This document shows positions 1 to 64,000 of a stretch of 64,000 nucleotides of DNA, in pieces. The translations under genes and the position numbers were made by a program. Below the pieces are notes generated by a model. It was not told the DNA's origin. It made no database searches and saw only the letters and a list, made by a program, of their open reading frames with translations. The stretch is from Archaeoglobus neptunius (GTDB taxonomy: Archaea > Halobacteriota > Archaeoglobi > Archaeoglobales > Archaeoglobaceae). The stretch covers positions 1-64,000 of the forward strand of contig NZ_JAEKIW010000014.1 in NCBI RefSeq assembly GCF_016757965.1, read 5' to 3'. Each line of letters opens with the position of its first letter. The stretch's first letter is position 1.

Positions 1-1
1 C

Positions 2-142
2 CTTGATTATTCGCCGATAAGACACATGGCGAACATTGAGAGCGTTTATACGTACGAGGGGACGGATGACATCCACACGCTGATACTCGGCAGAGCGATA
101 ACCGGATTGCAGGCGTTCAGGAGGGAGCTGATCGTCAAATGA
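2..142 (+). CDS. Acyl-CoA dehydrogenase, glutaryl-CoA dehydrogenase type (C-terminal end only)
   Basis: Only the last 46 residues lie in the window. They contain [18 protein letters not shown], which matches the C-terminal helix of glutaryl-CoA dehydrogenases; the Glu in YEGT is the catalytic base of acyl-CoA dehydrogenases. These FAD enzymes oxidise glutaryl-CoA or a similar acyl-CoA, with or without decarboxylation. The stop overlaps the next start as ATGA at 139-142, so it is translationally coupled to the CoA-transferase. The exact substrate cannot be told from this fragment. Confidence 0.85.
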
Positions 143-1332
143 AGAGCTTTCCCCCATTTAACGACCTGTTTGTTCTGGAACTGGGGCAGGCAGTTGCGGG
201 ACCGTACATCGGCACTCTGCTGGCAGACCTGGGAGCGGAGGTAATCCATATCGAGAGGCCTAAGGTGGGCGATCTTGCCAGGCACTGGATACCAATAAGG
301 GGAGATCTCAGCTTCTACTTTGGTGTGGTGAACAGGAACAAGAAGTCGATGACCCTCGATTTGAAGCACGAGAAGGGAAAAGAGATCTTCTTTAAACTGG
401 CCGAGAAGGCGGATGTGATAATCGAGAACTTCGTTCCAGGAGTTGTGAAGAAGCTCGGAGTTGACTACGAGACTGTTAAGGAAATAAACCCGGATGTGAT
501 CTACTGTCACGTTTCCGGTTTTGGGCAGGATGGACCCTACAGGGATAGACCAGCCTTTGATCAGCTCATTCAGGGTGAAGCCGGGATAATAAGCTATACG
601 GGTACGAGAGACACGCCATGCAAGATAAACGTTCCAATTACAGACCTCTTGGCATCCATGTACGGTACTTACGCTGTGCTTGCTGCGTTACTTAGGAGGG
701 AGAAGACCGGAGAGGGAATGGAGATCGACATCTCTCTTTTCGACTGTGCTGTAACCATGATGCTCAATCTGATGAACATGGCGATTGTTGAGGGCATGAA
801 GGATGAAGAGCTGAGGATGGGGACAAAGTACTTTCTCGCCACTCCTTACGAGCCCTATCCCGCTGGAGACGGAAAGCTCGTGAACATAGTTGTGGCCACC
901 GAGTGGCACTGGAAGGCCTTCTGCAAGGCTGTTGGACTGGAGAGCCTTATAGAGGATCCGAGGTTTGCAACAAATCAGCAGAGATTGAAGCACAGGGAGG
1001 AGCTGGAAAGGATAATTGTAGAGAAACTTAAGGAAAAACCCAGGGATGAGTGGGTGGAAATTCTGCTTAAGGCGGGCATCCCCTGTGGTGCTGTGAACAC
1101 AATTGAAGAGGTCATCGAACATCCACAGACGAGGCACAGAGGAACGGTTGTGGATGTTGAGTATCCGGGGCTGGGTGAAATCAAGCTGTTCAACAATCCT
1201 GTAAAGTTTTCTGGATTTGAAGTGAAGGTCAGAAGACCTCCAAAGCTTGGAGAACATACGGATGAAATTCTGAGGTCAGTGGGAATTTCGGAGGAGGAAA
1301 TTGAAGCCCTCAGGAAGGAGGGTGTGGTTTGA
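139..1332 (+). CDS. CaiB/BaiF family CoA-transferase (class III)
   Basis: This is a 397-residue class III CoA-transferase, which moves CoA between an acyl-CoA and a free acid through an aspartyl-CoA thioester. The N-terminal Rossmann-like part has the family text [20 protein letters not shown] and [12 protein letters not shown]. Asp169 in [11 protein letters not shown] sits at the position of the catalytic Asp169 of formyl-CoA transferase. The length is normal for the family. The start overlaps the preceding dehydrogenase stop (ATGA). With a glutaryl-CoA-type dehydrogenase upstream and a Liv-type importer downstream, activation of an imported dicarboxylic or aromatic acid is a reasonable inference, but the substrate is not shown by the sequence. 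Confidence 0.9.
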
Positions 1333-1417
1333 TGACCCCTGATCTAACAGATTTAAAAATGAAAACATTTTTAAGTGTAATTTTTTTAGTGAAATTGCAA
1401 AAATGTGGTGAGGTGGT

Positions 1418-2719
1418 ATGTTGAAGAGGTTACTGATATTGGTGCTGGTGGGTGTTGTTTTGTTTTTTGCAGGATGTGCACAACAGCAGCAGCCTGCAGC
1501 ACAGCAGCAGCCTGCAGCCAAAGAAGAGACTCTCTATTTTGGAGCTCCAATAAGCCTTTCGGGGAAGTTTGCTGACGAAGGTAAGGCATCTCTTTACGGT
1601 ATGCAGGTGGCTGCGAAATGGATCAACGAGCATGGGGGGATTAAGGTAGGTGACAAGACCTACAAGATCGAGATAAAGTACTATGACGATGAGTCAAAGA
1701 AAGAGAACGTCCAGAGTCTGATCGAGAGGCTGGCAACGGTGGATAAGGTCAAGTTCATCCTCGCACCCTACAGCTCTGGTCTTACACTGGCCGCAGCGCC
1801 CATTGCCGAGAAGTACAAGGTTCTGCTGAACAGCCATGGCGGTGCGAGTGACTACATCTTCGAGCAGGGCTACTACTACGTTGTCCAGACTCTCAGTCCA
1901 GCAAGCAAGTACCAGATCGGATTCCTCGACATGGTTCACAAGCTTGATCCGAATGCAAAGAGGCTGGCGCTGGTTTACGAGGATGGAGAGTTCTCCAGAG
2001 CAGTCCACCAGGCTGCCAAGGAGTATGCCAAGAAACTTGGATTTGAGATCGTTTACGAAAAGACCTATCCACGAGGAACCAACGACCTGTCCCCCATCCT
2101 GAATGAACTCAAGGCCACGAAACCCGATGTTATAATTGGCGGTGGACATTTCGCTGACGGGCAGTTGCTTGCGAAGCAGCTTGCCGAACTGGACATAAAC
2201 ATCAAAGCCATTTCAATACTCGTCGCTCCAACGTTCCCCCAGTTCTACGAGGCATTGGGCAACAAGGCGGAGGGCATTTGCGGTCCTGCACAGTGGGAGG
2301 TTGGTGCGAAGTACTCTCCTGACGTTGCCAAAAAGCTTGGTGTGGAGTGGTACGGACCAACTCAGGATGAGTTCCTGTCAATGTACAGAGAGCTGGCTGG
2401 TAAGGATGCCGTTCCACCCTACCAGGCGGCTGAAGCTGCAGCAGCGGTGCTGAGTTATGCAAAGGCAATCGAAAAGGCGCAGAGCCTCGATCCGACCAAG
2501 GTCAGGGAGGCTATGAACGACCTCAAATTCATGTGCCTCTATGGTCTCTGGCAGATTGATCCGAAGACAGGAAAACAGATTGGACACGACATGGTGATAA
2601 TCCAGTGGCAGAACGGCGAAAAGAAGATCGTGTGGCCAGAATCTGCAGCCACCGCAACTCCATGCTATCCGATGCCAACATGGGAGGAGAAGGCAAACGG
2701 AGCGACGTGTGGTAGCTGA
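1418..2719 (+). CDS. Liv-type ABC transporter substrate-binding lipoprotein
   Basis: This 433-residue periplasmic-binding-type protein of the hydrophobic amino acid uptake (HAAT) family resembles LivK. The N-terminus is a lipoprotein signal with lipobox LFFAGC and Cys20 as the likely lipidated residue. A Gln/Pro/Ala linker (QQQQPAAQQQPAA) and the family start ETLYFGAPISLSGKFADEG follow. The ATG at 1418 has the good ribosome site GGTGAGGTGGT. Family members bind branched-chain amino acids, but also amides, aromatic acids and dicarboxylates. It is first in the order binding protein, two permeases, two ATPases. T-rich DNA after the gene may reduce read-through so that the binding protein is made in excess. 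Confidence 0.9.
   Translation: MLKRLLILVLVGVVLFFAGCAQQQQPAAQQQPAAKEETLYFGAPISLSGKFADEGKASLYGMQVAAKWINEHGGIKVGDKTYKIEIKYYDDESKKENVQSLIERLATVDKVKFILAPYSSGLTLAAAPIAEKYKVLLNSHGGASDYIFEQGYYYVVQTLSPASKYQIGFLDMVHKLDPNAKRLALVYEDGEFSRAVHQAAKEYAKKLGFEIVYEKTYPRGTNDLSPILNELKATKPDVIIGGGHFADGQLLAKQLAELDINIKAISILVAPTFPQFYEALGNKAEGICGPAQWEVGAKYSPDVAKKLGVEWYGPTQDEFLSMYRELAGKDAVPPYQAAEAAAAVLSYAKAIEKAQSLDPTKVREAMNDLKFMCLYGLWQIDPKTGKQIGHDMVIIQWQNGEKKIVWPESAATATPCYPMPTWEEKANGATCGS
1483..1518 (+). repeat. Perfect 18-bp tandem duplication in the lipoprotein linker
   Basis: The unit ACAGCAGCAGCCTGCAGC occurs twice without a break (1483-1500 and 1501-1518). It encodes the repeated Gln-Gln-Gln-Pro-Ala-Ala linker just behind the lipidated cysteine. 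Copy number could vary without breaking the frame. Confidence 0.9.
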
Positions 2720-2745
2720 TTAATTTTTTAATTTTTAATTTTTGG
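2720..2745 (+). terminator. Oligo-T stretch between binding-protein gene and permease genes
   Basis: Directly after the stop, the non-template strand carries three T runs (ATTTTTTAATTTTTAATTTT). Archaeal RNA polymerase terminates at such runs without a hairpin. A partial terminator here would lower expression of the permeases and ATPases relative to the binding protein. This is inference from base composition only. Confidence 0.45.
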
Positions 2746-2752
2746 TGATGCT

Positions 2753-3643
2753 ATGGCTTTTGTAGAACAGATGTTAGCGAACCTGCTGTACGGGGCGATC
2801 CTTGGAGCGGTGTATGGCCTTGCAACAATGGGCCTCAGTCTTATCTTCGGGGTACTGAGAATCGTCAATGTCGGACATGGCGCCTTTATCATGGTTGGAG
2901 CTTTCACAGCCTACTGGATGTTTACTCTCTACGGAGTATCTCCAGTCCTCTCTATACCGCTTGCAATGGCTGCAGGTATGATAATTGGAGTGGCGATCTA
3001 TCTCGTTGTTGTTAAAAGGTTAATCGATGCTCCAGAGCTGTCAACACTTCTTGCCATGTTTGCAATCGGAATATTCATAGAAGAGGCCGCAAAGCTGATC
3101 TGGGGTGCGGACTACGTCGGATATAGCTGGGAAATTGGCAGCATTTCACTGCCGTTCACCGAAATACCCTACACGAAGCTGGTGGCATTTATCTCGAGCA
3201 TCCTGATTGCAGCGGCAGTATACCTGTGGTTCAGGAAGACCAAACTGGGTAAGGCCGTTAGAGCTGTCGTGGAGGATAGAGATGGGGCAATAACCTGTGG
3301 TATTGACGTGAACAGGATATACGCACTCAGCTTTGCCCTTGGTATTGGACTGACGGTCCTCAGCGGGGTGCTTGTTACCCTTTTCACACCTGTTGGAATC
3401 AACGCCTACATGGGTGGAGAGTACACTCTCAAGGCCTTCGTCATAGCTGTTCTCGGTGGACTGGCATCTCCCTGGGGGGCTTTCTATGCTGGGTTCATTT
3501 TCGGCCTTATAGAGAATGGAAGCTACACACTACTTGGACTGATCCCGGGAATTGAGCCCTTCGGCCTCACGAGGTTTGTGAGCTTTGCTGTCCTGATGCT
3601 TGTGCTGTTAATCAAACCAACAGGCCTGCTGGGAGGTGAATGA
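2753..3643 (+). CDS. livH: Liv-type ABC transporter permease (LivH-like)
   Basis: This 296-residue inner-membrane permease has about eight hydrophobic segments. It begins with the typical ANLLYGAILGAVYGLATMGL, followed by SLIFGVLRIVNVGHG, a hallmark of LivH. The conserved cytoplasmic loop GKAVRAVVEDRDGAITCGID, which contacts the ATPases, lies after the middle of the protein. It pairs with LivM to form the channel. The ATG at 2753 follows GGTG, and the next gene starts one base after the stop. Substrate specificity comes from the binding protein, so the LivH name is by family only. Confidence 0.93.
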   Translation: MAFVEQMLANLLYGAILGAVYGLATMGLSLIFGVLRIVNVGHGAFIMVGAFTAYWMFTLYGVSPVLSIPLAMAAGMIIGVAIYLVVVKRLIDAPELSTLLAMFAIGIFIEEAAKLIWGADYVGYSWEIGSISLPFTEIPYTKLVAFISSILIAAAVYLWFRKTKLGKAVRAVVEDRDGAITCGIDVNRIYALSFALGIGLTVLSGVLVTLFTPVGINAYMGGEYTLKAFVIAVLGGLASPWGAFYAGFIFGLIENGSYTLLGLIPGIEPFGLTRFVSFAVLMLVLLIKPTGLLGGE

Positions 3644-4627
3644 ATGAAGAGCTACCGACCGCTGATAACGCTGTTTCTCTCCTATGCAGTAATGATCGCC
3701 ATCGGACAGTCCGTAGAGGGAATGTGGCAGCCGGTAATGCTCGTGGTATTTTACATAGCCATAGGGCAGGCTCTGAACGTCTTTCTTGGAATGACCGGGT
3801 ACGTCAACTTCGGTTACGTTGCTCTGCTGGGTGTTGGTGCGTACGGAATGGGTGTTGCCCTGGGCTACTACAACCAGCTTGGACTTGTACCGACTCTCGT
3901 TCTCGGATTTGTCCTGGCGGCACTTTTTGCACTGCTGGTTTCAATACTGGTCGGTGGTATAGCACTTAGATTGAGAGGGGCATATTTCGCAATTGCAACC
4001 ATCGGTGTCAACGAGGCTATCAAGTATCTGATTATGGGTGCCAAAATCTGGGGAGGATCTGAAGGGATAGTGCTTTCAGGAATACTGAGAAAAGCCTTTG
4101 GTGCGGATATGATGAGGTTTCTGTCCACAACCTTTGCTGATGCAAGCGTGATTACGGTTGCGATAGCTGCAGGTATTGTCACAGCTTATATTCTGAACAG
4201 TCGTGTGGGTTATGCTCTGATAGCTCTGAGGGAGGATGAGGAGGCTGCAAAAGTTATGGGCATTAATGTTACAAAGTACAAGCTTGTGGCCTTCATGGTA
4301 AGCTGTGTACTCGCCGGTCTGATTGGCGCAACCGCCTGGACACTCAAGCTAACGTATGTCTTCCCCGAAGACGTGTTTGCCATAAACTATACCGTGGAGG
4401 CGATAGTCATAGTCATGCTGGGCGGTGCAGGAACACTTCTCGGACCCGTGGTGGGCGGTCTGATTTACGCTTTGCTGAAATACTACCTGGCAATAGCATT
4501 TCCGGGAATGCAGTTGCTGATCCTGGCTCCTCTGCTTATCGCAGTGATACTGGTTTTTCCTGAGGGGGTTGTTGGCTACCTCGCAAAGAGAGCAAGAGGA
4601 ACGAGATTTGAGAATTTCATAAGGTGA
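3644..4627 (+). CDS. livM: Liv-type ABC transporter permease (LivM-like)
   Basis: This 327-residue permease with about nine membrane segments is the second channel subunit. Family text includes ALNVFLGMTGYVNFGYVALL, ALRLRGAYFAIATIGVNEA and the EAA-like ATPase contact loop GYALIALREDEEAAKVMGI. The C-terminal LGGAGTLLGPVVGG is also typical. It starts immediately after the livH stop (TGAATG). Its own stop lies inside the ribosome site of the ATPase gene that follows. The C-terminal tail after the last membrane segment is short and basic. Confidence 0.93.
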   Translation: MKSYRPLITLFLSYAVMIAIGQSVEGMWQPVMLVVFYIAIGQALNVFLGMTGYVNFGYVALLGVGAYGMGVALGYYNQLGLVPTLVLGFVLAALFALLVSILVGGIALRLRGAYFAIATIGVNEAIKYLIMGAKIWGGSEGIVLSGILRKAFGADMMRFLSTTFADASVITVAIAAGIVTAYILNSRVGYALIALREDEEAAKVMGINVTKYKLVAFMVSCVLAGLIGATAWTLKLTYVFPEDVFAINYTVEAIVIVMLGGAGTLLGPVVGGLIYALLKYYLAIAFPGMQLLILAPLLIAVILVFPEGVVGYLAKRARGTRFENFIR

Positions 4628-4632
4628 TTGCA

Positions 4633-5367
4633 ATGCTGCTCAAACTTGAGGGTGTGACGAAGAGGTTTGGAGGGCTGGTTGCCGTAAACTCGCTTGATCT
4701 CGAGATAGACGAAGGGGAGAAACTTGGAGTTGTGGGGCCAAACGGGAGCGGTAAAACTACGCTGTACAACCTCATAAGCGGAGTGTACATGCCGGATGAG
4801 GGCCGGATATTTTTTGATGGAAAGGAGATCACCAATATGCCCCCTCACGAGAGAACAAAGCTCGGAATAGCCAGAACCTTCCAGATACCACGACCCTTCG
4901 GTTCTGCGAGTGTGAGGGAGAATGTGGCAATAGGGGCAATGTTTGGAAGGGCGAATGCAGGTGTGGATGAGGCTCTTGAGATGGCTGACGAATATCTGCA
5001 AATGGTTGGGATGTACGATTTAAGAGATAAGGAAGCAAAACTGCTCACGCCCCTAGAAAAAAAGCTGATGGAGCTTGCAAGGGCGCTGGCAATGAAACCA
5101 AAACTCCTTCTTCTGGATGAGCTGCTTGCCGGAATGAATCCCAAGGATATCACTAGGATTCTTGACCTGATAAGCAAGGTTAGAGAGGAGGAGAATATAG
5201 CAAGCATTGCGATGGTCGAGCATTTAATGCACGCCATTACTAAATTTGCCGAAAGGGTTGTGGTGATGCATCAGGGTTCAAAGCTCATAGAGGGACCAAC
5301 AATGGAGGTTCTCAACGACCCTAAGGTTATTGAGGTGTATTTGGGTGAAAAGCTCAAAATAGGGTGA
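4633..5367 (+). CDS. livG: Liv-type ABC transporter ATPase (LivG-like)
   Basis: This ATPase has Walker A GPNGSGKTT and Walker B KLLLLDEL followed by the LivG text LAGMNPKD. The usual ABC signature (LSGGQ or LPYGQQ) is replaced by LTPLEKKLMELARAL, so the signature of this subunit is degenerate. I chose the ATG at 4633 because AAGGTGA sits five bases upstream. A GTG at 4624 would place the start inside that ribosome site. It works as a heterodimer with LivF, whose signature is intact. Confidence 0.92.
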   Translation: MLLKLEGVTKRFGGLVAVNSLDLEIDEGEKLGVVGPNGSGKTTLYNLISGVYMPDEGRIFFDGKEITNMPPHERTKLGIARTFQIPRPFGSASVRENVAIGAMFGRANAGVDEALEMADEYLQMVGMYDLRDKEAKLLTPLEKKLMELARALAMKPKLLLLDELLAGMNPKDITRILDLISKVREEENIASIAMVEHLMHAITKFAERVVVMHQGSKLIEGPTMEVLNDPKVIEVYLGEKLKIG

Positions 5368-5371
5368 TCGG

Positions 5372-6076
5372 ATGCTGAACGTTTCAGGTCTTGAGTCAGG
5401 CTATGGAGAGATGCAGGTTCTCTGGGGAGTGGACTTGGAAGTGAAGGAAAAGAGTGTCACAGTCGTTCTGGGTCCAAACGGGGCAGGAAAGAGTACAACT
5501 CTTAAAACAATCTTTGGCACCTTAAAACCCTGGAGTGGAAGGGTAGAGTACATAGGGGAGGACGTGACCAACACTCCACCCCACAAAAAAGTTGAGCTCG
5601 GCATAACCTTTGTTCCGGAGGGCAGACACCTGTTTCCAAACATGACGGTAAAAGACAACCTGCTGATGGGGGCTTACCTTAAAAAGGCTGAAGAAAAGCT
5701 TGAAGAGTCACTGGAACTTGTTTACACTCTGTTTCCCAGACTGAAGGAAAGAGAAACTCAGAAGGCCGGAACCCTTAGTGGAGGTGAACAGCAGATGCTG
5801 GCAATTGCCAGAGCCCTCATGACATCCCCAAACCTGATATTGATGGATGAACCAAGCCAGGGACTTGCTCCAAAGCTGGTGAAAGAAGTATTCGAGACCA
5901 TACTGAGACTTAAGGACGAAGGTTTGACGATTCTTCTTGTTGAGCAGAACGTATTTGCCTCACTGGAAATTTCAGATTATGCATACGTGCTGCATGAGGG
6001 CAAAATTGCGTTCGGCGGTACGGTGGATGAGGTTAAGGAGAGTGATGAGATAAAGAAAGCATATCTGGGGGTGTGA
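5372..6076 (+). CDS. livF: Liv-type ABC transporter ATPase (LivF-like)
   Basis: This 234-residue ATPase has Walker A GPNGAGKST, a canonical signature GTLSGGEQQMLAIARAL, Walker B LILMDEPSQGLAP and switch histidine region LLVEQN. The stretch ITFVPEGRHLFPNMTVKDNL is the characteristic LivF Q-loop region. It starts four bases after livG, with the ribosome site AGGGTGAT overlapping the livG end. The TGA stop overlaps an upstream alternative GTG of the stress-protein gene, so the six genes from 1418 read as one operon. Confidence 0.93.
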   Translation: MLNVSGLESGYGEMQVLWGVDLEVKEKSVTVVLGPNGAGKSTTLKTIFGTLKPWSGRVEYIGEDVTNTPPHKKVELGITFVPEGRHLFPNMTVKDNLLMGAYLKKAEEKLEESLELVYTLFPRLKERETQKAGTLSGGEQQMLAIARALMTSPNLILMDEPSQGLAPKLVKEVFETILRLKDEGLTILLVEQNVFASLEISDYAYVLHEGKIAFGGTVDEVKESDEIKKAYLGV

Positions 6077-6078
6077 AA

Positions 6079-6471
6079 ATGGCAATTGTTGTGGCAGTTG
6101 ACCACTCTGAAAGAACTCCACGAATTCTGGATTTTGCGGTAAACGAGGCAAAGCTGAGAAATGAGAAACTTCTGTTCATTCACTCGCTGTACGGGGGGGA
6201 TAAGACGGATGAAAAGGAAATCGAAGCTGGTGAGAGACTTCTGGACTACGTCGTTAGCCTTGCTCAGAGCAGAGGGGTGGAGGCCGAAAAGCACCTTCTT
6301 GTGAGGGGTAAGGAGCCTGAAGACGACATTGTAGAGTTTGCCGAGGAGGTAGATGCGTCTCTGATCATCATTGGCGTCAGGAAAAGAAGACCGGCAGGGA
6401 AGCTCTTGTTCGGAAGTGTCGCACAGCAGGTAATTCTCAATGCAAAACAGCCTGTCGTCTGTATAAAATAA
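6079..6471 (+). CDS. Universal stress protein (UspA family)
   Basis: This 130-residue single-domain Usp starts with MAIVVAVDHSERTPRILDFA, typical of the first strand and ATP site. The C-terminal nucleotide loop normally reads G-2X-G-9X-G-S/T. Here it is GVRKRRPAGKLLFGS, so the second glycine is Lys, and ATP binding may be altered. I prefer the ATG at 6079 (GGGGGTG upstream) over a GTG at 6073. It is the last gene of the transporter operon. Small Usp proteins are often placed with transporters, and the role is unknown. Confidence 0.85.
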   Translation: MAIVVAVDHSERTPRILDFAVNEAKLRNEKLLFIHSLYGGDKTDEKEIEAGERLLDYVVSLAQSRGVEAEKHLLVRGKEPEDDIVEFAEEVDASLIIIGVRKRRPAGKLLFGSVAQQVILNAKQPVVCIK

Positions 6472-6472
6472 C

Positions 6473-6496
6473 TTTTTTAGAGAACTTTTTTTAATT
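6473..6496 (+). terminator. T-rich end of the transporter operon
   Basis: Two T runs (CTTTTTTAG and CTTTTTTTAATTTTG) follow the stress-protein stop directly, as expected for archaeal factor-independent termination. Nothing else coding on the plus strand follows for about 600 bases. Confidence 0.4.
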
Positions 6497-6782
6497 TTGT
6501 CACTGAATGTAGTTGAGTAATGCTTATTTTAGGGATTTCGGCTTCAGAGATGTAATGGAGGGGCATAAGAACTGTTATTGCAGAGCCGATTAGAGAAGGG
6601 AGGAAACCTGTGAATTCAAAAGTTCTTCTAAAGCTTCCTTCTCCACCGAAAAATGCTGACAATCCGTGCATTATCGCTGCTAAGATTGGTCAGACTGCAA
6701 ACATTCCAATAAAGCTGCCGATGTAAGCTCCTATTGCAAAGAACTTAGCCCAATTCAACAGGAAGATCCTGAGAAAGCTTGG
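6477..6782 (-). pseudogene. Yip1-family membrane protein, N-terminal/middle half, decayed
   Basis: Read leftward, the frame gives FLLNWAKFFAIGAYIGSF, an in-frame TGA near 6695, then HGLSAFFGGEGSFRRTFEFT and LPSLIGSAITVL. These are features of archaeal Yip1-domain membrane proteins (FGG-x-GSFKRT-x-E-x-x-G). The start region is missing, because the frame is closed at 6783-6785. Homology seems to stop at the direct repeat at 6502-6509, and the last residues (TKLKKVL) are encoded outside the element. The matching C-terminal half is at 9141-9385. Confidence 0.6.
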
Positions 6783-6857
6783 TTACGAGGAAGTACTGGT
6801 ACGCTGAAACCAGTACGGATAAAGTAACGACTATCACCAACTTATCCTAACCTCTTT

Positions 6858-6938
6858 CCCGACAACGCGAAGAAAGCAGGTGTGGATGCTTATTACCTGA
6901 TCGAGGAGTTTGGAAGGACACATATGCGAAGATTTTGA
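6858..6938 (+). pseudogene. PIN-domain (VapC-like) C-terminal remnant
   Basis: The frame reads PDNAKKAGVDAYYLIEEFG before a stop. It matches the C-terminus of the toxin at 9060-9120 (NAKKAGIEAYYLIEEFD) with only two conservative changes in the shared 16 residues. The rest of the gene upstream is not readable. It is therefore a scar of an earlier, related toxin gene. Bases 6939-7030 hold nothing I can identify. Confidence 0.6.
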
Positions 6939-7031
6939 TCAGACTCAGCATGTTGATTGTACGTTCCATACTTAACAGTTTCCTTATTTAACTTATCCAT
7001 AATTTTTTGATAGAGATTGTATATCGTAAGA

Positions 7032-7040
7032 CTTAAATAG
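7032..7040 (+). promoter_or_regulatory. TATA box for the small secreted peptide gene
   Basis: CTTAAATAG is a good archaeal TATA box and predicts a start of transcription near 7060. That leaves a short leader with a ribosome site (GAGGTGGG) before the ATG at 7085. Confidence 0.5.
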
Positions 7041-7084
7041 ACATAGCATGCAGATTGTGATGAGCAGAATGAGGTGGGTTAGAG

Positions 7085-7378
7085 ATGTATGAGGTAAAGG
7101 ACTGGAACGAGGAAGTGATGAAGTGGCTGGCTGTTGGGCTCTGTCTGGCTATGGTAGGGATGGCGGTGATGCCGATGGCTGTTGGAGATGCGACAGCCGT
7201 TTATGCGTATTACTCAGGAGAGGACATGAACCCGTACCTTGCCTCAGGTGGACTTATCGCCGGTTTCGGTTTTATGAAGGCAAGCGATCTTCTATTGGTC
7301 GCTGAGCTGGCTGGGGTTGCTACTGCTGGTGTGGGTGCTGCAGTGCTAGTAGGAATAGGTGTGGGAGTAATAGCATGA
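7085..7378 (+). CDS. Putative secreted hydrophobic peptide, circular-bacteriocin-like precursor
   Basis: This 97-residue protein is not a family I can name. A charged start (MYEVKDWNEEV) leads into a signal-like hydrophobic segment (MKWLAVGLCLAMVGMAVM). A roughly 60-residue Gly/Ala/Val-rich region follows and ends GVGAAVLVGIGVGVIA. Two possible starts exist: ATG 7085 (GAGGTGGG upstream) and ATG 7118 (GAGG upstream). Cleavage near AVGDA would release about 61 residues, in the size range of circular bacteriocins (58-70). Two small membrane proteins and a SpoIIM/DUF95 protein follow; DUF95 proteins are standard maturation or immunity partners in circular-bacteriocin clusters. No ABC ATPase is present. 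The antimicrobial role is inference. Confidence 0.5.
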   Translation: MYEVKDWNEEVMKWLAVGLCLAMVGMAVMPMAVGDATAVYAYYSGEDMNPYLASGGLIAGFGFMKASDLLLVAELAGVATAGVGAAVLVGIGVGVIA

Positions 7379-7387
7379 GGCGGTAGA

Positions 7388-7708
7388 ATGAACAGCACTC
7401 CCTTTTATTTAATTTTTGGGGCAACTCTCATCGAGATTGCAAAGATAATTAGACCAAAACTAAAAAAATCTGCAGTAGTAGCGGCTGTACAGCTCTTTGT
7501 TTTAATATTATCGATATTAGCAACCGTTAAATACTCGGTAAGCATATTATTCGTATTGGCGTCAATTTTAATGGTAACCGTAATTGTAACTGAGGTAGGT
7601 GAGATTTATATAGTACGGAATCTAACTCTAACTCAAAAGTTTGTTATGGTCTTTTGCATAATTTCAGTAGGGGTCGCGCTTATAGTTTACGGAACGGTGG
7701 TGAAATGA
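7388..7708 (+). CDS. Small membrane protein, function unknown
   Basis: These 106 residues contain three to four hydrophobic segments (about 3-20, 28-48, 50-70, 85-103) separated by short basic loops (RPKLKK). I recognise no family. It starts ten bases after the peptide gene and overlaps the next gene by ATGA, so it is in the same operon. The DNA is clearly A+T-richer than the flanking transporter and trp genes. In a bacteriocin-type cluster it could be an immunity or export-associated membrane protein, but nothing in the sequence proves that. Confidence 0.65.
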   Translation: MNSTPFYLIFGATLIEIAKIIRPKLKKSAVVAAVQLFVLILSILATVKYSVSILFVLASILMVTVIVTEVGEIYIVRNLTLTQKFVMVFCIISVGVALIVYGTVVK

Positions 7709-7935
7709 ACGAAAAAACAAGCAAAAAAGACTTTGATGAAAAAGTAAACAAAGTTGTGAAATATGGTATTACATTTGGGTTGCTTACAGGACTTTTGATA
7801 GCCATTCTGGAGCACCTAACTGGCGCGAAAGGCAAAATAGCGGAGTATAGTATTGTATTTCTTAGTATCTCTGGATTTGTTATTTTTGTAATTTTTATTG
7901 TTTATACAATGGTACAACTACAGTCTAAGAGATAG
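7705..7935 (+). CDS. Small two-segment membrane protein, function unknown
   Basis: The 76-residue protein begins MNEKTSKKDFDEKVNKVVKY, a charged amphipathic start, followed by two membrane segments around ITFGLLTGLLIAIL and YSIVFLSISGFVIFVIFIV. The start at 7705 overlaps the preceding stop (ATGA). A longer reading from 7654 would overlap the upstream gene and is not needed. Small cationic proteins with one or two membrane segments often serve as immunity proteins in circular-bacteriocin loci. That comparison is by size and layout only. Confidence 0.6.
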   Translation: MNEKTSKKDFDEKVNKVVKYGITFGLLTGLLIAILEHLTGAKGKIAEYSIVFLSISGFVIFVIFIVYTMVQLQSKR

Positions 7936-7941
7936 AAAAGT

Positions 7942-8502
7942 ATGAGACAAGTCTCTGTATTTCTATCTTTACTCTGTTTCGTTCTATCATTCTTGTTGGG
8001 TGTATACAGTGTGCTGGATTACAACGACAACATCCGTAAATTGGACAATTTGAACTTAGACATCCAGTATTCTGTAGCGAATCTAACGTTTGCATCTATC
8101 CTGAAAACAAATTTGGTCGTGATTGCCCAGTTGCTGGTGGGATCGTTTCTATTTGGCCTTACAACCTTTTTGAGTGTAGGGGTCAACGGATACCACTTAG
8201 GTAGCTATACAGCAACAGCAATTTTAAATAGATCGTTTGACAAATTTTTAGTTCTTACGATACCCCACGCCATCTTCGAAATCCCAGCCATAATAACAGC
8301 CGGCGCAGCGGGCTTCAAGATCCCATGCGAGATCATCCGCTATCTGCTTGGCAAAAAAGAGCGAATTCTAACAAAAGAAGACATCAAAGAATACCTAACC
8401 CTCGCTTTAATCTCTATCATCTTAATCGTAATAGCAGCTTGGGTCGAAGCTAACGTCACGCTGAGGATTGCCAAAACAATGCTTAAGACAAAAGGTATTT
8501 GA
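7942..8502 (+). CDS. SpoIIM / DUF95 family membrane protein
   Basis: This 186-residue protein has about five membrane segments. The family core is present: LGVYSVLDYND near the start, FLFGLTTFLSVGVNGYHLG in the middle, then LTIPHAIFEIPAIITAGAAG, which is the most conserved SpoIIM stretch (PHG/A-x-x-E-x-P-A). SpoIIM proteins act in sporulation in Firmicutes. In archaea and in circular-bacteriocin clusters, a DUF95 protein accompanies the peptide precursor. It is the last gene of the four-gene cluster starting at 7085, six bases after the previous stop. Confidence 0.8.
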   Translation: MRQVSVFLSLLCFVLSFLLGVYSVLDYNDNIRKLDNLNLDIQYSVANLTFASILKTNLVVIAQLLVGSFLFGLTTFLSVGVNGYHLGSYTATAILNRSFDKFLVLTIPHAIFEIPAIITAGAAGFKIPCEIIRYLLGKKERILTKEDIKEYLTLALISIILIVIAAWVEANVTLRIAKTMLKTKGI

Positions 8503-8524
8503 AGACTCGAATTGACTAACTAAC

Positions 8525-8719
8525 ATGGGTAAGGTAATAGAAGCCGTGTATGAAAAAGGAGTATTTAAGCCTCTTGAGAAAGTTGATTTAGATGAGGGAG
8601 TAACCGTAGAGATTGTGGTAAGGAGAAAAGCATCGAGGGGCTTATCAAAACTACTTGAGAAATACATCGTTAAATCAGATGTAGATTTAACGAAAGGATT
8701 AATAGAGGAAAGAAGATGA
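8525..8719 (+). CDS. AF2212-like antitoxin (DUF104)
   Basis: The 64-residue protein starts [20 protein letters not shown], the defining text of the AF2212-like DUF104 family, whose members are antitoxins of PIN-domain toxins in Archaeoglobus and other archaea. The N-terminal half forms the small beta-rich DNA-binding part. The basic C-terminal half (LIEERR) would wrap the toxin. Its stop overlaps the toxin start by ATGA at 8716-8719. The toxin behind it is frameshifted, so this antitoxin may now be an orphan. Confidence 0.85.
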
Positions 8720-9149
8720 TAGTTTTAGATACATCAGTTTTTACGGATTATTTAGTCATATTTGACGAAAATCGACACCGAAAAGCTAAAGAATTCGTTG
8801 ACGAGTTATCCGAGCGTGATTATGTAATTTATGAGCCATTTTTGTTCGAAGTCGAGCTTGCAGGAGTATTGAGAAGGAAATACACTGAAAAGAAGACTCG
8901 TAAGTTGCTGAAAGACGTAAAGAGTAGGGTTGTAATTGTAGGTGAAACTTCTCTTCGCAGTATCGCTATAGATGTGGTCATTGCAGAGCTGTAGATTCTT
9001 ATTACATAGCAGTTGCAAAGCTCACGAATTCAATTCTGATAACGAACGACAGAATTATGGCGAATAATGCCAAAAAAGCCGGTATTGAAGCATATTATTT
9101 GATTGAAGAGTTTGATGAGGCGATAAGCAAAATAAAGAAGTTACAGTAG
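8716..9149 (+). pseudogene. VapC-type PIN-domain toxin, frameshifted
   Basis: The gene starts [16 protein letters not shown] with the first catalytic Asp (D5) and continues to IAIDVVIAEL, where a TAG stops it at 8992. The other frame, from about 8979, continues the family perfectly with HCRAVDSYYIAVAKLTNS and LITNDRIMANNAKKAG and ends at 9149. A single-base change around 8971-8981 therefore splits the toxin. The acidic residues in RAVDSYY and ITNDR, needed for PIN nuclease activity, are lost from the in-frame product. Either the toxin is dead or the base call is wrong. Confidence 0.75.
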
Positions 9150-9385
9150 CTTTAGGATTGACCAGACCTGATAGATTGCGAATAGTGCCGTGGGAATTAA
9201 AGCGGTGATGAAGGCTCTTCTCAGTTCAATTTCTCTCGCATGTCTGATTGTGAATGTCCGATGGTTAGGGACCAAGCTGTTATGGCGATATTAATAATTA
9301 GGTTTGAATAGATTAAATCCTTAGGGATGATGGAAAGCATTACCGTTTTCATGAGATTAGGATTTTGCTGGTGGTTGACTGAATG
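9141..9385 (-). pseudogene. Yip1-family membrane protein, C-terminal half, decayed
   Basis: Read leftward from the direct repeat at 9378-9385, the frame gives HSVNHQQNPNLMKTVMLSII, then PKDLIYSNLIINIAITAWSL. A one-base deletion near 9255 follows. The next frame gives FTIRHAREIELRRAFITALI and ends AIYQVWSILKLL with a stop at 9141-9143. The W-S-L ... HAR-x-x-E-x-R-x-AF-I text is the C-terminal signature of archaeal Yip1 proteins. It is the complement of the half at 6477-6782. Its end overlaps the end of the toxin gene on the other strand. Confidence 0.6.
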
Positions 9386-9393
9386 GCAAAAAC

Positions 9394-9401
9394 TTTAAAT
9401 A
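9394..9401 (+). promoter_or_regulatory. TATA box of the trp operon
   Basis: TTTAAATA lies with its centre about 26 bases before the trpC ATG at 9424. No ribosome site precedes that ATG. The trp transcript is therefore probably leaderless, and there is no room for a leader-peptide attenuator. The right-hand element repeat ends only eight bases upstream, so any upstream operator would be element-derived. Confidence 0.6.
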
Positions 9402-9423
9402 CAGCTTTCTTTATTCCTGAAAT

Positions 9424-10113
9424 ATGGGAACATACCTAAAATCAGGGTTTATTAATTCATTAAAGAGTGTAGTCAGTAGTGGAAGGAATGCAGTAATTGC
9501 TGAGATAAAGCCATACTCTCCCATACACGGTGACCTCATGAAGGGGAGGGATGTGGAAGACATTCTCCAGGCGTATTTTAATGCAGGGGCTGCGGCCATT
9601 TCTTATATCACAGCAGCAGATTTCGGTGGAAGTTTTGAAACTCTTCGCAAAATCTGCCATCTTTCAGAGTTACCAGTTTTGAGGAAGGACTTCATAAGGG
9701 ATGCTGCAGAAATTGAAAGAAGTGCCGGGGCTGATGTTTCCGCTCTTCTGCTTGTAGCCAGACATCTGAAGGACAGAACAGATGAGATGGTAGATTTATG
9801 CTTTGAACATGGAATTGAGCCGGTTGTGGAGGTTCATCATCCTGAAGACCTGCCGTTTGCCAGGAATGCGGATGTGGTTCTGATAAACAACAGAGATATA
9901 GACAGAATGGAAACCGACAGTGGCGATGTTAGCGTAACTGCAAGAATCGCTCAGAGAATAAACTGCTTCAAGATAAGTGGAAGTGGGATAGGCAGTATAG
10001 AAGACCTGCTCTTTGTCTTGAACTACGCAGATGCGGCCCTCATTGGAACGGCTTTCATGATGGCAGATGACACTGAACGCTTTGTTAGAGCTTTTGTGGA
10101 GGCGAAACGATGA
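9424..10113 (+). CDS. trpC: Indole-3-glycerol-phosphate synthase
   Basis: A 229-residue TIM-barrel enzyme that closes the indole ring from carboxyphenylamino-deoxyribulose phosphate. Diagnostic stretches are VIAEIKPYSPIHGD (Lys and Ser at the phosphate end), VLRKDFIRD with the catalytic Lys, EPVVEVHHPED, VLINNRDID and the phosphate loop SGSGIGS. It is shorter than bacterial TrpC (about 260) because the N-terminal helix is short, which is common in archaea. It opens the seven-gene trp operon and overlaps trpD by ATGA. Confidence 0.93.
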   Translation: MGTYLKSGFINSLKSVVSSGRNAVIAEIKPYSPIHGDLMKGRDVEDILQAYFNAGAAAISYITAADFGGSFETLRKICHLSELPVLRKDFIRDAAEIERSAGADVSALLLVARHLKDRTDEMVDLCFEHGIEPVVEVHHPEDLPFARNADVVLINNRDIDRMETDSGDVSVTARIAQRINCFKISGSGIGSIEDLLFVLNYADAALIGTAFMMADDTERFVRAFVEAKR

Positions 10114-11072
10114 TCGAGGTTGCTTTTAAAAAGTTGGATTTTGATTCCGCATACAATCTGGCAAGGGAGTTGCCGAATCTCAGTGAGGTGGAAATTGCAG
10201 CGATTCTCGGGGCAATTGAGGCGAAGGGTTATGATGGTGAGGCGATAGCTGGATTCGCAAGCGGGGTTGTTGAACACTCATCAGTTGATCTTGGAATAGT
10301 CGCAGACACCTGCGGGACGGGGGGCGATAGGGCAGAAACGATAAATGTCAGCACGGCTGTGGCAATCGCCCTCTCCACTCTGCATCCGGTTGCCAAGCAT
10401 GGCAACAGGTCTGTGAGCTCTAAAAGCGGTTCTGCAGACGTTCTGGAAGCTATGGGGGTAAAAATTGAAATGGAACCAGATTTTGCAAGAAAAATGGTTG
10501 ACGAGTCAGGATTTGCGTTTCTTTTTGCTCCCCTATACCACAAAGCCTTTTTGAGGGTGGCCTCGGTCAGAAAGAGACTCGGGATCAGAACAATTTTCAA
10601 CGTAATCGGTCCACTGTCCAACCCCGCAAAACCTGCTTATCAGACTGTAGGTGTTTCAGGTGAAGATCTGATTGATCCGGTTGCAGAAGCAGTCGAACTG
10701 ATGGAGAGAAGGGTTGTGGTTCTTCATGGATCCGGGATGGATGAAGTGAACCCATCTGGTGAGACGAAAGTTGCAATCGTTGACGGTGGCGTTGACAAAC
10801 TAACCCTCACACCGGAGGACTTTGGGGTTGAAAGACAGAGAATAGTACGTTGCAAATCACCGGAGGAATCGGCTGAAAGAATCAGGAGCGTTTTTCAGGG
10901 TACCGGACTCGAAGAAGACAGGATTTTCATAGCGATAAACTTCTCCATCGCAATGTATTCACTTGGATTTGAGGATTTGAAAGAGAACGTGGAGATTTTT
11001 AACGAAAAGCTAGAGAGCGGAGACTTTGCCAGGAAACTGGAGGAGATAATATGCAGAAGCATGAATATGTAA
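10110..11072 (+). CDS. trpD: Anthranilate phosphoribosyltransferase
   Basis: This 320-residue enzyme joins anthranilate to PRPP. The PRPP loop DTCGTGGDRAETINVST is at about residue 64, followed by KHGNRSVSSKSGSADVLEA, FAPLYHKAF and RTIFNVIGPLSNP, all standard TrpD landmarks. The length is slightly shorter than bacterial forms (about 335-340). It overlaps trpC by four bases. Its last 22 bases overlap trpE, whose ribosome site GGAGGAGAT lies inside trpD. Confidence 0.95.
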   Translation: MIEVAFKKLDFDSAYNLARELPNLSEVEIAAILGAIEAKGYDGEAIAGFASGVVEHSSVDLGIVADTCGTGGDRAETINVSTAVAIALSTLHPVAKHGNRSVSSKSGSADVLEAMGVKIEMEPDFARKMVDESGFAFLFAPLYHKAFLRVASVRKRLGIRTIFNVIGPLSNPAKPAYQTVGVSGEDLIDPVAEAVELMERRVVVLHGSGMDEVNPSGETKVAIVDGGVDKLTLTPEDFGVERQRIVRCKSPEESAERIRSVFQGTGLEEDRIFIAINFSIAMYSLGFEDLKENVEIFNEKLESGDFARKLEEIICRSMNM

Positions 11073-12286
11073 GCCCGGTCAAACTTTATGCTGCTATCAG
11101 AGATGAGAGCTATCCCTTTATTCTTGAGTCTGCAGAAAAGAGCGGAAGAGCGAGGCATACGTACATCTCGTTCAATCCCCTCTACACTGTCGAGATTAAC
11201 AGCAGGACCAGAGTTGACGGGCAGATAATATCGAAAATCTCCGACCCCTTCGATGCGCTGAAGGAAATACATGTCAGGGGATTTCTGGTCGGATATATCG
11301 CTTATGATGCTGTGAATAACTACATTGGTAGGGATATTCAGGATGCTTCAGTATTTGGCTGTTATGATTCCTACTTCGTTTATGATCACTATTTGCGTAA
11401 GCTCTTCAGCGTTAACGTTGAAAATGCAGACAAAATAGTCGAAAGGGCAAAGAGAACCGAGATCGAAAGGGGCGAAGCCGGATCAGAGATCGTGAAGGCG
11501 GGGGACAGGGATGAGTTTATAAGGATGGTGGAAAAGGGAAAGGAGCAGATTTTTGAGGGCGAGGTGTATCAGATAGTTCTTTCCAGAGAGTATGTTGTAA
11601 GTACCGACCTTGATCCATTCCAGATTTACCTGAATTTGAGAGAAACCAATCCGAGCCCCTATATGTTTCTGCTGGAGTTCAAAAAATCCCTCATTGGTTC
11701 GAGTCCGGAAACTATGGGGAGGGTTGAGGGCAGAACTTTCATCATCAATCCGATTGCCGGTACAGCAAGAAGAGTTGAAGGGAGGGAGAAGGAGATTGCA
11801 AAAAAGCTTCTCAGCGACGAGAAGGAGAGGGCAGAACACGTCATGCTTGTTGATCTCGCAAGAAACGACGTTAGAAAAGTGTGCAGGCCGGGAAGTGTTA
11901 GGGTTTCGAAGTTCATGGAGGTTGTGAGCTATCCGAGCGTACTCCACATCGAAAGTGAGGTTGTGGGCGAGCTTAAGGCCGGACTGTCACATTTTGATGC
12001 GATGAAGGCTGCCTTTCCCGCCGGAACTGTAACGGGAGCACCGAAACTGCGGGCAATAGAGCTGATTGATGAGATTGAAAGGGACAGAAGGGGGGTTTAT
12101 GCAGGAGCTGTGGGCTACTTTTCCGAAAACGTGTCCGATCTGGCCATTGCGATAAGAATGGTGGAATACGACAGGAAGTGCAGGGTTAGAGCAGGGGCCG
12201 GGATAGTTGCGGATTCCATACCGGAAAGTGAGTTCATGGAGACTGAAAACAAGATTGCAAGAGTTCTGAAGGCGGTGGGATTATGA
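11051..12286 (+). CDS. trpE: Anthranilate synthase component I
   Basis: This 411-residue chorismate-using subunit makes anthranilate with ammonia delivered by TrpG. The N-terminal regulatory text FILESAEKSGRARHTYI contains the LLES-type tryptophan-binding motif for feedback inhibition. The catalytic part shows IFEGEVYQIVLSREY, PSPYMFLLE, GSSPETM, NPIAGTARR and FPAGTVTGAPKLRAIELI. It overlaps trpD by 22 bases and trpG by ATGA. Feedback control at the protein level looks intact. Confidence 0.95.
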   Translation: MQKHEYVSPVKLYAAIRDESYPFILESAEKSGRARHTYISFNPLYTVEINSRTRVDGQIISKISDPFDALKEIHVRGFLVGYIAYDAVNNYIGRDIQDASVFGCYDSYFVYDHYLRKLFSVNVENADKIVERAKRTEIERGEAGSEIVKAGDRDEFIRMVEKGKEQIFEGEVYQIVLSREYVVSTDLDPFQIYLNLRETNPSPYMFLLEFKKSLIGSSPETMGRVEGRTFIINPIAGTARRVEGREKEIAKKLLSDEKERAEHVMLVDLARNDVRKVCRPGSVRVSKFMEVVSYPSVLHIESEVVGELKAGLSHFDAMKAAFPAGTVTGAPKLRAIELIDEIERDRRGVYAGAVGYFSENVSDLAIAIRMVEYDRKCRVRAGAGIVADSIPESEFMETENKIARVLKAVGL

Positions 12287-12819
12287 TAGTGATTGTTGAC
12301 TGCAAGGACTCTTTTGTCTACAATTTGGTGGAGTACGTATCCCTTTTTGACAGAGTTAGGGTGGTTGACAGGGATAATGCAAGAAATATTGAGAAGATGA
12401 ATTTTGACGGCATCATCATTTCTCCCGGTCCGGGCAAGCCTGACAGGAGTCTTGAATTCATTTTTGACTACAACGTGCCGATTCTCGGAGTCTGCCTGGG
12501 CCATCAGATGATAGCGGAGATTTTTGGTGGTGAGGTTGGGAAAGTAAAGCCAGTTCATGGAAAGACCTCCGTGGTTAGACACAATTCGGAAGGCATCTTC
12601 AAGGGTGTGAGAAACCCGATGAGAGCTGGCAGATATCACTCCCTCGCCGTCATAAAACCTCCTGACGGATTTGAGGTTACGGCGGTGAGCGAGGATGGGG
12701 TGATTATGGGGTTGAGGAGGGGCAGCATATATGGAATCCAGTTTCATCCCGAAAGCGTGCTGACTGAGGACGGGTTGAGGATAGTCAGAAATTTCGTGGG
12801 GATGTGTCATGATCGTTAA
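12283..12819 (+). CDS. trpG: Anthranilate synthase glutamine amidotransferase component II
   Basis: This 178-residue class I amidotransferase releases ammonia from glutamine for TrpE. The catalytic triad is visible: Cys in [12 protein letters not shown] and His-Glu in [10 protein letters not shown]. The oxyanion region is [11 protein letters not shown]. It is a stand-alone subunit not fused to TrpE or TrpD, and it overlaps trpE by four bases and trpF by eleven. TrpG can be shared with folate synthesis in some organisms, but its place in the operon supports the tryptophan role. Confidence 0.95.
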
Positions 12820-13408
12820 AATTTGTGGGGTCAGAAGTATTGAGGAGCTTGAGGTTGTGGAAAGGTATGCGGATGTAACTGGAGTCGTGGTTAGGAGTAA
12901 CTCTAAGAGGTGTGTTGACCTTAAAAAGGCGAGAGAAATAATATCGTCTGCCTCAATTCCTGTTTTTGCAGTATCCACAGCTTCCAGCCTTGAAGAGTGG
13001 ATGGAGGTGGTATCCAAGTTGGAGTGCGGGCTGGTTCAGGTTCACTCTCCCATGCTCGTTGAGGATTTTGAGAGGTTGAAGGAGCACGTTAGGGTTATGA
13101 AGGCGTTTATCGTTGGTGACAGCCCTGGTAGGGTGATTCAGGAGATAGAATCGTATTCTCCCCATTTCATTCTCCTCGACTCCGGATGCGGGAGTGGTGT
13201 GGTCCACGACTGGAGCGTGAGCAGAGAGGTAGCAAAGAGATACGGAGTTTTCCTGGCCGGAGGGCTAAATCCCGGAAATGTTGAGGAGGCAATAAGGGAA
13301 GTGAACCCTATTGGTGTTGATGTGTCGTCTGGTGTCGAGGAGAATGGTGTAAAATCCGAAATTCTCGTTAGAGAGTTTGTTAGGAGGGCAAAAAATGAAG
13401 TTTGGTGA
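12809..13408 (+). CDS. trpF: Phosphoribosylanthranilate isomerase
   Basis: A 199-residue TIM-barrel isomerase. [20 protein letters not shown] carries the KICG motif with the catalytic Cys, and the C-terminal phosphate site is [14 protein letters not shown] and [15 protein letters not shown]. The general-acid Asp is in [11 protein letters not shown]. The sequence is more divergent than other genes of the operon, but all key motifs remain. It overlaps trpG, and the trpB start lies within its last codons. Confidence 0.93.
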
Positions 13409-14552
13409 GTTCGGTGGTAGATACGTACCTGAAGTCCTGGTTCCTCCACTTGAAGAACTCGAAAAGGCTTACAGTGAGCTTAAGAATGACGATGGGTTCA
13501 GAAATGAGCTTGAGTACTATCTCAAGAACTATGCAGGAAGACCCACTCCCCTGTATTTTGCAGCCAATCTTAGCAGAGAGGTTGGAGCAAGAATTTACCT
13601 GAAAAGAGAGGATCTGCTTCATGGTGGAGCACACAAGATTAACAATACAATTGGTCAGGCTCTACTTGCGAAGTTTATGGGGAAAACCAGGGTAATAGCT
13701 GAGACAGGGGCAGGGCAGCACGGGGTTGCAACGGCAATGGCTGCTGCACTGCTCGGTCTTGATGCTGAGATTTACATGGGTGCAGAGGATTACGAGAGGC
13801 AGAAGATGAATGTGTTCAGGATGCGGCTGCTGGGGGCGAAGGTAACTGCTGTTGAGAGCGGTAGCAGGACTCTGAAGGATGCCATAAACGAGGCTTTGAG
13901 AGACTGGGTTGAGAGTTTTGAGAACACTCATTACCTGATTGGCTCAGTAGTTGGACCGCATCCCTTTCCCACGATCGTCAGGGACTTCCAGTCCGTGATA
14001 GGTGTTGAAACAAAAAAACAGGTGATTGAGGCGGAGAGCAGGCTGCCGGATGCGATTGTCGCATGTGTTGGCGGTGGCAGCAATGCAATGGGAATCTTCC
14101 ATCCCTTTTTGAGTGATGGGGATGTAAGACTGATAGGCGTGGAAGCTGCCGGTGAGGGCATAGAGACGGGCAGACATTCAGCCTCCCTGAGTGCGGGAAG
14201 CAAGGGCGTGCTGCACGGAATGCTGTCCTACTTTTTGCAGGATGAGAGGGGGATGATGCTCGACACGCACAGCATTTCTGCCGGGTTGGATTATCCGGGA
14301 GTGGGACCTGAGCATGCATATCTCAAGAAGATTGGCAGGTGTGAGTACGTTGCTGTGAAAGACGACGAGGCGTTGAAGGCCTTCATGATGCTTTCGAAAC
14401 TCGAGGGGATAATCCCAGCTCTCGAATCTGCGCACGCAATTGCCTACGCAATAAAGATGGCCTCAGAAATGAGCAGGGATGACGTTATAGTGGTCAATCT
14501 TTCAGGGAGAGGGGACAAGGATATGGGAATCGTGATGGAGAGGATAGCATGA
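13395..14552 (+). CDS. trpB: Tryptophan synthase beta subunit
   Basis: This 385-residue PLP enzyme condenses indole and serine. The PLP Lys is in [32 protein letters not shown] has the catalytic Glu; the phosphate loop is GGGSNAMG; and the C-terminus has [11 protein letters not shown]. It is the TrpB1 type that pairs with TrpA. The ATG at 13395 has the ribosome site AGGAGGG. An upstream TTG at 13377 is unlikely. It overlaps trpA by ATGA. Confidence 0.96.
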
Positions 14553-15295
14553 TCAGCAAATCTCTGGTTGTTTTCTTCACCGCAAGCTATCCCACGCCGG
14601 AAATGACGGTGGAGTTCATGCTCTGCTCGGCTGAGGCTGGAGCTGACGTCATAGAGCTCGGAATTCCCTTCAGCGATCCGGTTGCTGATGGTAAGACGAT
14701 TCAGGAGTCCTATATCAGGGCGCTCAGAAATTTTAGGGTTGAGCAGGTTTTTGAGATAGTCAGAGGCTTCAGGAAGGAGTGTGAAAAGCCAGTGGTGATA
14801 ATGAGCTACTATAACCCGATTTACAGAAAAGGTGTTGGAGAATTCGTGGAGACGGCTTTCGAGAGCGGTGCTGATGCCATGCTAGTCGTCGATCTGCCCT
14901 ACGACGAGGCTGAGGAGTTCATAGAGATTTGCAGTAAAGTGGGAATGGGAAACGTGTTTCTTGCCGCACCCAACACTCCAGAAGATAGACTCAGGGCAAT
15001 GGATGAGCTTTCGACATTCATATATCTGGTCTCAACATATGGTGTCACAGGAGAGAGGGATGAGATATCTCCTCTCGCCTTTAAAGCTTTGAAGAGGGTC
15101 AAGTCAATCTGCAGAAGTCCAGTAGCGGTTGGTTTCGGCGTTTCAAGGCCGGAGCACGTAAGACAGCTCACGGATGCTGGAGCTGATGGAGTTGTCGTTG
15201 GAAGTGCCTTCGTAAGGCTGATAAACGAAAAGGGTGGGGATGCAGTTGAAGACATCAGAAATCTAACGGAGAGGTTGAGGAGTGGTTTGGGGTAA
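14549..15295 (+). CDS. trpA: Tryptophan synthase alpha subunit
   Basis: A 248-residue TIM-barrel enzyme that cleaves indole-glycerol phosphate to indole and glyceraldehyde-3-phosphate. The catalytic Glu and Asp are in [18 protein letters not shown]. The loop-6 region reads [12 protein letters not shown], and the phosphate site is [10 protein letters not shown] and VVGSAFV. It is the last trp gene. T-rich DNA (TTTAATTTTTTACC, 15301-15314) behind the stop would serve as terminator. Confidence 0.95.
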
Positions 15296-15300
15296 ACACC

Positions 15301-15314
15301 TTTAATTTTTTACC
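15301..15314 (+). terminator. Oligo-T terminator of the trp operon
   Basis: TTTAATTTTTTACC lies just after the trpA stop and before the separate cetZ promoter. Confidence 0.4.
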
Positions 15315-15380
15315 TTCTCCGGAATTGTTTCGTGGGATTTATTCGGGATTTCGTCACCGGTCTTTTCTGGTGGAAAAAGG

Positions 15381-15388
15381 TTTAAATA
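15381..15388 (+). promoter_or_regulatory. TATA box of cetZ
   Basis: TTTAAATA is preceded by a purine-rich BRE-like stretch (AAAAAGG). Transcription would begin near 15407, giving a short leader with the ribosome site GGAGAGGTGAT before the ATG at 15425. Confidence 0.6.
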
Positions 15389-15424
15389 AAAAGTGGATTT
15401 AATCTTAGCGGAGAGGTGATATAA

Positions 15425-16600
15425 ATGAGATTCTTCATCATCGGCTTCGGACAGGCAGGAGGCAAGATACTCGACCTGTTTATTGAAAATGAAAAGAGGA
15501 GAGGCTCAAACATCAGGATGAGATGGTTAGCTGTAAACTCAGCAAGGACTGATCTGATGGGGTTGAAACATGTTCCCGTTCAGGATCGCATTCTCATCGG
15601 CCAAACAATTGTTAAAGGACATGGTGTTGGTACTGACAACAAGCTGGGTGCCAGGGTGGCTCAGGAGGACATAGAAAATATCCTCAATGCTATAGATGAA
15701 AGGGGTACCCATGATATGGATGCTTTTCTGATAATTGCAGGGCTTGGTGGTGGTACGGGAAGTGGAGGAGCACCTGTTTTGGCCAAATATCTTTCTGAAA
15801 TGTATTCTGAGCCCGTGTACGCAGTAGGAATTCTTCCAGCACCAGAAGAGGGTAAGCTCTACTCATTAAATGCTGCGCGCAGCATGATATCAATTTTAAA
15901 GTATGTTGACAACCTGATTCTCGTTGACAACGGTGCCTGGAAGTTTGAGGGAACAAGCCTGAGAGAGTCCTTTGCGAAGATAAATGAGGAAATAGTGAGG
16001 AGACTTGCAATTCTGGCCAGGGCCGGTGAACCCATAGAGGAGGACATTGTTGGAGAGATGGTTGTTGACAGCAGTGAAGTCGTCAACACCCTGAGAGGTG
16101 GGGGAATCTCGTCAATCGGCTATGCCACCACTCTTGCTCAGGTTGCCGAGAAAAAGAAAAAAGGATTTAGACTCTTTGGACGAAAAGAAGAGGAAGAAAT
16201 TGAGGCGCTGGAAAACGACAAGCCCATGAAAATTGCGACACTGGTCAGAAGGGCAGCACTTGGAAGATTGACGATTCCGTGCAATATAAGGAGTGCGGAA
16301 AGGGCACTGGTCCTCGTTGCAGGTCCACCCGAGCATCTGGACAGAAAAGGGCTCGAGAAAGCCAAGATATGGCTTGAAGAGCAGATAGCCGGAGTTGAGG
16401 TCAGGGCGGGAGACTATCCGACCAGAAAAACAAAGTACGTGGCGGCACTCGTGGTTCTTGCGAATGTAACTGACATACCAAGAGTGAAGGAATTGCAGAG
16501 ACTCGCCGCAGAAGCCAAGGAAGAGGCTGAAGAAGCTGAGAGAATGAGAATGACCAAAACACTGGAACTGTTTGATGAAGACATCGAGCCACTGATCTGA
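15425..16600 (+). CDS. cetZ: CetZ, tubulin/FtsZ-superfamily GTPase
   Basis: This 391-residue cytoskeletal GTPase is of the archaeal CetZ group, which controls cell shape and motility in haloarchaea rather than division. N-terminal MRFFIIGFGQAGGKILDLFI is the first nucleotide loop, and the tubulin signature is IAGLGGGTGSGGAPVLAKYL at about residue 100. A basic/acidic insert (KKKKGFRLFGRKEEEEIE) lies near residue 245. The C-terminus ends in a charged helix (KEEAEEAERMRMTK). The CetZ rather than FtsZ assignment rests on the N-terminus and the missing FtsZ C-terminal peptide. The stop overlaps the ubiX start by one base. Confidence 0.85.
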   Translation: MRFFIIGFGQAGGKILDLFIENEKRRGSNIRMRWLAVNSARTDLMGLKHVPVQDRILIGQTIVKGHGVGTDNKLGARVAQEDIENILNAIDERGTHDMDAFLIIAGLGGGTGSGGAPVLAKYLSEMYSEPVYAVGILPAPEEGKLYSLNAARSMISILKYVDNLILVDNGAWKFEGTSLRESFAKINEEIVRRLAILARAGEPIEEDIVGEMVVDSSEVVNTLRGGGISSIGYATTLAQVAEKKKKGFRLFGRKEEEEIEALENDKPMKIATLVRRAALGRLTIPCNIRSAERALVLVAGPPEHLDRKGLEKAKIWLEEQIAGVEVRAGDYPTRKTKYVAALVVLANVTDIPRVKELQRLAAEAKEEAEEAERMRMTKTLELFDEDIEPLI

Positions 16601-17148
16601 TGAGGTTCATAGTAGCCCTAACCGGAGCTTCCGGACAGGTACTCGGGATCAGACTGATAGAGACTCTTGTGGATGCCGGAGCGGAGGTGTACGCAGTTGC
16701 ATCCAGAGCAGCAAAGCTGACTATCAGGGCAGAGACTGAATACGATGAAAATTATGTGAGGGAGATTGCGACGAAGTACTATGATGAGGATGAAATTGCA
16801 GCCCCCTTTGCAAGCGGAAGCTTCAGGCATGATGGAATGGCAATTGTACCCTGCAGCATTAAAACGGCATCCTCAATTGCTCATGGTATAACGGACAACC
16901 TGATAACAAGAGCTGCGGATGTAACGCTGAAGGAGAGGAGAAGACTCGTCGTTGCGGTAAGAGAGGCCCCTCTGCATACAGGACATCTGAGAACGCTTAC
17001 TAAACTCTCCGAAATTGGCGCGATCGTCTTTCCACCCGTAATGTCTTTCTACACGAATCCAAGATCGATAGAGGATATGATTCGGCACACCGTTTCCAGA
17101 ATTGCTGAGCTGCTCGGGATTGAGGTTGAGTACAGAAGATGGGGATAA
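16600..17148 (+). CDS. ubiX: UbiX-family flavin prenyltransferase
   Basis: A 182-residue flavoprotein that makes prenylated FMN, the cofactor of UbiD-type decarboxylases. Motifs are VALTGASGQVLGIRLIE (FMN loop), IVPCSIKTASSIAHGITDNL, the arginine region KERRRLVVAVREAPLHTGHL and MSFYTNPRSIEDM. Length is normal. It is coupled to cetZ by one base of overlap, an association with no obvious functional reason. A UbiD partner is not in the window. Confidence 0.93.
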   Translation: MRFIVALTGASGQVLGIRLIETLVDAGAEVYAVASRAAKLTIRAETEYDENYVREIATKYYDEDEIAAPFASGSFRHDGMAIVPCSIKTASSIAHGITDNLITRAADVTLKERRRLVVAVREAPLHTGHLRTLTKLSEIGAIVFPPVMSFYTNPRSIEDMIRHTVSRIAELLGIEVEYRRWG

Positions 17149-17186
17149 AAGGCAAACTTTTTCTTTTTTGAAAGTTTATCCGCCTT

Positions 17187-18461
17187 ATGGCAGTAATTGT
17201 GGGAGCAACAAGGACACCAGTTGGGAGGTTTGGCGGCAGTCTTAAGGACGTAAAGGCATACGAGCTCGGGGCGATTGCGATAAAGGGTTTGATGAAAAAA
17301 CTGGAAATAGCACCCAGGCCAACTCAAGATTCGGTGGAATTCTATCCCGAAAAACTACCCAGGGGGAGAATTGAACTGGAAAATGCCTATGACTTTGATG
17401 GTGTTGAGGTTGAAGTTGACGAGGTTGTGATGGGGAATGTCCTGCAGGCAGGCCAGGGACAGAACCCGGCAAGACAGGCTTCAATTCTGGCAGGCATACC
17501 GAAGGAAGTTCCGGCATTCACCGTCAACAAGGTATGTGCAAGTGGTCTCAAGGCAATCGCACTGGCTTACCATGCCATAAAAAGCGGAGATGCAAAAGCC
17601 ATCATTGCTGGGGGGATGGAAAGTATGAGCAACACTCCCTACGCTTTGCCCAAGGCGAGATGGGGGTACAGAATGTCTGTAACTGCATATGACGAGCTTG
17701 TCGACCTCATGGTATATGACGGGCTGTGGGAGAAGTTCTATGGCTACCATATGGGTATGACTGCGGAGAACATAGTGGAGAGATACGGAATTAGCAGAGA
17801 GGAGCAGGATAGGCTGGCTTATGAAAGTCACATGAGAGCTGTGAAAGCAATAGATGACGGCAAGTTCGCGCAGGAAATCGTACCGGTGGAGGTTAAGCAG
17901 AAGAAGGGGACGGTTGTGGTTGATACGGACGAGCATCCTCGAAGGGACACAAGTCTGGAGAAACTAGCGAAGTTGCCTCCAGTGTTCAAGAAGGATGGAA
18001 CGGTTACAGCGGGCAATGCAAGCGGGGTCAATGATGGGGCGGCAGCCGTCCTCGTAATGGATGAAAAGGCTGCGAGGGATTATGGTCTGGAGGCAAGGGT
18101 CAGGATTGTTTCAGTTGCGTCAGCAGGAATCGATCCTGCCTACATGGGTCTTGGACCGATTCCGGCGATACGGAAGGCATTGAAGAAGGCCGGATTGGAG
18201 ATTAAAGATATTGGCCTGATCGAGCTCAATGAAGCGTTCGCAGCTCAGGCTCTGGCATGCATCAAGGAGCTCGGGCTGGACATGGAGAAAGTCAACGTGA
18301 ATGGAAGCGGAATATCACTCGGACACCCGATAGGCTGCACCGGTGCAAGGATTACGACAACCCTGATTTATGAAATGGAGAGGAGAGGGGTTGATTACGG
18401 ACTTGCATCCCTCTGCATTGGCGGAGGGCAGGGAATGGCGATGGTTGTGGAGAGAGTTTAA
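17187..18461 (+). CDS. Acetyl-CoA acetyltransferase (thiolase) with an extra N-terminal insertion
   Basis: A 424-residue thiolase that condenses or cleaves acyl-CoA. The nucleophile is Cys117 in [34 protein letters not shown] and [11 protein letters not shown] supply the other active-site residues. Most biosynthetic thiolases have about 390 residues. Here residues about 41-73 ([16 protein letters not shown] and on) form an insertion before [13 protein letters not shown]. The start is the ATG at 17187 after a T-rich stretch without a ribosome site. It may supply acetoacetyl-CoA for lipid synthesis or act in beta-oxidation. Confidence 0.9.
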
Positions 18462-18473
18462 TTTTTAATTTCG
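18461..18473 (+). terminator. T-rich stretch after thiolase gene
   Basis: ATTTTTAATTTCG follows the thiolase stop. The bases between here and the tRNA hold no other recognisable feature. Confidence 0.3.
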
Positions 18474-18555
18474 GGTTAGCATTTCGGTCAACTGTCTGAT
18501 CTTTTACACCATTTTTATCTTTGTATAGGGTAAGTGAAAAAACTGAGATGGGGAG

Positions 18556-18691
18556 TGGGGCCGGTGGGATTTGAACCCACGACTGGCGGGTCTCTTCGGG
18601 TCAGAGCTCCAACGGGTCATCACCGCTCAGCAGACCCGTCAATCATCACGCCGCTGGAGCCCGCCGCGCTTCCTGGCTACGCCACGACCCC
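18556..18691 (-). tRNA. tRNA-Trp (CCA) with a 62-nt intron
   Basis: Exon 1 is 18691-18654 and exon 2 is 18591-18556, giving a 74-nt tRNA. The acceptor GGGGTCG pairs with CGGCCCC, the discriminator is A, and no CCA is encoded. The D arm is GCGT/GCGC, the anticodon stem GCGGG/CCCGC, the loop CT-CCA-GA and the T arm GTGGG TTCAAAT CCCAC. The intron lies after position 37, the canonical archaeal site, and would be removed by the splicing endonuclease at a bulge-helix-bulge. The anticodon CCA makes it tryptophan-specific. Confidence 0.95.
18592..18653 (-). ncRNA. Box C/D guide RNA within the tRNA-Trp intron
   Basis: The intron carries box C TGATGA (18648-18643), D' CTGA (18630-18627), C' TGATGA (18622-18617) and D CTGA (18604-18601). 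The D guide (CGTTGGAGCT) pairs with the anticodon loop so that the fifth base before box D faces C34. The D' guide (GGGTCT) pairs with the start of exon 2 so that the fifth base faces position 39. This is the known arrangement by which euryarchaeal pre-tRNA-Trp introns guide 2'-O-methylation of positions 34 and 39. Here position 39 is C, where Haloferax has U. Confidence 0.9.
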
Positions 18692-18796
18692 TTGTTTTCA
18701 TTTAAATTTCAGGTGTATTAAAATTTTTGGATGCGCCAAACTAAATTATATTTATAAATAATTTAATTTATGTAGTCTGCAGCAAAACAGGAGAAA

Positions 18797-18805
18797 ATTT
18801 AATAT
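18797..18805 (+). promoter_or_regulatory. TATA box of alba
   Basis: ATTTAATAT within AAAATTTAATATAAC predicts transcription from about 18828. The leader carries GGAGGTC nine bases before the ATG at 18855, a strong ribosome site that fits a highly expressed chromatin protein. Confidence 0.5.
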
Positions 18806-18854
18806 AACTCCCATCGTTCTCTTCTCCACAAAAAATAAAAGGAGGTCGAGAAAA

Positions 18855-19124
18855 ATGGCAGAGAATTCGGTGTTTGTTGGAAACAAGCCTGTGATGAATT
18901 ACGTGCTGGCGGTGTTGACGCAGTTCAACAGCGGTGCGACGGAGGTTTCGATTAAGGCGAGAGGTAGGGCTATCAGCAGGGCAGTGGATGTAGCAGAGAT
19001 TGTCAGAAAGCGCTTCCTGCCGGATGTGGAGGTTAGGGACATTCAGATCTCAACCGAGCAGATCGATAGTGAGCAGGGGCCTGCAAACGTTTCTGCAATC
19101 GAAATAATACTTGCCAAGAAATAA
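18855..19124 (+). CDS. albA: Alba chromatin protein
   Basis: This 89-residue DNA/RNA-binding protein packages archaeal chromatin and is controlled by acetylation in some species. The family start [19 protein letters not shown] and the central [20 protein letters not shown] are complete, and the C-terminus IEIILAKK is typical. It is a single gene with a strong promoter and ribosome site. The next gene begins 11 bases after the stop and may be co-transcribed, although a T-run (CCTTTTTTTTC) separates them. Confidence 0.95.
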
Positions 19125-19135
19125 CCTTTTTTTTC

Positions 19136-19573
19136 ATGTTTGAAATTTTTGCGCGGGGCCACGAAAACATCCGCGCCACCCACAGAACGACTTTTGAAAT
19201 CACCAGAGATCGCAATCTTTCACCTAGAGGCGATTGCATAATAGCCGTAAATGCAGATAGCAGTGTGGCAGATATCCCCGACGGGCTGAGAGACCTGCTG
19301 AAAAGGGGTCTTAAATTTCAAATTGAGATTTCACTGCCAGATTATGGTCTTTATGAAATTGTCGAGGGCTACGGCGATGAGAGACTTCTCCTTACACATC
19401 CGACAGACATTGTGGTGAGAAAAAGCAGCTATATATGCCCCAGAACTCTGCTGATCTCGGCAAACAAGGCTGCAAGGGATTTGAACAGGGAAATTGTGGA
19501 GCTTTTAAAGGATAAAAAAACAGAGGTTGTCTTCAGACTTCAACCCTTGAGGGTTTCGGCAGAGCAAGGCTGA
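19136..19573 (+). CDS. DUF371 family protein
   Basis: A 145-residue protein of the archaeal DUF371 family, recognised by RGHENIRATHRTTFEITRD and LSPRGDCIIAVNAD. The biochemical function is unknown; the fold is thought to be a small beta-barrel. There are no membrane segments or signal. The gene follows alba closely, and its last 41 bases overlap, tail to tail, the end of the symporter gene on the other strand. Confidence 0.85.
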   Translation: MFEIFARGHENIRATHRTTFEITRDRNLSPRGDCIIAVNADSSVADIPDGLRDLLKRGLKFQIEISLPDYGLYEIVEGYGDERLLLTHPTDIVVRKSSYICPRTLLISANKAARDLNREIVELLKDKKTEVVFRLQPLRVSAEQG

Positions 19574-21008
19574 AGGTTACGTAAACCAGCAGTGAAACCA
19601 CGAGACCGGGAACAACCGGGTATATCCAGAAGGTTTTGTAGAGGTACACATACCACAGAACACATGTAATCACTGCAGCGATCATCGATGCTGAGGATGC
19701 AAGAGGATTTGGTCTCTCGAAGTACAGGGATGCCATGAGCGGAACCAGAAATGCGGATGTTATTACAGAAAAGCTCACACCAACTATTTCGACGATCTGT
19801 CCCATTGGTTTTACTGCAAACACAACAGGGAGCAGAGCAAACAGGAAAACCGACGCTCTTGTCAGATTCAGAGTTAGGTTCTCCGGCATTCTTTTGATGT
19901 TCTGAAGGAGATCTCTGACGAATGCAGTTGCAACCACATGGACAAGGGAGTTTATTGTTGACATTGCGGCCGCCACAATTGCTGTCAGCAGCAGAGCGTT
20001 GATTCCAACAGGAAAGAGCTTCATGGCTATGAACGGAACAACCAGATCAGTGTCCTTCAGAAACGGGGTTATATCAGACGTATACTTTGGAATGACCAGC
20101 CATCCAAACGGACCAATGCTGAAAACACAGATGGCGAAGATCCCGATAATCAGGGGAGTGAGAATCATGCCGTGGGCAATAACCCTCTCATCTCTGGCTG
20201 CAATGAACCTGACGACGAGCTGAGGGCTGGCAAGCTGCGCCACACTTATTGCGAACGTCAGACTGAGTATGAATGGAATCACCATTCCGGACTTCATGAT
20301 GGGTGGTGGTGCAACTCTGCCAAACTCAAACAGAGCCTCTCCGCTCATTCCACCAAATATCTTGGTGTTCGAAAGGGCCTGAATTGCTGCATCAATCCCG
20401 CCAAGGGTGTATATCAGCGTTGCAAACAGGGCCACACCACCCACCAGAACGATAATTCCCTGTATAAGATCGGTCATGACAACTGCCCTGAATCCACCTA
20501 TGGCGGTGTAGATGGTCACAACCAGAGCGGTTATCAGCAGTCCGGTGGTGTAGTCTATCGATAGCATAACCTGAAAGAGGTTTCCCGCCCCCTTATAGAT
20601 TGAAACCATGTAGAACTCGAAGAACACTATTATTATCACGGCGGCAATTATCTGACTGAGACTGCCGAGTTTGATTCTGAAAAGTTCGGGAATCGTTAAC
20701 GCTCCATGCTTGTCCGCAATCCTCTTCATCGGGGTTGCAATAAACATCCACGCAAGAATGGCGAAGAGGATGTGGAAAAACGTCAGAAACGCCGACCACT
20801 GAAAGCCCATGATGAAACCTGCTCCACCACCTCCAAGAAAGGCTGCAGTGCTGAAATACGTTGCGAAAAAGGAGAAGCTGACGATCAGGGTTCCAAGTCT
20901 TTTTCCAGCAAGGTAGTAGTCAACAATTCCCTTCGTCCTCCTGTACTCATAAATGCCGACGAGCAAGACTGCAACAAGATAGACCGCAAGTACCGTTTCC
21001 ACGATCAT
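19533..21008 (-). CDS. Sodium:solute symporter family (SSS) transporter
   Basis: A 491-residue membrane protein with about 13 hydrophobic helices. The SSS start GIYEYRRTKGIVDYYLAGKR, then TYFSTAAFLGGGGAGF and the sodium-site region YTAIGGFRAVVMTDLIQGII are diagnostic. SSS members move sugars, amino acids or short organic acids with Na+. A 29-residue membrane peptide gene immediately upstream overlaps its ATG (ATGA), and a CoA-ligase gene precedes that. Import of an organic acid followed by CoA activation is a plausible reading. The 3' end overlaps DUF371 by 41 bases. Confidence 0.9.
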   Translation of the reverse strand: MIVETVLAVYLVAVLLVGIYEYRRTKGIVDYYLAGKRLGTLIVSFSFFATYFSTAAFLGGGGAGFIMGFQWSAFLTFFHILFAILAWMFIATPMKRIADKHGALTIPELFRIKLGSLSQIIAAVIIIVFFEFYMVSIYKGAGNLFQVMLSIDYTTGLLITALVVTIYTAIGGFRAVVMTDLIQGIIVLVGGVALFATLIYTLGGIDAAIQALSNTKIFGGMSGEALFEFGRVAPPPIMKSGMVIPFILSLTFAISVAQLASPQLVVRFIAARDERVIAHGMILTPLIIGIFAICVFSIGPFGWLVIPKYTSDITPFLKDTDLVVPFIAMKLFPVGINALLLTAIVAAAMSTINSLVHVVATAFVRDLLQNIKRMPENLTLNLTRASVFLFALLPVVFAVKPMGQIVEIVGVSFSVITSAFLVPLMASLYFERPNPLASSASMIAAVITCVLWYVYLYKTFWIYPVVPGLVVSLLVYVTFSLALPKPSRVEV

Positions 21009-21094
21009 AGCATTCTCCTCGCTTTCAGAGCCGCTGCGATAAACCCGGCAACCATCAGAACAATTGATGCGCCGTAAACTGCAGCTATGACCAT
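21005..21094 (-). CDS. Small single-span membrane peptide next to the symporter
   Basis: 29 residues: MVIAAVYGASIVLMVAGFIA followed by AALKARRML, one membrane helix with a basic C-terminal tail. The ATG at 21094 has the ribosome site GGGGGTGA and lies four bases after the CoA-ligase stop; the stop overlaps the symporter start by ATGA. Such tightly coupled micro-proteins in front of SSS genes are likely accessory subunits. I know no experimental function. Confidence 0.7.
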   Translation of the reverse strand: MVIAAVYGASIVLMVAGFIAAALKARRML

Positions 21095-21098
21095 TTCT

Positions 21099-22340
21099 TC
21101 ACCCCCTCACGAGTCTTCTGGCCTTGCCCTCAAACCTTTCGAGCATACCGTTTGCAACGACCTCAACCCTCGGACTGAAGCCGAGAAACTCCCTTATATC
21201 CTTGGCAACTTTTCCGGCAAGACCGTTTTCACCCTCAAAAATCACTCTGATTCCATCTTTTACCTCGATTCTGTAGTGTCTGACACCGTAAGATGCAAGA
21301 ATCTGCTCGACATCACTCGGGTAGAACTTCACACCCTTGTAAATGACCATGTCATCCGTCCTGCCTCTGATTCTTTTTATGGTCATGTGTTCAATTCCGC
21401 ACTCGCACTCTTCTCTCGAAATCACAGCAGAGATCTCTCCACTTCTGTACCTGAGCAGGGGCATTGCTGTCCTGTTTAGAGAGGTGTAGACAACCTCTCC
21501 TTCTTTGCCATCCTCCACGACTTCCCCTGTTTCCGGATCAACAATCTCAACGATATAGTTGTCCTCCCAGATGTGCAGGCCATTTCTCTCTGGACATTCG
21601 AAGCCCACGGTCCCAACGCCACCCATCTCTGTCAACCCCGGGATGTCATAAGCTCTTGCATCGAAAGTTTTCTCGATCTGTTTTCTCATCTCATCACTCC
21701 AGGGCTCCGCTCCAAGCAGCATCTTTTCCACGGAAAGTTCAGATGGTTCGTAACCCATTTCCTCTGCAACCTCCGCAATTCTCAGGGGATAGCTCGCAGT
21801 TGCGCACAGCACTGTGGTTCCGAAGTCGACTATAAATCTAACCTGATTCCTCGTGTTGCCAGCACCGATCGGGATTACAAAGGCGTTTATCGCATCAGCG
21901 GCAAAGTGAAAACCAAATCCGCCATTCCACAGTCCGAAGGCCGGGGTAATCTGAATTACATCCTTCGAGGTGATTCCGGCAATGTGGAAATCTCTGAGAA
22001 GCATTTTCTTCCATTGCTCTACGTCTTCTCGAGTGTATGGGATTATCACCGGCTGCCCTGTAGTCCCACCACTCATCTGTATTCTCACGATGTCATCTTT
22101 CGGCACACATGCCATTTTGAGCGGGTATGCATCTCTTAGATGCTGCTTGGTTGTGAATGGCAGTTTTGGCAGATCTTCTGGCCCCTTTATTCTGTCGATA
22201 TCAATCCGATTTTCTCTGAAAATCCTTCTGTAAAATGCAGAGTGATCATAAACGTACTTCACCACCTGTCTGAACCTTTTCCGTTTAATTTCGTCAATCT
22301 CCTTTCTTGGCATGAATATTTCCTTCTCAACATTGTACAT
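21099..22340 (-). CDS. PaaK-like phenylacetate-CoA ligase family protein
   Basis: A 413-residue AMP-forming ligase of the PaaK group. It has KLPFTTKQHLRDAYP, the P-loop QMSGGTTGQPVIIPYT, ITPAFGLWNGGFGFHFAADA, the adenine motif DIPGLTEMGG and the hinge RGRTDDMVIYKGVKFYPSDVE. It makes an acyl- or aryl-CoA with ATP. A TATA box (TTTAAATATATG, minus strand, about 22362-22372) is 26 bases before the ATG, so the mRNA is probably leaderless. It heads an operon with the small peptide and the symporter. The substrate could be an aromatic or branched acid. Confidence 0.9.
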   Translation of the reverse strand: MYNVEKEIFMPRKEIDEIKRKRFRQVVKYVYDHSAFYRRIFRENRIDIDRIKGPEDLPKLPFTTKQHLRDAYPLKMACVPKDDIVRIQMSGGTTGQPVIIPYTREDVEQWKKMLLRDFHIAGITSKDVIQITPAFGLWNGGFGFHFAADAINAFVIPIGAGNTRNQVRFIVDFGTTVLCATASYPLRIAEVAEEMGYEPSELSVEKMLLGAEPWSDEMRKQIEKTFDARAYDIPGLTEMGGVGTVGFECPERNGLHIWEDNYIVEIVDPETGEVVEDGKEGEVVYTSLNRTAMPLLRYRSGEISAVISREECECGIEHMTIKRIRGRTDDMVIYKGVKFYPSDVEQILASYGVRHYRIEVKDGIRVIFEGENGLAGKVAKDIREFLGFSPRVEVVANGMLERFEGKARRLVRG

Positions 22341-22421
22341 GGATAAAAAGACAGTTCACATATATTTAAATTTTTCCCATTTTACGAGTTTATACCTGTG
22401 TGACGGAATTGTTCCGATAAA

Positions 22422-23054
22422 TTAAACAAATCTGATTGTCAGTTCCCCCGTTCTGTTCCGGGCCATGATGTTGAGAACGAGAGGTACGAGAGATTCAAGC
22501 AGATATGAGGCACTCAGAGGACCGGCGTCAAAAACCCTAAATCCCATTTTTTCGGAGATCTCCTTTACTATCTTTTTTCCTTCTTCATCGCCGCAAATAA
22601 CCAGATCCCAGTCAATCTTCTCATTCAGGTCAGCAAACCTCGCTGCCGGTACTGAATGGAAGGCTGAAACAACCTTGCTTTCGAGAAGTGAAGCAAGTTT
22701 CTCTGCTGCCGAACCTTCAGCCAGTCTCACATAGGTGAACACGCCATTTTCCCTCTTCATCGGTACAAGTGGTGAAACAACGACCTTTCCTTTCAGTTCC
22801 TCCTTAAGACTTTCAGCGGTGGAAAAGGCGTATTCCCAAGGTATAGTTACGACAGCAACATCACACATTTTTGCAGCCATCCTGTTCTCGAATCCCTGGA
22901 TTTCCACTCCGGCTATGGACGAGTACTCCTCTGCCAGCCTTTTAGCCTTTTCATCTTTTCTCGAACCCACAATAACTTCGTAGCCTAGTCTCGAAAGTCT
23001 GACAGCCAGACCCTTTCCCAGATTACCCGTTCCACCCAGCAGCGCTATCCTCAT
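22422..23054 (-). CDS. npdG: F420H2:NADP oxidoreductase
   Basis: A 210-residue enzyme that passes hydride between coenzyme F420 and NADP. The start MRIALLGGTGNLGKGLAVRL is the NADP loop (GGTGNLG), and VGSRKDEKAKRLAEEY carries the Ser/Arg that select NADP phosphate. VVTIPWEYA, FHSVPAA and the C-terminal AGPLSASYLLESLVPLVLNI shape the F420 site. Length and text agree with the characterised Archaeoglobus Fno. It lies 19 bases behind the malic enzyme gene on the same strand, which fits NADPH supply. Confidence 0.93.
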   Translation of the reverse strand: MRIALLGGTGNLGKGLAVRLSRLGYEVIVGSRKDEKAKRLAEEYSSIAGVEIQGFENRMAAKMCDVAVVTIPWEYAFSTAESLKEELKGKVVVSPLVPMKRENGVFTYVRLAEGSAAEKLASLLESKVVSAFHSVPAARFADLNEKIDWDLVICGDEEGKKIVKEISEKMGFRVFDAGPLSASYLLESLVPLVLNIMARNRTGELTIRFV

Positions 23055-23073
23055 TCAACCACCGCCAGTTTTC

Positions 23074-24405
23074 TCACTCGGGTGGTGGGCTTATAAATCC
23101 AACCTCCTGAAGCATTTTTATTTTCTTCTGGGTGCTCACTATCATGTCCCGTGCGTTTTCGTAAATCTCTTCCTCGCTCATCTCGATCCTCGCAACCCCC
23201 TGTTCCATTGCCTTTACAGCAACGGCAGTCGCAACTTCCGGGTAAACCTCGCATTCCGTCATCTTTGGAATTATATATTCCTCGTGTATTCCCCTTCTTT
23301 CCGCAAACTCTGCTATTGTTTTTGCCGCCGTTACGCACATCTCGTCAGTTATCTTCCTTGCGCGAACTGTAAGAACCCCTCTGAACACCGCTGGAAATAC
23401 AAGTGAGTTATTTATCTGGTTTGGAAAGTCGCTCCTGCCAGTACCGACTATTCTCGCCCCGGCCTCTTTCGCCTCCCACGGCCAGATTTCCGGAACAGGG
23501 TTTGCCTCTGCAAATACTATGGCATCATCATTCATCTCTTCTATCCACTCTTTCTTTATGACTCCCGGACCGGGCTTGCTTGCCGCAATAACAACATCCA
23601 CTCCCTTCAACGCATCCTTTATGCCTCCAGTCCTCCCCTCTGCATTTGTTTCAAGGCAAAGCTGCCATTTGTAGGGATTGTCTTTTTTCTTGGCTTCAAG
23701 GTCTTTTCTTCCTTTGTGCAGGATTCCCCTGCTATCAACTACAAACATATTTCTGGTATCTGCTCCAGCGGCTTTTAAAAGTCTTACAGTAGCTATATTG
23801 GCCGCTCCAGCCCCAATTATCGCAATTTTTACCTCGGAAAGCCTTTTGCCCACTATTTTCAGAGCGTTGTAAAGACCGGCAAGGGACGCGGTGGCGGTTC
23901 CAAGCTGATCGTCATGCCATACGGGAATGTCGAGTTCATTCTGAAGTCTTTCAAGGATGTAGAAACACTTCGGTGTTGACAGGTCCTCGAGGTTTATCCC
24001 TCCAAAGGAGGGTGATATCAGCTTGACGGTTTCAATGATTTTGTCTGGATCCTGAGTGTCTATCATTACTGGAAACGCATCCACAGCACCGAGGTACTTG
24101 AAGAGCAGAGCTTTGCCTTCCATGACAGGGAGGGCTGCATGTGGACCGATATTTCCCAGACCCAGAGTTCTTGATCCGTCGCTCACAATTGCAATGGTAT
24201 TCCACTTGCTCGTGTACTCGTAAACCTTATCAGGATCCTCTGCAATTTCACGGCACGGTTCGGCCACACCGGGGGTGTACCAGACGCTAAAATCGTCAAG
24301 TCCCCTGATCGCACATTTTGGGATAATTTCTATTTTCCCGGCGTAAAATCTGTGCCATTCCGGTGCGAGTTTTTCAGGAAGTTTTGCCTTTTCCAATTCG
24401 AACAT
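23074..24405 (-). CDS. Malic enzyme (malate dehydrogenase, oxaloacetate-decarboxylating)
   Basis: A 443-residue enzyme that oxidatively decarboxylates malate to pyruvate with NAD(P)+. DDFSVWYTPGVAEPCREI holds the catalytic Tyr. SDGSRTLGLGNIGPHAALPV and FGGINLEDLSTPKCF hold the metal-binding acidic residues. VWHDDQLGTATASLAGLYN and AIIGAGAANIATVRLL are the cofactor region. It is the short archaeal/bacterial type without a phosphotransacetylase domain. A minus-strand TATA (ATTTATAT, 24429-24436) about 27 bases before the ATG suggests a leaderless mRNA shared with npdG. Confidence 0.93.
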   Translation of the reverse strand: MFELEKAKLPEKLAPEWHRFYAGKIEIIPKCAIRGLDDFSVWYTPGVAEPCREIAEDPDKVYEYTSKWNTIAIVSDGSRTLGLGNIGPHAALPVMEGKALLFKYLGAVDAFPVMIDTQDPDKIIETVKLISPSFGGINLEDLSTPKCFYILERLQNELDIPVWHDDQLGTATASLAGLYNALKIVGKRLSEVKIAIIGAGAANIATVRLLKAAGADTRNMFVVDSRGILHKGRKDLEAKKKDNPYKWQLCLETNAEGRTGGIKDALKGVDVVIAASKPGPGVIKKEWIEEMNDDAIVFAEANPVPEIWPWEAKEAGARIVGTGRSDFPNQINNSLVFPAVFRGVLTVRARKITDEMCVTAAKTIAEFAERRGIHEEYIIPKMTECEVYPEVATAVAVKAMEQGVARIEMSEEEIYENARDMIVSTQKKIKMLQEVGFISPPPE

Positions 24406-24535
24406 GATTAAACCTTCGATAGTATTGGATATAAATCTTTCGGTTCAAATTTGTATTAAATTAGTACTAGAGAGAAAAATACAAAACACTGGTTGCGCAA
24501 TTTAAACGGAATTTGTAAGCCGTCGAAGGCAAACC

Positions 24536-24543
24536 TTTTTAAA
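24536..24543 (+). promoter_or_regulatory. TATA box of the ilvB operon
   Basis: TTTTTAAA, preceded by AAACC, predicts transcription from about 24565-24566. That is the first base of a 16-codon reading frame, so the mRNA could begin directly with this leader peptide. Confidence 0.5.
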
Positions 24544-24565
24544 GCGGGGTGGTTTGGAAAATCCA

Positions 24566-24616
24566 ATGCAAGAAAACTTTCCGGTTGTAGTAGTGGGGCT
24601 TGTAATTCTTTTCTAA
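24566..24616 (+). CDS. Possible branched-chain-rich leader peptide before ilvB
   Basis: The frame reads MQENFPVVVVGLVILF then TAA. Five Val, two Leu and one Ile fill eight of 16 positions, seven of them within the last ten residues, just as in bacterial ilv leader peptides. It starts at the predicted transcription start and ends 22 bases before the ilvB ATG. The T-rich ATTCTTTTCT inside its end could act as a terminator when translation does not cover it. I see no clear hairpin. It may be a control peptide or a chance frame. Confidence 0.4.
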   Translation: MQENFPVVVVGLVILF

Positions 24617-24638
24617 AGTTAGCTTATGGGGTGGTTTT

Positions 24639-26297
24639 ATGCGTGCCGCTGATGCGCTTGTTAAGGCTTTGGAGATGGAAGGTGTCGAGGTCGTGTTTGG
24701 CATACCGGGTGGTGCAATCCTTGAGGTTTACGATGCGATTTATGACTCTGGAATTCAGCACATAACAACAAGACACGAGCAGGGAGCAACTCATGCTGCG
24801 GACGGATATGCCAGGGCAAGTGGGAAAGTGGGGGTTGCATTTGCAACCTCGGGTCCGGGAGCGACAAATACCGTCACCGGTATAGCAACCGCTTATATGG
24901 ACTCGTCTCCCATAGTTGTCTTTACCGGGCAGGTTCCAACAAGCATGATCGGAAACGATGCATTTCAGGAGGCGGATATTACCGGTATAACAATGCCCGT
25001 CACCAAACACAACTATCTCGTGACAGAGGCGGGGGACATGCTTAAAACAATCAAGGAGGCCTTTCACATCGCAGCGACAGGCAGGCCCGGACCCGTTCTT
25101 GTTGATCTTCCCAAGGATGTTACGCTGGCAGATGTTGAATTCAACTATCCGAAGAAGGTTTCCCTTCCGGGATACAAACCAAAGTTGGACGGGCATCCCA
25201 GGCAGATAAAAAGGGCGGCCGAGCTTATAATGGAGTCTGAAAGGCCGGTTATTCTGGCGGGAGGAGGGGTTATAATTTCAAACGCTTCAAAGGAGCTAAC
25301 AGAGCTTGCAGAGACCATTCCCGCCTTTGTTGCAACAACACTGATGGGAAAGGGAGCAATACCTGAAACACATCCACTGAGTCTGGGTTTTGTCGGAATG
25401 CACGGGTCCAAGTATGCAAACTATGCAGTTCAGGAGAGTGACGTGTTAATAGCTGTTGGATGCAGGTTCAGCGACAGAACCACGGGAAATCTGGAAAGGT
25501 TTGCTCCTGACGCTAAAATAATCCACATTGATGTTGATCCGGCCGAAATTGGCAAGAACGTTGGAGTTGACGTGCCGATTGTTGGAGATGCAAGAAAGGT
25601 GCTGGCAAGGCTGAAAAAGCACATTCAGTACAAACAGAGAAAGCTTTGGGAAGACAGAATTAACAAATGGAGGAGAGAGCATCCACTGAAATACAGCAGA
25701 GATGGGTTCAAACCACAGTACGTTGTTGAGAGAGCATGTGAGATAATGCCCGATGCAATAGTAACCACGGAAGTCGGGCAGAACCAGATGTGGGCGGCCC
25801 AGTTTTTCAAGGTCAGGTATCCACGGCAGTTCATAACCAGTGGCGGACTGGGGACCATGGGTTTCGGCTTTCCGGCTGCAATGGGTGCGCAGGTCGCATT
25901 TCCGGATCGAACTGTGATAGATATCGCTGGAGATGGCAGCTTTTTCATGAACATTCAGGAGCTGGCGACGTGCGTTAAATATGAAATCCCTGTCAAGGTT
26001 CTGGTGCTGAACAACGGATATCTGGGAATGGTGAGGCAGTGGCAGGAGCTGTTTTACAAGGAGAGGTACTCGGCTACCTGCATTGGATGTGAGAAGACTG
26101 GATTTGAGGCAATAGCAAGAGGATTTGGAGCGGTGGGCATGACAATCGAGAGTCCGGGAGAAGTTGACGATGCACTCAAAGAGGCCAGAGAGATTGACGC
26201 TCCCGTTGTCATTGACTTCAGAGTTGACTACCAGGCCAACGTTTTCCCGATGGTCCCGCCCGGAGCGGCTCTGAATGAGATTATAGATATCGAGTGA
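24639..26297 (+). CDS. ilvB: Acetolactate synthase, large catalytic subunit
   Basis: A 552-residue ThDP enzyme of valine, leucine and isoleucine synthesis. The catalytic Glu47 is in TTRHEQGATHAADGYARA. FATSGPGATNTVTGIATAY, DAFQEADITGITMPVTKHNY and the ThDP/Mg motif IAGDGSFFMNIQEL ... NNGYLGMVRQWQE are complete. The ribosome site GGGGTGG is placed before the ATG. The regulatory subunit follows after 10 bases. It is the anabolic, FAD-binding AHAS form rather than a catabolic ALS. Confidence 0.96.
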   Translation: MRAADALVKALEMEGVEVVFGIPGGAILEVYDAIYDSGIQHITTRHEQGATHAADGYARASGKVGVAFATSGPGATNTVTGIATAYMDSSPIVVFTGQVPTSMIGNDAFQEADITGITMPVTKHNYLVTEAGDMLKTIKEAFHIAATGRPGPVLVDLPKDVTLADVEFNYPKKVSLPGYKPKLDGHPRQIKRAAELIMESERPVILAGGGVIISNASKELTELAETIPAFVATTLMGKGAIPETHPLSLGFVGMHGSKYANYAVQESDVLIAVGCRFSDRTTGNLERFAPDAKIIHIDVDPAEIGKNVGVDVPIVGDARKVLARLKKHIQYKQRKLWEDRINKWRREHPLKYSRDGFKPQYVVERACEIMPDAIVTTEVGQNQMWAAQFFKVRYPRQFITSGGLGTMGFGFPAAMGAQVAFPDRTVIDIAGDGSFFMNIQELATCVKYEIPVKVLVLNNGYLGMVRQWQELFYKERYSATCIGCEKTGFEAIARGFGAVGMTIESPGEVDDALKEAREIDAPVVIDFRVDYQANVFPMVPPGAALNEIIDIE

Positions 26298-26307
26298 GGT
26301 GATGCTG

Positions 26308-26787
26308 ATGAAGCACACAATAGCGGTTTTGGTTGAAAACAAGCCGGGTGTTCTGGCAAGGGCAGCATCTCTCTTCAGAAGGAGGGGATTTAACATTGAA
26401 AGCCTTACCGTTGGTACAACGGAGAGAGAGGATATTTCAAGGATGACCATAGTCGTTGAGGGTGATAACAGGGTCGTTGAGCAGGTTATAAAGCAGCTTA
26501 ACAAGCTTATTGAAACGATAAAGGTCAGCGAAATTTCTGAAGGTTCGGTGGAGAGGGAGCTGTGCCTGATAAGAGTGCATGCACCACCCGAAAAGAGAGG
26601 GGAGATCGTTGAGCTTACGAACATATTCAGAGCGAGAATTGTGGACGTTTCGAGGGACAGCTTTATAATAGAGGTAACAGGCGATGGGGATAAGATCACG
26701 GCTTTTATAGATCTGATGAGGCAGTACGGAATAAAGGAGCTTGCAAGAACCGGAAAGGTTGCAATGGTGAGGGGAAACAAAAGGTAG
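26308..26787 (+). CDS. ilvN: Acetolactate synthase, small regulatory subunit
   Basis: This 159-residue subunit has an N-terminal ACT domain (MKHTIAVLVENKPGVLARAA, then SLFRRRGFNIESLTVGTTE) that binds valine for feedback inhibition, and a C-terminal ferredoxin-fold domain (LCLIRVHAPPEKRGEIVELT). I chose the ATG at 26308, preceded by GAGGTGAT. In-frame GTG 26299 and ATG 26302 are also possible. It activates and regulates IlvB. Confidence 0.95.
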   Translation: MKHTIAVLVENKPGVLARAASLFRRRGFNIESLTVGTTEREDISRMTIVVEGDNRVVEQVIKQLNKLIETIKVSEISEGSVERELCLIRVHAPPEKRGEIVELTNIFRARIVDVSRDSFIIEVTGDGDKITAFIDLMRQYGIKELARTGKVAMVRGNKR

Positions 26788-26825
26788 CGGGAATGTAATT
26801 TCAAAATTGTAATAATGAGAAAATC

Positions 26826-26833
26826 TTAAATAT
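26826..26833 (+). promoter_or_regulatory. TATA box before the DUF5371 gene
   Basis: TTAAATAT predicts transcription from about 26855, just before the ribosome site AGGTGG and the ATG at 26866. Confidence 0.45.
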
Positions 26834-26865
26834 TGTAGTGTTCATTATTATGATAGGTGGTAGTG

Positions 26866-27060
26866 ATGGTAAAAATCGTTCACGCTCAAACAGTGCTGCC
26901 AGAAAACGTTCTGGAGGAGCTTAAAAGAAAAACTGGGGAAAATGCAACAAAAGACGCAATCGCCAAGGCTGTAGAGCATTACCTAATGTGCCCGTATACT
27001 CATGAGGAACCGCTCGAGAAGAGACTTGAAGAAGTGATGAAGAAAAAGAGGAAAGTCTGA
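26866..27060 (+). CDS. Small conserved archaeal protein (DUF5371-like)
   Basis: A 64-residue protein starting MVKIVHAQTVLPENVLEELK, then TGENATKDAIAKAVEHYLMC and a charged tail (EKRLEEVMKKKRKV). It resembles the small archaeal family I know as DUF5371 and looks like a short helical, perhaps ribbon-helix-helix-like, protein. No function is known. The ATG at 26866 has AGGTGG upstream. The stop is followed by a T-run, so it may be monocistronic. Confidence 0.65.
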   Translation: MVKIVHAQTVLPENVLEELKRKTGENATKDAIAKAVEHYLMCPYTHEEPLEKRLEEVMKKKRKV

Positions 27061-27085
27061 GTATTTTTTAATTTTTGGTGTTTTG

Positions 27086-27502
27086 ATGTCTGATAAAAGT
27101 GATTCAGATAAGATTGTAAGGGCAGCGGAGGCGTTATACGAGATTTTCGAGAAAATCATTGAAAATCATGAGGATATTTTGAATGCCCTCGAAAAACTCC
27201 TCGTTCTGGAGAGAAAGGGCGTCCTTGATGAGATAGTAAAACTCTCCGAGCTGAAGGTTCCGATATCGGCTGAAGAAGTGGGTGAAGTCGCTGAAAAACT
27301 TGAAACGCTGGTGAACCTGCTTTTGTCAGTGGATGAAAGGGTCCTGAAGGTAATAAAGCGCTTGATAGATGCCTTCGAAGAGTCGATGATCTACGAACCC
27401 ATGGGGATAATGGATGCAATGAAGGTTGTAAGAGATCCGGACGTTCAGAAAGCCATAGGCTTTGCCTTAACTCTGGCCAAAAATTTTGGGAAAAGAATTT
27501 AA
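27086..27502 (+). CDS. DUF1641 family protein
   Basis: A 138-residue, helix-rich cytosolic protein. The C-terminal stretch GIMDAMKVVRDPDVQKAIGF and ALTLAKNFGK is typical of DUF1641 (YrhD-like) proteins, which often sit beside formate dehydrogenase or sulfide/quinone redox genes. No such gene is adjacent here. The start is the ATG at 27086; a TTG at 27083 would add one residue. Its stop overlaps the end of the dehydrogenase gene on the other strand by four bases. Confidence 0.7.
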   Translation: MSDKSDSDKIVRAAEALYEIFEKIIENHEDILNALEKLLVLERKGVLDEIVKLSELKVPISAEEVGEVAEKLETLVNLLLSVDERVLKVIKRLIDAFEESMIYEPMGIMDAMKVVRDPDVQKAIGFALTLAKNFGKRI

Positions 27503-28599
27503 TCTCTCATACTTTCTGCAGCATTAAACACTTCGAGTCTGATGCGCCTGTAAGCCTCATCAAGAGTTTTCAGGATGTTTTCCCGCCCGATCATTTCGGC
27601 GATATCAAAAGCGCCCAGAGCAGAGTTGGTTGCCAGTTTGTAAACTTCGTTAACGGTTTCTCTGTCGGCTATACCATCTTCAACGATTTTAAAAGCTTCA
27701 TTAACAATCGCAGCAATCAGGGGCATAATATCCCCCGGCTCTGCGGGAGGTATGTCTGCTTTACCATTTTTCCACCTGTAAAATCCCTCTCCAGCCTTTT
27801 TTCCCAGCTTACCCCATTCGAGCATTTTTCTAAGGAAAAAGTTCATTCCCTTCGGACCTGCAAATTTACGTCCGTAAGCTTCGCTGAAGCTTTCCAGGAC
27901 GTCTAACACCACATCAAGCCCTATGAGGTCAATTGTTTCAAAGAAGCCGAGGGGATTGCCGAGATTCTTAATCGCAGCATCGATTTCTTCGGGTGTGTTG
28001 TAAAAAAGACAGTAACCTGCCGCCGCTCCTGCCGCACCGAGGATTCTGTTGAGAACATGCCCTCTGCACTCTTTCCTGAGTACAACTGGCCTCTTTCCTA
28101 TGCTTCTGGCAAGCTCCACGGCCCTTTCTATCGTCTCCTCTGATGCAAGTTCTCCTCCTACTTCAACAAGAGGCATGAGTATGGGAGGATTTGAAAAGTG
28201 GAAAAGTGTAAGTCTCTCAGGATTCTTTAGATGCAGGGCGATTTCAGAGGGTTTGAAGCTGGAGGTGTTTGTAGCCAGATGGCAGTCAACGATGTTCTCA
28301 AGATTTTTAAACAGCCTGATCTTAACATCAAGCCTCTCATTGACCGATTCGATAACGAATTCGCTCCCACCGATCTTTTCTATAGATGTTGTGTACCTGA
28401 TCTTTGAGACTATTTCCTCTCTTTTTCTAAGTCCTGCCCGTTCCAGCTCCTCAATACACTCCACCATGTGTCTTTTCCTTGCTTTCTCCAGAGCCTCCTC
28501 GCTTGTATCCACAAGAACAACGTCGTAGTCGGCATTGGCAAAAAGCGCAGCAATCGCTGCTCCCATAGTCCCTGCTCCAATAACTGAGATCTTTTCCAT
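27499..28599 (-). CDS. 3-hydroxyacyl-CoA dehydrogenase
   Basis: A 366-residue NAD-dependent enzyme. The start MEKISVIGAGTMGAAIAALF is the NAD loop. FVIESVNERLDVK, ATNTSSFKPSEIA and the catalytic LFHFSNPPILMPLVEV with its His are clear. The C-terminal half has NPLGFFETIDLIGLDVVLD and a second, shortened C-domain. It is a single-function protein without an enoyl-CoA hydratase domain. It is last in the minus-strand order SCP2, acyl-CoA dehydrogenase, ADC-like, this gene. Confidence 0.92.
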   Translation of the reverse strand: MEKISVIGAGTMGAAIAALFANADYDVVLVDTSEEALEKARKRHMVECIEELERAGLRKREEIVSKIRYTTSIEKIGGSEFVIESVNERLDVKIRLFKNLENIVDCHLATNTSSFKPSEIALHLKNPERLTLFHFSNPPILMPLVEVGGELASEETIERAVELARSIGKRPVVLRKECRGHVLNRILGAAGAAAGYCLFYNTPEEIDAAIKNLGNPLGFFETIDLIGLDVVLDVLESFSEAYGRKFAGPKGMNFFLRKMLEWGKLGKKAGEGFYRWKNGKADIPPAEPGDIMPLIAAIVNEAFKIVEDGIADRETVNEVYKLATNSALGAFDIAEMIGRENILKTLDEAYRRIRLEVFNAAESMRD

Positions 28600-28630
28600 G
28601 TCCCAACTCCCCGAACTTTAACGCCTTTTC

Positions 28631-29377
28631 CTAATACTCCCTGATAATGTCTACGAAGCCGAGTTTCATGTCGAACTGGAAGTATAGCGCTGTGATAAAA
28701 TCTCCAATCTCAACTTTGTGAACAGGGTCAACAACTGAGGGAGAGTCATAGGTTATGTTTCCGGGTCCTGTAAAAATAACCCTCTCCCCATTTGGATCCG
28801 TGTGGAAGTCGATTTCAGCATACCATTTAACCAGCTGTGTAACACCGCCTCTGCCCCTCACATCGGGCAGATGTCTTACAGAGTAGAGGTAGGTCGGTTT
28901 CGGAAATACGAAATCTATCATTCCTCCAAGAGCCCTCATGTTTGGCTTCATCACGAATGTTACGAGCCTCTTTCCAGTCGGCCTCTCCAGATAACCCATA
29001 ACAACGTCATACTCCTTCACCAAACCAATTTTGGCAAGCTTTTTCGGTGCTCCTGCAAGCTCTCTTCCTGCTGCAAGAGCGGCATCGTTCGTAACGTAGA
29101 TGTAGGGTATGTAGTATCCCATATCTCCCTGCTCATCCTCCACCTGTATAACTGTGAGATACTCGTGGTACTCCCCCACAGTGCTGAAAGAGTAGTGTGA
29201 TATCCAGATTCCACCCTGTGGAGGATTGCTGAACGGTTTCAACCCCTCTGGCAGCAAGTCGTCGATATCACCATTCACAGTAAAAAACCCGACAATCGCA
29301 TCACAGTTCCTGTATTCTATTCCCCTTTCCTCATCCACCTCGTAGAGAGGCGAATCAAACGGAATACTCTTCAACAT
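28631..29377 (-). CDS. Acetoacetate decarboxylase (ADC) family protein
   Basis: A 248-residue protein of the ADC fold. The Schiff-base pair is present as GRELAGAPKKLAKIGL (Lys112 and Lys113; Lys115/116 in clostridial ADC). The N-terminal GIWISHYSFSTVGEYHEYL and YYIPYIYVTNDAALAAGREL are family text. Acetoacetate decarboxylation is one possibility; several ADC-fold proteins are hydratases or aldolases instead. It lies between an acyl-CoA dehydrogenase and a hydroxyacyl-CoA dehydrogenase gene, which points to a keto- or acyl-chain pathway. Confidence 0.8.
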   Translation of the reverse strand: MLKSIPFDSPLYEVDEERGIEYRNCDAIVGFFTVNGDIDDLLPEGLKPFSNPPQGGIWISHYSFSTVGEYHEYLTVIQVEDEQGDMGYYIPYIYVTNDAALAAGRELAGAPKKLAKIGLVKEYDVVMGYLERPTGKRLVTFVMKPNMRALGGMIDFVFPKPTYLYSVRHLPDVRGRGGVTQLVKWYAEIDFHTDPNGERVIFTGPGNITYDSPSVVDPVHKVEIGDFITALYFQFDMKLGFVDIIREY

Positions 29378-29383
29378 GTTCCA

Positions 29384-30694
29384 TCACCCCATATCAAAAA
29401 GTCTTGTAATGTGCCCGACATCATAAAATTCCTTCTCGTAGTTTTCAGCAACGTCTTCCGCAGCTTCCAGACTAAGAACTTCAACTGTTCCATCCTCTAT
29501 GAGCATGCTTCTTGCATCTCTGAACAGTTTTTCTATAATAAACTCTTTGTTCAAGCCGTATGCACCAAAAATCTGCACGGCGTCGTGTGCAACCTCGTAC
29601 GCTATTTTCTTGGCGTAAATCTGAGCCGCCCTTGCGTGTCTTGGTGAGGCATCGGCAGTCTGATGGTCTATTATCCTCCTGTGCGTATACTCCGTGACCT
29701 TTCTGACGTAGTATCGGGCAGTTTCGACCTTCTCAAACATCTCGTACAGCTTCAGCTTAACGTTCTTGTGTTTGATTATGGGTACACCACCCTGAACTCT
29801 CTGTCTGGCATAGTTCAAAGCCTCTTCAAAGCACGCTCTGGCCAGTCCAACTGCAAACGCTCCCATTCCACAGCTCGTCAAACAGAGAAGCTGGTCATAA
29901 AAAATTCCGTAAAAGAACCCCGGAGCAACCACGACATAATGCTCGGGTATCCTCACGTTGTCGAAGAAGAGCTCGCCCTGTGGATCATCCCTCATCCCGA
30001 GCATATCAACGGGTTTCCCCTTTCTCACACCCTCGGCGTCGAGGGGAACTATGCAGAAAAGCCCATCCCCGAGCATTTTCGACCCTTTAACCTGAGCATG
30101 CAGTCCACAGTGGGTCGCAACGGGAGCGGAGGACACCCACGCAGACTTCTGACCTGTTATCACCCATTCGTCCCCGTCTTTCTCAGCCACAACATTGCCC
30201 TTGCCGAATTTAATCGTGAGCTCCGGATCTTCTCGCAGGGATATCAGGTAGTCGCTCCCGTGTTCCGGTTCGGTCACTCCCCAGCAACCGTGAAACTTTC
30301 CATCTTCATCCTCTATCCAGGGTCTGACCAGATCTTCGTAGATCTCGGGAGTGCCATAGAGCGCAGCACAGACGAAAGGTATCATATCCACACCCAGCCC
30401 CGTTGCAAATCCCAGACTGCCCCAGGCAAGCTCTTCAAAAATGATATAACGCTGCAATGGTGTCAGACCCAGCCCCCCCTTGCCTTCCGGCAGGTAGCTT
30501 CGGTGGTAGCCGAGTTTTTTCATCTGTTTCATAACCTTAAAATATGGTGAGTCAGGCTTAATCCTCTCGTCCGGCGGCATTCTGTCGAGTTCCAGTGATG
30601 CGGGCCTTATCACCTCCTCGGCGAATCTGTGAACCTCCTCTCTGAGCATCCTGTCTTCTTCGCTCAGCTCGTCCAGGTCCAAGAATTTGGCCAT
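29384..30694 (-). CDS. Acyl-CoA dehydrogenase with Asp at the catalytic-base position
   Basis: A 436-residue FAD enzyme with the normal domains: N-terminal helices (LREEVHRFAEEVIRPASLEL), the beta domain (GCWGVTEPEHGSDY, WVITGQKSAWVSSAP) and C-terminal helices (AVQIFGAYGLNKEFIIEKLF). The usual YEGT reads IEDGT (Asp about residue 401), so the base Glu is Asp. Asp at this site is known from some dehydrogenases of alicyclic acyl-CoA substrates. I chose the ATG at 30694 (GAGGG upstream) over a TTG at 30709. It is operonic with the SCP2-domain gene upstream. Confidence 0.88.
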   Translation of the reverse strand: MAKFLDLDELSEEDRMLREEVHRFAEEVIRPASLELDRMPPDERIKPDSPYFKVMKQMKKLGYHRSYLPEGKGGLGLTPLQRYIIFEELAWGSLGFATGLGVDMIPFVCAALYGTPEIYEDLVRPWIEDEDGKFHGCWGVTEPEHGSDYLISLREDPELTIKFGKGNVVAEKDGDEWVITGQKSAWVSSAPVATHCGLHAQVKGSKMLGDGLFCIVPLDAEGVRKGKPVDMLGMRDDPQGELFFDNVRIPEHYVVVAPGFFYGIFYDQLLCLTSCGMGAFAVGLARACFEEALNYARQRVQGGVPIIKHKNVKLKLYEMFEKVETARYYVRKVTEYTHRRIIDHQTADASPRHARAAQIYAKKIAYEVAHDAVQIFGAYGLNKEFIIEKLFRDARSMLIEDGTVEVLSLEAAEDVAENYEKEFYDVGHITRLFDMG

Positions 30695-30698
30695 ACAC

Positions 30699-31304
30699 TT
30701 AACCCTCAATCGGGATTGAAGCCATAAGATCGGTGAACTTCTTCACAGTGGCCATGTTTCTCATCATGTATGCCATATCTCCCTGAAGCTTGAGCTTTCC
30801 GCTCACGACGAGAGAGATCGCATCCGATTTGCCTTTAACGAGCAGTTTGAAAACTGCATAGGGACCGATGAGCTTGAATTTCGAATCTTCATGTTCTCCC
30901 GGCGCTGCAACTTCAATGTTTCTCAGCTCACCGTGCCAGAAATCCATCCAGAGATTCAGTGTTGCCCCCTCAACAAGGATGTCGTCTGTGATTTTCTTTG
31001 CAGCCTCCTCAACATCTACGCTTTCAAGATCGTCATCGATGGAAATCCCCAGAGACTGTAAGAACTTCTCTGTAGGCGTTCCTCTGAACTTCTCCCTCCT
31101 GTCCTTTGGAATGCTGTTGAGCATTCCCAGAAAGCCCTTCAGGATTTTCGGATTCTGGAAGTCCTTCAAAGCCTCCTCATCCAGCTCCACCACACATAGG
31201 TAGTCTCCCTCCCAGTTAGCTGCCACCCTTCTGTACTCCTCATCGGCATTTACCTTTCTGTACAGCTCATCCATCCACTCTTTCGAAGGAAATACAACTG
31301 GCAT
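30699..31304 (-). CDS. SCP-2 sterol-transfer-domain protein
   Basis: A 201-residue protein. The C-terminal about 100 residues (ATLNLWMDFWHGELRNIEVA, then GPYAVFKLLVKGKSDAISLV and VSGKLKLQGDMAYMMRNM) form an SCP2 lipid-binding fold; the N-terminal half is helical and specific. SCP2 proteins bind fatty acyl-CoA or other lipids. It heads the four-gene minus-strand acyl-CoA cluster. A TATA (AAAATATAC, about 31325-31333) 26 bases before the ATG suggests a leaderless transcript. Confidence 0.8.
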   Translation of the reverse strand: MPVVFPSKEWMDELYRKVNADEEYRRVAANWEGDYLCVVELDEEALKDFQNPKILKGFLGMLNSIPKDRREKFRGTPTEKFLQSLGISIDDDLESVDVEEAAKKITDDILVEGATLNLWMDFWHGELRNIEVAAPGEHEDSKFKLIGPYAVFKLLVKGKSDAISLVVSGKLKLQGDMAYMMRNMATVKKFTDLMASIPIEG

Positions 31305-31391
31305 ATGTTTTGGTTTGCAGAGGTATATTTTAGTTTTTTGAAATTACAATAATTTATAGTTGTCGTTTTATCACATGCAACTTAAACCATA

Positions 31392-31503
31392 AATAATGAT
31401 TGCTTTAATAGGGAGTTGAAACCGAACGCACCGCCAGAGTGTCCCCTTTACGGTCATGTAATGCAAAAAACGATCATTATTATGATGGGAAAAGTTAAAA
31501 TAC
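31392..31503. promoter_or_regulatory. Intergenic region with inverted repeats and promoter
   Basis: The 31305-31537 gap between divergent genes holds AATAATGAT (31392-31400) and its exact complement ATCATTATT (31473-31481). The right copy is also part of a local palindrome ATCAT-TATT-ATGAT (31473-31486) directly in front of the plus-strand TATA (TTAAAATAC, 31495-31503). A regulator site is plausible. A 33-codon frame from TTG 31416 runs through the TATA box and was not called. Confidence 0.35.
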
Positions 31504-31537
31504 ATTGTACAACATAACAAATTTCAGGTGATTGTGG

Positions 31538-32248
31538 GTGCAGAAACTCAAGACGGCAGATGTTCCCACAGGAATTGTTCTTCTCGATAGAAGACTTGAC
31601 GGCGGATTACCGGCTGGAAGCTTTGTTTGTGTCTACGCCGACCCCGTTTCGATGCCGGAAACGTTTCTTTACCAGTTCGCCACGGTTATGAGGAGCTACT
31701 ACTTCACGACCAATCGACCGGCAAAATTCGTAAAAAGGGATGTGGAGAAGCTTCACCTCGATACCGAGCAGATAATTTTTGTGGATATCTATTCTCAGTA
31801 CTATCTTAATGAATACGGACAGTTCATCGTTGAGGATAAGTACAGAGACAAGGAAATATTCGATTTTGTTGACGAGCAGCTCTCAAAAATTGTGGAGGAA
31901 AACAGCAGTGAGTACAACATAATAGTTGATTCTCTCTCATTCTTCCTGAACCTGTCTGTCGACTGGGGTTTAAAGGACTGGTTCCTCAACAAACTTTACA
32001 CGATATCAAAGGAGAAGGGTGTAGTTGTTTACGGCTACCTGCTGAAAAACGTGCATCCAGCAAGCGTGGTGAACAAAGTACTCGACCTCTCAGACGTCGT
32101 GTTTGACATCGAGTCTGAGAGAGTTGGAGAAAGGATCGTGAACAAGTTTGCGGTGCCAAAACTCAGAGGCAAGCAGCCATTAACCGAGTACTTCAGGTTC
32201 TATGTGGAGGAAGGTATACAGGTTGACACTTCAAGAGATATAGCCTAG
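31538..32248 (+). CDS. KaiC/RadA-like RecA-fold protein with degenerate Walker A
   Basis: About 236 residues. The N-terminus GIVLLDRRLDGGLPAGSFVC matches KaiC/GvpD/RAD55-type ATPases, but where the P-loop GxxGxGKT should be, the sequence is VYADPVSMPETFLYQF, without Gly-Lys-Thr. Walker B-like YNIIVDSLSFFL is present. It may therefore bind no ATP and act as a regulator. I chose GTG 31538 (AGGTGA upstream); TTG 31532 is also possible. Its end overlaps the ecfT gene on the other strand by 18 bases. Confidence 0.7.
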   Translation: MQKLKTADVPTGIVLLDRRLDGGLPAGSFVCVYADPVSMPETFLYQFATVMRSYYFTTNRPAKFVKRDVEKLHLDTEQIIFVDIYSQYYLNEYGQFIVEDKYRDKEIFDFVDEQLSKIVEENSSEYNIIVDSLSFFLNLSVDWGLKDWFLNKLYTISKEKGVVVYGYLLKNVHPASVVNKVLDLSDVVFDIESERVGERIVNKFAVPKLRGKQPLTEYFRFYVEEGIQVDTSRDIA

Positions 32249-32878
32249 CAGTACTGAATGGAGGAGGATAAGAACAGACAGGGCCAAAAGGGTGAGATCG
32301 CTCCTGCCGGGTTTTCTTGTAACTCCCGATGCAGCATAGTTGAATCCCTTTGAGTAAAGGGATTCTGATATGCTGATGGCCCTTAAAATTGCGGTTGAAA
32401 TAAAGGCCTTGAGCAGCCTGTAGTATCCGAAAAAACCTCTCTGTTCATGGATCTCCCACACATTCCTGAAATCGGAAACCAGCAGTGGAATCATAGACAC
32501 CGCCAGATATATGATGCTGACAAATTTTTTTGGAAATTTGAAATACAGCAGTGCACCTCCAATTTCGCTGAGGTTTGCAGCATAAATCAGGCTTCCTGCA
32601 GATATCAGTGCAATGAAGGCCAGAAAGCTGAGAAGTACATGATAGCCGAACAGAACGGAGGACAGGGCAAACAGGATCAGAAATGGTATAAACGCCTTTA
32701 GAAGTCTGAAAGACCTGCCTTTTGTGTAGATGGAGGACAGTACAATCGTAAAGATTGATGTTTCGGGAGCCATTGAGGAAATGTAAACGGACATGGAAAG
32801 GATTATTGCTGAAATCAGGCAAATTCGCCCTTCTCCATCCCCCCCCTTCAATCCCTCTTTAAGAGAATCCAGTATCAT
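32231..32878 (-). CDS. ecfT: ECF transporter transmembrane component (EcfT)
   Basis: A 215-residue membrane protein with about five hydrophobic segments. It has the EcfT cytoplasmic coupling helices, seen as NVWEIHEQRGFFGYYRLLKA and SISESLYSKGFNYAA in place of the usual ARG motifs. It couples the ATPase to the substrate-binding subunit. It overlaps the ATPase gene by four bases and follows bioY, so the trio forms a biotin ECF importer (BioY-M-N type). Confidence 0.85.
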   Translation of the reverse strand: MILDSLKEGLKGGDGEGRICLISAIILSMSVYISSMAPETSIFTIVLSSIYTKGRSFRLLKAFIPFLILFALSSVLFGYHVLLSFLAFIALISAGSLIYAANLSEIGGALLYFKFPKKFVSIIYLAVSMIPLLVSDFRNVWEIHEQRGFFGYYRLLKAFISTAILRAISISESLYSKGFNYAASGVTRKPGRSDLTLLALSVLILLHSVLLGYIS

Positions 32879-33972
32879 AGCTCTATCCTTCTGTCGCAGT
32901 ATCCGGCCAGCTCTTCATCGTGGGTGGCTATAACTGCACTTTTTCCGTGCTTTTTAAGCAGGTAAATCAGCTTCCTCCTGAAGTTGACGTCCTGTCCTGC
33001 GCTGGGCTCGTCAAGAAGGAGGATCGGATGCTTAAACGCCTTTGCAATTGCCACCCTTCTCATCTGTCCGCTGCTGAGAGACTGAGGATGTCTTTTCAAT
33101 ATGCTTTCCAGCTCAAAATCACGGATGATTTCCATACTGCCAACTTCCTCCTCAACCGTGCTCTCGGTTAGGTGGTAGGGCGGGTGCTGGAGGGCAATGC
33201 CAAATTTCATTTTTCTTTTTCTCATATCTCTCGCAATCCTTTTCAGCATGGTTGTTTTTCCCGAGCCGTTTTCACCGGTCAGTGCGATAACTTCTCCCTG
33301 CCTCAGGTTTATCTCACCCTCGTATACTGTATCTCCAATTTCAACCTCGGGAATTTCGATCACCTTAACCTCCATGCCTAGATCGACACTTCTATCAAAG
33401 TACCTCTCGAATTCGATCCTGTGCTCGGAGACTATGTGGCGAAAGTTCCTGATGATTCTGATCACCTTCAGGGCGTTTTTTCGGCTTATATTTGCAAAGG
33501 GCTCATCAAATATCAGAAATTTCGCATTCGAAGCTATCGCTGCCGCTATCTCGACCAGTTGAAGCTCTCCCGTCGAGATCTCAAACGTATTCTTTCCGAT
33601 CAAATTGCCGATGCCCAGCTCTTCACAGATCTGCTCCGCTTCCGATCTTGCCTCATAGGCTTTCACACCCTGCTGGATTAGTGGGAATGCAACCTCGTCA
33701 AGGATATCGAGGCACGTAATCGCCTCCTCCGGATTCTGCCTTAAAAGATAAACACTCTTTGGATTCGGTTTCTCTCCAAAAACTCTAACCCTACCCTCAA
33801 GCATTCCACCGTAAAATTCTGGTATCAGGCCGTTAGACATTCTTAACACGGTGCTTTTACCAGATCCCGTTTTGCCCTTAATGAACTCACCACCCTCGAA
33901 CCTTTCCCTGAAATCCTTCAACCCCAGTTTTCCGTTTGGATACGTGTAGGATCTGACGCTGAACTCAATCAA
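32875..33972 (-). CDS. ECF transporter ATPase, two ABC domains fused in one chain
   Basis: About 365 residues with two complete but compact ABC domains. The first has Walker A GKTGSGKSTVLR, signature EISTGELQLVEIAA and Walker B FLIFDEPF; the second has GENGSGKTTMLKR, SLSSGQMRRVAIAKAF and ILLLDEPSAGQD. At roughly 180 residues per domain it is short; most fused EcfA proteins exceed 450. The start is probably TTG 33972, seven bases behind GAGGGA; TTG 33978 would sit on that site. It overlaps the bioY stop. Confidence 0.88.
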   Translation of the reverse strand: MIEFSVRSYTYPNGKLGLKDFRERFEGGEFIKGKTGSGKSTVLRMSNGLIPEFYGGMLEGRVRVFGEKPNPKSVYLLRQNPEEAITCLDILDEVAFPLIQQGVKAYEARSEAEQICEELGIGNLIGKNTFEISTGELQLVEIAAAIASNAKFLIFDEPFANISRKNALKVIRIIRNFRHIVSEHRIEFERYFDRSVDLGMEVKVIEIPEVEIGDTVYEGEINLRQGEVIALTGENGSGKTTMLKRIARDMRKRKMKFGIALQHPPYHLTESTVEEEVGSMEIIRDFELESILKRHPQSLSSGQMRRVAIAKAFKHPILLLDEPSAGQDVNFRRKLIYLLKKHGKSAVIATHDEELAGYCDRRIEL

Positions 33973-34585
33973 GTTCAATCCCTCTTTCTATCAGCATTCT
34001 GTAAACGTACCGATAAACCAGTACTGCCAGAAGGTGGTCGACAAAGAAGTCCTGAGGTATGAAAATCAGAACCGTTGCGGTGAAGATCACCAGCAACGGG
34101 TCAGCAAAACTCAGTCCGAATGTCTTTAATGCACTTTCAGCCCATCCAAGCATCCTGGAATCGCCCAACGCAAAATTGTAGAAAACGATGAACCCTAGCA
34201 CGTAGGTCGGGATAACAGCCACGAGGGTCAGAAGCCACAGGAGAAGAACCTCCTTTCTGTCTCCCTTTTTCCATATCATTTTTCTGAAGAATCCAGCGAG
34301 GAAGGCAGACAGGATAAAGCCGTAGATGAATCCCGCCGTAGGGCCAAAAAGTACACCAAGGCCTCCTCCGCCTGCAGCAAAGGGAAGTGCGAGAGCTATC
34401 AGGGCAATGTATATCAGCATCGCAAGAACTCCGTACTGCGGTCCGAGGAGAAAACCGGAGAGCATCACCCCAAAATTCTGCATTGTGTAGGGCACCGGTC
34501 CAATTTTGAAATTGAGCTGGGCGCTGATTGCGGTAATAACCGCCATGGCGACAGCGAGCATGACTTTTCTAGTATTGTAAACCAT
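33965..34585 (-). CDS. bioY: Biotin transporter substrate-binding subunit BioY
   Basis: A 206-residue membrane protein with six helices. AQLNFKIGPVPYTMQNFGVM, then LGPQYGVLAMLIYIALIALA and FAAGGGGLGVLFGPTAGFIY are the BioY biotin-binding text. It is the first gene of an operon with the fused ATPase and EcfT. A minus-strand TATA (CTTTAAAT, about 34607-34614) lies 26 bases before the ATG. Biotin is needed by the carboxylase subunit encoded at 38734-40254. Confidence 0.93.
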   Translation of the reverse strand: MVYNTRKVMLAVAMAVITAISAQLNFKIGPVPYTMQNFGVMLSGFLLGPQYGVLAMLIYIALIALALPFAAGGGGLGVLFGPTAGFIYGFILSAFLAGFFRKMIWKKGDRKEVLLLWLLTLVAVIPTYVLGFIVFYNFALGDSRMLGWAESALKTFGLSFADPLLVIFTATVLIFIPQDFFVDHLLAVLVYRYVYRMLIERGIELD

Positions 34586-34652
34586 GAATTAAAATAGGTT
34601 TACGAAATTTAAAGATTTTGTTCACGGACAGATGCTTTCCAGCCACTCAGAT

Positions 34653-35021
34653 TCAAGCTGGTTCAGTGTTTTTCTGGGCTCTGAGAGCATCTTCAATGTC
34701 TTTATGACCCGGTTCATCAGTTATCGTATTTATGGACTCCCAGCCGTACTTCTCTACCAGAAATGCCATAAAAGAGCCTTCTTGGTATGCCGGCTCCGGG
34801 TTTTCGTACCATCTCTCATCTGGAATGTGGATCAGATTCCCATTCAAACATGCCTCTGCGACTCTGGAGTCGTCCTTTTGAAGTGCAATGTAAACGGTCA
34901 ACCCCTCATTCAGCCACTTTGGAATCCCATCCCTGACGGTGTTGGATACGACATAATGTGTGTGGATAAAGATTTGACAGATCTGTTCTGGATTTTTATC
35001 CGGACTCAGGATGATGCAATT
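34653..35021 (-). pseudogene. Remnant of a gluzincin-type metallopeptidase
   Basis: The open frame reads IFIHTHYVVSNTVRDGIPKW, then LNEGLTVYIALQ and AYQEGSFMAFLVEKYGWESI. This resembles the HExxH...E region of membrane-associated zinc peptidases (HEYTHYVV ... GSFMAFLVEKYG). The first His and catalytic Glu are replaced by Phe-Ile. The frame is closed upstream by stops at 35022-35024 and 35034-35036, and no start with a ribosome site is seen. It is therefore a decayed 3' fragment. Confidence 0.55.
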
Positions 35022-35139
35022 TTATTCCATCAGCTAAGATCTAAAGCAGGTATTTTCGTTCAAACATGAATATAATATCTCTATGTGAGAATATAAATTT
35101 TGCACAGCCTTGCCTCCAGAAACATTCATGTCACCAAGA

Positions 35140-35148
35140 TTTTTAAAT
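35140..35148 (+). promoter_or_regulatory. TATA box of the amidotransferase-like gene
   Basis: TTTTTAAAT is centred about 26 bases before the ATG at 35169, with no ribosome site between. This makes the mRNA leaderless and decides the start; an in-frame ATG at 35100 lies upstream of the TATA box. Confidence 0.6.
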
Positions 35149-35168
35149 CCGGCAACAAACCACAAGCC

Positions 35169-35813
35169 ATGAAAGTTGCAGCAATAAAGAATCATCCTGC
35201 GGAAGGTCTTGGCTATATCGAGACCGTTTTTGAAAAGAGGGGAGTGGAATACTACTATGTTGAAGCTTACGAAAATGCATCCATTGATGAATTCGATGCT
35301 CTGGTTATTCTGGGTGGACCGATGGGTGTTTACGAGGCCGATAAGTACCCTTTTTTGAAGTGGGAAATGGAACTGATAAGAAAAATATACAGTGAGAAAC
35401 CGATTTTTGGTATCTGTCTGGGTGCCCAGCTCATTGCGGCGGCACTGGGTGGGAGAGTGTATCCTCACATCAGGGAAGTGGGCTGGAAAAAGGTAAGGAA
35501 GGTTAGCAGTGCCGTCCCGTTTCCCGAGGAGATTGAGGTGTTTCAGTGGCATGGTGATACTTTTGATTTGCCGGAAGGGGCTGAACTGATCTACGAGGGA
35601 GACGAGGTTACGAATCAGGGATTTATTGCAGGAAAAGCCCTGGCAATTCAGTTTCATGTTGAGATGACCCTCGATCTGATTGAGAAGTGGCTGTCGGATT
35701 CCAGATCCCTAAGTGATGACGAGAAGAAGAGGATCATGGAAGAAAGCCGTGAAAAAATTTCAGAACATCAGGAACTGTGCAGAAAGTTCGTTGACTTTTT
35801 CCTCAGCATGTGA
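35169..35813 (+). CDS. Class I glutamine amidotransferase-like protein (GMP-synthase type domain)
   Basis: A 214-residue stand-alone domain of the GATase class I fold. The nucleophile is Cys83 in FGICLGAQLIAAALGG, and His-Glu of the triad are in IQFHVEMTL. Early text reads ALVILGGPMGVYEADKYPFL. Such proteins are annotated as GMP-synthase-like but lack the synthase domain; they may be glutamine amidotransferases or gamma-glutamyl hydrolases. It is monocistronic, with a convergent ornithine cyclodeaminase gene beginning one base after its stop. Confidence 0.85.
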   Translation: MKVAAIKNHPAEGLGYIETVFEKRGVEYYYVEAYENASIDEFDALVILGGPMGVYEADKYPFLKWEMELIRKIYSEKPIFGICLGAQLIAAALGGRVYPHIREVGWKKVRKVSSAVPFPEEIEVFQWHGDTFDLPEGAELIYEGDEVTNQGFIAGKALAIQFHVEMTLDLIEKWLSDSRSLSDDEKKRIMEESREKISEHQELCRKFVDFFLSM

Positions 35814-37040
35814 TCAGCTTTCTCTGCGTTCAAGATTTTTCAGCTTCTCGTACAGCAGTGGGAGGAACAGTCCAACATCCGTCACAACTCCGATGGCTTG
35901 ATGCGTTCCCCTGTCCATGAGCTTTGTCACAGTTGATGGATTCATGTCCACACAGATCGTTTTAACATTGGACGGCAAAAGATTACCCACCGCTATGCTG
36001 TGGAGCATCGTTGCCAGCATTATTACCATGTCTACACCTCTCAGGGCCTTTTTCATTTCCTTTTTTGCCACCATCACGTCTGTTATGACCTCAGGCAGCG
36101 GGCCATCATCCCTTATTGATCCTGCAAGAATGAAGGGGACGTTGTTCTTTATGCACTCGTACATTATGCCGTCTTTGATTATTCCTTTCTCAACGGCTTT
36201 TCTAATCCCCCCAGCCGCTATGATCTTGCTGATAGTGTAAAGATGATGTCTGTTCCCTCCGGCCACAGGCCTGCCCTTGCATATATCCATCCCAAGTGAA
36301 GTACCGAAAATTGAGATCTCTATGTCGTGCACGGCCAGAGCGTTTCCGGAGAGGAGAAGGTTGACGTATCCCTCCCTTATCAAAGCTGCCAGAGCGTTTC
36401 TTGCGGAGGTGTGGTCGACCGCAGGTCCAGCAACAACGGCAATTCTGCCACCATTTAGCTTCAGTTGATAAATTTCTCCGGCTATTGCCTCTATGATCCT
36501 CTCGGTTGGTCTTTCAGATGAAACCTTTCCTCCCATGAACTCGAAGTAGGTTGATTTTCTCGGCCTTTCAGGTAAAACGACTCTAACTCCCCTCTCCCCC
36601 ACAACGATGAGGTCCCCCTCAACAACCTCATCAATTGCAACGCAGTAAGCTTTTCCGTCCCTTATGGCAATTACCCTGTCCATGCTGATATCCTCAACCT
36701 CCAGCCACTCACCATTGTATCTCACGAATGTCGGGTGGTTTGTTGTAACGTAAAATCCTTCGGGCAGAACTTTGTTGGCTGGAGCCCTCGCAAGCTCCAC
36801 ATCTTCAACTTCCACTATTCTGGCCCCTATTTTGTGAAGCTCTTTCAGTATCTCATCCAAATGCTTGTCGTCTTTCCCGAACACTATCATCCTTGCATAG
36901 CTGTGATCGTGTTTTTTCTTTCCAATTCTAAACTCGAGAATCTCGAACTCACCCTCCAGATCCAGTATCACATCAAGTGCCTTTGGAAAGATCATCGAGT
37001 CTATCAGATGTCCTTCAAATTCAAGTTCCTTGGCCTTCAT
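35814..37040 (-). CDS. Archaeal-type ornithine cyclodeaminase (LOR/SDH-domain family)
   Basis: A 408-residue protein of the TIGR00300 family, whose member in Methanococcus converts ornithine to proline and ammonia. N-terminal FEGHLIDSMIFPKALDVILD is the LOR-like domain. The NAD-binding half has VVAGPAVDHTSARNALAALI, VHDIEISIFGTSLGMDICKG and the C-terminal VDMNPSTVTKLMDRGTHQAI. It shares no homology with the bacterial mu-crystallin-type enzyme. It is third in an operon with argB and a TIM-barrel gene, which fits channelling ornithine from the arginine route to proline. Confidence 0.85.
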   Translation of the reverse strand: MKAKELEFEGHLIDSMIFPKALDVILDLEGEFEILEFRIGKKKHDHSYARMIVFGKDDKHLDEILKELHKIGARIVEVEDVELARAPANKVLPEGFYVTTNHPTFVRYNGEWLEVEDISMDRVIAIRDGKAYCVAIDEVVEGDLIVVGERGVRVVLPERPRKSTYFEFMGGKVSSERPTERIIEAIAGEIYQLKLNGGRIAVVAGPAVDHTSARNALAALIREGYVNLLLSGNALAVHDIEISIFGTSLGMDICKGRPVAGGNRHHLYTISKIIAAGGIRKAVEKGIIKDGIMYECIKNNVPFILAGSIRDDGPLPEVITDVMVAKKEMKKALRGVDMVIMLATMLHSIAVGNLLPSNVKTICVDMNPSTVTKLMDRGTHQAIGVVTDVGLFLPLLYEKLKNLERRES

Positions 37041-37813
37041 TAAACATCACCCCATTTCGAAAGATAATTCCTGCTTTCAAGTATGGCACTTTCCTCTCTT
37101 GTCTCTATGGTTAAAAAACCTGTGTATTCATCAAGTCTGAACTTCCCGAGATCGACAGTACCCCTTCCGAGGGCAAGATGCTGATCCTGTTTGCCATCGT
37201 TGTCATGCAGATGCATGTTAAGAACTCTATCAAAGTTTTCCATGAAAAAGGGATTCTCCTGAATGTTGTAGTGTCCAACATCGATGGTCAGCCCCATATC
37301 GGTCGACTCCAGAATGTCGTTCAGAGCCCTCTCCAAACCGTCTTCAATCATTATTGTGTTCTCAAGTGCTAGCTGCACCGGGCACGACTTCACAAAGGGT
37401 TTCAGCTCATCCATCAGGACCTTTTCATTGTGCCTGTCGAAGAGTGATCTGTCGAAGAAAAAATTTCCATTGTTTATGAATCCCGGATTCCAGCCGATAT
37501 GGAATGTCACAACTTCCGCCCCGCACTTATCTGCAAAGTAGCAAACCTTTCTCATCTCCTGGTAGCTTGCCTTCCTCATATCGTCGCTTAAAGAGATGAA
37601 GTTTGTGCTTGTTGCCGGGGCATGGATCAGTAAGTCGAGGTCGTAACTCCACTTCAGCTCTATAACCTCTGCATAGCTGAAATTTTTGAGCACATAATAC
37701 GGATGATCCATCAGAATTTCCACATGTGTGAAGCCATTGTTTGCGGCAAACTCGAAGGCTTCTTTGGGCTTATGTCTAACGTCAGGTTGCATTCCAAGCC
37801 TGGGGGATATCAC
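37040..37813 (-). CDS. Sugar phosphate isomerase/epimerase-like TIM-barrel protein
   Basis: A 257-residue xylose-isomerase-like (AP endonuclease 2 family) TIM barrel. Metal-site stretches are VTFHIGWNPGF, LALENTIMIEDG, LTIDVGHYNIQ and LNMHLHDNDGKQDQHLALGR, with Glu/Asp/His ligands intact. The substrate is not predictable. The stop overlaps the cyclodeaminase start by one base, and the start overlaps the argB stop by four, so the three genes are translated together. A role in arginine or proline metabolism would be new for the family. Confidence 0.85.
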   Translation of the reverse strand: MISPRLGMQPDVRHKPKEAFEFAANNGFTHVEILMDHPYYVLKNFSYAEVIELKWSYDLDLLIHAPATSTNFISLSDDMRKASYQEMRKVCYFADKCGAEVVTFHIGWNPGFINNGNFFFDRSLFDRHNEKVLMDELKPFVKSCPVQLALENTIMIEDGLERALNDILESTDMGLTIDVGHYNIQENPFFMENFDRVLNMHLHDNDGKQDQHLALGRGTVDLGKFRLDEYTGFLTIETREESAILESRNYLSKWGDV

Positions 37814-38682
37814 GGTTCCACCATCGTTCCTATACCCTCTTTCGTGAACAGCTCAATTAAAATTGAATGGGGCTTGGAGCCATCGATGATGTGGGCTCTT
37901 TCAACGCCGTTTTTCAGGGCTTTGATGACAGCCTCGCACTTTGGAATCATCCCGGCCTTCAGAATTCCAGTGGAAATCATCCTCTCCAGATCCTCAAGCC
38001 TGACTCTTGAGATAAGTGAACTGCGATCTTCCGGATTTTTTAGAATTCCAGGTACATCTGTCAGCATTATCAGCTTTTTGGCCTTCAGAGAAGCTGCGAT
38101 ATCCCCCGCAACCACGTCAGCATTTAGGTTGTAGGTGTTGCCAGCGAGGTCGGTGGCAACGGGGGATATAACTGGGATAAAACCGTTGTCGAGAAGAATA
38201 CGAATGATCTCGGGGTTGACGTACTCCGTCTCACCGACAAACCCGAGGTCTATGATCACCTCATTCTCTCCCTTTCTCATTCGCATTTCCTTCTTTTTAG
38301 CCACGACCAGCAGCCCGTCCTTGCCGCTGAGTCCAACAGCCTTCCCGCCGTTTCTTATGAACATCGTCACTATTTTTGAGTTTACCTTTCCGTCCAGAAC
38401 CATCTCGACAACTTCCATCGTGTCCCTATCCGTGACTCTCAAACCCTCAATGAACTTGGGCTTAAGACCCAGTTTTTCCATCTTTTCTGAGATTTCGGGA
38501 CCACCGCCATGAATCACCACGGGTCTGATCCCGACAAAGTAGAGAAGAATGATATCCTTAATTGTTTCTTCGAGAACAGAATCGTTGACCATCGCATGTC
38601 CTCCAATTTTGATGACCATCGTGGCACCGTGAAAATCCTTTATGTAGGGAAGAGCCTCAATCAGCAGCTCGACATTTTTCAT
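37810..38682 (-). CDS. argB: Acetylglutamate kinase
   Basis: A 290-residue amino-acid kinase for the second step of ornithine/arginine synthesis. MVIKIGGHAMVNDSVLEETI holds the phosphate loop Lys. VIHGGGPEISEKMEKLGLKP, PSLI-like strands and NLNADVVAGDIAASLKAKKL with LTDVPGIL are diagnostic. The C-terminal ATP part is GMIPKCEAVIKALKNGVERA. It has no N-terminal arginine-sensing helix, so it is the arginine-insensitive length. It is first of a three-gene minus-strand operon. Confidence 0.94.
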   Translation of the reverse strand: MKNVELLIEALPYIKDFHGATMVIKIGGHAMVNDSVLEETIKDIILLYFVGIRPVVIHGGGPEISEKMEKLGLKPKFIEGLRVTDRDTMEVVEMVLDGKVNSKIVTMFIRNGGKAVGLSGKDGLLVVAKKKEMRMRKGENEVIIDLGFVGETEYVNPEIIRILLDNGFIPVISPVATDLAGNTYNLNADVVAGDIAASLKAKKLIMLTDVPGILKNPEDRSSLISRVRLEDLERMISTGILKAGMIPKCEAVIKALKNGVERAHIIDGSKPHSILIELFTKEGIGTMVEP

Positions 38683-38733
38683 GCCAATTCGTAAAAGGTG
38701 AGGTACTTAAGGATTGTTGCATTTGATGAATGT

Positions 38734-40254
38734 TCAGGCTCCAAGGCTGAATATGGCCTCCCAGATTCTGTCCTCTATTTTTATCCCTTCCTCCTCTTCG
38801 TAGGTGTCTATTGCAGCGGTTACAGCCAGAATCTCCTCTTCTGTAAAGTCATTTTCCATGAATATTTCGTCAAGCTTTGCTTTTATTGGTCTGAACACAC
38901 TCATGTACTCTTTTACCCTTTCAGCTATGTTCCTCTCCTCAACGAACTTTGTATGGATGTTTCCCTTTACAAATTCTTCATCGTTCATCACCGCCATGTG
39001 GAACGGGATGTTTGTCTCAACACCTTCGATGACGTACTCGTAAAGGGCTCTCCTCATTCTCGCAATAGCCTCTTTCCTCGTCTCGCCGTAGGCAATCAGT
39101 TTTGAGATCATACTGTCGTACTCCTCAGGAATGCGGTAACCCATGTGTATTCCGCTGTCGACCCTGACCCCTATCCCTCCGGGGCTTCTGTAGTGGATTA
39201 TCCTCCCGCTTCTTGGATAGAAGTTCACAGGATCTTCCGCGTTAATTCTGCACTCTATGGCATGTCCTCTGAGCTGCACATCCTCCTGATCGTGATGAAG
39301 GGGTTCATCATCTGCAATCAAGATCTGATACTTCACTATATCGATACCAGTAACTATCTCGGTTATGGTGTGTTCCACCTGGAGCCTTGAATTGATTTCA
39401 AGAAAGTAAAATTCTCCGTTCTCATACAGGAATTCGAACGTTCCGGCGTTCGTGTAGCCAATATACTTGGCACCCTTTACGGCAAGGTCCCCCATTTTCT
39501 CCCTGAGGGCATCATTCAACGCAGGTGAGGGGGCTTCCTCGATAAGCTTCTGGTGCCTCCTCTGAATGCTGCACTCCCTCTCGCCCAGATGTATGATATT
39601 CCCTTTCTTGTCTCCAAGTATCTGCACTTCAATATGCCTGGGCTTCGCAAGATACTTCTCCAGATAGATTGTCGGATCTCTGAAGTAGCTCTCCCCGAGT
39701 TTCTGTGATTTTTTGAACGCATCCTCTAACTCCTGAGGGCCGCTCACAACCACGATTCCTATCCCGCCCCCACCACCAGATGCTTTGACCGCCACAGGGT
39801 AGCCAATTTTCTCAGCCCAGTCAAATGCCTCATCGACACCTTCCAGTTTTGGGGAACCGGGTATAACCGGCACTCCAGCCTTCTCCATCATTGCTCTTGA
39901 TCTGACCTTAGAACCGGCAATTCTGAGTATTTCCGGCGACGGTCCTATGAAGACGAAACCCTCCTCCTCACATCTTTCGGCAAACTCGGCGTTTTCTGCA
40001 AGAAACCCGTAACCCGGGTGAATGGCGTCGACCTCAGCTTTATCTGCCACCTCAAGGATTTTGTCAATGTTGAGGTAGCTATCTTTCGGACTGGCCTTTC
40101 CAATGTAATATGCCTCGTCCGCATACACACGGTGAAAGGCCCTTTTGTCAGCCGAACTGTAGATGGCAACGCTTTCGATTCCAAGTTCTCTGCAGGCCCT
40201 CATCACCCTTACCGCAATTTCGCCTCTGTTTGCCACTAGAATCTTGCTGAACAT
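38734..40254 (-). CDS. pycA: Biotin carboxylase subunit (pyruvate/acyl-CoA carboxylase, PycA type)
   Basis: A 506-residue ATP-grasp enzyme that carboxylates biotin. [72 protein letters not shown] and [20 protein letters not shown] are complete. The length, with about 50 residues beyond the usual biotin-carboxylase end, is typical of archaeal PycA, which works with a separate PycB to make oxaloacetate. The biotin-carrier subunit is not in the window. The biotin importer at 32231-34585 fits the need for this cofactor. Confidence 0.92.
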
Positions 40255-40443
40255 CCAGTTTTATGACTAGAACGCTGGATTTAAAAATCTTTTTTCAAAT
40301 AGACGCATCAAAATACATAATTGAGAAATAGGACGGTTAAAAATACGTATTGAGTTTGTACCTCATCCCGAAGATTTTATTTTTAATTTAAAATAATTGA
40401 ATTGTCCACCGAAAACAATTTACAGCGGTTGCGATTTGTGGAC

Positions 40444-41940
40444 ATGATGAAAGAGGTTAAGGTGTTTGACACCACCCTGAGAGATGGAGAGCAAATGCCC
40501 GGAGTCTCCCTGCCCCTGAATTACAAGGTGAGGATTGCAAAGCAGCTTGACAAACTTGGAGTTGATGTGATAGAGGCAGGTTTCCCTTCAGCCTCCAAGG
40601 GCGAGTTTGAAGCTGTTAAAGAAATCAGTTCACTTAATTTGAATGCTGCGGTTTGTGGTCTGGCCAGAATTGTTAAGGAAGATATTGATGCTGCTCTTGA
40701 CGCTGATGTTGATATGGTTCACATCTTTGTTCCAACATCAAAAATACAGATTGAGCATACTGTCAAAATGAGCAGGGAAGAAATTATCGACAAATCTGTG
40801 GAATGCGTTGACTACATAAAGTCACATGGGGCCAAATGCATGTTTTCAGCGATGGATGCGACAAGAACAGAGATTGATTATCTAATGCGAATTTTCAAAG
40901 CCGTTGAAGAAGCAAAAACGGATATCGTAAATGTTCCGGATACGGTTGGGGTTGCAACGCCGTTCAAGTTTTATGATTTAATCAGGCAGTTGAGAGAGCA
41001 TCTGACCGTACCAATAGATGTTCACTGCCACAACGACTTTGGACTGGCTGTTGCAAACACCTACGCTGCCGTTTTGGCTGGGGCAAATGAGGTTCAGGTA
41101 ACGGTGAATGGGATAGGTGAGAGGGCTGGAAATGCCGATCTGGCTCAGGTTGTTATGATTCTTCACTCAATAGAGAAGATTAAAACCAGCATAAAAACGG
41201 AATACCTTTTCGAGACATCAAAGCTTGTTGAGAGGTTAACCGGTATAAAGATGCCGCCAAACACACCCATTGTTGGGGAAAATGCATTCAGTCATGAAAG
41301 TGGGATCCATGCACACGGTGTACTTAAAGAGTTTTCAACCTTCGAGCCAGGTGTTGTGACTCCTGAAATGGTCGGACACAAGAGAAGAATAGTTATAGGG
41401 AAGCATGCCGGAAGGCACCAGATAAAGAAGATTCTGGAGGATGCCGGATACGTTGTGGATGAGGAGAAGCTAAATCAAATCTTTGAGAAAGTGAAGGAAA
41501 TAGGGGATAGGGGAAAGAGAGTCACGGATCTCGATCTTTTTGCCATTGCCGAAGTAATTCTGGGCGAGTTGAAGAGAGAAGAGAGAGCGATAAATGTGGA
41601 AGAGGTGACGGTTCTCACCGGCAACAAAATAACTCCAACTGCGGTTCTGAATGCAGAGGTATTTGGTGAGAAAAAGGTTACATCCGCAATAGGTGTTGGA
41701 CCTGTGGATGCATCTCTGAAGGCTGTAACTGGATTGGTTGGGGAGAGTATAAGGATAACGGAGTTCAGGATGGATGCAATAACAGGTGGGAGTGATGCAC
41801 TGGCGGAAGTGTATGTAACCGTTGAGGATGAAGAGGGCCACTCCTTCACAGCCAGAGGGGCGGCACAGGACATAGTGATGGCATCCATAAATGCGGTTAT
41901 CAATGCAGTTAACTATCTCCTCAGAATGAAGAAAAAATAG
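40444..41940 (+). CDS. leuA: 2-Isopropylmalate synthase (LeuA/CimA family)
   Basis: About 498 residues. VKVFDTTLRDGEQMPGVSLP is the acetyl-CoA lyase signature, VIEAGFPSASKGE marks leucine-type rather than citramalate-type enzymes, and HCHNDFGLAVANTYAAVLAG with NGIGERAGNADL completes the TIM barrel. The C-terminal regulatory domain (NKITPTAVLNAEVFGEK onward) is present for leucine feedback. CimA in Methanococcus reads EAGSAITSKGE instead. I chose ATG 40444; a TTG at 40402 would overlap the likely transcription start. The TATA is TTTAAAATA at 40387-40395. Confidence 0.88.
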   Translation: MMKEVKVFDTTLRDGEQMPGVSLPLNYKVRIAKQLDKLGVDVIEAGFPSASKGEFEAVKEISSLNLNAAVCGLARIVKEDIDAALDADVDMVHIFVPTSKIQIEHTVKMSREEIIDKSVECVDYIKSHGAKCMFSAMDATRTEIDYLMRIFKAVEEAKTDIVNVPDTVGVATPFKFYDLIRQLREHLTVPIDVHCHNDFGLAVANTYAAVLAGANEVQVTVNGIGERAGNADLAQVVMILHSIEKIKTSIKTEYLFETSKLVERLTGIKMPPNTPIVGENAFSHESGIHAHGVLKEFSTFEPGVVTPEMVGHKRRIVIGKHAGRHQIKKILEDAGYVVDEEKLNQIFEKVKEIGDRGKRVTDLDLFAIAEVILGELKREERAINVEEVTVLTGNKITPTAVLNAEVFGEKKVTSAIGVGPVDASLKAVTGLVGESIRITEFRMDAITGGSDALAEVYVTVEDEEGHSFTARGAAQDIVMASINAVINAVNYLLRMKKK

Positions 41941-41967
41941 TATAAACATACCCGCAGGAATGTAATC

Positions 41968-43131
41968 GTGCACGTGATTGTTGGAAGCGGTAGAAAGGCA
42001 GAGAGGCTGGCTTCCAGGCTGGCGAATTCTTTGATTATTGATAGAAATCCTGAAAGCGCAGAAGCTCTGAGGAAGAAGGGATTCAGGGTTCTCAATGCGG
42101 ATGCATCTCGCATTGAAGTTCTTTCAGTGTTCTGGCAGTCCAGGCTAATACTGGTGGATGATGACAATTTCAATTTGAAGGTCGCAAAGGTTGCGAAAAC
42201 TCTTGGTTTTGAGGATGTGATCGCAATTCCTGAGGATGAAAGTGCCTGCAGCCTTTACGAGAAAGAAGGTATTGAAAAAATCTGTGTGTCAATAGACGCC
42301 GCCCTTCTCACGCTCTTTGGAAGAAAGAGGTATCTGGAAACACCGGTTTCCGCGGAATTTGAGGGAACGAGTCTTAAAGACTTTGATCCTGGCGAAGACT
42401 GCACCGTGGTTTCCGTATTCAGGGAGGGAAAGATACTCCACCCATACCCCGAGCTTACCCTTCAAAGGGGGGACGTGCTTGGGATAGTCTGTGGAAAGGA
42501 AGTTAGAATTTCAAAAAATCCCTTTGACAACATCCTCGTTTTGGGTAGAGAGGAAGATATTGCAAGAGAGGCAAAAATGCTATCTGAAAAGTTCTCGGCA
42601 AATATAATCTTTTTCGAAAAGAGTGGAGATGCATATGCCTGCAGTCTTGACGGCAGCTCAGATAAAATTGAGCTTGGTGAAGCGCTGGAGATGCTGAGAA
42701 AGGACGATGAGCTCGATCTTATCATCACCTCTTTAAGCAAAAAGGATGAGGAAGGTTTGGCCGGTCTTGTGAGTAAGTTTCCAACTTTAATTGCCACTGG
42801 AAAGGAGAATTACAGAAATATTCTCGGGATAGTCAACTCGTTCAGTCCGGACAGGATAATAAGTATGGCAACTGCCTTTTCAAGATACTTTGGCAAGGTC
42901 AAGGTCTTACTGCTGGAAGAGGAGCAGTTAAAGCATTTTTCCAAATTCACAGAGAGCGGGCTGGTAGTTGAGGTCTCGAGGGGAAACCCGATGGTTGATA
43001 CCATAAGGGAGTTCAAAAAAGGATATGATCTCGTGATTCTGTCGCTGAGGAACGATGCAGGAAACATTGACCGTGAAATACTCTGGAGGATCATGCTGGA
43101 CAGGACCGCATCGGTTCTGGTGGTAGATTGA
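41968..43131 (+). CDS. TrkA/RCK-type nucleotide-binding potassium regulator
   Basis: A 387-residue cytosolic protein. The N-terminal RCK_N fold (MHVIVGSGRKAERLASRLA, then IDRNPESAEALRKKGF) binds NAD(H) or ATP. TrkA_C-like strands follow around residues 125-175 (SLKDFDPGEDCTVVSV), and a second divergent Rossmann-like part after residue 185 (NILVLGREEDIAREAKMLSE). TATA TATAAACATA at 41939-41948 suggests a leaderless GTG start at 41968. The stop overlaps the TTG start of the antiporter gene, so it is probably its gating subunit. Confidence 0.82.
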   Translation: MHVIVGSGRKAERLASRLANSLIIDRNPESAEALRKKGFRVLNADASRIEVLSVFWQSRLILVDDDNFNLKVAKVAKTLGFEDVIAIPEDESACSLYEKEGIEKICVSIDAALLTLFGRKRYLETPVSAEFEGTSLKDFDPGEDCTVVSVFREGKILHPYPELTLQRGDVLGIVCGKEVRISKNPFDNILVLGREEDIAREAKMLSEKFSANIIFFEKSGDAYACSLDGSSDKIELGEALEMLRKDDELDLIITSLSKKDEEGLAGLVSKFPTLIATGKENYRNILGIVNSFSPDRIISMATAFSRYFGKVKVLLLEEEQLKHFSKFTESGLVVEVSRGNPMVDTIREFKKGYDLVILSLRNDAGNIDREILWRIMLDRTASVLVVD

Positions 43132-44258
43132 TAGGACAGTTTACCACAATAGCCCTAATATCTTTGATAGCATTCGTGGCACCATTAATTGCTGAAAGAA
43201 TCAGAATTCCTGCTGTTGTATTTGAAATAATCCTCGGAGCACTTTTCGGTGTCAGTTTTCTTAACGTCATTCAGCAATCGGAGTGGCTTTCGTTTCTCTC
43301 CCTTTTTGGACTCATTTTTCTCATGTTTCTCGCCGGTCTTGAGATAGATTTTGACGTTATTGCCAGAGGAAGAAGTATAGCAGCCGTTGCCGCATTCTTC
43401 ACGATCTCCCTTCTTCTTGCAGTTGTGTCATCCATATTTCTCAATCTCGATCTGTTCTATGCCATAATTCTGACAAACGTGGCAGTGGGGGTTGTCGTTT
43501 CTTCCCTTAGAGAGATTGGGGCTGAAAAAGAAGCCTTCGGACAGATAAACATTGCCACAGCTTTCGTCACGGACTTTTCAACGATGTTTCTGCTCTCTCT
43601 CTACTTTCTATCCGGTTTTTCTCAGATCATCTTTGCATTTCTGATTATTGTTGCGTTTTTGGCAGCGTACAGATTTGGAAGATTGGTAATCTGGTATTTT
43701 CCGAATTTTGTTGCACGGTGGTTCACGAATGAGCCCTCAGAAATTGGTGTGAGGGGGAGTCTGGCGATTATGATCCTCTTTGTCGGGTTGAGCTACCTTC
43801 TCGGTGTTGAGGCAATTCTCGGAGCCTTTCTTGCAGGCGTTTTGCTGTCGCTTACTTTCAGGGGAGGTAAAAAGCTGTATGAGAAACTATACGGTATGGG
43901 ATACGGATTCTTCATTCCCATCTTTTTCATCAAAACCGGAGCCGAGATAGATGTGGTTGCAGGACTGGAGATGCTCAGGATGATCGTAATGCTTCTGATA
44001 ATTTCCTACGTCATCAAGGCCGTCCCGTCTCTTATATTTTCAAAGGAGTTCGGAATCAGAAATGCTGTGTCGATGGGATTTTTGCAATCAACAAAGCTGA
44101 GCCTGACGATCGCTGGTGTGGCAATTGCCCTTTCTGCGGGAGTGATAAGTGAGATTGAATCATCAGCTCTTGTAACGTTTACAGTGATCTCCTGCCTTCT
44201 TTCGCCAACTCTTTTCAGACTAACAAAAAAATCAGCCGAACTTCCGTCCGATAACTAG
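43128..44258 (+). CDS. Monovalent cation:proton antiporter 2 (CPA2, Kef/NapA-like)
   Basis: A 376-residue membrane protein with 12-13 helices. VVFEIILGALFGVSFL, LFGLIFLMFLAGLEIDFDVI and FFIPIFFIKTGAEIDVVAGL are the CPA2 landmarks of the ion site region. It lacks a fused C-terminal RCK domain, which is instead encoded by the gene just upstream with overlapping stop/start. Together they would exchange K+ or Na+ for protons under nucleotide control. The end overlaps the trmI gene on the other strand by 27 bases. Confidence 0.9.
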   Translation: MIGQFTTIALISLIAFVAPLIAERIRIPAVVFEIILGALFGVSFLNVIQQSEWLSFLSLFGLIFLMFLAGLEIDFDVIARGRSIAAVAAFFTISLLLAVVSSIFLNLDLFYAIILTNVAVGVVVSSLREIGAEKEAFGQINIATAFVTDFSTMFLLSLYFLSGFSQIIFAFLIIVAFLAAYRFGRLVIWYFPNFVARWFTNEPSEIGVRGSLAIMILFVGLSYLLGVEAILGAFLAGVLLSLTFRGGKKLYEKLYGMGYGFFIPIFFIKTGAEIDVVAGLEMLRMIVMLLIISYVIKAVPSLIFSKEFGIRNAVSMGFLQSTKLSLTIAGVAIALSAGVISEIESSALVTFTVISCLLSPTLFRLTKKSAELPSDN

Positions 44259-44975
44259 GTAGCCCGTATGCCAGACCTTCGTTGAAGTTCTTGTTCCGAC
44301 CCTCTTTATGTCCAGATCAACCCTGAGCAGCTCGAAAGCCTCTATCTCCCTGAAGTCCTTACGCTCCATAGCCCTGTACACTTCCCTCGCAGCTTCTATG
44401 TACGGATTGTAGACGGCTATGTATCCGCCCGGTTTCAGAATCTCCTTCGCCTTTGGGATGAACTGAACGTCATCTTTCATGTCAAGCACAACCAGATCGA
44501 ACTCGGCCCTCAAACCCTGGGCAACAAAGAGGGCATCACCGACGACCTGGTGAATGTTTTTCAGTCCGGCGCTCTCGAAATTCTTTCTGGCAATCTCAGC
44601 AAAATCTCTTCTTTTCTCAACCGTCAGAACCTCTCCAAACTTGTTAAAATAGGCCAGGTAAGCGGCAAGGACCCCGCTTCCAGTTCCGGCATCGAAAATC
44701 AGCGAATCGGGAGAGAGGCCAGTGTAGGCGATTATTGCGCCAATATCCTTCGGCATTATCGGTGTGGCCCCCCTTTTGAAATGCCTGAAAAAATCAGACG
44801 GCCTGAATGGGAGTATTTTATACTTGACTCCAAGATGTGTCCTCACCTCATCGCCGTAATTCTTCCCCCTGAGTTCTTCCAGTTTGATTATTCCGTGGTG
44901 GGTGTGGAGAGTCCCCTCAAATTTTTCGATTAGAAAGCTGTATCTTCCCCTAGAAAGTACTACTGGTGGCTCCAT
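44232..44975 (-). CDS. trmI: tRNA (adenine-N1)-methyltransferase TrmI
   Basis: About 247 residues. The N-terminal beta domain (GTLHTHHGIIKLEELRGKNY) and the SAM site IFDAGTGSGVLAAYLAYF identify TrmI, with MKDDVQFIPKAKEILKPGGY behind it and a C-terminal VGTRTSTKVWHTGYLV. In archaea it forms m1A at positions 57 and 58 of tRNA, which stabilises tRNA at high temperature. I chose the ATG at 44975; a GTG at 44981 would add two residues. It overlaps the NAC stop region and is in the same operon. Confidence 0.9.
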   Translation of the reverse strand: MEPPVVLSRGRYSFLIEKFEGTLHTHHGIIKLEELRGKNYGDEVRTHLGVKYKILPFRPSDFFRHFKRGATPIMPKDIGAIIAYTGLSPDSLIFDAGTGSGVLAAYLAYFNKFGEVLTVEKRRDFAEIARKNFESAGLKNIHQVVGDALFVAQGLRAEFDLVVLDMKDDVQFIPKAKEILKPGGYIAVYNPYIEAAREVYRAMERKDFREIEAFELLRVDLDIKRVGTRTSTKVWHTGYLVIGRKFG

Positions 44976-44977
44976 TT

Positions 44978-45307
44978 TCACTCTTGAAGCTTCATCAAGG
45001 CCTCTGCAAGGTCTCCTCCCGCCTCCTCCAAGGCTCTTCTTGCAGTCTCCTCATCCACGTTTGCCTGCTCCATGATAAGCTTCACATCCTCATCGCTGAT
45101 TCTGGGTGGCCTCTTCATGACCTCGTACTCGCCCATAACCTGAAACGTCTCAACACCCCTTGCGGAAATCTTGGACACGCTGGGATTTCTGAAAATCAGC
45201 TCTTCATCGCTCGTTCTTATTATCACCTCTTCGGCGTCAAGCTCCTCCATCTCTATACCCATCTGCTTCATCATTTTTTTCATCTGTTTCGGGTTCATTG
45301 GAAGCAT
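44978..45307 (-). CDS. nac: Nascent polypeptide-associated complex protein
   Basis: A 109-residue archaeal NAC homodimer subunit. MNPKQMKKMMKQMGIEMEEL is the basic ribosome-contact start, a NAC domain follows (EEVIIRTSDEELIFRNPSVS), and the C-terminal UBA helices are ISDEDVKLIMEQANVDEETA. It shields new chains at the ribosome exit. A minus-strand TATA-like TTATTTAA about 25 bases upstream suggests a leaderless mRNA. Co-transcription with trmI is seen in several archaea, as far as I recall. Confidence 0.94.
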   Translation of the reverse strand: MLPMNPKQMKKMMKQMGIEMEELDAEEVIIRTSDEELIFRNPSVSKISARGVETFQVMGEYEVMKRPPRISDEDVKLIMEQANVDEETARRALEEAGGDLAEALMKLQE

Positions 45308-45421
45308 GGAGAGTATTGGATTGACAGTTAAATAACTTTTTTATCCAATTTTTAACTCCCGCTGCAAACAGGAAATCAGATAATCTGAACCGGAAAAGGA
45401 ACTTGATAAAAATTAAGAATG

Positions 45422-47470
45422 CTACTTATTCATGCTTCTTCTCTTCCTGACAAAGCTTCCTGCAATTGCCAATCCAACGATCGCAAGGATTACTGCAAAT
45501 ATTAGCACATAGGGCTTTGATGGTTTGACATCCAGTGATATAACGATTGAGTTTGTGGTATGCTTGTATCCGTTCTCATCGTAATAGACTATCTTGACCG
45601 AGGCAGGATAGCTACCCTCGCCTGCATCCTTGTCAACATCCACCCTGAACCTGACCTTGGCAACATCCCCGGGTTTCATCGTACCAACAAAGTACTTACC
45701 CGGCTGTGCCTGTCCGATCATACTTCCCAGAGAACTCGTACCCGCAACAGACAGTGGTGCAGAAACTTCGAGCATTACAACAGCGTTGTATATCTCTGCA
45801 TTGCCCGAATTCTTGATTTCTATAAAAACATCTCCTGTGGAGTCGGGATGAAGGTCGCTTTTCACGGACACAACCTGAAATGTGGCCAGTTTGGGTGCCA
45901 CGTAAACGGGAAACTCGGCAACACTGACGAGATCGCTGGCATACTCCGTATCGAAGGATTCAACAAGATACAGCAGATGATTTCCGGCAGTGGCATCATC
46001 GCTCACAGCCACCCTGAACACGGCCTTTTCACCAGAATTCTCAATGTACGAAGTTGAGCTGAGGGGTGAGAGTGTGGAATCGGGGGAAATCAGGTAAAGT
46101 CTGACATTTCTTGCCCCCTCACCAGCAAGAGTTACTTTAATATCGCCCACCAGCCCCACTCCAAGGTTGGAGGTTTCAACTCTCCTTACCTCCAGAGCGG
46201 GAGTGGGTTTGACATCGACATTAACGTAAATTTTCGGGCTTGCAACCTCGTCACCGTAAGGGTCTCTGTATTTGATTATTATGTAGCCGAGATAGCTCCC
46301 GGTTGGGGCACTTGATGTTATGTAAAATGTGACATTCCGACTCTCGCCCCTTTTCATGTCTCCAAGATAGGGGGTGCTCGCTGAAGTTATGAGCGGGTTA
46401 TCGAATATGAGGGTGGCGAACGCATCCCTGATCTCCTCTCCAGTATTGGTGATCCTTACCGCCAGGAACCCTCTGGAGGGAATGGTAATGACGTTCTGAG
46501 TACCAGTGCTTGGCTGCTTCGGTGCTTGGTTGGGTATCGGAATTGATAGGGATGGCATCTGGATCTTCTGCTCAACCCTCAGCGTTTTTGCAGAGCTGAG
46601 AAACTCGTCAAGCTTTTCCACCCTGAAATATCCGGTACTGGTTATTTTCAGTCCCAGCGGCTTTGAGATTTTGGCAGGCATCCCCGATGACGTTCTGAAA
46701 ACTGCAACAAGCTCTGCCGGATATGACTGGAGAAAAACGCCATCTGGAACGTAAACTTTAAATGATGCGGTTACTTCCTTCCCGTTCTCCAGATCGCCGG
46801 TGTAAACGCTCATCGCTTTCGGGTTGAGCATGATCGGTGGAGTTGTGTTGAGCAGAAGTACAGTATCGTACAGAGTTTTGATACCGCTGTTCTTGATTTT
46901 AATCGTCACAACACCCTCTCTTCCTGCAACGAGTTTGGAACTTACAGATTCGATTGTAAAATCGTATTCTTTCTTTTCAATTTTTATTTCAACTGAAACG
47001 CTATCGGTCTGACCGGTTTTGTAGTTGAGAGTGACGTTTCCTCCTGCATCAATGTTTGCCAAGATCTTCGTGTAGTGGATGTCCAGCCTGAGATCGTAGT
47101 CACCCTCTCTTGCATCCTTGTTCACGTCAACGACGAGGTTTACGGGCCTCACTCTACCGCACGGCAGGTCTCCCACGACTATCTGGTCACTTTCCACTCT
47201 AATAACCGATGCTGACGGCTCCAGTCTAACGTCCTTGGCGGTGGTGAGAAGCGGTATTATCTGGGACGTGTTTTCGTTTACGGGCAGAGGACTGCCTGCC
47301 CATCCTGTAATCTCGCACTCAAGTAGAATTGTGATCTGCCTCTTTTCTCCCGGATGCAGCACATTAGTCCCAGCCATACTGGCGTGGAAATCCATGTTTG
47401 TTTCAAAGCTAAAAGCAGATACTTTTGCAAAAAGCAACACCAGAACGATGAGTAACAGCCATGACCGCAT
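45422..47470 (-). CDS. Large envelope protein with NEW3/CARDB-like beta domains (COG1361 type)
   Basis: A 682-residue secreted, membrane-anchored protein. It has an N-terminal signal peptide (MRSWLLLIVLVLLFAKVSAF), then four to five Ig-like modules of about 110-130 residues with recurring text such as VTIKIKNSGIKTLYDTVLLL and DVFIEIKNSGNAEIYNAVVM. A Pro/Gln-rich linker (IPIPNQAPKQPSTGTQ) lies in the middle, and a C-terminal membrane helix with the basic tail RKRRSMNK ends it. Such proteins are likely surface or S-layer-associated. It is transcribed divergently from a TrmB-type regulator. Confidence 0.82.
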   Translation of the reverse strand: MRSWLLLIVLVLLFAKVSAFSFETNMDFHASMAGTNVLHPGEKRQITILLECEITGWAGSPLPVNENTSQIIPLLTTAKDVRLEPSASVIRVESDQIVVGDLPCGRVRPVNLVVDVNKDAREGDYDLRLDIHYTKILANIDAGGNVTLNYKTGQTDSVSVEIKIEKKEYDFTIESVSSKLVAGREGVVTIKIKNSGIKTLYDTVLLLNTTPPIMLNPKAMSVYTGDLENGKEVTASFKVYVPDGVFLQSYPAELVAVFRTSSGMPAKISKPLGLKITSTGYFRVEKLDEFLSSAKTLRVEQKIQMPSLSIPIPNQAPKQPSTGTQNVITIPSRGFLAVRITNTGEEIRDAFATLIFDNPLITSASTPYLGDMKRGESRNVTFYITSSAPTGSYLGYIIIKYRDPYGDEVASPKIYVNVDVKPTPALEVRRVETSNLGVGLVGDIKVTLAGEGARNVRLYLISPDSTLSPLSSTSYIENSGEKAVFRVAVSDDATAGNHLLYLVESFDTEYASDLVSVAEFPVYVAPKLATFQVVSVKSDLHPDSTGDVFIEIKNSGNAEIYNAVVMLEVSAPLSVAGTSSLGSMIGQAQPGKYFVGTMKPGDVAKVRFRVDVDKDAGEGSYPASVKIVYYDENGYKHTTNSIVISLDVKPSKPYVLIFAVILAIVGLAIAGSFVRKRRSMNK

Positions 47471-47503
47471 GACCTCTCTGCTTTAAAAAAGTATATAATT
47501 TTG

Positions 47504-47524
47504 TTGTAACCAGATAAGTTACAA
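47504..47524. promoter_or_regulatory. Perfect inverted repeat over the TrmB-type gene start (operator)
   Basis: TTGTAAC-CAGATAA-GTTACAA has perfect 7-bp arms. It begins nine bases behind the TATA box (TATATAAT at 47492-47499) and ends on the first base of the regulator's ATG, so a bound dimer would block transcription start. It may also affect the divergent envelope gene. Confidence 0.6.
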
Positions 47525-48249
47525 TGCGTAACATCATTGAGTCTCTGAAGAAACTCGGATTTACAGAGTATGAGGCGAGAGTTTATGCGGCACTGGCTTT
47601 GAGGGGGGAGGCCACTGCAAGTGAAATCCACAAAACAAGTGGAGTGCCGAGAACGAAGGTTTACGAGGTGTTGAAGTCCCTGGAGTCAAAGGGATTTGTT
47701 GAAACCATAAAAAGCTCACCTGCCTCGTTCAGAGCAATTGATCCCGAGATTATACTTGAGGACTACAAAGAGGAGATTCTAAGCACTGTTAACTCAGTGG
47801 TGGAGTTTCTGAAAGATGCCAAGCACGAGAAATTCATACAGCATCCGGTATGGTGCGTGAGAGGGTCAAGTGGAGTTAGAAACAGAGCGAAGGAACTTGT
47901 CGTGAACAGCAGGGATCTCATAGTTATCACTTCAAGGAGAGATTTTGTTGAAAGAATTATGGATGCCAGAGGAGAGGAGACCCGGATTGTTATCGTTACG
48001 GACGATTCCACCAAGTTTAATGGTGTTGAGGCTGAGGTCATGGAGATAAGAAGGGACTTCAGAGCGATATTTGATGAGACAGTTATAGATGGGATAAAAT
48101 ACAGGTTCGAAATTCTGCTGATTTCTGATGGCTACGAGTCTTTCGGAGTTTACAGGGTTGGCGATGAGGTAATTGGGGTAAGCATTAAGCTTCCGCTGAT
48201 AATCCTCTTTCAGAAAATGGTATTTCTCGGTCTGCTGGCAGGAAAATGA
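47524..48249 (+). CDS. TrmB-family transcriptional regulator
   Basis: A 241-residue regulator. The N-terminal winged helix-turn-helix is SLKKLGFTEYEARVYAALAL through GVPRTKVYEVLKSLESKGFV, the classical TrmB text. A coiled linker (residues about 75-100) and a C-terminal PLD-like effector domain (SGVRNRAKELVVNSRDLIVI) follow. TrmB proteins sense sugars or other small molecules. A perfect 21-bp inverted repeat overlaps its own start, which suggests autoregulation. The stop overlaps the in-frame upstream ATG of hisD. Confidence 0.88.
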   Translation: MRNIIESLKKLGFTEYEARVYAALALRGEATASEIHKTSGVPRTKVYEVLKSLESKGFVETIKSSPASFRAIDPEIILEDYKEEILSTVNSVVEFLKDAKHEKFIQHPVWCVRGSSGVRNRAKELVVNSRDLIVITSRRDFVERIMDARGEETRIVIVTDDSTKFNGVEAEVMEIRRDFRAIFDETVIDGIKYRFEILLISDGYESFGVYRVGDEVIGVSIKLPLIILFQKMVFLGLLAGK

Positions 48250-48275
48250 CTTTAAACCTTACCCGTACATTTCTC

Positions 48276-49493
48276 ATGCATGAAATTTTCAATTTGAGAA
48301 GGGAGATGAATATTGACGATTATATCGAGAATGTAAGGCCCATTGTTGAAGCTGTGAGAAATGAAGGGGATGCAGCGCTGATAAGATTCACAAAACAGTT
48401 TGATGGGGTGGAAATTGAAGATTTAAAGGTTGGCGAGAGGGAGTTTGAAGAAGCCTATGAAACGGTCAGTGATGATCTTATCGACGCTCTGGAAACGGCA
48501 AAGGAGAACTTGGATCGCTTTCACTACGTCACAGCAGTTGAGAGGGAAATGAGAATAGAATTTGAGGACTGTCTGATGGGTAAAATATACACGCCGATAG
48601 AGAAGGTCGGAGCTTACATTCCCGGAGGTAGAGCCAGCTACCCGTCAACAGCTCTCATGATTGGTATTCCCGCAAAGATTGCGGGAGTTGAGAGGCTCAT
48701 AGCCTGCACACCACCTGATAGTGAGGGCAGAATCAACCCGCTAACCCTCGTTGCTCTGGACATTGCCGGATTTGATGAAGTTTACAAAGTTGGGGGAGCA
48801 CAGGCAATTGCTGCGATGGCTTACGGAACTGAAAGCATACCGAAAGTATACAAGATAGTTGGACCGGGGAACATTTACGTCACCGCAGCGAAGCTGCTGG
48901 TTGCGAAGGATGTGGCAATTGATATGCCTGCAGGCCCTTCAGAGATTCTTGTTATTGCAGATGATACTGCAAATGCAGAATTTATCGCCTATGATTGCCT
49001 TGCCCAGCTTGAGCACGATCCTATGGCTGTAGCTGTTGTTCTGACGACGTCAAAAGACCTTGCTGAGAGAATTGGGGAACTGGTGGAAAAGCACAGCATC
49101 TCTGAGAATTTCAGAGTAGCAGTTGTTGAAAGCATTGAGAAGGCAGTCGAAATATCCAATGAGTTTGCTCCCGAGCATCTGACAGTGGTTGTAGAGAATG
49201 CAGAAGAGTGGTTGAGCAAAATCAGAAATGCCGGCAGTGTTTTTCTCGGAAATTACTCCCCCGTTGCCGCTGGCGATTATGCATCTGGCACCAATCATGT
49301 TCTGCCAACGGCAGGCTTTGCGAGGATGTTTGGAGGGTTGAGTGTCGAGAGCTTCATGAAGCACTTCACTTTCCAGATGCTGAGCGAGGAGACGATGAAC
49401 AGAATTGGAGATGCAATAATTAAGATTGCTGAAGCTGAAGGGCTGAGATTTCATGCTGAAAGTGTGAGGAAGAGGCTTGGGAAACAGCTTTAG
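48276..49493 (+). CDS. hisD: Histidinol dehydrogenase
   Basis: A 405-residue zinc enzyme for the last two steps of histidine synthesis. PIEKVGAYIPGGRASYPSTA, then IVGPGNIYVTAAKLLVAKDV, AGPSEILVIADDTANAEFIA, DCLAQLEHDPMAVAV and GTNHVLPTAGFARMFGGLSV are all present, including the Gln-His zinc ligands. I chose ATG 48276 because TTTAAA at 48251-48256 lies the right distance upstream for a leaderless mRNA; an ATG at 48246 overlaps the regulator stop. Other his genes are not in the window. Confidence 0.94.
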   Translation: MHEIFNLRREMNIDDYIENVRPIVEAVRNEGDAALIRFTKQFDGVEIEDLKVGEREFEEAYETVSDDLIDALETAKENLDRFHYVTAVEREMRIEFEDCLMGKIYTPIEKVGAYIPGGRASYPSTALMIGIPAKIAGVERLIACTPPDSEGRINPLTLVALDIAGFDEVYKVGGAQAIAAMAYGTESIPKVYKIVGPGNIYVTAAKLLVAKDVAIDMPAGPSEILVIADDTANAEFIAYDCLAQLEHDPMAVAVVLTTSKDLAERIGELVEKHSISENFRVAVVESIEKAVEISNEFAPEHLTVVVENAEEWLSKIRNAGSVFLGNYSPVAAGDYASGTNHVLPTAGFARMFGGLSVESFMKHFTFQMLSEETMNRIGDAIIKIAEAEGLRFHAESVRKRLGKQL

Positions 49494-49503
49494 GCTGCAA
49501 AAC

Positions 49504-49528
49504 CATCAGGTTGCACATTGTCCTGATG
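49504..49528. promoter_or_regulatory. Inverted repeat upstream of the cas promoter
   Basis: CATCAGG and CCTGATG form perfect 7-bp arms around an 11-base loop, about 25 bases upstream of the cas6 TATA box and just behind hisD. It could be a regulator site for the cas operon or a transcript hairpin at the hisD end. Confidence 0.4.
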
Positions 49529-49553
49529 CTTACACTTACAGAACAGTTAAGGT

Positions 49554-49560
49554 TATATAA
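49554..49560 (+). promoter_or_regulatory. TATA box of the cas effector operon
   Basis: TATATAA lies 24-26 bases before the cas6 ATG at 49581 with no ribosome site between, so the cas mRNA is probably leaderless at cas6. Confidence 0.6.
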
Positions 49561-49580
49561 TAGCTGTAAAGTATGTAACT

Positions 49581-50297
49581 ATGCGACTGAAAGTTGAGCT
49601 GACACCCTCCGAAGGTGTGGCCAAGGTTGACCTGAACTATTCCTACTATCTCTCTTCTCTCATATACCGGGCGATAAGGTCTGCGGACAAAACCCTTTCA
49701 CTGGAGCTCCACAGGCCTTATGGTCCAAAACTCTTCACTTTCAGCAAGCTTTTTGCCGAAAACTTCAAAATTGATGGAGAACGGATGTGGATTGAGGGCT
49801 CAGCCCACTTCTTCTTCTCCTCGCCAAAGAACGAGATGTGCGGGAAGTTCGTTGAGGGGCTTCTAACGAACCCTGAGGTAAATATCGGAGAAGCGAGGTT
49901 TTACGTTTCGGGTATTGAGGTTTTGAGGGAGAAAAAGATAAGTGGAAGGGAGAAGTTCGTTACTTTGAGTCCCATAGCGGTCTCAACCGTCGAGCGGCAG
50001 GGTTACTCCAGAAAAAGCGTTGACCTCTACCCATCAGATGCGAGATTTTATGAGATTATAAGGAGAAACCTCGTGAAGAAATACGTGGCTCTTCACGGCA
50101 TCGAGCCAGAGGACGTGGAATTGAGTATAAAGCCAATTGCCGTGAAACCGAAGAGGCTGAGGATAAAGAATACGTTTCATCGCTGTTCAGAGATGGTTTT
50201 CGTCGCAGAAGGGAGTAAAGAGCTGATGGAGGTTGGTTACAAGGCAGGTTTTGGGGCAAAGAACAGCATGGGGTTTGGGATGGTGAAGGTGGTATGA
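49581..50297 (+). CDS. cas6: Cas6 CRISPR RNA endonuclease
   Basis: A 238-residue enzyme that cuts the CRISPR transcript inside each repeat to make crRNAs. It has the double ferredoxin-like layout, with the C-terminal Gly-rich loop GFGAKNSMGFGMV that defines Cas6. The N-terminal MRLKVELTPSEGVAKVDLNY and YYLSSLIYRAI are family text. Cutting eight bases from the repeat end would leave the handle ATTGAAAG on each crRNA from the array at 59884. It is the first gene of the cas operon. Confidence 0.93.
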   Translation: MRLKVELTPSEGVAKVDLNYSYYLSSLIYRAIRSADKTLSLELHRPYGPKLFTFSKLFAENFKIDGERMWIEGSAHFFFSSPKNEMCGKFVEGLLTNPEVNIGEARFYVSGIEVLREKKISGREKFVTLSPIAVSTVERQGYSRKSVDLYPSDARFYEIIRRNLVKKYVALHGIEPEDVELSIKPIAVKPKRLRIKNTFHRCSEMVFVAEGSKELMEVGYKAGFGAKNSMGFGMVKVV

Positions 50298-50376
50298 GCA
50301 GAAGTGATTTGATCAAGTAATAAGGTATTGGCTAATGAATTTAGAGATAACTAACCAAAATGAGGGTGTCAGTGCT

Positions 50377-50736
50377 ATGGAAAGTCCTGAAAAACTGTGG
50401 TTTAGATTTGCAGAGAGAGATTTAAGAAGTGCTAAGAAAAATTACGAGATTGGAGAGTATCACGTTTCAGCTTTTTTGTCTCAGCAGGCAGTGGAAAAGG
50501 CGTTAAAGGCTCTGCATATCAAGAGAAGTGGAGAATTTCCGAGGATACACGATTTAACTCGTCTGGCGAGGATGATTGACGCTCCAGAGGAAATCATAAA
50601 ACTCTGCGCAGAGATAACCCCTGCCTACACTGCAACCCGGTATCCTGATGTTGCAGAGGATTTCTCCGAGTCTGAAGTCTCAGAACTTATTGAAAAAGCT
50701 GAGAAGGTGGTAGAATGGGTGAGACAGTTGATTTGA
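50377..50736 (+). CDS. HEPN-domain protein (HEPN/MNT pair)
   Basis: About 119 residues. Text such as FAERDLRSAKKNYEIGEYHV, then FLSQQAVEKALKALHI and TATRYPDVAEDFSESEVSEL belongs to HEPN proteins that pair with MNT nucleotidyltransferases. In such modules HEPN is an RNA-cleaving toxin and MNT inactivates it by adding AMP to a Tyr. I chose ATG 50377; ATG 50335 is in frame. It lies between cas6 and cas8b1 on the same strand and overlaps the MNT gene by 22 bases. Confidence 0.85.
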   Translation: MESPEKLWFRFAERDLRSAKKNYEIGEYHVSAFLSQQAVEKALKALHIKRSGEFPRIHDLTRLARMIDAPEEIIKLCAEITPAYTATRYPDVAEDFSESEVSELIEKAEKVVEWVRQLI

Positions 50737-51038
50737 GTACTGTCGAATCATTTCTCAAAAGGATTAACAAAAAATACAGAATTAAAAAAGCTGTAATATT
50801 TGGCTCATCGGTCAGAGAAGACTTCAAAAAAGACAGCGACATTGATCTGATAATCGTCAGCGACATATTTGAGGGCTTGAGTCCATTAAAACGCCCGGTC
50901 AATCTGTATCTCGAGTGGGATCTGGAATATCCTGTTGATTTCATCTGCTTCACTCCTGAAGAGTTCGAGAGACTCAGTAGAAGACCAAGTCTTGTGAGGG
51001 AAGCGTTGAAGGAGGGGAGGGTGGTTGAGTTTGGGTGA
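50715..51038 (+). CDS. MNT-type nucleotidyltransferase (antitoxin of HEPN)
   Basis: A 107-residue minimal nucleotidyltransferase. The active-site motif is VIFGSSVREDFKKDSDIDLI (GSx(10)DxD type), with the third acidic residue expected in the PVDFICF strand. It overlaps the HEPN gene, as is normal for these toxin-antitoxin pairs. The gap to cas8b1 is only about 36 bases, so the module would be transcribed with the cas genes. Confidence 0.88.
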   Translation: MGETVDLSTVESFLKRINKKYRIKKAVIFGSSVREDFKKDSDIDLIIVSDIFEGLSPLKRPVNLYLEWDLEYPVDFICFTPEEFERLSRRPSLVREALKEGRVVEFG

Positions 51039-51074
51039 TGAGTTAAAACAGCAATGGGTCTGGATGGTGAGTAT

Positions 51075-54277
<3,203 letters not shown>

Positions 54278-54281
<4 letters not shown>

Positions 54282-56463
54282 AAGTCTGCTTCGCCAAGTT
54301 TAACCCTCATGATCTGCTCGAAAGTCATGTAAACGATGTAATAAACGTGCTAAAAAGCATAAAAACAGCTTTCCCATGGCTTGGGGACATCTTTCCTGAA
54401 ATTTGGAAACTATCTTTTTATTCTGCTTTGATACATGATATTGGTAAGTGCGCTGTAGGATTTCAGAAAAATCCAAAAAAATGGGGCTACAGACACGAGA
54501 TCCTTTCGACGCCTTTTACCCAATTCCTGAAAATTCCTGAAGAACAAAGGATGCTCGTGACCCTTGCTGTTCTGACTCACCATAAAACTATCGATGAAAT
54601 ACGAGATATTGTACCAACTAAGGAGCATAGGAGCGAATATGATGAAAAAATAGATGAACTTTTTGAGAATTCGGATTACATAGAAGGGATATTCATGCCA
54701 AAAGTTCCATTCTGGGAAGCTTATTTTTTCAGTACGAGGAATCCACCATATTTATTCCATTTTCCCGCAAATTGGAAAAAGAAAGTGAGAGAATTTGACT
54801 TCTGGCAAGTAGTTAGTTGGTATGAAAAATATTGGAGAGACAGAAAAGTGGAACTGATACTACTTAGAGGACTTCTCAATGCAACAGATCATTTGGCTTC
54901 AGCTGGGGAGATTAGTGTTCAAGTACTTCCCAGTATCGTTGAGACACTTGAATTAAAGCTTCCAAGGCAAAATTGGCGTCCCAAACAGAAGGAGGCGTGG
55001 AGAACAGATGGTAATCTTATTCTCAGAGCTCCAACTGGATATGGCAAAACTGAAGCTGCACTGCTTTGGGCTGAAAGAAACTCTTTTCGAGTTAATAACG
55101 ATATTACGAGCAGAATTTTTTATATCCTTCCTTACAAAGCCAGCATAAACGCCATGCACTCCCGCATCCTCAGCCTGTTCTATGATCCATCTTTGGTTGG
55201 AGTTCTCCATAGCACCTCAAAATTTTACCTTTATTCTTCAGCTCTTGAATACAAACGCCTTTCTTCGCTATACCAGAAGATATATACCCCGTTGAAGGTC
55301 ACAACTCCATTTCAGATTATGAAGTCTTTCTTCGGTGTCGGCTTCTTTGAGATGTCATTCACTGAACTAATAGGGTCTCTTTTAATCTTTGATGAAATCC
55401 ATGCTTATGAGCCTAACGTCCTCGGTATAATTCTCGCAATACTTGAAGCTTTGAAAGATTATAAAACCAAGTCACTCGTTATGACGGCCACTCTTCCAGA
55501 CTTCCTTGAAAAGCTGATAAAGGATGTGTTATCTCCAAAAGAGGTGAACGTTTCGGATGATGAGGTAATAAATTCACGAGACACAGAGTAAACATAAAAG
55601 ATGGTAGTATAGACGACGTCCTCAATTTTGCTGAGTGCCTTCCGCGCCCTTCTCTCATTGCATGCAACACTGTGGATAGGGCTATGGAAGTATACGCACA
55701 GATGAAAGATGCAGGCCATAAAGTCATGCTACTTCATAGCAGATTCACATACGGAGACCGGGATGAAAAGGAGAGAAAGTTGATGCACAATCTAAAAGAT
55801 TACGACTTCGTTGTAGCTACTCAAGTAGTTGAAGTTTCTCTTGATGTTAGCTTTGAGTCGATATTAACCGAACCAGCAACACTCGATGCTCTAATCCAGC
55901 GATTTGGAAGGGTGAATAGAAGGGGGTTTGGAAACCCAAGAGATGTTTATATCCTTACAGAGGGATCGGAAAACGATGATAAAATCTACAATCCCTATAA
56001 AATTGTGGAAAAAAGTATTAAAATTCTCGAAGATTTTAATGGAGAACCTCTTTGGGAATCGAAGATTCCAGAGCTAATAAGTGATGCTTATTCTCCAGCG
56101 AGTGAAAAGCTTGAAAAAGAGGTTGTAAATTGTTGGGAGACTGCAAAAGACCTATTCTCAGACCTTAAACCTCTTGGACATGGTGAAGATGAAAGCCAAT
56201 TCTACGAAATGTTCCAAGGACTCGAAGTTGTACCGTCGAAGTTTGAGGGAAAGGTCACTGAGCTAATAGACAAAGGAAAAGGAATAGAAGTTCAAAAATA
56301 TCTCGTTCCGCTACCTTACTGGAAATATTACGCTATAATAAACAATTTTGGCGAAGTTTTTAACCACTCGAAAGTCAAAAATAAGGGCTTTATTGTTGCA
56401 AACCTGAAATACAGTAAAGAACTTGGATTACTCAATGAACCATCCGAAACTGAAATTGTCTGA
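54278..56463 (+). pseudogene. cas3: Cas3 HD-nuclease/helicase, interrupted by a frameshift
   Basis: The first frame (54278-55591, 437 residues) has the HD nuclease (LIHDIGKCAVGF with H53/D54, LTHHKTIDEI), Walker A LRAPTGYGKTEAALL, DEAD-like LLIFDEIHAYEP and VMTATLPDF. It stops after VINSRDTE. The next frame, open from about 55564, continues as FTRHRVNIKDGSIDDVLNFA, then IACNTVDRAMEVYAQ and QRFGRVNRRGFG (motif VI) to 56463. Loss of one base in the AAATTC at about 55571-55575 explains the break. The second helicase domain is separated from the first, so interference is probably lost unless the base call is wrong or the frames are joined. Confidence 0.85.
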
Positions 56464-56528
56464 CAACTCTTTGAAAGAGTAAAAATCAATAAACGAACTA
56501 AAAGAACACAAATAAAACAACACTTAAC

Positions 56529-56948
56529 TTAAAACTTCTCCAAACCTCTCACAAAACCATACTCGTCCCTTAAACTATCAATAAGCTTCTTGTCAGCAGT
56601 GACCATGATAGAATCCTCCAGAATGGCCAAAGAGACGTATGCAGCATCGTAAACAGTAATGTTATTTTCAAAAGCTACCTCCAAGGTTTTTCTTGCATAT
56701 TCTCCCCTCAGGGGGTACAATTCCATCGAATAAGCTTCTAAAGCTTCTGAAATATCCTTTAACTCGGAAATTGAGAAGAGTTTTTTGTAATAAAGAGCAT
56801 TTAAAACTTCAAAAACTATCAGCTCTGGAGCGATGAGTTTTATTTTTCCATTAATGTAAGCATCTCTTATCTTCAAGGCATCATCTGATTTCTCTTCTTC
56901 CACAAACCACTTGACAACAACGCTTGCATCAATTACGATTTTCTCCAT
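56529..56948 (-). CDS. vapC: VapC-type PIN-domain toxin
   Basis: A 139-residue PIN nuclease. The acidic residues are seen in VIDASVVVKWFVEEE, LIVFEVLNALYYK, TVYDAAYVSLA and VTADKKLIDSL, so all four catalytic positions are kept. It overlaps the RHH antitoxin gene by 20 bases. It is convergent to the cas3 end with 65 A-rich bases between. Together with vapB it separates the interference genes from the adaptation genes. Confidence 0.92.
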   Translation of the reverse strand: MEKIVIDASVVVKWFVEEEKSDDALKIRDAYINGKIKLIAPELIVFEVLNALYYKKLFSISELKDISEALEAYSMELYPLRGEYARKTLEVAFENNITVYDAAYVSLAILEDSIMVTADKKLIDSLRDEYGFVRGLEKF

Positions 56949-57171
56949 ATCTGTCCTCTCTGAATTGTCTTATTATTTCTTCAGCCTTGGCCTCCCCTTT
57001 GCTCTTCCTCCTCAATCTTTCATTTATAAGTATTGCCTTGGCCAAATTTCTGTTTTTTTCCTCTTCTATCTTTTTTCTTATGGCTTCTCTTATGAATTCG
57101 CTCCAGTTTATCCTTACCTCATTCATCAGTTTTTTTGTCTCATCATCTATCCTCACGGTAATTACAGCCAT
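56929..57171 (-). CDS. vapB: VapB-type ribbon-helix-helix antitoxin
   Basis: An 80-residue protein. MAVITVRIDDETKKLMNEVR and INWSEFIREAIRKKIEEEKN form the ribbon-helix-helix DNA-binding fold; the C-terminal charged part (AEEIIRQFREDRYGENRN) would bind the toxin. It precedes and overlaps vapC. Such antitoxins repress their own promoter; A+T-rich DNA at 57172-57213 is the likely control region. Confidence 0.9.
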   Translation of the reverse strand: MAVITVRIDDETKKLMNEVRINWSEFIREAIRKKIEEEKNRNLAKAILINERLRRKSKGEAKAEEIIRQFREDRYGENRN

Positions 57172-57213
57172 ATTTGTATTATTGTCATTACAGTAAATAT
57201 TGTTTTTCTCTGT

Positions 57214-57702
57214 TTACAACCCCGAAAATCTCCCATCATCCCTCAGTACAGGGAGCTTATGCAGATTTTTTGTGAGCCATCCTACTTTCTTCGTCTCTCT
57301 TGCATCGAATTCCGGGACGTAGGGTTTGATATCCAGCAGAGGGGTTCCATCCACAATGTCCACATCTCGTACGTGCAGCACATTTTCCTCAACTCTGACG
57401 AGGCGCACAACCGAGAAACCAACTGGATTTGGACGGGCTGGTGCTCTGGTTGCAAATACTCCATGGAACTGGTCATCCAGAAACGGCTTTACCTTTAAGC
57501 TGTAGCCTCTGGCCAAGTGGAAGTGATATATCAGAATGATGTGTGAGAATCCCTCGATATCTTTTAAACCCTCAGCATATTCGGGGAATACTTCAACTGT
57601 CCCGTCAATACCAGTCGCAGCGGCAGGCTGTATCGGCGTTCCCTTGGGTCCCTTAAATGGAGAATGAATGATCCCGACCGGTCTGTAATTTATAACGTCC
57701 AT
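57214..57702 (-). CDS. trmO: TrmO / TsaA-like tRNA methyltransferase
   Basis: A 162-residue beta-barrel SAM enzyme of the UPF0066/YaeB family, which adds a methyl group to t6A37 of tRNA in bacteria. YRPVGIIHSPFKGPKGTPIQ, DIEGFSHIILIYHFHLAR, GVFATRAPARPNPVGFSVVR and DGTPLLDIKPYVPEFDA are complete. I chose ATG 57702 with GAGGTG upstream; longer readings would run into cas2. It follows cas2 on the same strand after 19 bases and so sits at the end of the adaptation operon, an unusual place for it. Confidence 0.88.
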   Translation of the reverse strand: MDVINYRPVGIIHSPFKGPKGTPIQPAAATGIDGTVEVFPEYAEGLKDIEGFSHIILIYHFHLARGYSLKVKPFLDDQFHGVFATRAPARPNPVGFSVVRLVRVEENVLHVRDVDIVDGTPLLDIKPYVPEFDARETKKVGWLTKNLHKLPVLRDDGRFSGL

Positions 57703-57721
57703 CATGGACACCTCTTTTAAT

Positions 57722-57985
57722 TCAAATAATTTCATCCACACTGCTTTTTTCAATCCCCAAAACCTCCCTTTTTGCCACGTCTCTCGACCTCAACCTGTAT
57801 ATCACAATCATGTCCTCGTCCTCGTTTATAATTTCCCGCAGCCCCATTTTGACTTCCTCGAGATCCGACTGTGTCAGCTCACCCTCAAACAGTGAGTTTT
57901 GAATCCAGTTCAGGTGCTTCCTCAAAAATTTTTTCACTTTGTTTACCCTCTCCACGCTGACATCGTAGGCAATTATTACATACAT
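57722..57985 (-). CDS. cas2: Cas2 adaptation protein
   Basis: An 87-residue ferredoxin-fold protein. MYVIIAYDVSVERVNKVKKF has the conserved Asp at the first strand end, and LRKHLNWIQNSLFEGEL is the Cas2 second-strand text. It forms the dimer core of the Cas1-Cas2 spacer integrase. It begins one base after the cas1 stop. Confidence 0.94.
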   Translation of the reverse strand: MYVIIAYDVSVERVNKVKKFLRKHLNWIQNSLFEGELTQSDLEEVKMGLREIINEDEDMIVIYRLRSRDVAKREVLGIEKSSVDEII

Positions 57986-57986
57986 A

Positions 57987-58955
57987 CTACCACCACATCA
58001 CGAAAGGCCTGTACTTTTCCACCCCCAGAATGTGTTTAACGAGCTTGTAGCATTCCAGTCTTATCAGCCGTTGATAGGAAACATTCCTGCCAAGTGTTCT
58101 GTGCTTTACAGTCCTCTCAAGCCTCTCGTTGAAGGCCTTTAGAAATTTCTTCCTGCCCTTCTCACTCAAAAGAACTCCTTTAAAGTCCTCATCAAAGTCC
58201 CCTTCACCAACCATTTTCTTGTTCACAAGAGAAATAACAAGTCTGTCCACGAGCAAGGGCTTGAAAATCTCTGCAAGGTCAAGCGACAGGCTGAATCTCC
58301 TCTCGGACGGTTCATGGAGGTAGCTAACTGCCGGATGCAGTTGAGTGTGGTAAATTTCGGTAAGAACTGCAGAATACAGGAGAGAGTTGCCGAAGCTGAT
58401 CATGGCATTAACTTCATTCTCCGGCGGTTGCCTACTCCTTTTCTCAAACTTCATTCCGGACAGCATGCTGTCGAACTTTGAATAATACTCCGTCCTTGCC
58501 GTTGCTTCAGCTCCCATAACTTCCTCCACACTCTCTGAATTTTCAAGGCCTTGAAGAGCTGAAATTACGCCTGTGTCATCTTCCCCGTTTCTCCTTAGCA
58601 CACGAGCCATATTCATGATACTACCCTCAACGAAAGCCTTTGCAAGGTACAGCCTCTTCTCCCTGTCAAGGTAATGCTCCGCCTGTTTGACCACCACATC
58701 TCCGGAAATTAAGCTCTCTCTGGGATAAAATGAACCGGTGTAGTAACCATATCTGTTGAAGAAATGCACGCAAATACCTTCCCTGGCCAGATAGTTGAGA
58801 GCCTGCGAGGTTATGGTCAGCGAACCGAGAGCGTATATGGAGTATATTGAGTTTATCGGAATTGGCCTTTTTCCCTCGGCATTCTCAAAGTATATCGTAT
58901 TCTCCTTCCTTCTCAGCTTGCCGTCAGATACTATATAGAAGTTCCTTTTCCTCAT
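57987..58955 (-). CDS. cas1: Cas1 spacer integrase
   Basis: A 322-residue integrase. The metal-site residues are visible in [18 protein letters not shown] (Glu), [17 protein letters not shown] (His) and [17 protein letters not shown] (Asp/Glu). The N-terminal beta domain starts [21 protein letters not shown] chose ATG 58955 with GGGTGA upstream; an upstream start at 59051 would overlap cas4 by about 90 bases. Order cas4-cas1-cas2 reads leftward, away from the array. Confidence 0.95.
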
Positions 58956-58959
58956 TTTG

Positions 58960-59460
58960 TCACCCGGCGAAGCAGAATTCGAAATAAGCGCACTTCCTGC
59001 AATGCTTTTTCCTGACGGGCTTTGGCATCTTTCCCCTCTTAAGCCCGTCAATTTCTCTCAAGATCTCCTCCAGATCTCTTAACCTCTTTTCGTCCAACTC
59101 AACATTCACAACTTCCCTGCTCTTCGGGTATGTGATTCTGCCCCTGGCGGGTATCCCAAGATTTGACAGGTAGAAAAGGTAATAGAGCATCTGAAAGAGG
59201 TCAGCTTTTTCCATCGATTTTGCCTTCTTTACCTCCTGAATCTCCAGCTCATTTCCCTTTCTCACAACATCTATTGCTATTGGCCCGATCCGGACATCTT
59301 TTCTATCCTTCCGGTAGAATTCTTTATGGACGAGCTTTCCTAGTTTTACGAGATCGCTCTCCTTCTCTAAACTCACGTTATGACTGAAAAGCCAGAGCTT
59401 GGTCTTGCACACGAAATAATAGTTAACCTCCACACCTCTAATGTACATTTCATCAATCAT
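58960..59460 (-). CDS. cas4: Cas4 exonuclease
   Basis: A 166-residue RecB-like nuclease with an iron-sulfur cluster. Cys18 ([11 protein letters not shown]) and Cys154, Cys157, Cys163 ([16 protein letters not shown]) are the four cluster ligands. GPIAIDVV and [10 protein letters not shown] supply the metal and catalytic Lys residues. It trims prespacers and selects the PAM. ATG 59460 is about 26 bases behind a TTATTTAT box, so the adaptation mRNA may be leaderless; ATG 59448 is also possible. Confidence 0.93.
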
Positions 59461-59883
59461 AAATTAACTACCTTATTGTACAATAAATAACTTACTTCAC
59501 ACCGATTTCTGCATTGAGTTTAGCCTGAAGAGAAATCGCAAAAATCGGAATAAACTGTTTAAAAAGGAGTTGGGCTGAAAAACGGCTGTTTGATATGGTC
59601 GCAAAACAAATTATTTTGTACTTTTTATTATGCATATTTTTAGTTTTTATTTCCTTTATTTTAAAAACAGAGTGGTCAAATTTTTATTTTCAATTCCACC
59701 CATGTTAATTTGCCTTTAATTTCCTTAAAAAGTGATCTGATTCGCCCAATTTGAAATAAATCTCCAGAATAAAAGTCGCACATCTTTATAAATGGTCCGC
59801 AACTTTGGGGATTCACGACAGTATATGAACTAAAGAAGGATTGAGAAAGCTTTAAATTAGAAATGAAAGAAATATTACCAGAG
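59461..59883 (+). promoter_or_regulatory. CRISPR leader region
   Basis: This is 423 A+T-rich bases between divergent cas4 and the first repeat, with no credible gene. Long A/T tracts lie at 59610-59700. The proximal part ends with a TATA box (TTTAAATT, 59851-59858) about 26 bases before the first repeat, so the array transcript should start at or just before repeat 1. The repeat orientation (ATTGAAAG at the 3' end, the expected crRNA handle) places the leader on this side. Confidence 0.75.
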
Positions 59884-62800
59884 GTTGAAATCAGACCAAA
59901 GTGGGATTGAAAGGGTTGAACAAGGGTAAAGACGCTTATTAACCTTATTAACTTCAGTTAATAACCTGCCTTTCTCTTCTCTTTCTGTTGAAATCAGACC
60001 AAAGTGGGATTGAAAGATATGTGGACTACATGTGGATCGCAACGAGAAATGTGTTGAAATCAGACCAAAGTGGGATTGAAAGAGCTCACCAACTCTACAA
60101 CCAGATTCCCACAAAACAGGTTGAAATCAGACCAAAGTGGGATTGAAAGAGATATAAATCTGCCTGATCTGGTTTAATTTGTTCACGTTGAAATCAGACC
60201 AAAGTGGGATTGAAAGATTCTTAGGGATCCATCTCCGCTCTCCAACCAAAAGTTGAAATCAGACCAAAGTGGGATTGAAAGTCTGAGGTAAGAAGCTTCA
60301 ATGGTATAACCTGCTTTGAGTTGAAATCAGACCAAAGTGGGATTGAAAGCGTGGCACAGTTGACTATCAACACGGCTATGTCCTCTCTCACAACCTCGTT
60401 GAAATCAGACCAAAGTGGGATTGAAAGAGAGAAACTAAATCCTTTCTGGTTTGCTCTGTTATTTGTGTTGAAATCAGACCAAAGTGGGATTGAAAGGCGG
60501 AAAGCTGCACTACGTTGCACCGGATGGGCGGCTATGTGGGTTGAAATCAGACCAAAGTGGGATTGAAAGCAGGTAGCCCTATTGCAAACTTAACTCCCCC
60601 AAGCCTTGCGACAGTTCGTTGAAATCAGACCAAAGTGGGATTGAAAGGTAAACCATTCTGAGCTTCTCCCGCAAGCTGAAAAGCCGGGTTGAAATCAGAC
60701 CAAAGTGGGATTGAAAGCTGTATCAGAAGGGTATACTGAAAGCACAAAAAGAAACGGTTGAAATCAGACCAAAGTGGGATTGAAAGGTTCAAGAGGAGTC
60801 ACGTTCCAATCGGGCTAATGATAAGTTGAAATCAGACCAAAGTGGGATTGAAAGCATCTTCATCGTATTTTTTCAGAATTTCCTGCTTCACTGTTGAAAT
60901 CAGACCAAAGTGGGATTGAAAGGCATACAAGGAAATGATGCTGGACATCGAGTACTGGGAGTTGAAATCAGACCAAAGTGGGATTGAAAGCCTATACTGG
61001 GATGGACATTCACAGTAATTACATATCTGAGCTTGTTGAAATCAGACCAAAGTGGGATTGAAAGTCAATTCTTCCATCAAGACTAAACTTGAATTATGTG
61101 GCGTTGAAATCAGACCAAAGTGGGATTGAAAGAGGCTCTTGTTCCTGTGAGGTCTAAACGTATGGGGTTTGTTGAAATCAGACCAAAGTGGGATTGAAAG
61201 TATCCTTTGAGCCGCTCATAATAAGTTCCTGATAAGCGTTGAAATCAGACCAAAGTGGGATTGAAAGAGAAATCTAATACTCAACCTCGACAGCCATGTC
61301 GAAAAAGTTGAAATCAGACCAAAGTGGGATTGAAAGGGTCTCGCTGAGGGGGATCGTCAGCTCTGGATCCAGAGTTGAAATCAGACCAAAGTGGGATTGA
61401 AAGACTGGTGGTTTTTGGCTCCAACCCTCTGTATTCAATGTTGAAATCAGACCAAAGTGGGATTGAAAGGCCTTGCTGGCTTTGTTGTTGCGAAGGTTCT
61501 GCTCGCCGTTGAAATCAGACCAAAGTGGGATTGAAAGCATCTTCATCGTATTTTTTTAGAATTTCTTGCTTTACTGTTGAAATCAGACCAAAGTGGGATT
61601 GAAAGTCTCTGCGAGTTCAGAGAGGGCTCTGTTGTTAAGAGAGGTTGAAATCAGACCAAAGTGGGATTGAAAGTTTTATCTGTATTATGAAATTTATTCT
61701 GCGACGAATTGTTGAAATCAGACCAAAGTGGGATTGAAAGAAACATCATATAAACTCAAACAAGCTCCTTATGCCCTGTTGAAATCAGACCAAAGTGGGA
61801 TTGAAAGCGTACATCGTGCTGGCGAACCACTCAGCATGCTGTTCCGTTGAAATCAGACCAAAGTGGGATTGAAAGCGTACATCTGTTTAATCTCGGAATC
61901 GGAAAGAGCACGGGTTGAAATCAGACCAAAGTGGGATTGAAAGCTTTTTGTGTGAACTATAAAGAGATAGTAGCCGTCGTTGTTGAAATCAGACCAAAGT
62001 GGGATTGAAAGATGGAACTCTTGTTTACATAATTCTTGAAACTGCTGAGGCAGAATTTGGTTGAAATCAGACCAAAGTGGGATTGAAAGAAACAAGCGAT
62101 AACAATCACAGCTTGGATAAAACCGAGTTGAAATCAGACCAAAGTGGGATTGAAAGAAGCTTGTTATAGATAGCTGGGCTTATGTGGTTGATGTTGAAAT
62201 CAGACCAAAGTGGGATTGAAAGCGATCTGCAGGACCTTGAAGAACAATTGACCAATAACAGTTGAAATCAGACCAAAGTGGGATTGAAAGTACTAACTGA
62301 ATTATTAATAAGATAAGAACATGTATCAGTTGAAATCAGACCAAAGTGGGATTGAAAGTTAGATTTTTTTATTTGGTAGGTGAAAGGCAGATAAAAGTTG
62401 AAATCAGACCAAAGTGGGATTGAAAGTCTCCCCTTCTGAATGTTAATAGTCTCTTGTACGGTTTCTCGAGTTGAAATCAGACCAAAGTGGGATTGAAAGG
62501 CCTGATATAGCAATAGCCACCAACCACCCTAATTTCTGTTGAAATCAGACCAAAGTGGGATTGAAAGGCAGCAGAGGACTTAAGCTTCTAACAGTTGCGG
62601 CGTTTGTTGAAATCAGACCAAAGTGGGATTGAAAGCTACAGCCCCGATGGCAAGCATCTTCTGAGTGTCGGTGAGTTGAAATCAGACCAAAGTGGGATTG
62701 AAAGTTTTCGAGGAGGATCCTGACGAAGAGAATTTCGATTACCGTTGAAATCAGACCAAAGTGGGATTGAAAGCTTGAAGGTTGGATCATATGAAATATG

Positions 62801-64000
62801 CCAACTCCTCCAGTTGAAATCAGACCAAAGTGGGATTGAAAGATTTTAACTTTCATAATAGATATTCCGCTAAAAAATAGTTGAAATCAGACCAAAGTGG
62901 GATTGAAAGGTTTGCCGGTGAGGAGTATTATTCAATCCTCGAGGAGGTGAAGTTGAAATCAGACCAAAGTGGGATTGAAAGAAGAGTCTGGCAAAATCCA
63001 CGTCCCTGTATCCGTACTCTTCGTTGAAATCAGACCAAAGTGGGATTGAAAGTATAAACCTGAAAATAAACCAGCATGCACTATTTTCATGTTGAAATCA
63101 GACCAAAGTGGGATTGAAAGAGCGTTCCGCTAACGGGTAATCTTGTTGTGCTGAAGGTTGAAATCAGACCAAAGTGGGATTGAAAGTCTCAAATTTTGCG
63201 TAAGGTTTCCATAGCCTTGCCAAGTTGAAATCAGACCAAAGTGGGATTGAAAGCGTGATTCATCAACCCAAACTTTTGCCTTTACCGTTGAAATCAGACC
63301 AAAGTGGGATTGAAAGATTCCTGAACCCGTGAGGGTTGCAGCGGTCCAAACAGTTGAAATCAGACCAAAGTGGGATTGAAAGGGAGAACGGGATAGAGAT
63401 CAGTGTCGGAAAAGGGCAGGTTGAAATCAGACCAAAGTGGGATTGAAAGATCTTCTCGAAATCGACATTATTCAGGGCACCGCCAGTTGAAATCAGACCA
63501 AAGTGGGATTGAAAGCTAGACGCATCACTCGCACAGACCTTCAAGCTCAGCGTGTTGAAATCAGACCAAAGTGGGATTGAAAGAGTATTCTGTTTACCAC
63601 TTCAACCTGCTCCCTGACTTGTTGAAATCAGACCAAAGTGGGATTGAAAGATCATCTCAAGAGATGCCTCGAGCAGCTTAACTGCAGGTTGAAATCAGAC
63701 CAAAGTGGGATTGAAAGGAATGGTAAACTTCCCATTCTCGACTTTTGGAAGGAGTTGAAATCAGACCAAAGTGGGATTGAAAGTTTCTCTGAGCTTTGAG
63801 GATGTGTCTTCAAAGATGCAGAGTTGAAATCAGACCAAAGTGGGATTGAAAGGCCGTATTGAGCAAGCCACATGAAGACCTGTGCCTGAGTTGAAATCAG
63901 ACCAAAGTGGGATTGAAAGATTCGGTGTCTCCTCTGTTGGTTTAATCCAAGCTGTAAGGTTGAAATCAGACCAAAGTGGGATTGAAAGCTTCTTGCCGAT
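59884..64000 (+). CRISPR. CRISPR array, 60 repeats in the window, continuing past its end
   Basis: The repeat is 30 bp, begins GTTGAAATCAGACC and ends GTGGGATTGAAAG. I count 60 copies, the first at 59884-59913 and the last at 63959-63988, and all look identical. There are 59 complete spacers, mostly 36-40 bases (range 35-48); the first is 73 bases. A partial spacer runs to the window end. The repeat differs slightly from the A. fulgidus repeat I remember. No degenerate terminal repeat is seen, so the array end lies beyond the window. Confidence 0.99.
59987..60016 (+). repeat. Repeat 2, the first after the long leader-proximal spacer
   Basis: This copy marks the end of the 73-base first spacer (59914-59986). 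That spacer holds a perfect inverted repeat TTATTAAC-TTCA-GTTAATAA and begins GGTTGAAC, similar to the repeat start. Confidence 0.8.

Follow-up and report, generated by a model that had tools for sequence, protein, structure and literature searches.

A putative leaderless leader peptide in front of ilvB in Archaeoglobaceae, and its possible role in ribosome-mediated attenuation

Introduction

Among the closest described systems to the locus reported here are the bacterial attenuators of the trp/his/ilv type found at ilvB, ilvGMEDA and ilvBNC, with which it shares a short ORF rich in Val, Leu and Ile between the promoter and the first pathway gene, rare end-product codons, and a leader whose end is T-rich. 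Attenuation can also do without an intrinsic hairpin. In Rho-dependent attenuation of the TnaC type, a ribosome stalled near the leader stop masks the site at which the termination factor loads. For Corynebacterium ilvBNC, a leader that is made without a ribosome binding site is described in a reference cited by PMC13158618.

On the archaeal side, FttA, a CPSF73-like nuclease, acts as a transcription terminator with a preference for U-rich RNA located 30-36 nt back from the 3' end of the transcript, with U at -23 (PMC11616081), and U-tracts also end archaeal transcription (PMC8116511). Mutual steric exclusion of the ribosome and FttA has been proposed, untested, by the authors of the FttA work (PMC11616081). 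Archaeal aromatic amino-acid genes are controlled by TrpY-like and TK0271 transcription factors (PMC6737238). Our full-text searches, which left subscription papers outside their scope, found no described archaeal leader-peptide attenuator. An earlier reading of this DNA without database searches (the sequence-only reading) knew of no well-described archaeal case. Accounts of archaeal gene control deal, to our knowledge, almost exclusively with initiation.

Results

A short ORF between the promoter and ilvB

The window, by which we mean the whole 64,000-nucleotide stretch of DNA analysed, carries the acetolactate synthase genes ilvB and ilvN, with the following features.

24537-24544, + strand: TATA box, TATA-like TTTTAAAG, beginning 29 nt ahead of the leader ATG
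24566-24616, + strand: leader ORF of 16 codons, MQENFPVVVVGLVILF, with intact orthologues in 47 of 49 loci and 12 genera
24584-24604, + strand: proposed sensing codons GTT GTA GTA GTG GGG CTT GTA, supported by Val-codon statistics in relatives
24605-24616, + strand: U-rich tract ATTCTTTTCTAA, which includes the leader stop codon; candidate U-tract or FttA site, function inferred
24628-24634, + strand: Shine-Dalgarno of ilvB, GGGGTGG, visible in the sequence, with a GGTGG-like form kept in relatives
24639-26297, + strand: ilvB, acetolactate synthase large subunit (NCBIfam NF004710 and TIGR00118 above cut-off), the proposed regulated gene
26299-26787, + strand: ilvN, acetolactate synthase small subunit (NCBIfam TIGR00119 above cut-off)

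The leader reads ATG CAA GAA AAC TTT CCG GTT GTA GTA GTG GGG CTT GTA ATT CTT TTC TAA, from its ATG at 24566 to its TAA at 24614-24616, and the stop lies 22 nt before the ilvB ATG (24639). Three of its codons are GTA (positions 24587, 24590 and 24602). The sequence-only reading had pointed to this 16-codon frame, placed close behind a TATA box and 22 bases ahead of the acetolactate synthase gene, with eight of its 16 residues being Val, Leu or Ile; the coordinates, the 29-nt spacing and the codon reading all bear this out. Because that spacing fits the usual archaeal promoter, we infer that transcription starts at, or a few nucleotides from, the leader ATG, which would make the leader itself leaderless. 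ilvN begins 1 nt after ilvB and is probably on the same transcript. An Rfam search of the window leader returned no match up to E = 1, and membership in the T-box riboswitches or another Rfam leader class is thus not met.

Conservation of position and composition

ilvB is present in 52 of 55 Archaeoglobaceae genomes, and upstream DNA was read for 49 loci. In 47 of these, representing 12 genera, the equivalent position contains an intact leader ORF, 13-28 codons long; related genomes are not independent, and the genus count is the fairer measure. The two exceptions are L012, in which a one-base break occurs in a metagenome assembly, and L049, from a fragmented genome, which has none. The first TATA base lies 26-31 nt before the leader ATG at nearly all ilvB loci, as read from the TATA-like match nearest 28 nt (where the automatic pick falls at 18 or 44 nt, as it does in a few cases, it is a secondary A/T-rich match), and the leader stop falls 12-40 nt before ilvB across the relatives. 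Examples from relatives include MHKIFPVELVVVELVILF, MKKFSGKELVVVLLVLLF, MQTMLNLPVVVVC, MFVNCEIRSIELFLIVVVQ, MPKFIPIPAILVSLLVLVE, MAAGLSVGTILLLPVAVFVVVQ and MVCFPEILSLVAVVLF.

Val, Ile and Leu make up 50% of the residues in the leader frame of the 47 relatives (minimum 37%). The other five frames have 12-31%, and none of 400 sets of shuffles exceeds 32.5%. Loss of the frame or of its codon content among close relatives would have refuted the sequence-only reading, and that refutation was not met. We also scanned the whole complete genome of a close relative (G001, 2,178,400 bases) for small ORFs that begin with ATG, span 12-31 codons, have a good TATA 26-31 nt ahead of them and are closely followed by the start of a gene. 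Fifty-five small ORFs fit this promoter-proximal geometry, and the ilvB leader alone among them reaches a V/I/L fraction >= 0.37 together with >= 2 GTA codons. Short ORFs are common, and an origin by chance or as an annotation artefact has to be considered for any one of them, but the recurrence across loci and genera, the shuffles and the whole-genome control leave this explanation with a negligible likelihood, and we regard it as refuted by conservation.

The peptide sequence itself is not conserved. Identity between genera is 24% over the last ten residues, and when codon positions were compared for signs of purifying selection on the peptide, there was no excess of third-position changes, an absence that fits selection on composition. 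These results bear on the possibility that the small ORF encodes a functional hydrophobic membrane peptide whose proximity to ilvB is coincidental. Its length of 13-28 residues and its richness in Val, Leu and Ile are what such a peptide might have, but the sequence drifts between genera and shows no third-position excess, yet GTA is kept at 78% of Val codons. A functional peptide is disfavored because it is the synonymous codon choice that is kept, and aromatic leaders described below follow an equivalent logic with other residues. We consider this explanation very improbable.

A rare valine codon is favored in frame

GTA accounts for 150 of the 192 Val codons in the leaders (78%) as opposed to 146 of 1462 (10%) in the family's ilvB genes, an approximately 8-fold enrichment (P about 1e-89), and it makes up 12.5% of Val codons in G001. 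All 47 leaders contain at least two GTA codons. An attenuator is expected to use rare end-product codons, and for ilvB this property is met, with 78% in leaders against 10-12.5% in genes. Other leader codons are skewed as well (Leu TTG, 65 of 172; Ile ATT, 59 of 79); codon rarity appears to account best for the Val codons, as ATT is not rare. G001 has one tRNA-Val gene each for the anticodons CAC, UAC and GAC, and thus GTA is probably read by a single tRNA. The tRNA-Val(UAC) gene of G001 (C1, 1537496-1537568, - strand) is located about 2.3 kb downstream of ilvB (1539837-1541489, - strand). This proximity, seen in one relative, was dropped from consideration, there being no tRNA gene in the window.

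The repeated element GTAGTAGTA recurs in several genera, which could be taken to mean that it is a DNA or RNA binding site for a repressor or an RNA-binding protein, with the open frame as a by-product. GTA trinucleotides in the leaders, however, occur 149 times in frame and 3 times out of frame, and those without a GTA neighbor are in frame in 71 cases as opposed to 3. A nucleic-acid motif is disfavored because GTA is frame-dependent in this way. The distance of GTAGTAGTA to the TATA box and to the stop is also variable, V/I/L codons other than GTA are raised too, and aromatic leaders hardly use GTA. A binding site is thus as poor an explanation, in our estimation, as the membrane peptide.

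U-rich tracts and RNA structure

The sequence-only reading suggested that the T-rich end of the frame could be a terminator. The best 7-mer between the last GTA and the ilvB Shine-Dalgarno contains a mean of 5.4 U, compared with 3.7 in control DNA (P 3.5e-9, 46 loci), and the tract is therefore enriched as that suggestion would have it, while its terminator role is inferred. Two caveats apply: the control DNA, taken from upstream of the promoter, has the base composition of another region, and the loci are not independent of one another. With the spacing preferred by FttA, the tract at 24605-24616 would be engaged when polymerase is near 24640, at the ilvB start. From usual ribosome footprints we infer that a ribosome whose A site is occupied by the codon at 24602 would cover the U-rich tract.

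The absence of hairpins noted in the sequence-only reading stands for the lineage of the window, where the leader folds no better than its dinucleotide shuffles (z 0.16), and mutually exclusive terminator and antiterminator hairpins are absent in the window copy and in most Archaeoglobaceae. It does not stand for the post-leader regions of Methanocellaceae (below), nor for two Archaeoglobaceae genera (g12 and g2). In these two genera the start region can form a stem with the Val codons, at 100% and 96% pairing, and within each five-sequence set two of the pairs have changed on both sides. With five sequences per genus, and a shuffle control that was not clearly exceeded, this predicted hairpin is suggestive only. 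In several genera a short GC stem followed by a T-run is visible by eye after the leader stop.

The main rival to termination is control of ilvB translation, by which the leader would sense tRNA in the same manner and act on access to the Shine-Dalgarno through blocking, coupling or refolding, with no premature termination. The short distance from leader stop to ilvB start, 12-40 nt, means that a ribosome near the stop reaches the Shine-Dalgarno, which is itself strongly kept; a weak hairpin can take in the ilvB Shine-Dalgarno in a few species; and the 5' hairpin lies inside the leader in the two genera mentioned above. Yet we found no Shine-Dalgarno-sequestering structure common to the genera, U-rich tracts are enriched exactly where termination needs them, and aromatic leaders end 39-118 nt upstream of their gene match, which in many cases is too distant for direct blocking. 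We therefore regard translational output as unlikely.

A second class of leaders before ADTH synthase

Of the 55 promoter-proximal ORFs in G001, two reach an F/W/Y fraction >= 0.30. One of these two, MHGVAKTRVFGFYFRFSFGYWFSF, stands before the gene for ADTH synthase and represents a second leader class that surfaced in this same screen. Single-genome scans on amino-acid enrichment alone gave mostly spurious candidates, with the aromatic one being the only candidate to survive comparison. ADTH synthase is the first gene of the aromatic pathway in archaea, and the orthologue in the window's own genome matches TIGR01949 above cut-off; its leader is MANAIYDCRAEFFFGFWYQFSF. Aromatic leaders are present in 28 of the 29 Archaeoglobaceae ADTH synthase loci examined (among L310-L339), and in all 28 the ATG lies 29-31 nt after the TATA box. 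Phe, Trp and Tyr make up 39% of their residues, whereas other frames have 6-11% and shuffles never exceed 19%. Two properties of an attenuator, a short ORF between the promoter and the first biosynthetic gene and its enrichment in pathway end products, are thus met (V/I/L 50% at ilvB, F/W/Y 39% in the aromatic class). Rare-codon use is not seen in the aromatic leaders, where TTT and TAT lead and GTA is hardly used.

Two genomes of a sister family in the same order also have an aromatic leader (L435, ...GFWFSYFSYWFSY; L428, ...FWFSFRYFYYRFSY), as do four of four genomes of the Methanocellaceae, which belong to another class and whose family assignment is inferred (for example MYPIALKANNAFAFNFSFSYWFSF and MLPETNSNRLISVSSFSFGFGFWFY). 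Between the end of an aromatic leader and the gene match lie 39-118 nt. In Methanocellaceae, strong structure begins within a few bases after the leader stop (z -1.8 to -3.6). By eye, all four (L434, L439, L440 and L441) have two competing pairings between the leader stop and the gene: a terminator-like stem beginning at the stop, and a pairing of that stem's inner part with the conserved element AGCGYCNGCC, which lies 20-40 nt ahead of the gene. The alternative stem in L440, GACGATGC...GCATCGTTTGCGTGTTTT, is terminator-like by eye, and a ribosome near the leader end would, also judged by eye, cover its 5' arm. The regions that follow the aromatic leaders of Archaeoglobaceae show no general tendency to fold (mean z -0.41) and, by eye, are not uniformly U-rich.

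A conserved GGAGGTGTTYTGCAATGGCT lies after the aromatic leader, about 60 nt upstream of ADTH synthase, in L310-L325. It provides another strong Shine-Dalgarno with a start codon, in a frame other than that of the ADTH synthase gene, and in some genomes this frame ends at the ADTH synthase start (...YKYKRCFI*).

Limits of distribution

Among 40 other Halobacteriota genomes we found no V/I/L-rich leader with GTA codons, and ilvB there is usually close behind leuA. The Methanocellaceae L063, L064 and L089 have a conserved small ORF, M(K/N)NNDKLLI...KEVxK, between leuA and ilvB, located 26-131 nt before the ilvB match, whose stop falls at the ilvB start region. The leuA/cimA genes of Archaeoglobaceae have no leader and are themselves leaderless or nearly so. 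No leader was found at ilvC or leuC in one complete genome, no Trp leader peptide was found for the trp operon or trpC, and a non-exhaustive look near hisG turned up no His-rich leader. At the beginning of the window's trp operon (9392-9424), a leaderless trpC comes first, at 9424, with a TATA about 30 nt before its ATG. No aromatic leader was found at ADTH synthase in Methanosarcinia and the other families examined. Loci of these groups (L397-L426, L429-L433) share palindromes, for example GTGCTACTATGTCACATACTAACA or TGTACATTAATGTACA, directly after the TATA box, and these are probably repressor operators.

Discussion

We propose that the ORF in front of ilvB encodes the leader peptide of a ribosome-mediated attenuator. 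This is the best explanation overall for what we observe, and we give it a probability of about 0.72. The charged-tRNA sensing suggested by the sequence-only reading gains comparative support from position, leaderless geometry, end products, GTA usage, the U-tract and the aromatic class, while regulation remains an inference. Sensing by a translating ribosome is favored because the leader residues match the end products of the downstream pathway in two pathways, and because composition is kept while sequence drifts. That the leader is translated and senses codons is, in the absence of expression data, inferred with considerable confidence; that it acts through transcription termination is likewise inferred, and here the odds are about even. 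What the sequences show directly is the ORF with its conserved position and content, the rare codon, the U-rich tract and the second leader class. That the leader is translated, that ribosomes stall on it, that transcription terminates and which way the response runs are all inferences from sequence. Counted against attenuation is the lack of such a leader at leuA/cimA, ilvC, trpC and leuC of these genomes.

In the attenuator we envisage, a ribosome would begin on the leaderless 5' end at the leader ATG. When Val-tRNA is ample, above all the GTA-reading isoacceptor, it would pass the Val, Leu and Ile codons and depart at the stop, and the exposed U-rich leader end would allow transcription to end before ilvB. 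Termination could be due to FttA or to the U-tract alone, and in some genera to a U-tract combined with a short hairpin. Under Val-tRNA shortage, the ribosome would stall on the GTA codons and mask the U-rich tract (as well as the 5' arm of hairpins where these are present), and polymerase would enter ilvBN. An equivalent mechanism may operate with the aromatic leaders before ADTH synthase. One termination mechanism may not fit all leaders, since the window copy has no hairpin and the post-leader regions of the aromatic class in Archaeoglobaceae are neither structured in general nor, by eye, uniformly U-rich.

If this is true, two archaeal pathways have a tRNA-sensing, translation-dependent layer of regulation, and leader-peptide attenuation either has several origins or goes back further than has been assumed. 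The pattern suggests an ability, shared by archaea and bacteria, to detect a lack of amino acids via a ribosome stalled on a leader peptide. A broader claim, that ribosome-mediated attenuation with leaderless leaders is a general principle in archaea, spanning at least two pathways and made hairpin-free in hyperthermophiles by shielding U-rich sites from FttA, is tentative, and we would put it slightly below an even chance. The leaders would also be natural substrates for asking if there is competition for RNA polymerase between FttA and the ribosome in archaea.

What appears to be new, by inference, is leader-peptide attenuation in archaea that is leaderless and mostly hairpin-free; its bacterial counterpart is known. 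Unlike the bacterial ilv leaders, which have their own Shine-Dalgarno, the archaeal leader has an archaeal promoter and a leaderless start, and the window lineage lacks a terminator/antiterminator pair, such that the terminator would be a U-tract or FttA. The comparison with TnaC differs in two respects: the archaeal stall is proposed to come from uncharged tRNA at GTA, whereas that of TnaC comes from the nascent peptide, and the archaeal factor would be FttA rather than Rho. TrpY-like and TK0271 regulators, in contrast, are DNA-binding proteins that act at promoters, and the ADTH synthase genes of Methanosarcinia have palindromes and lack a leader.
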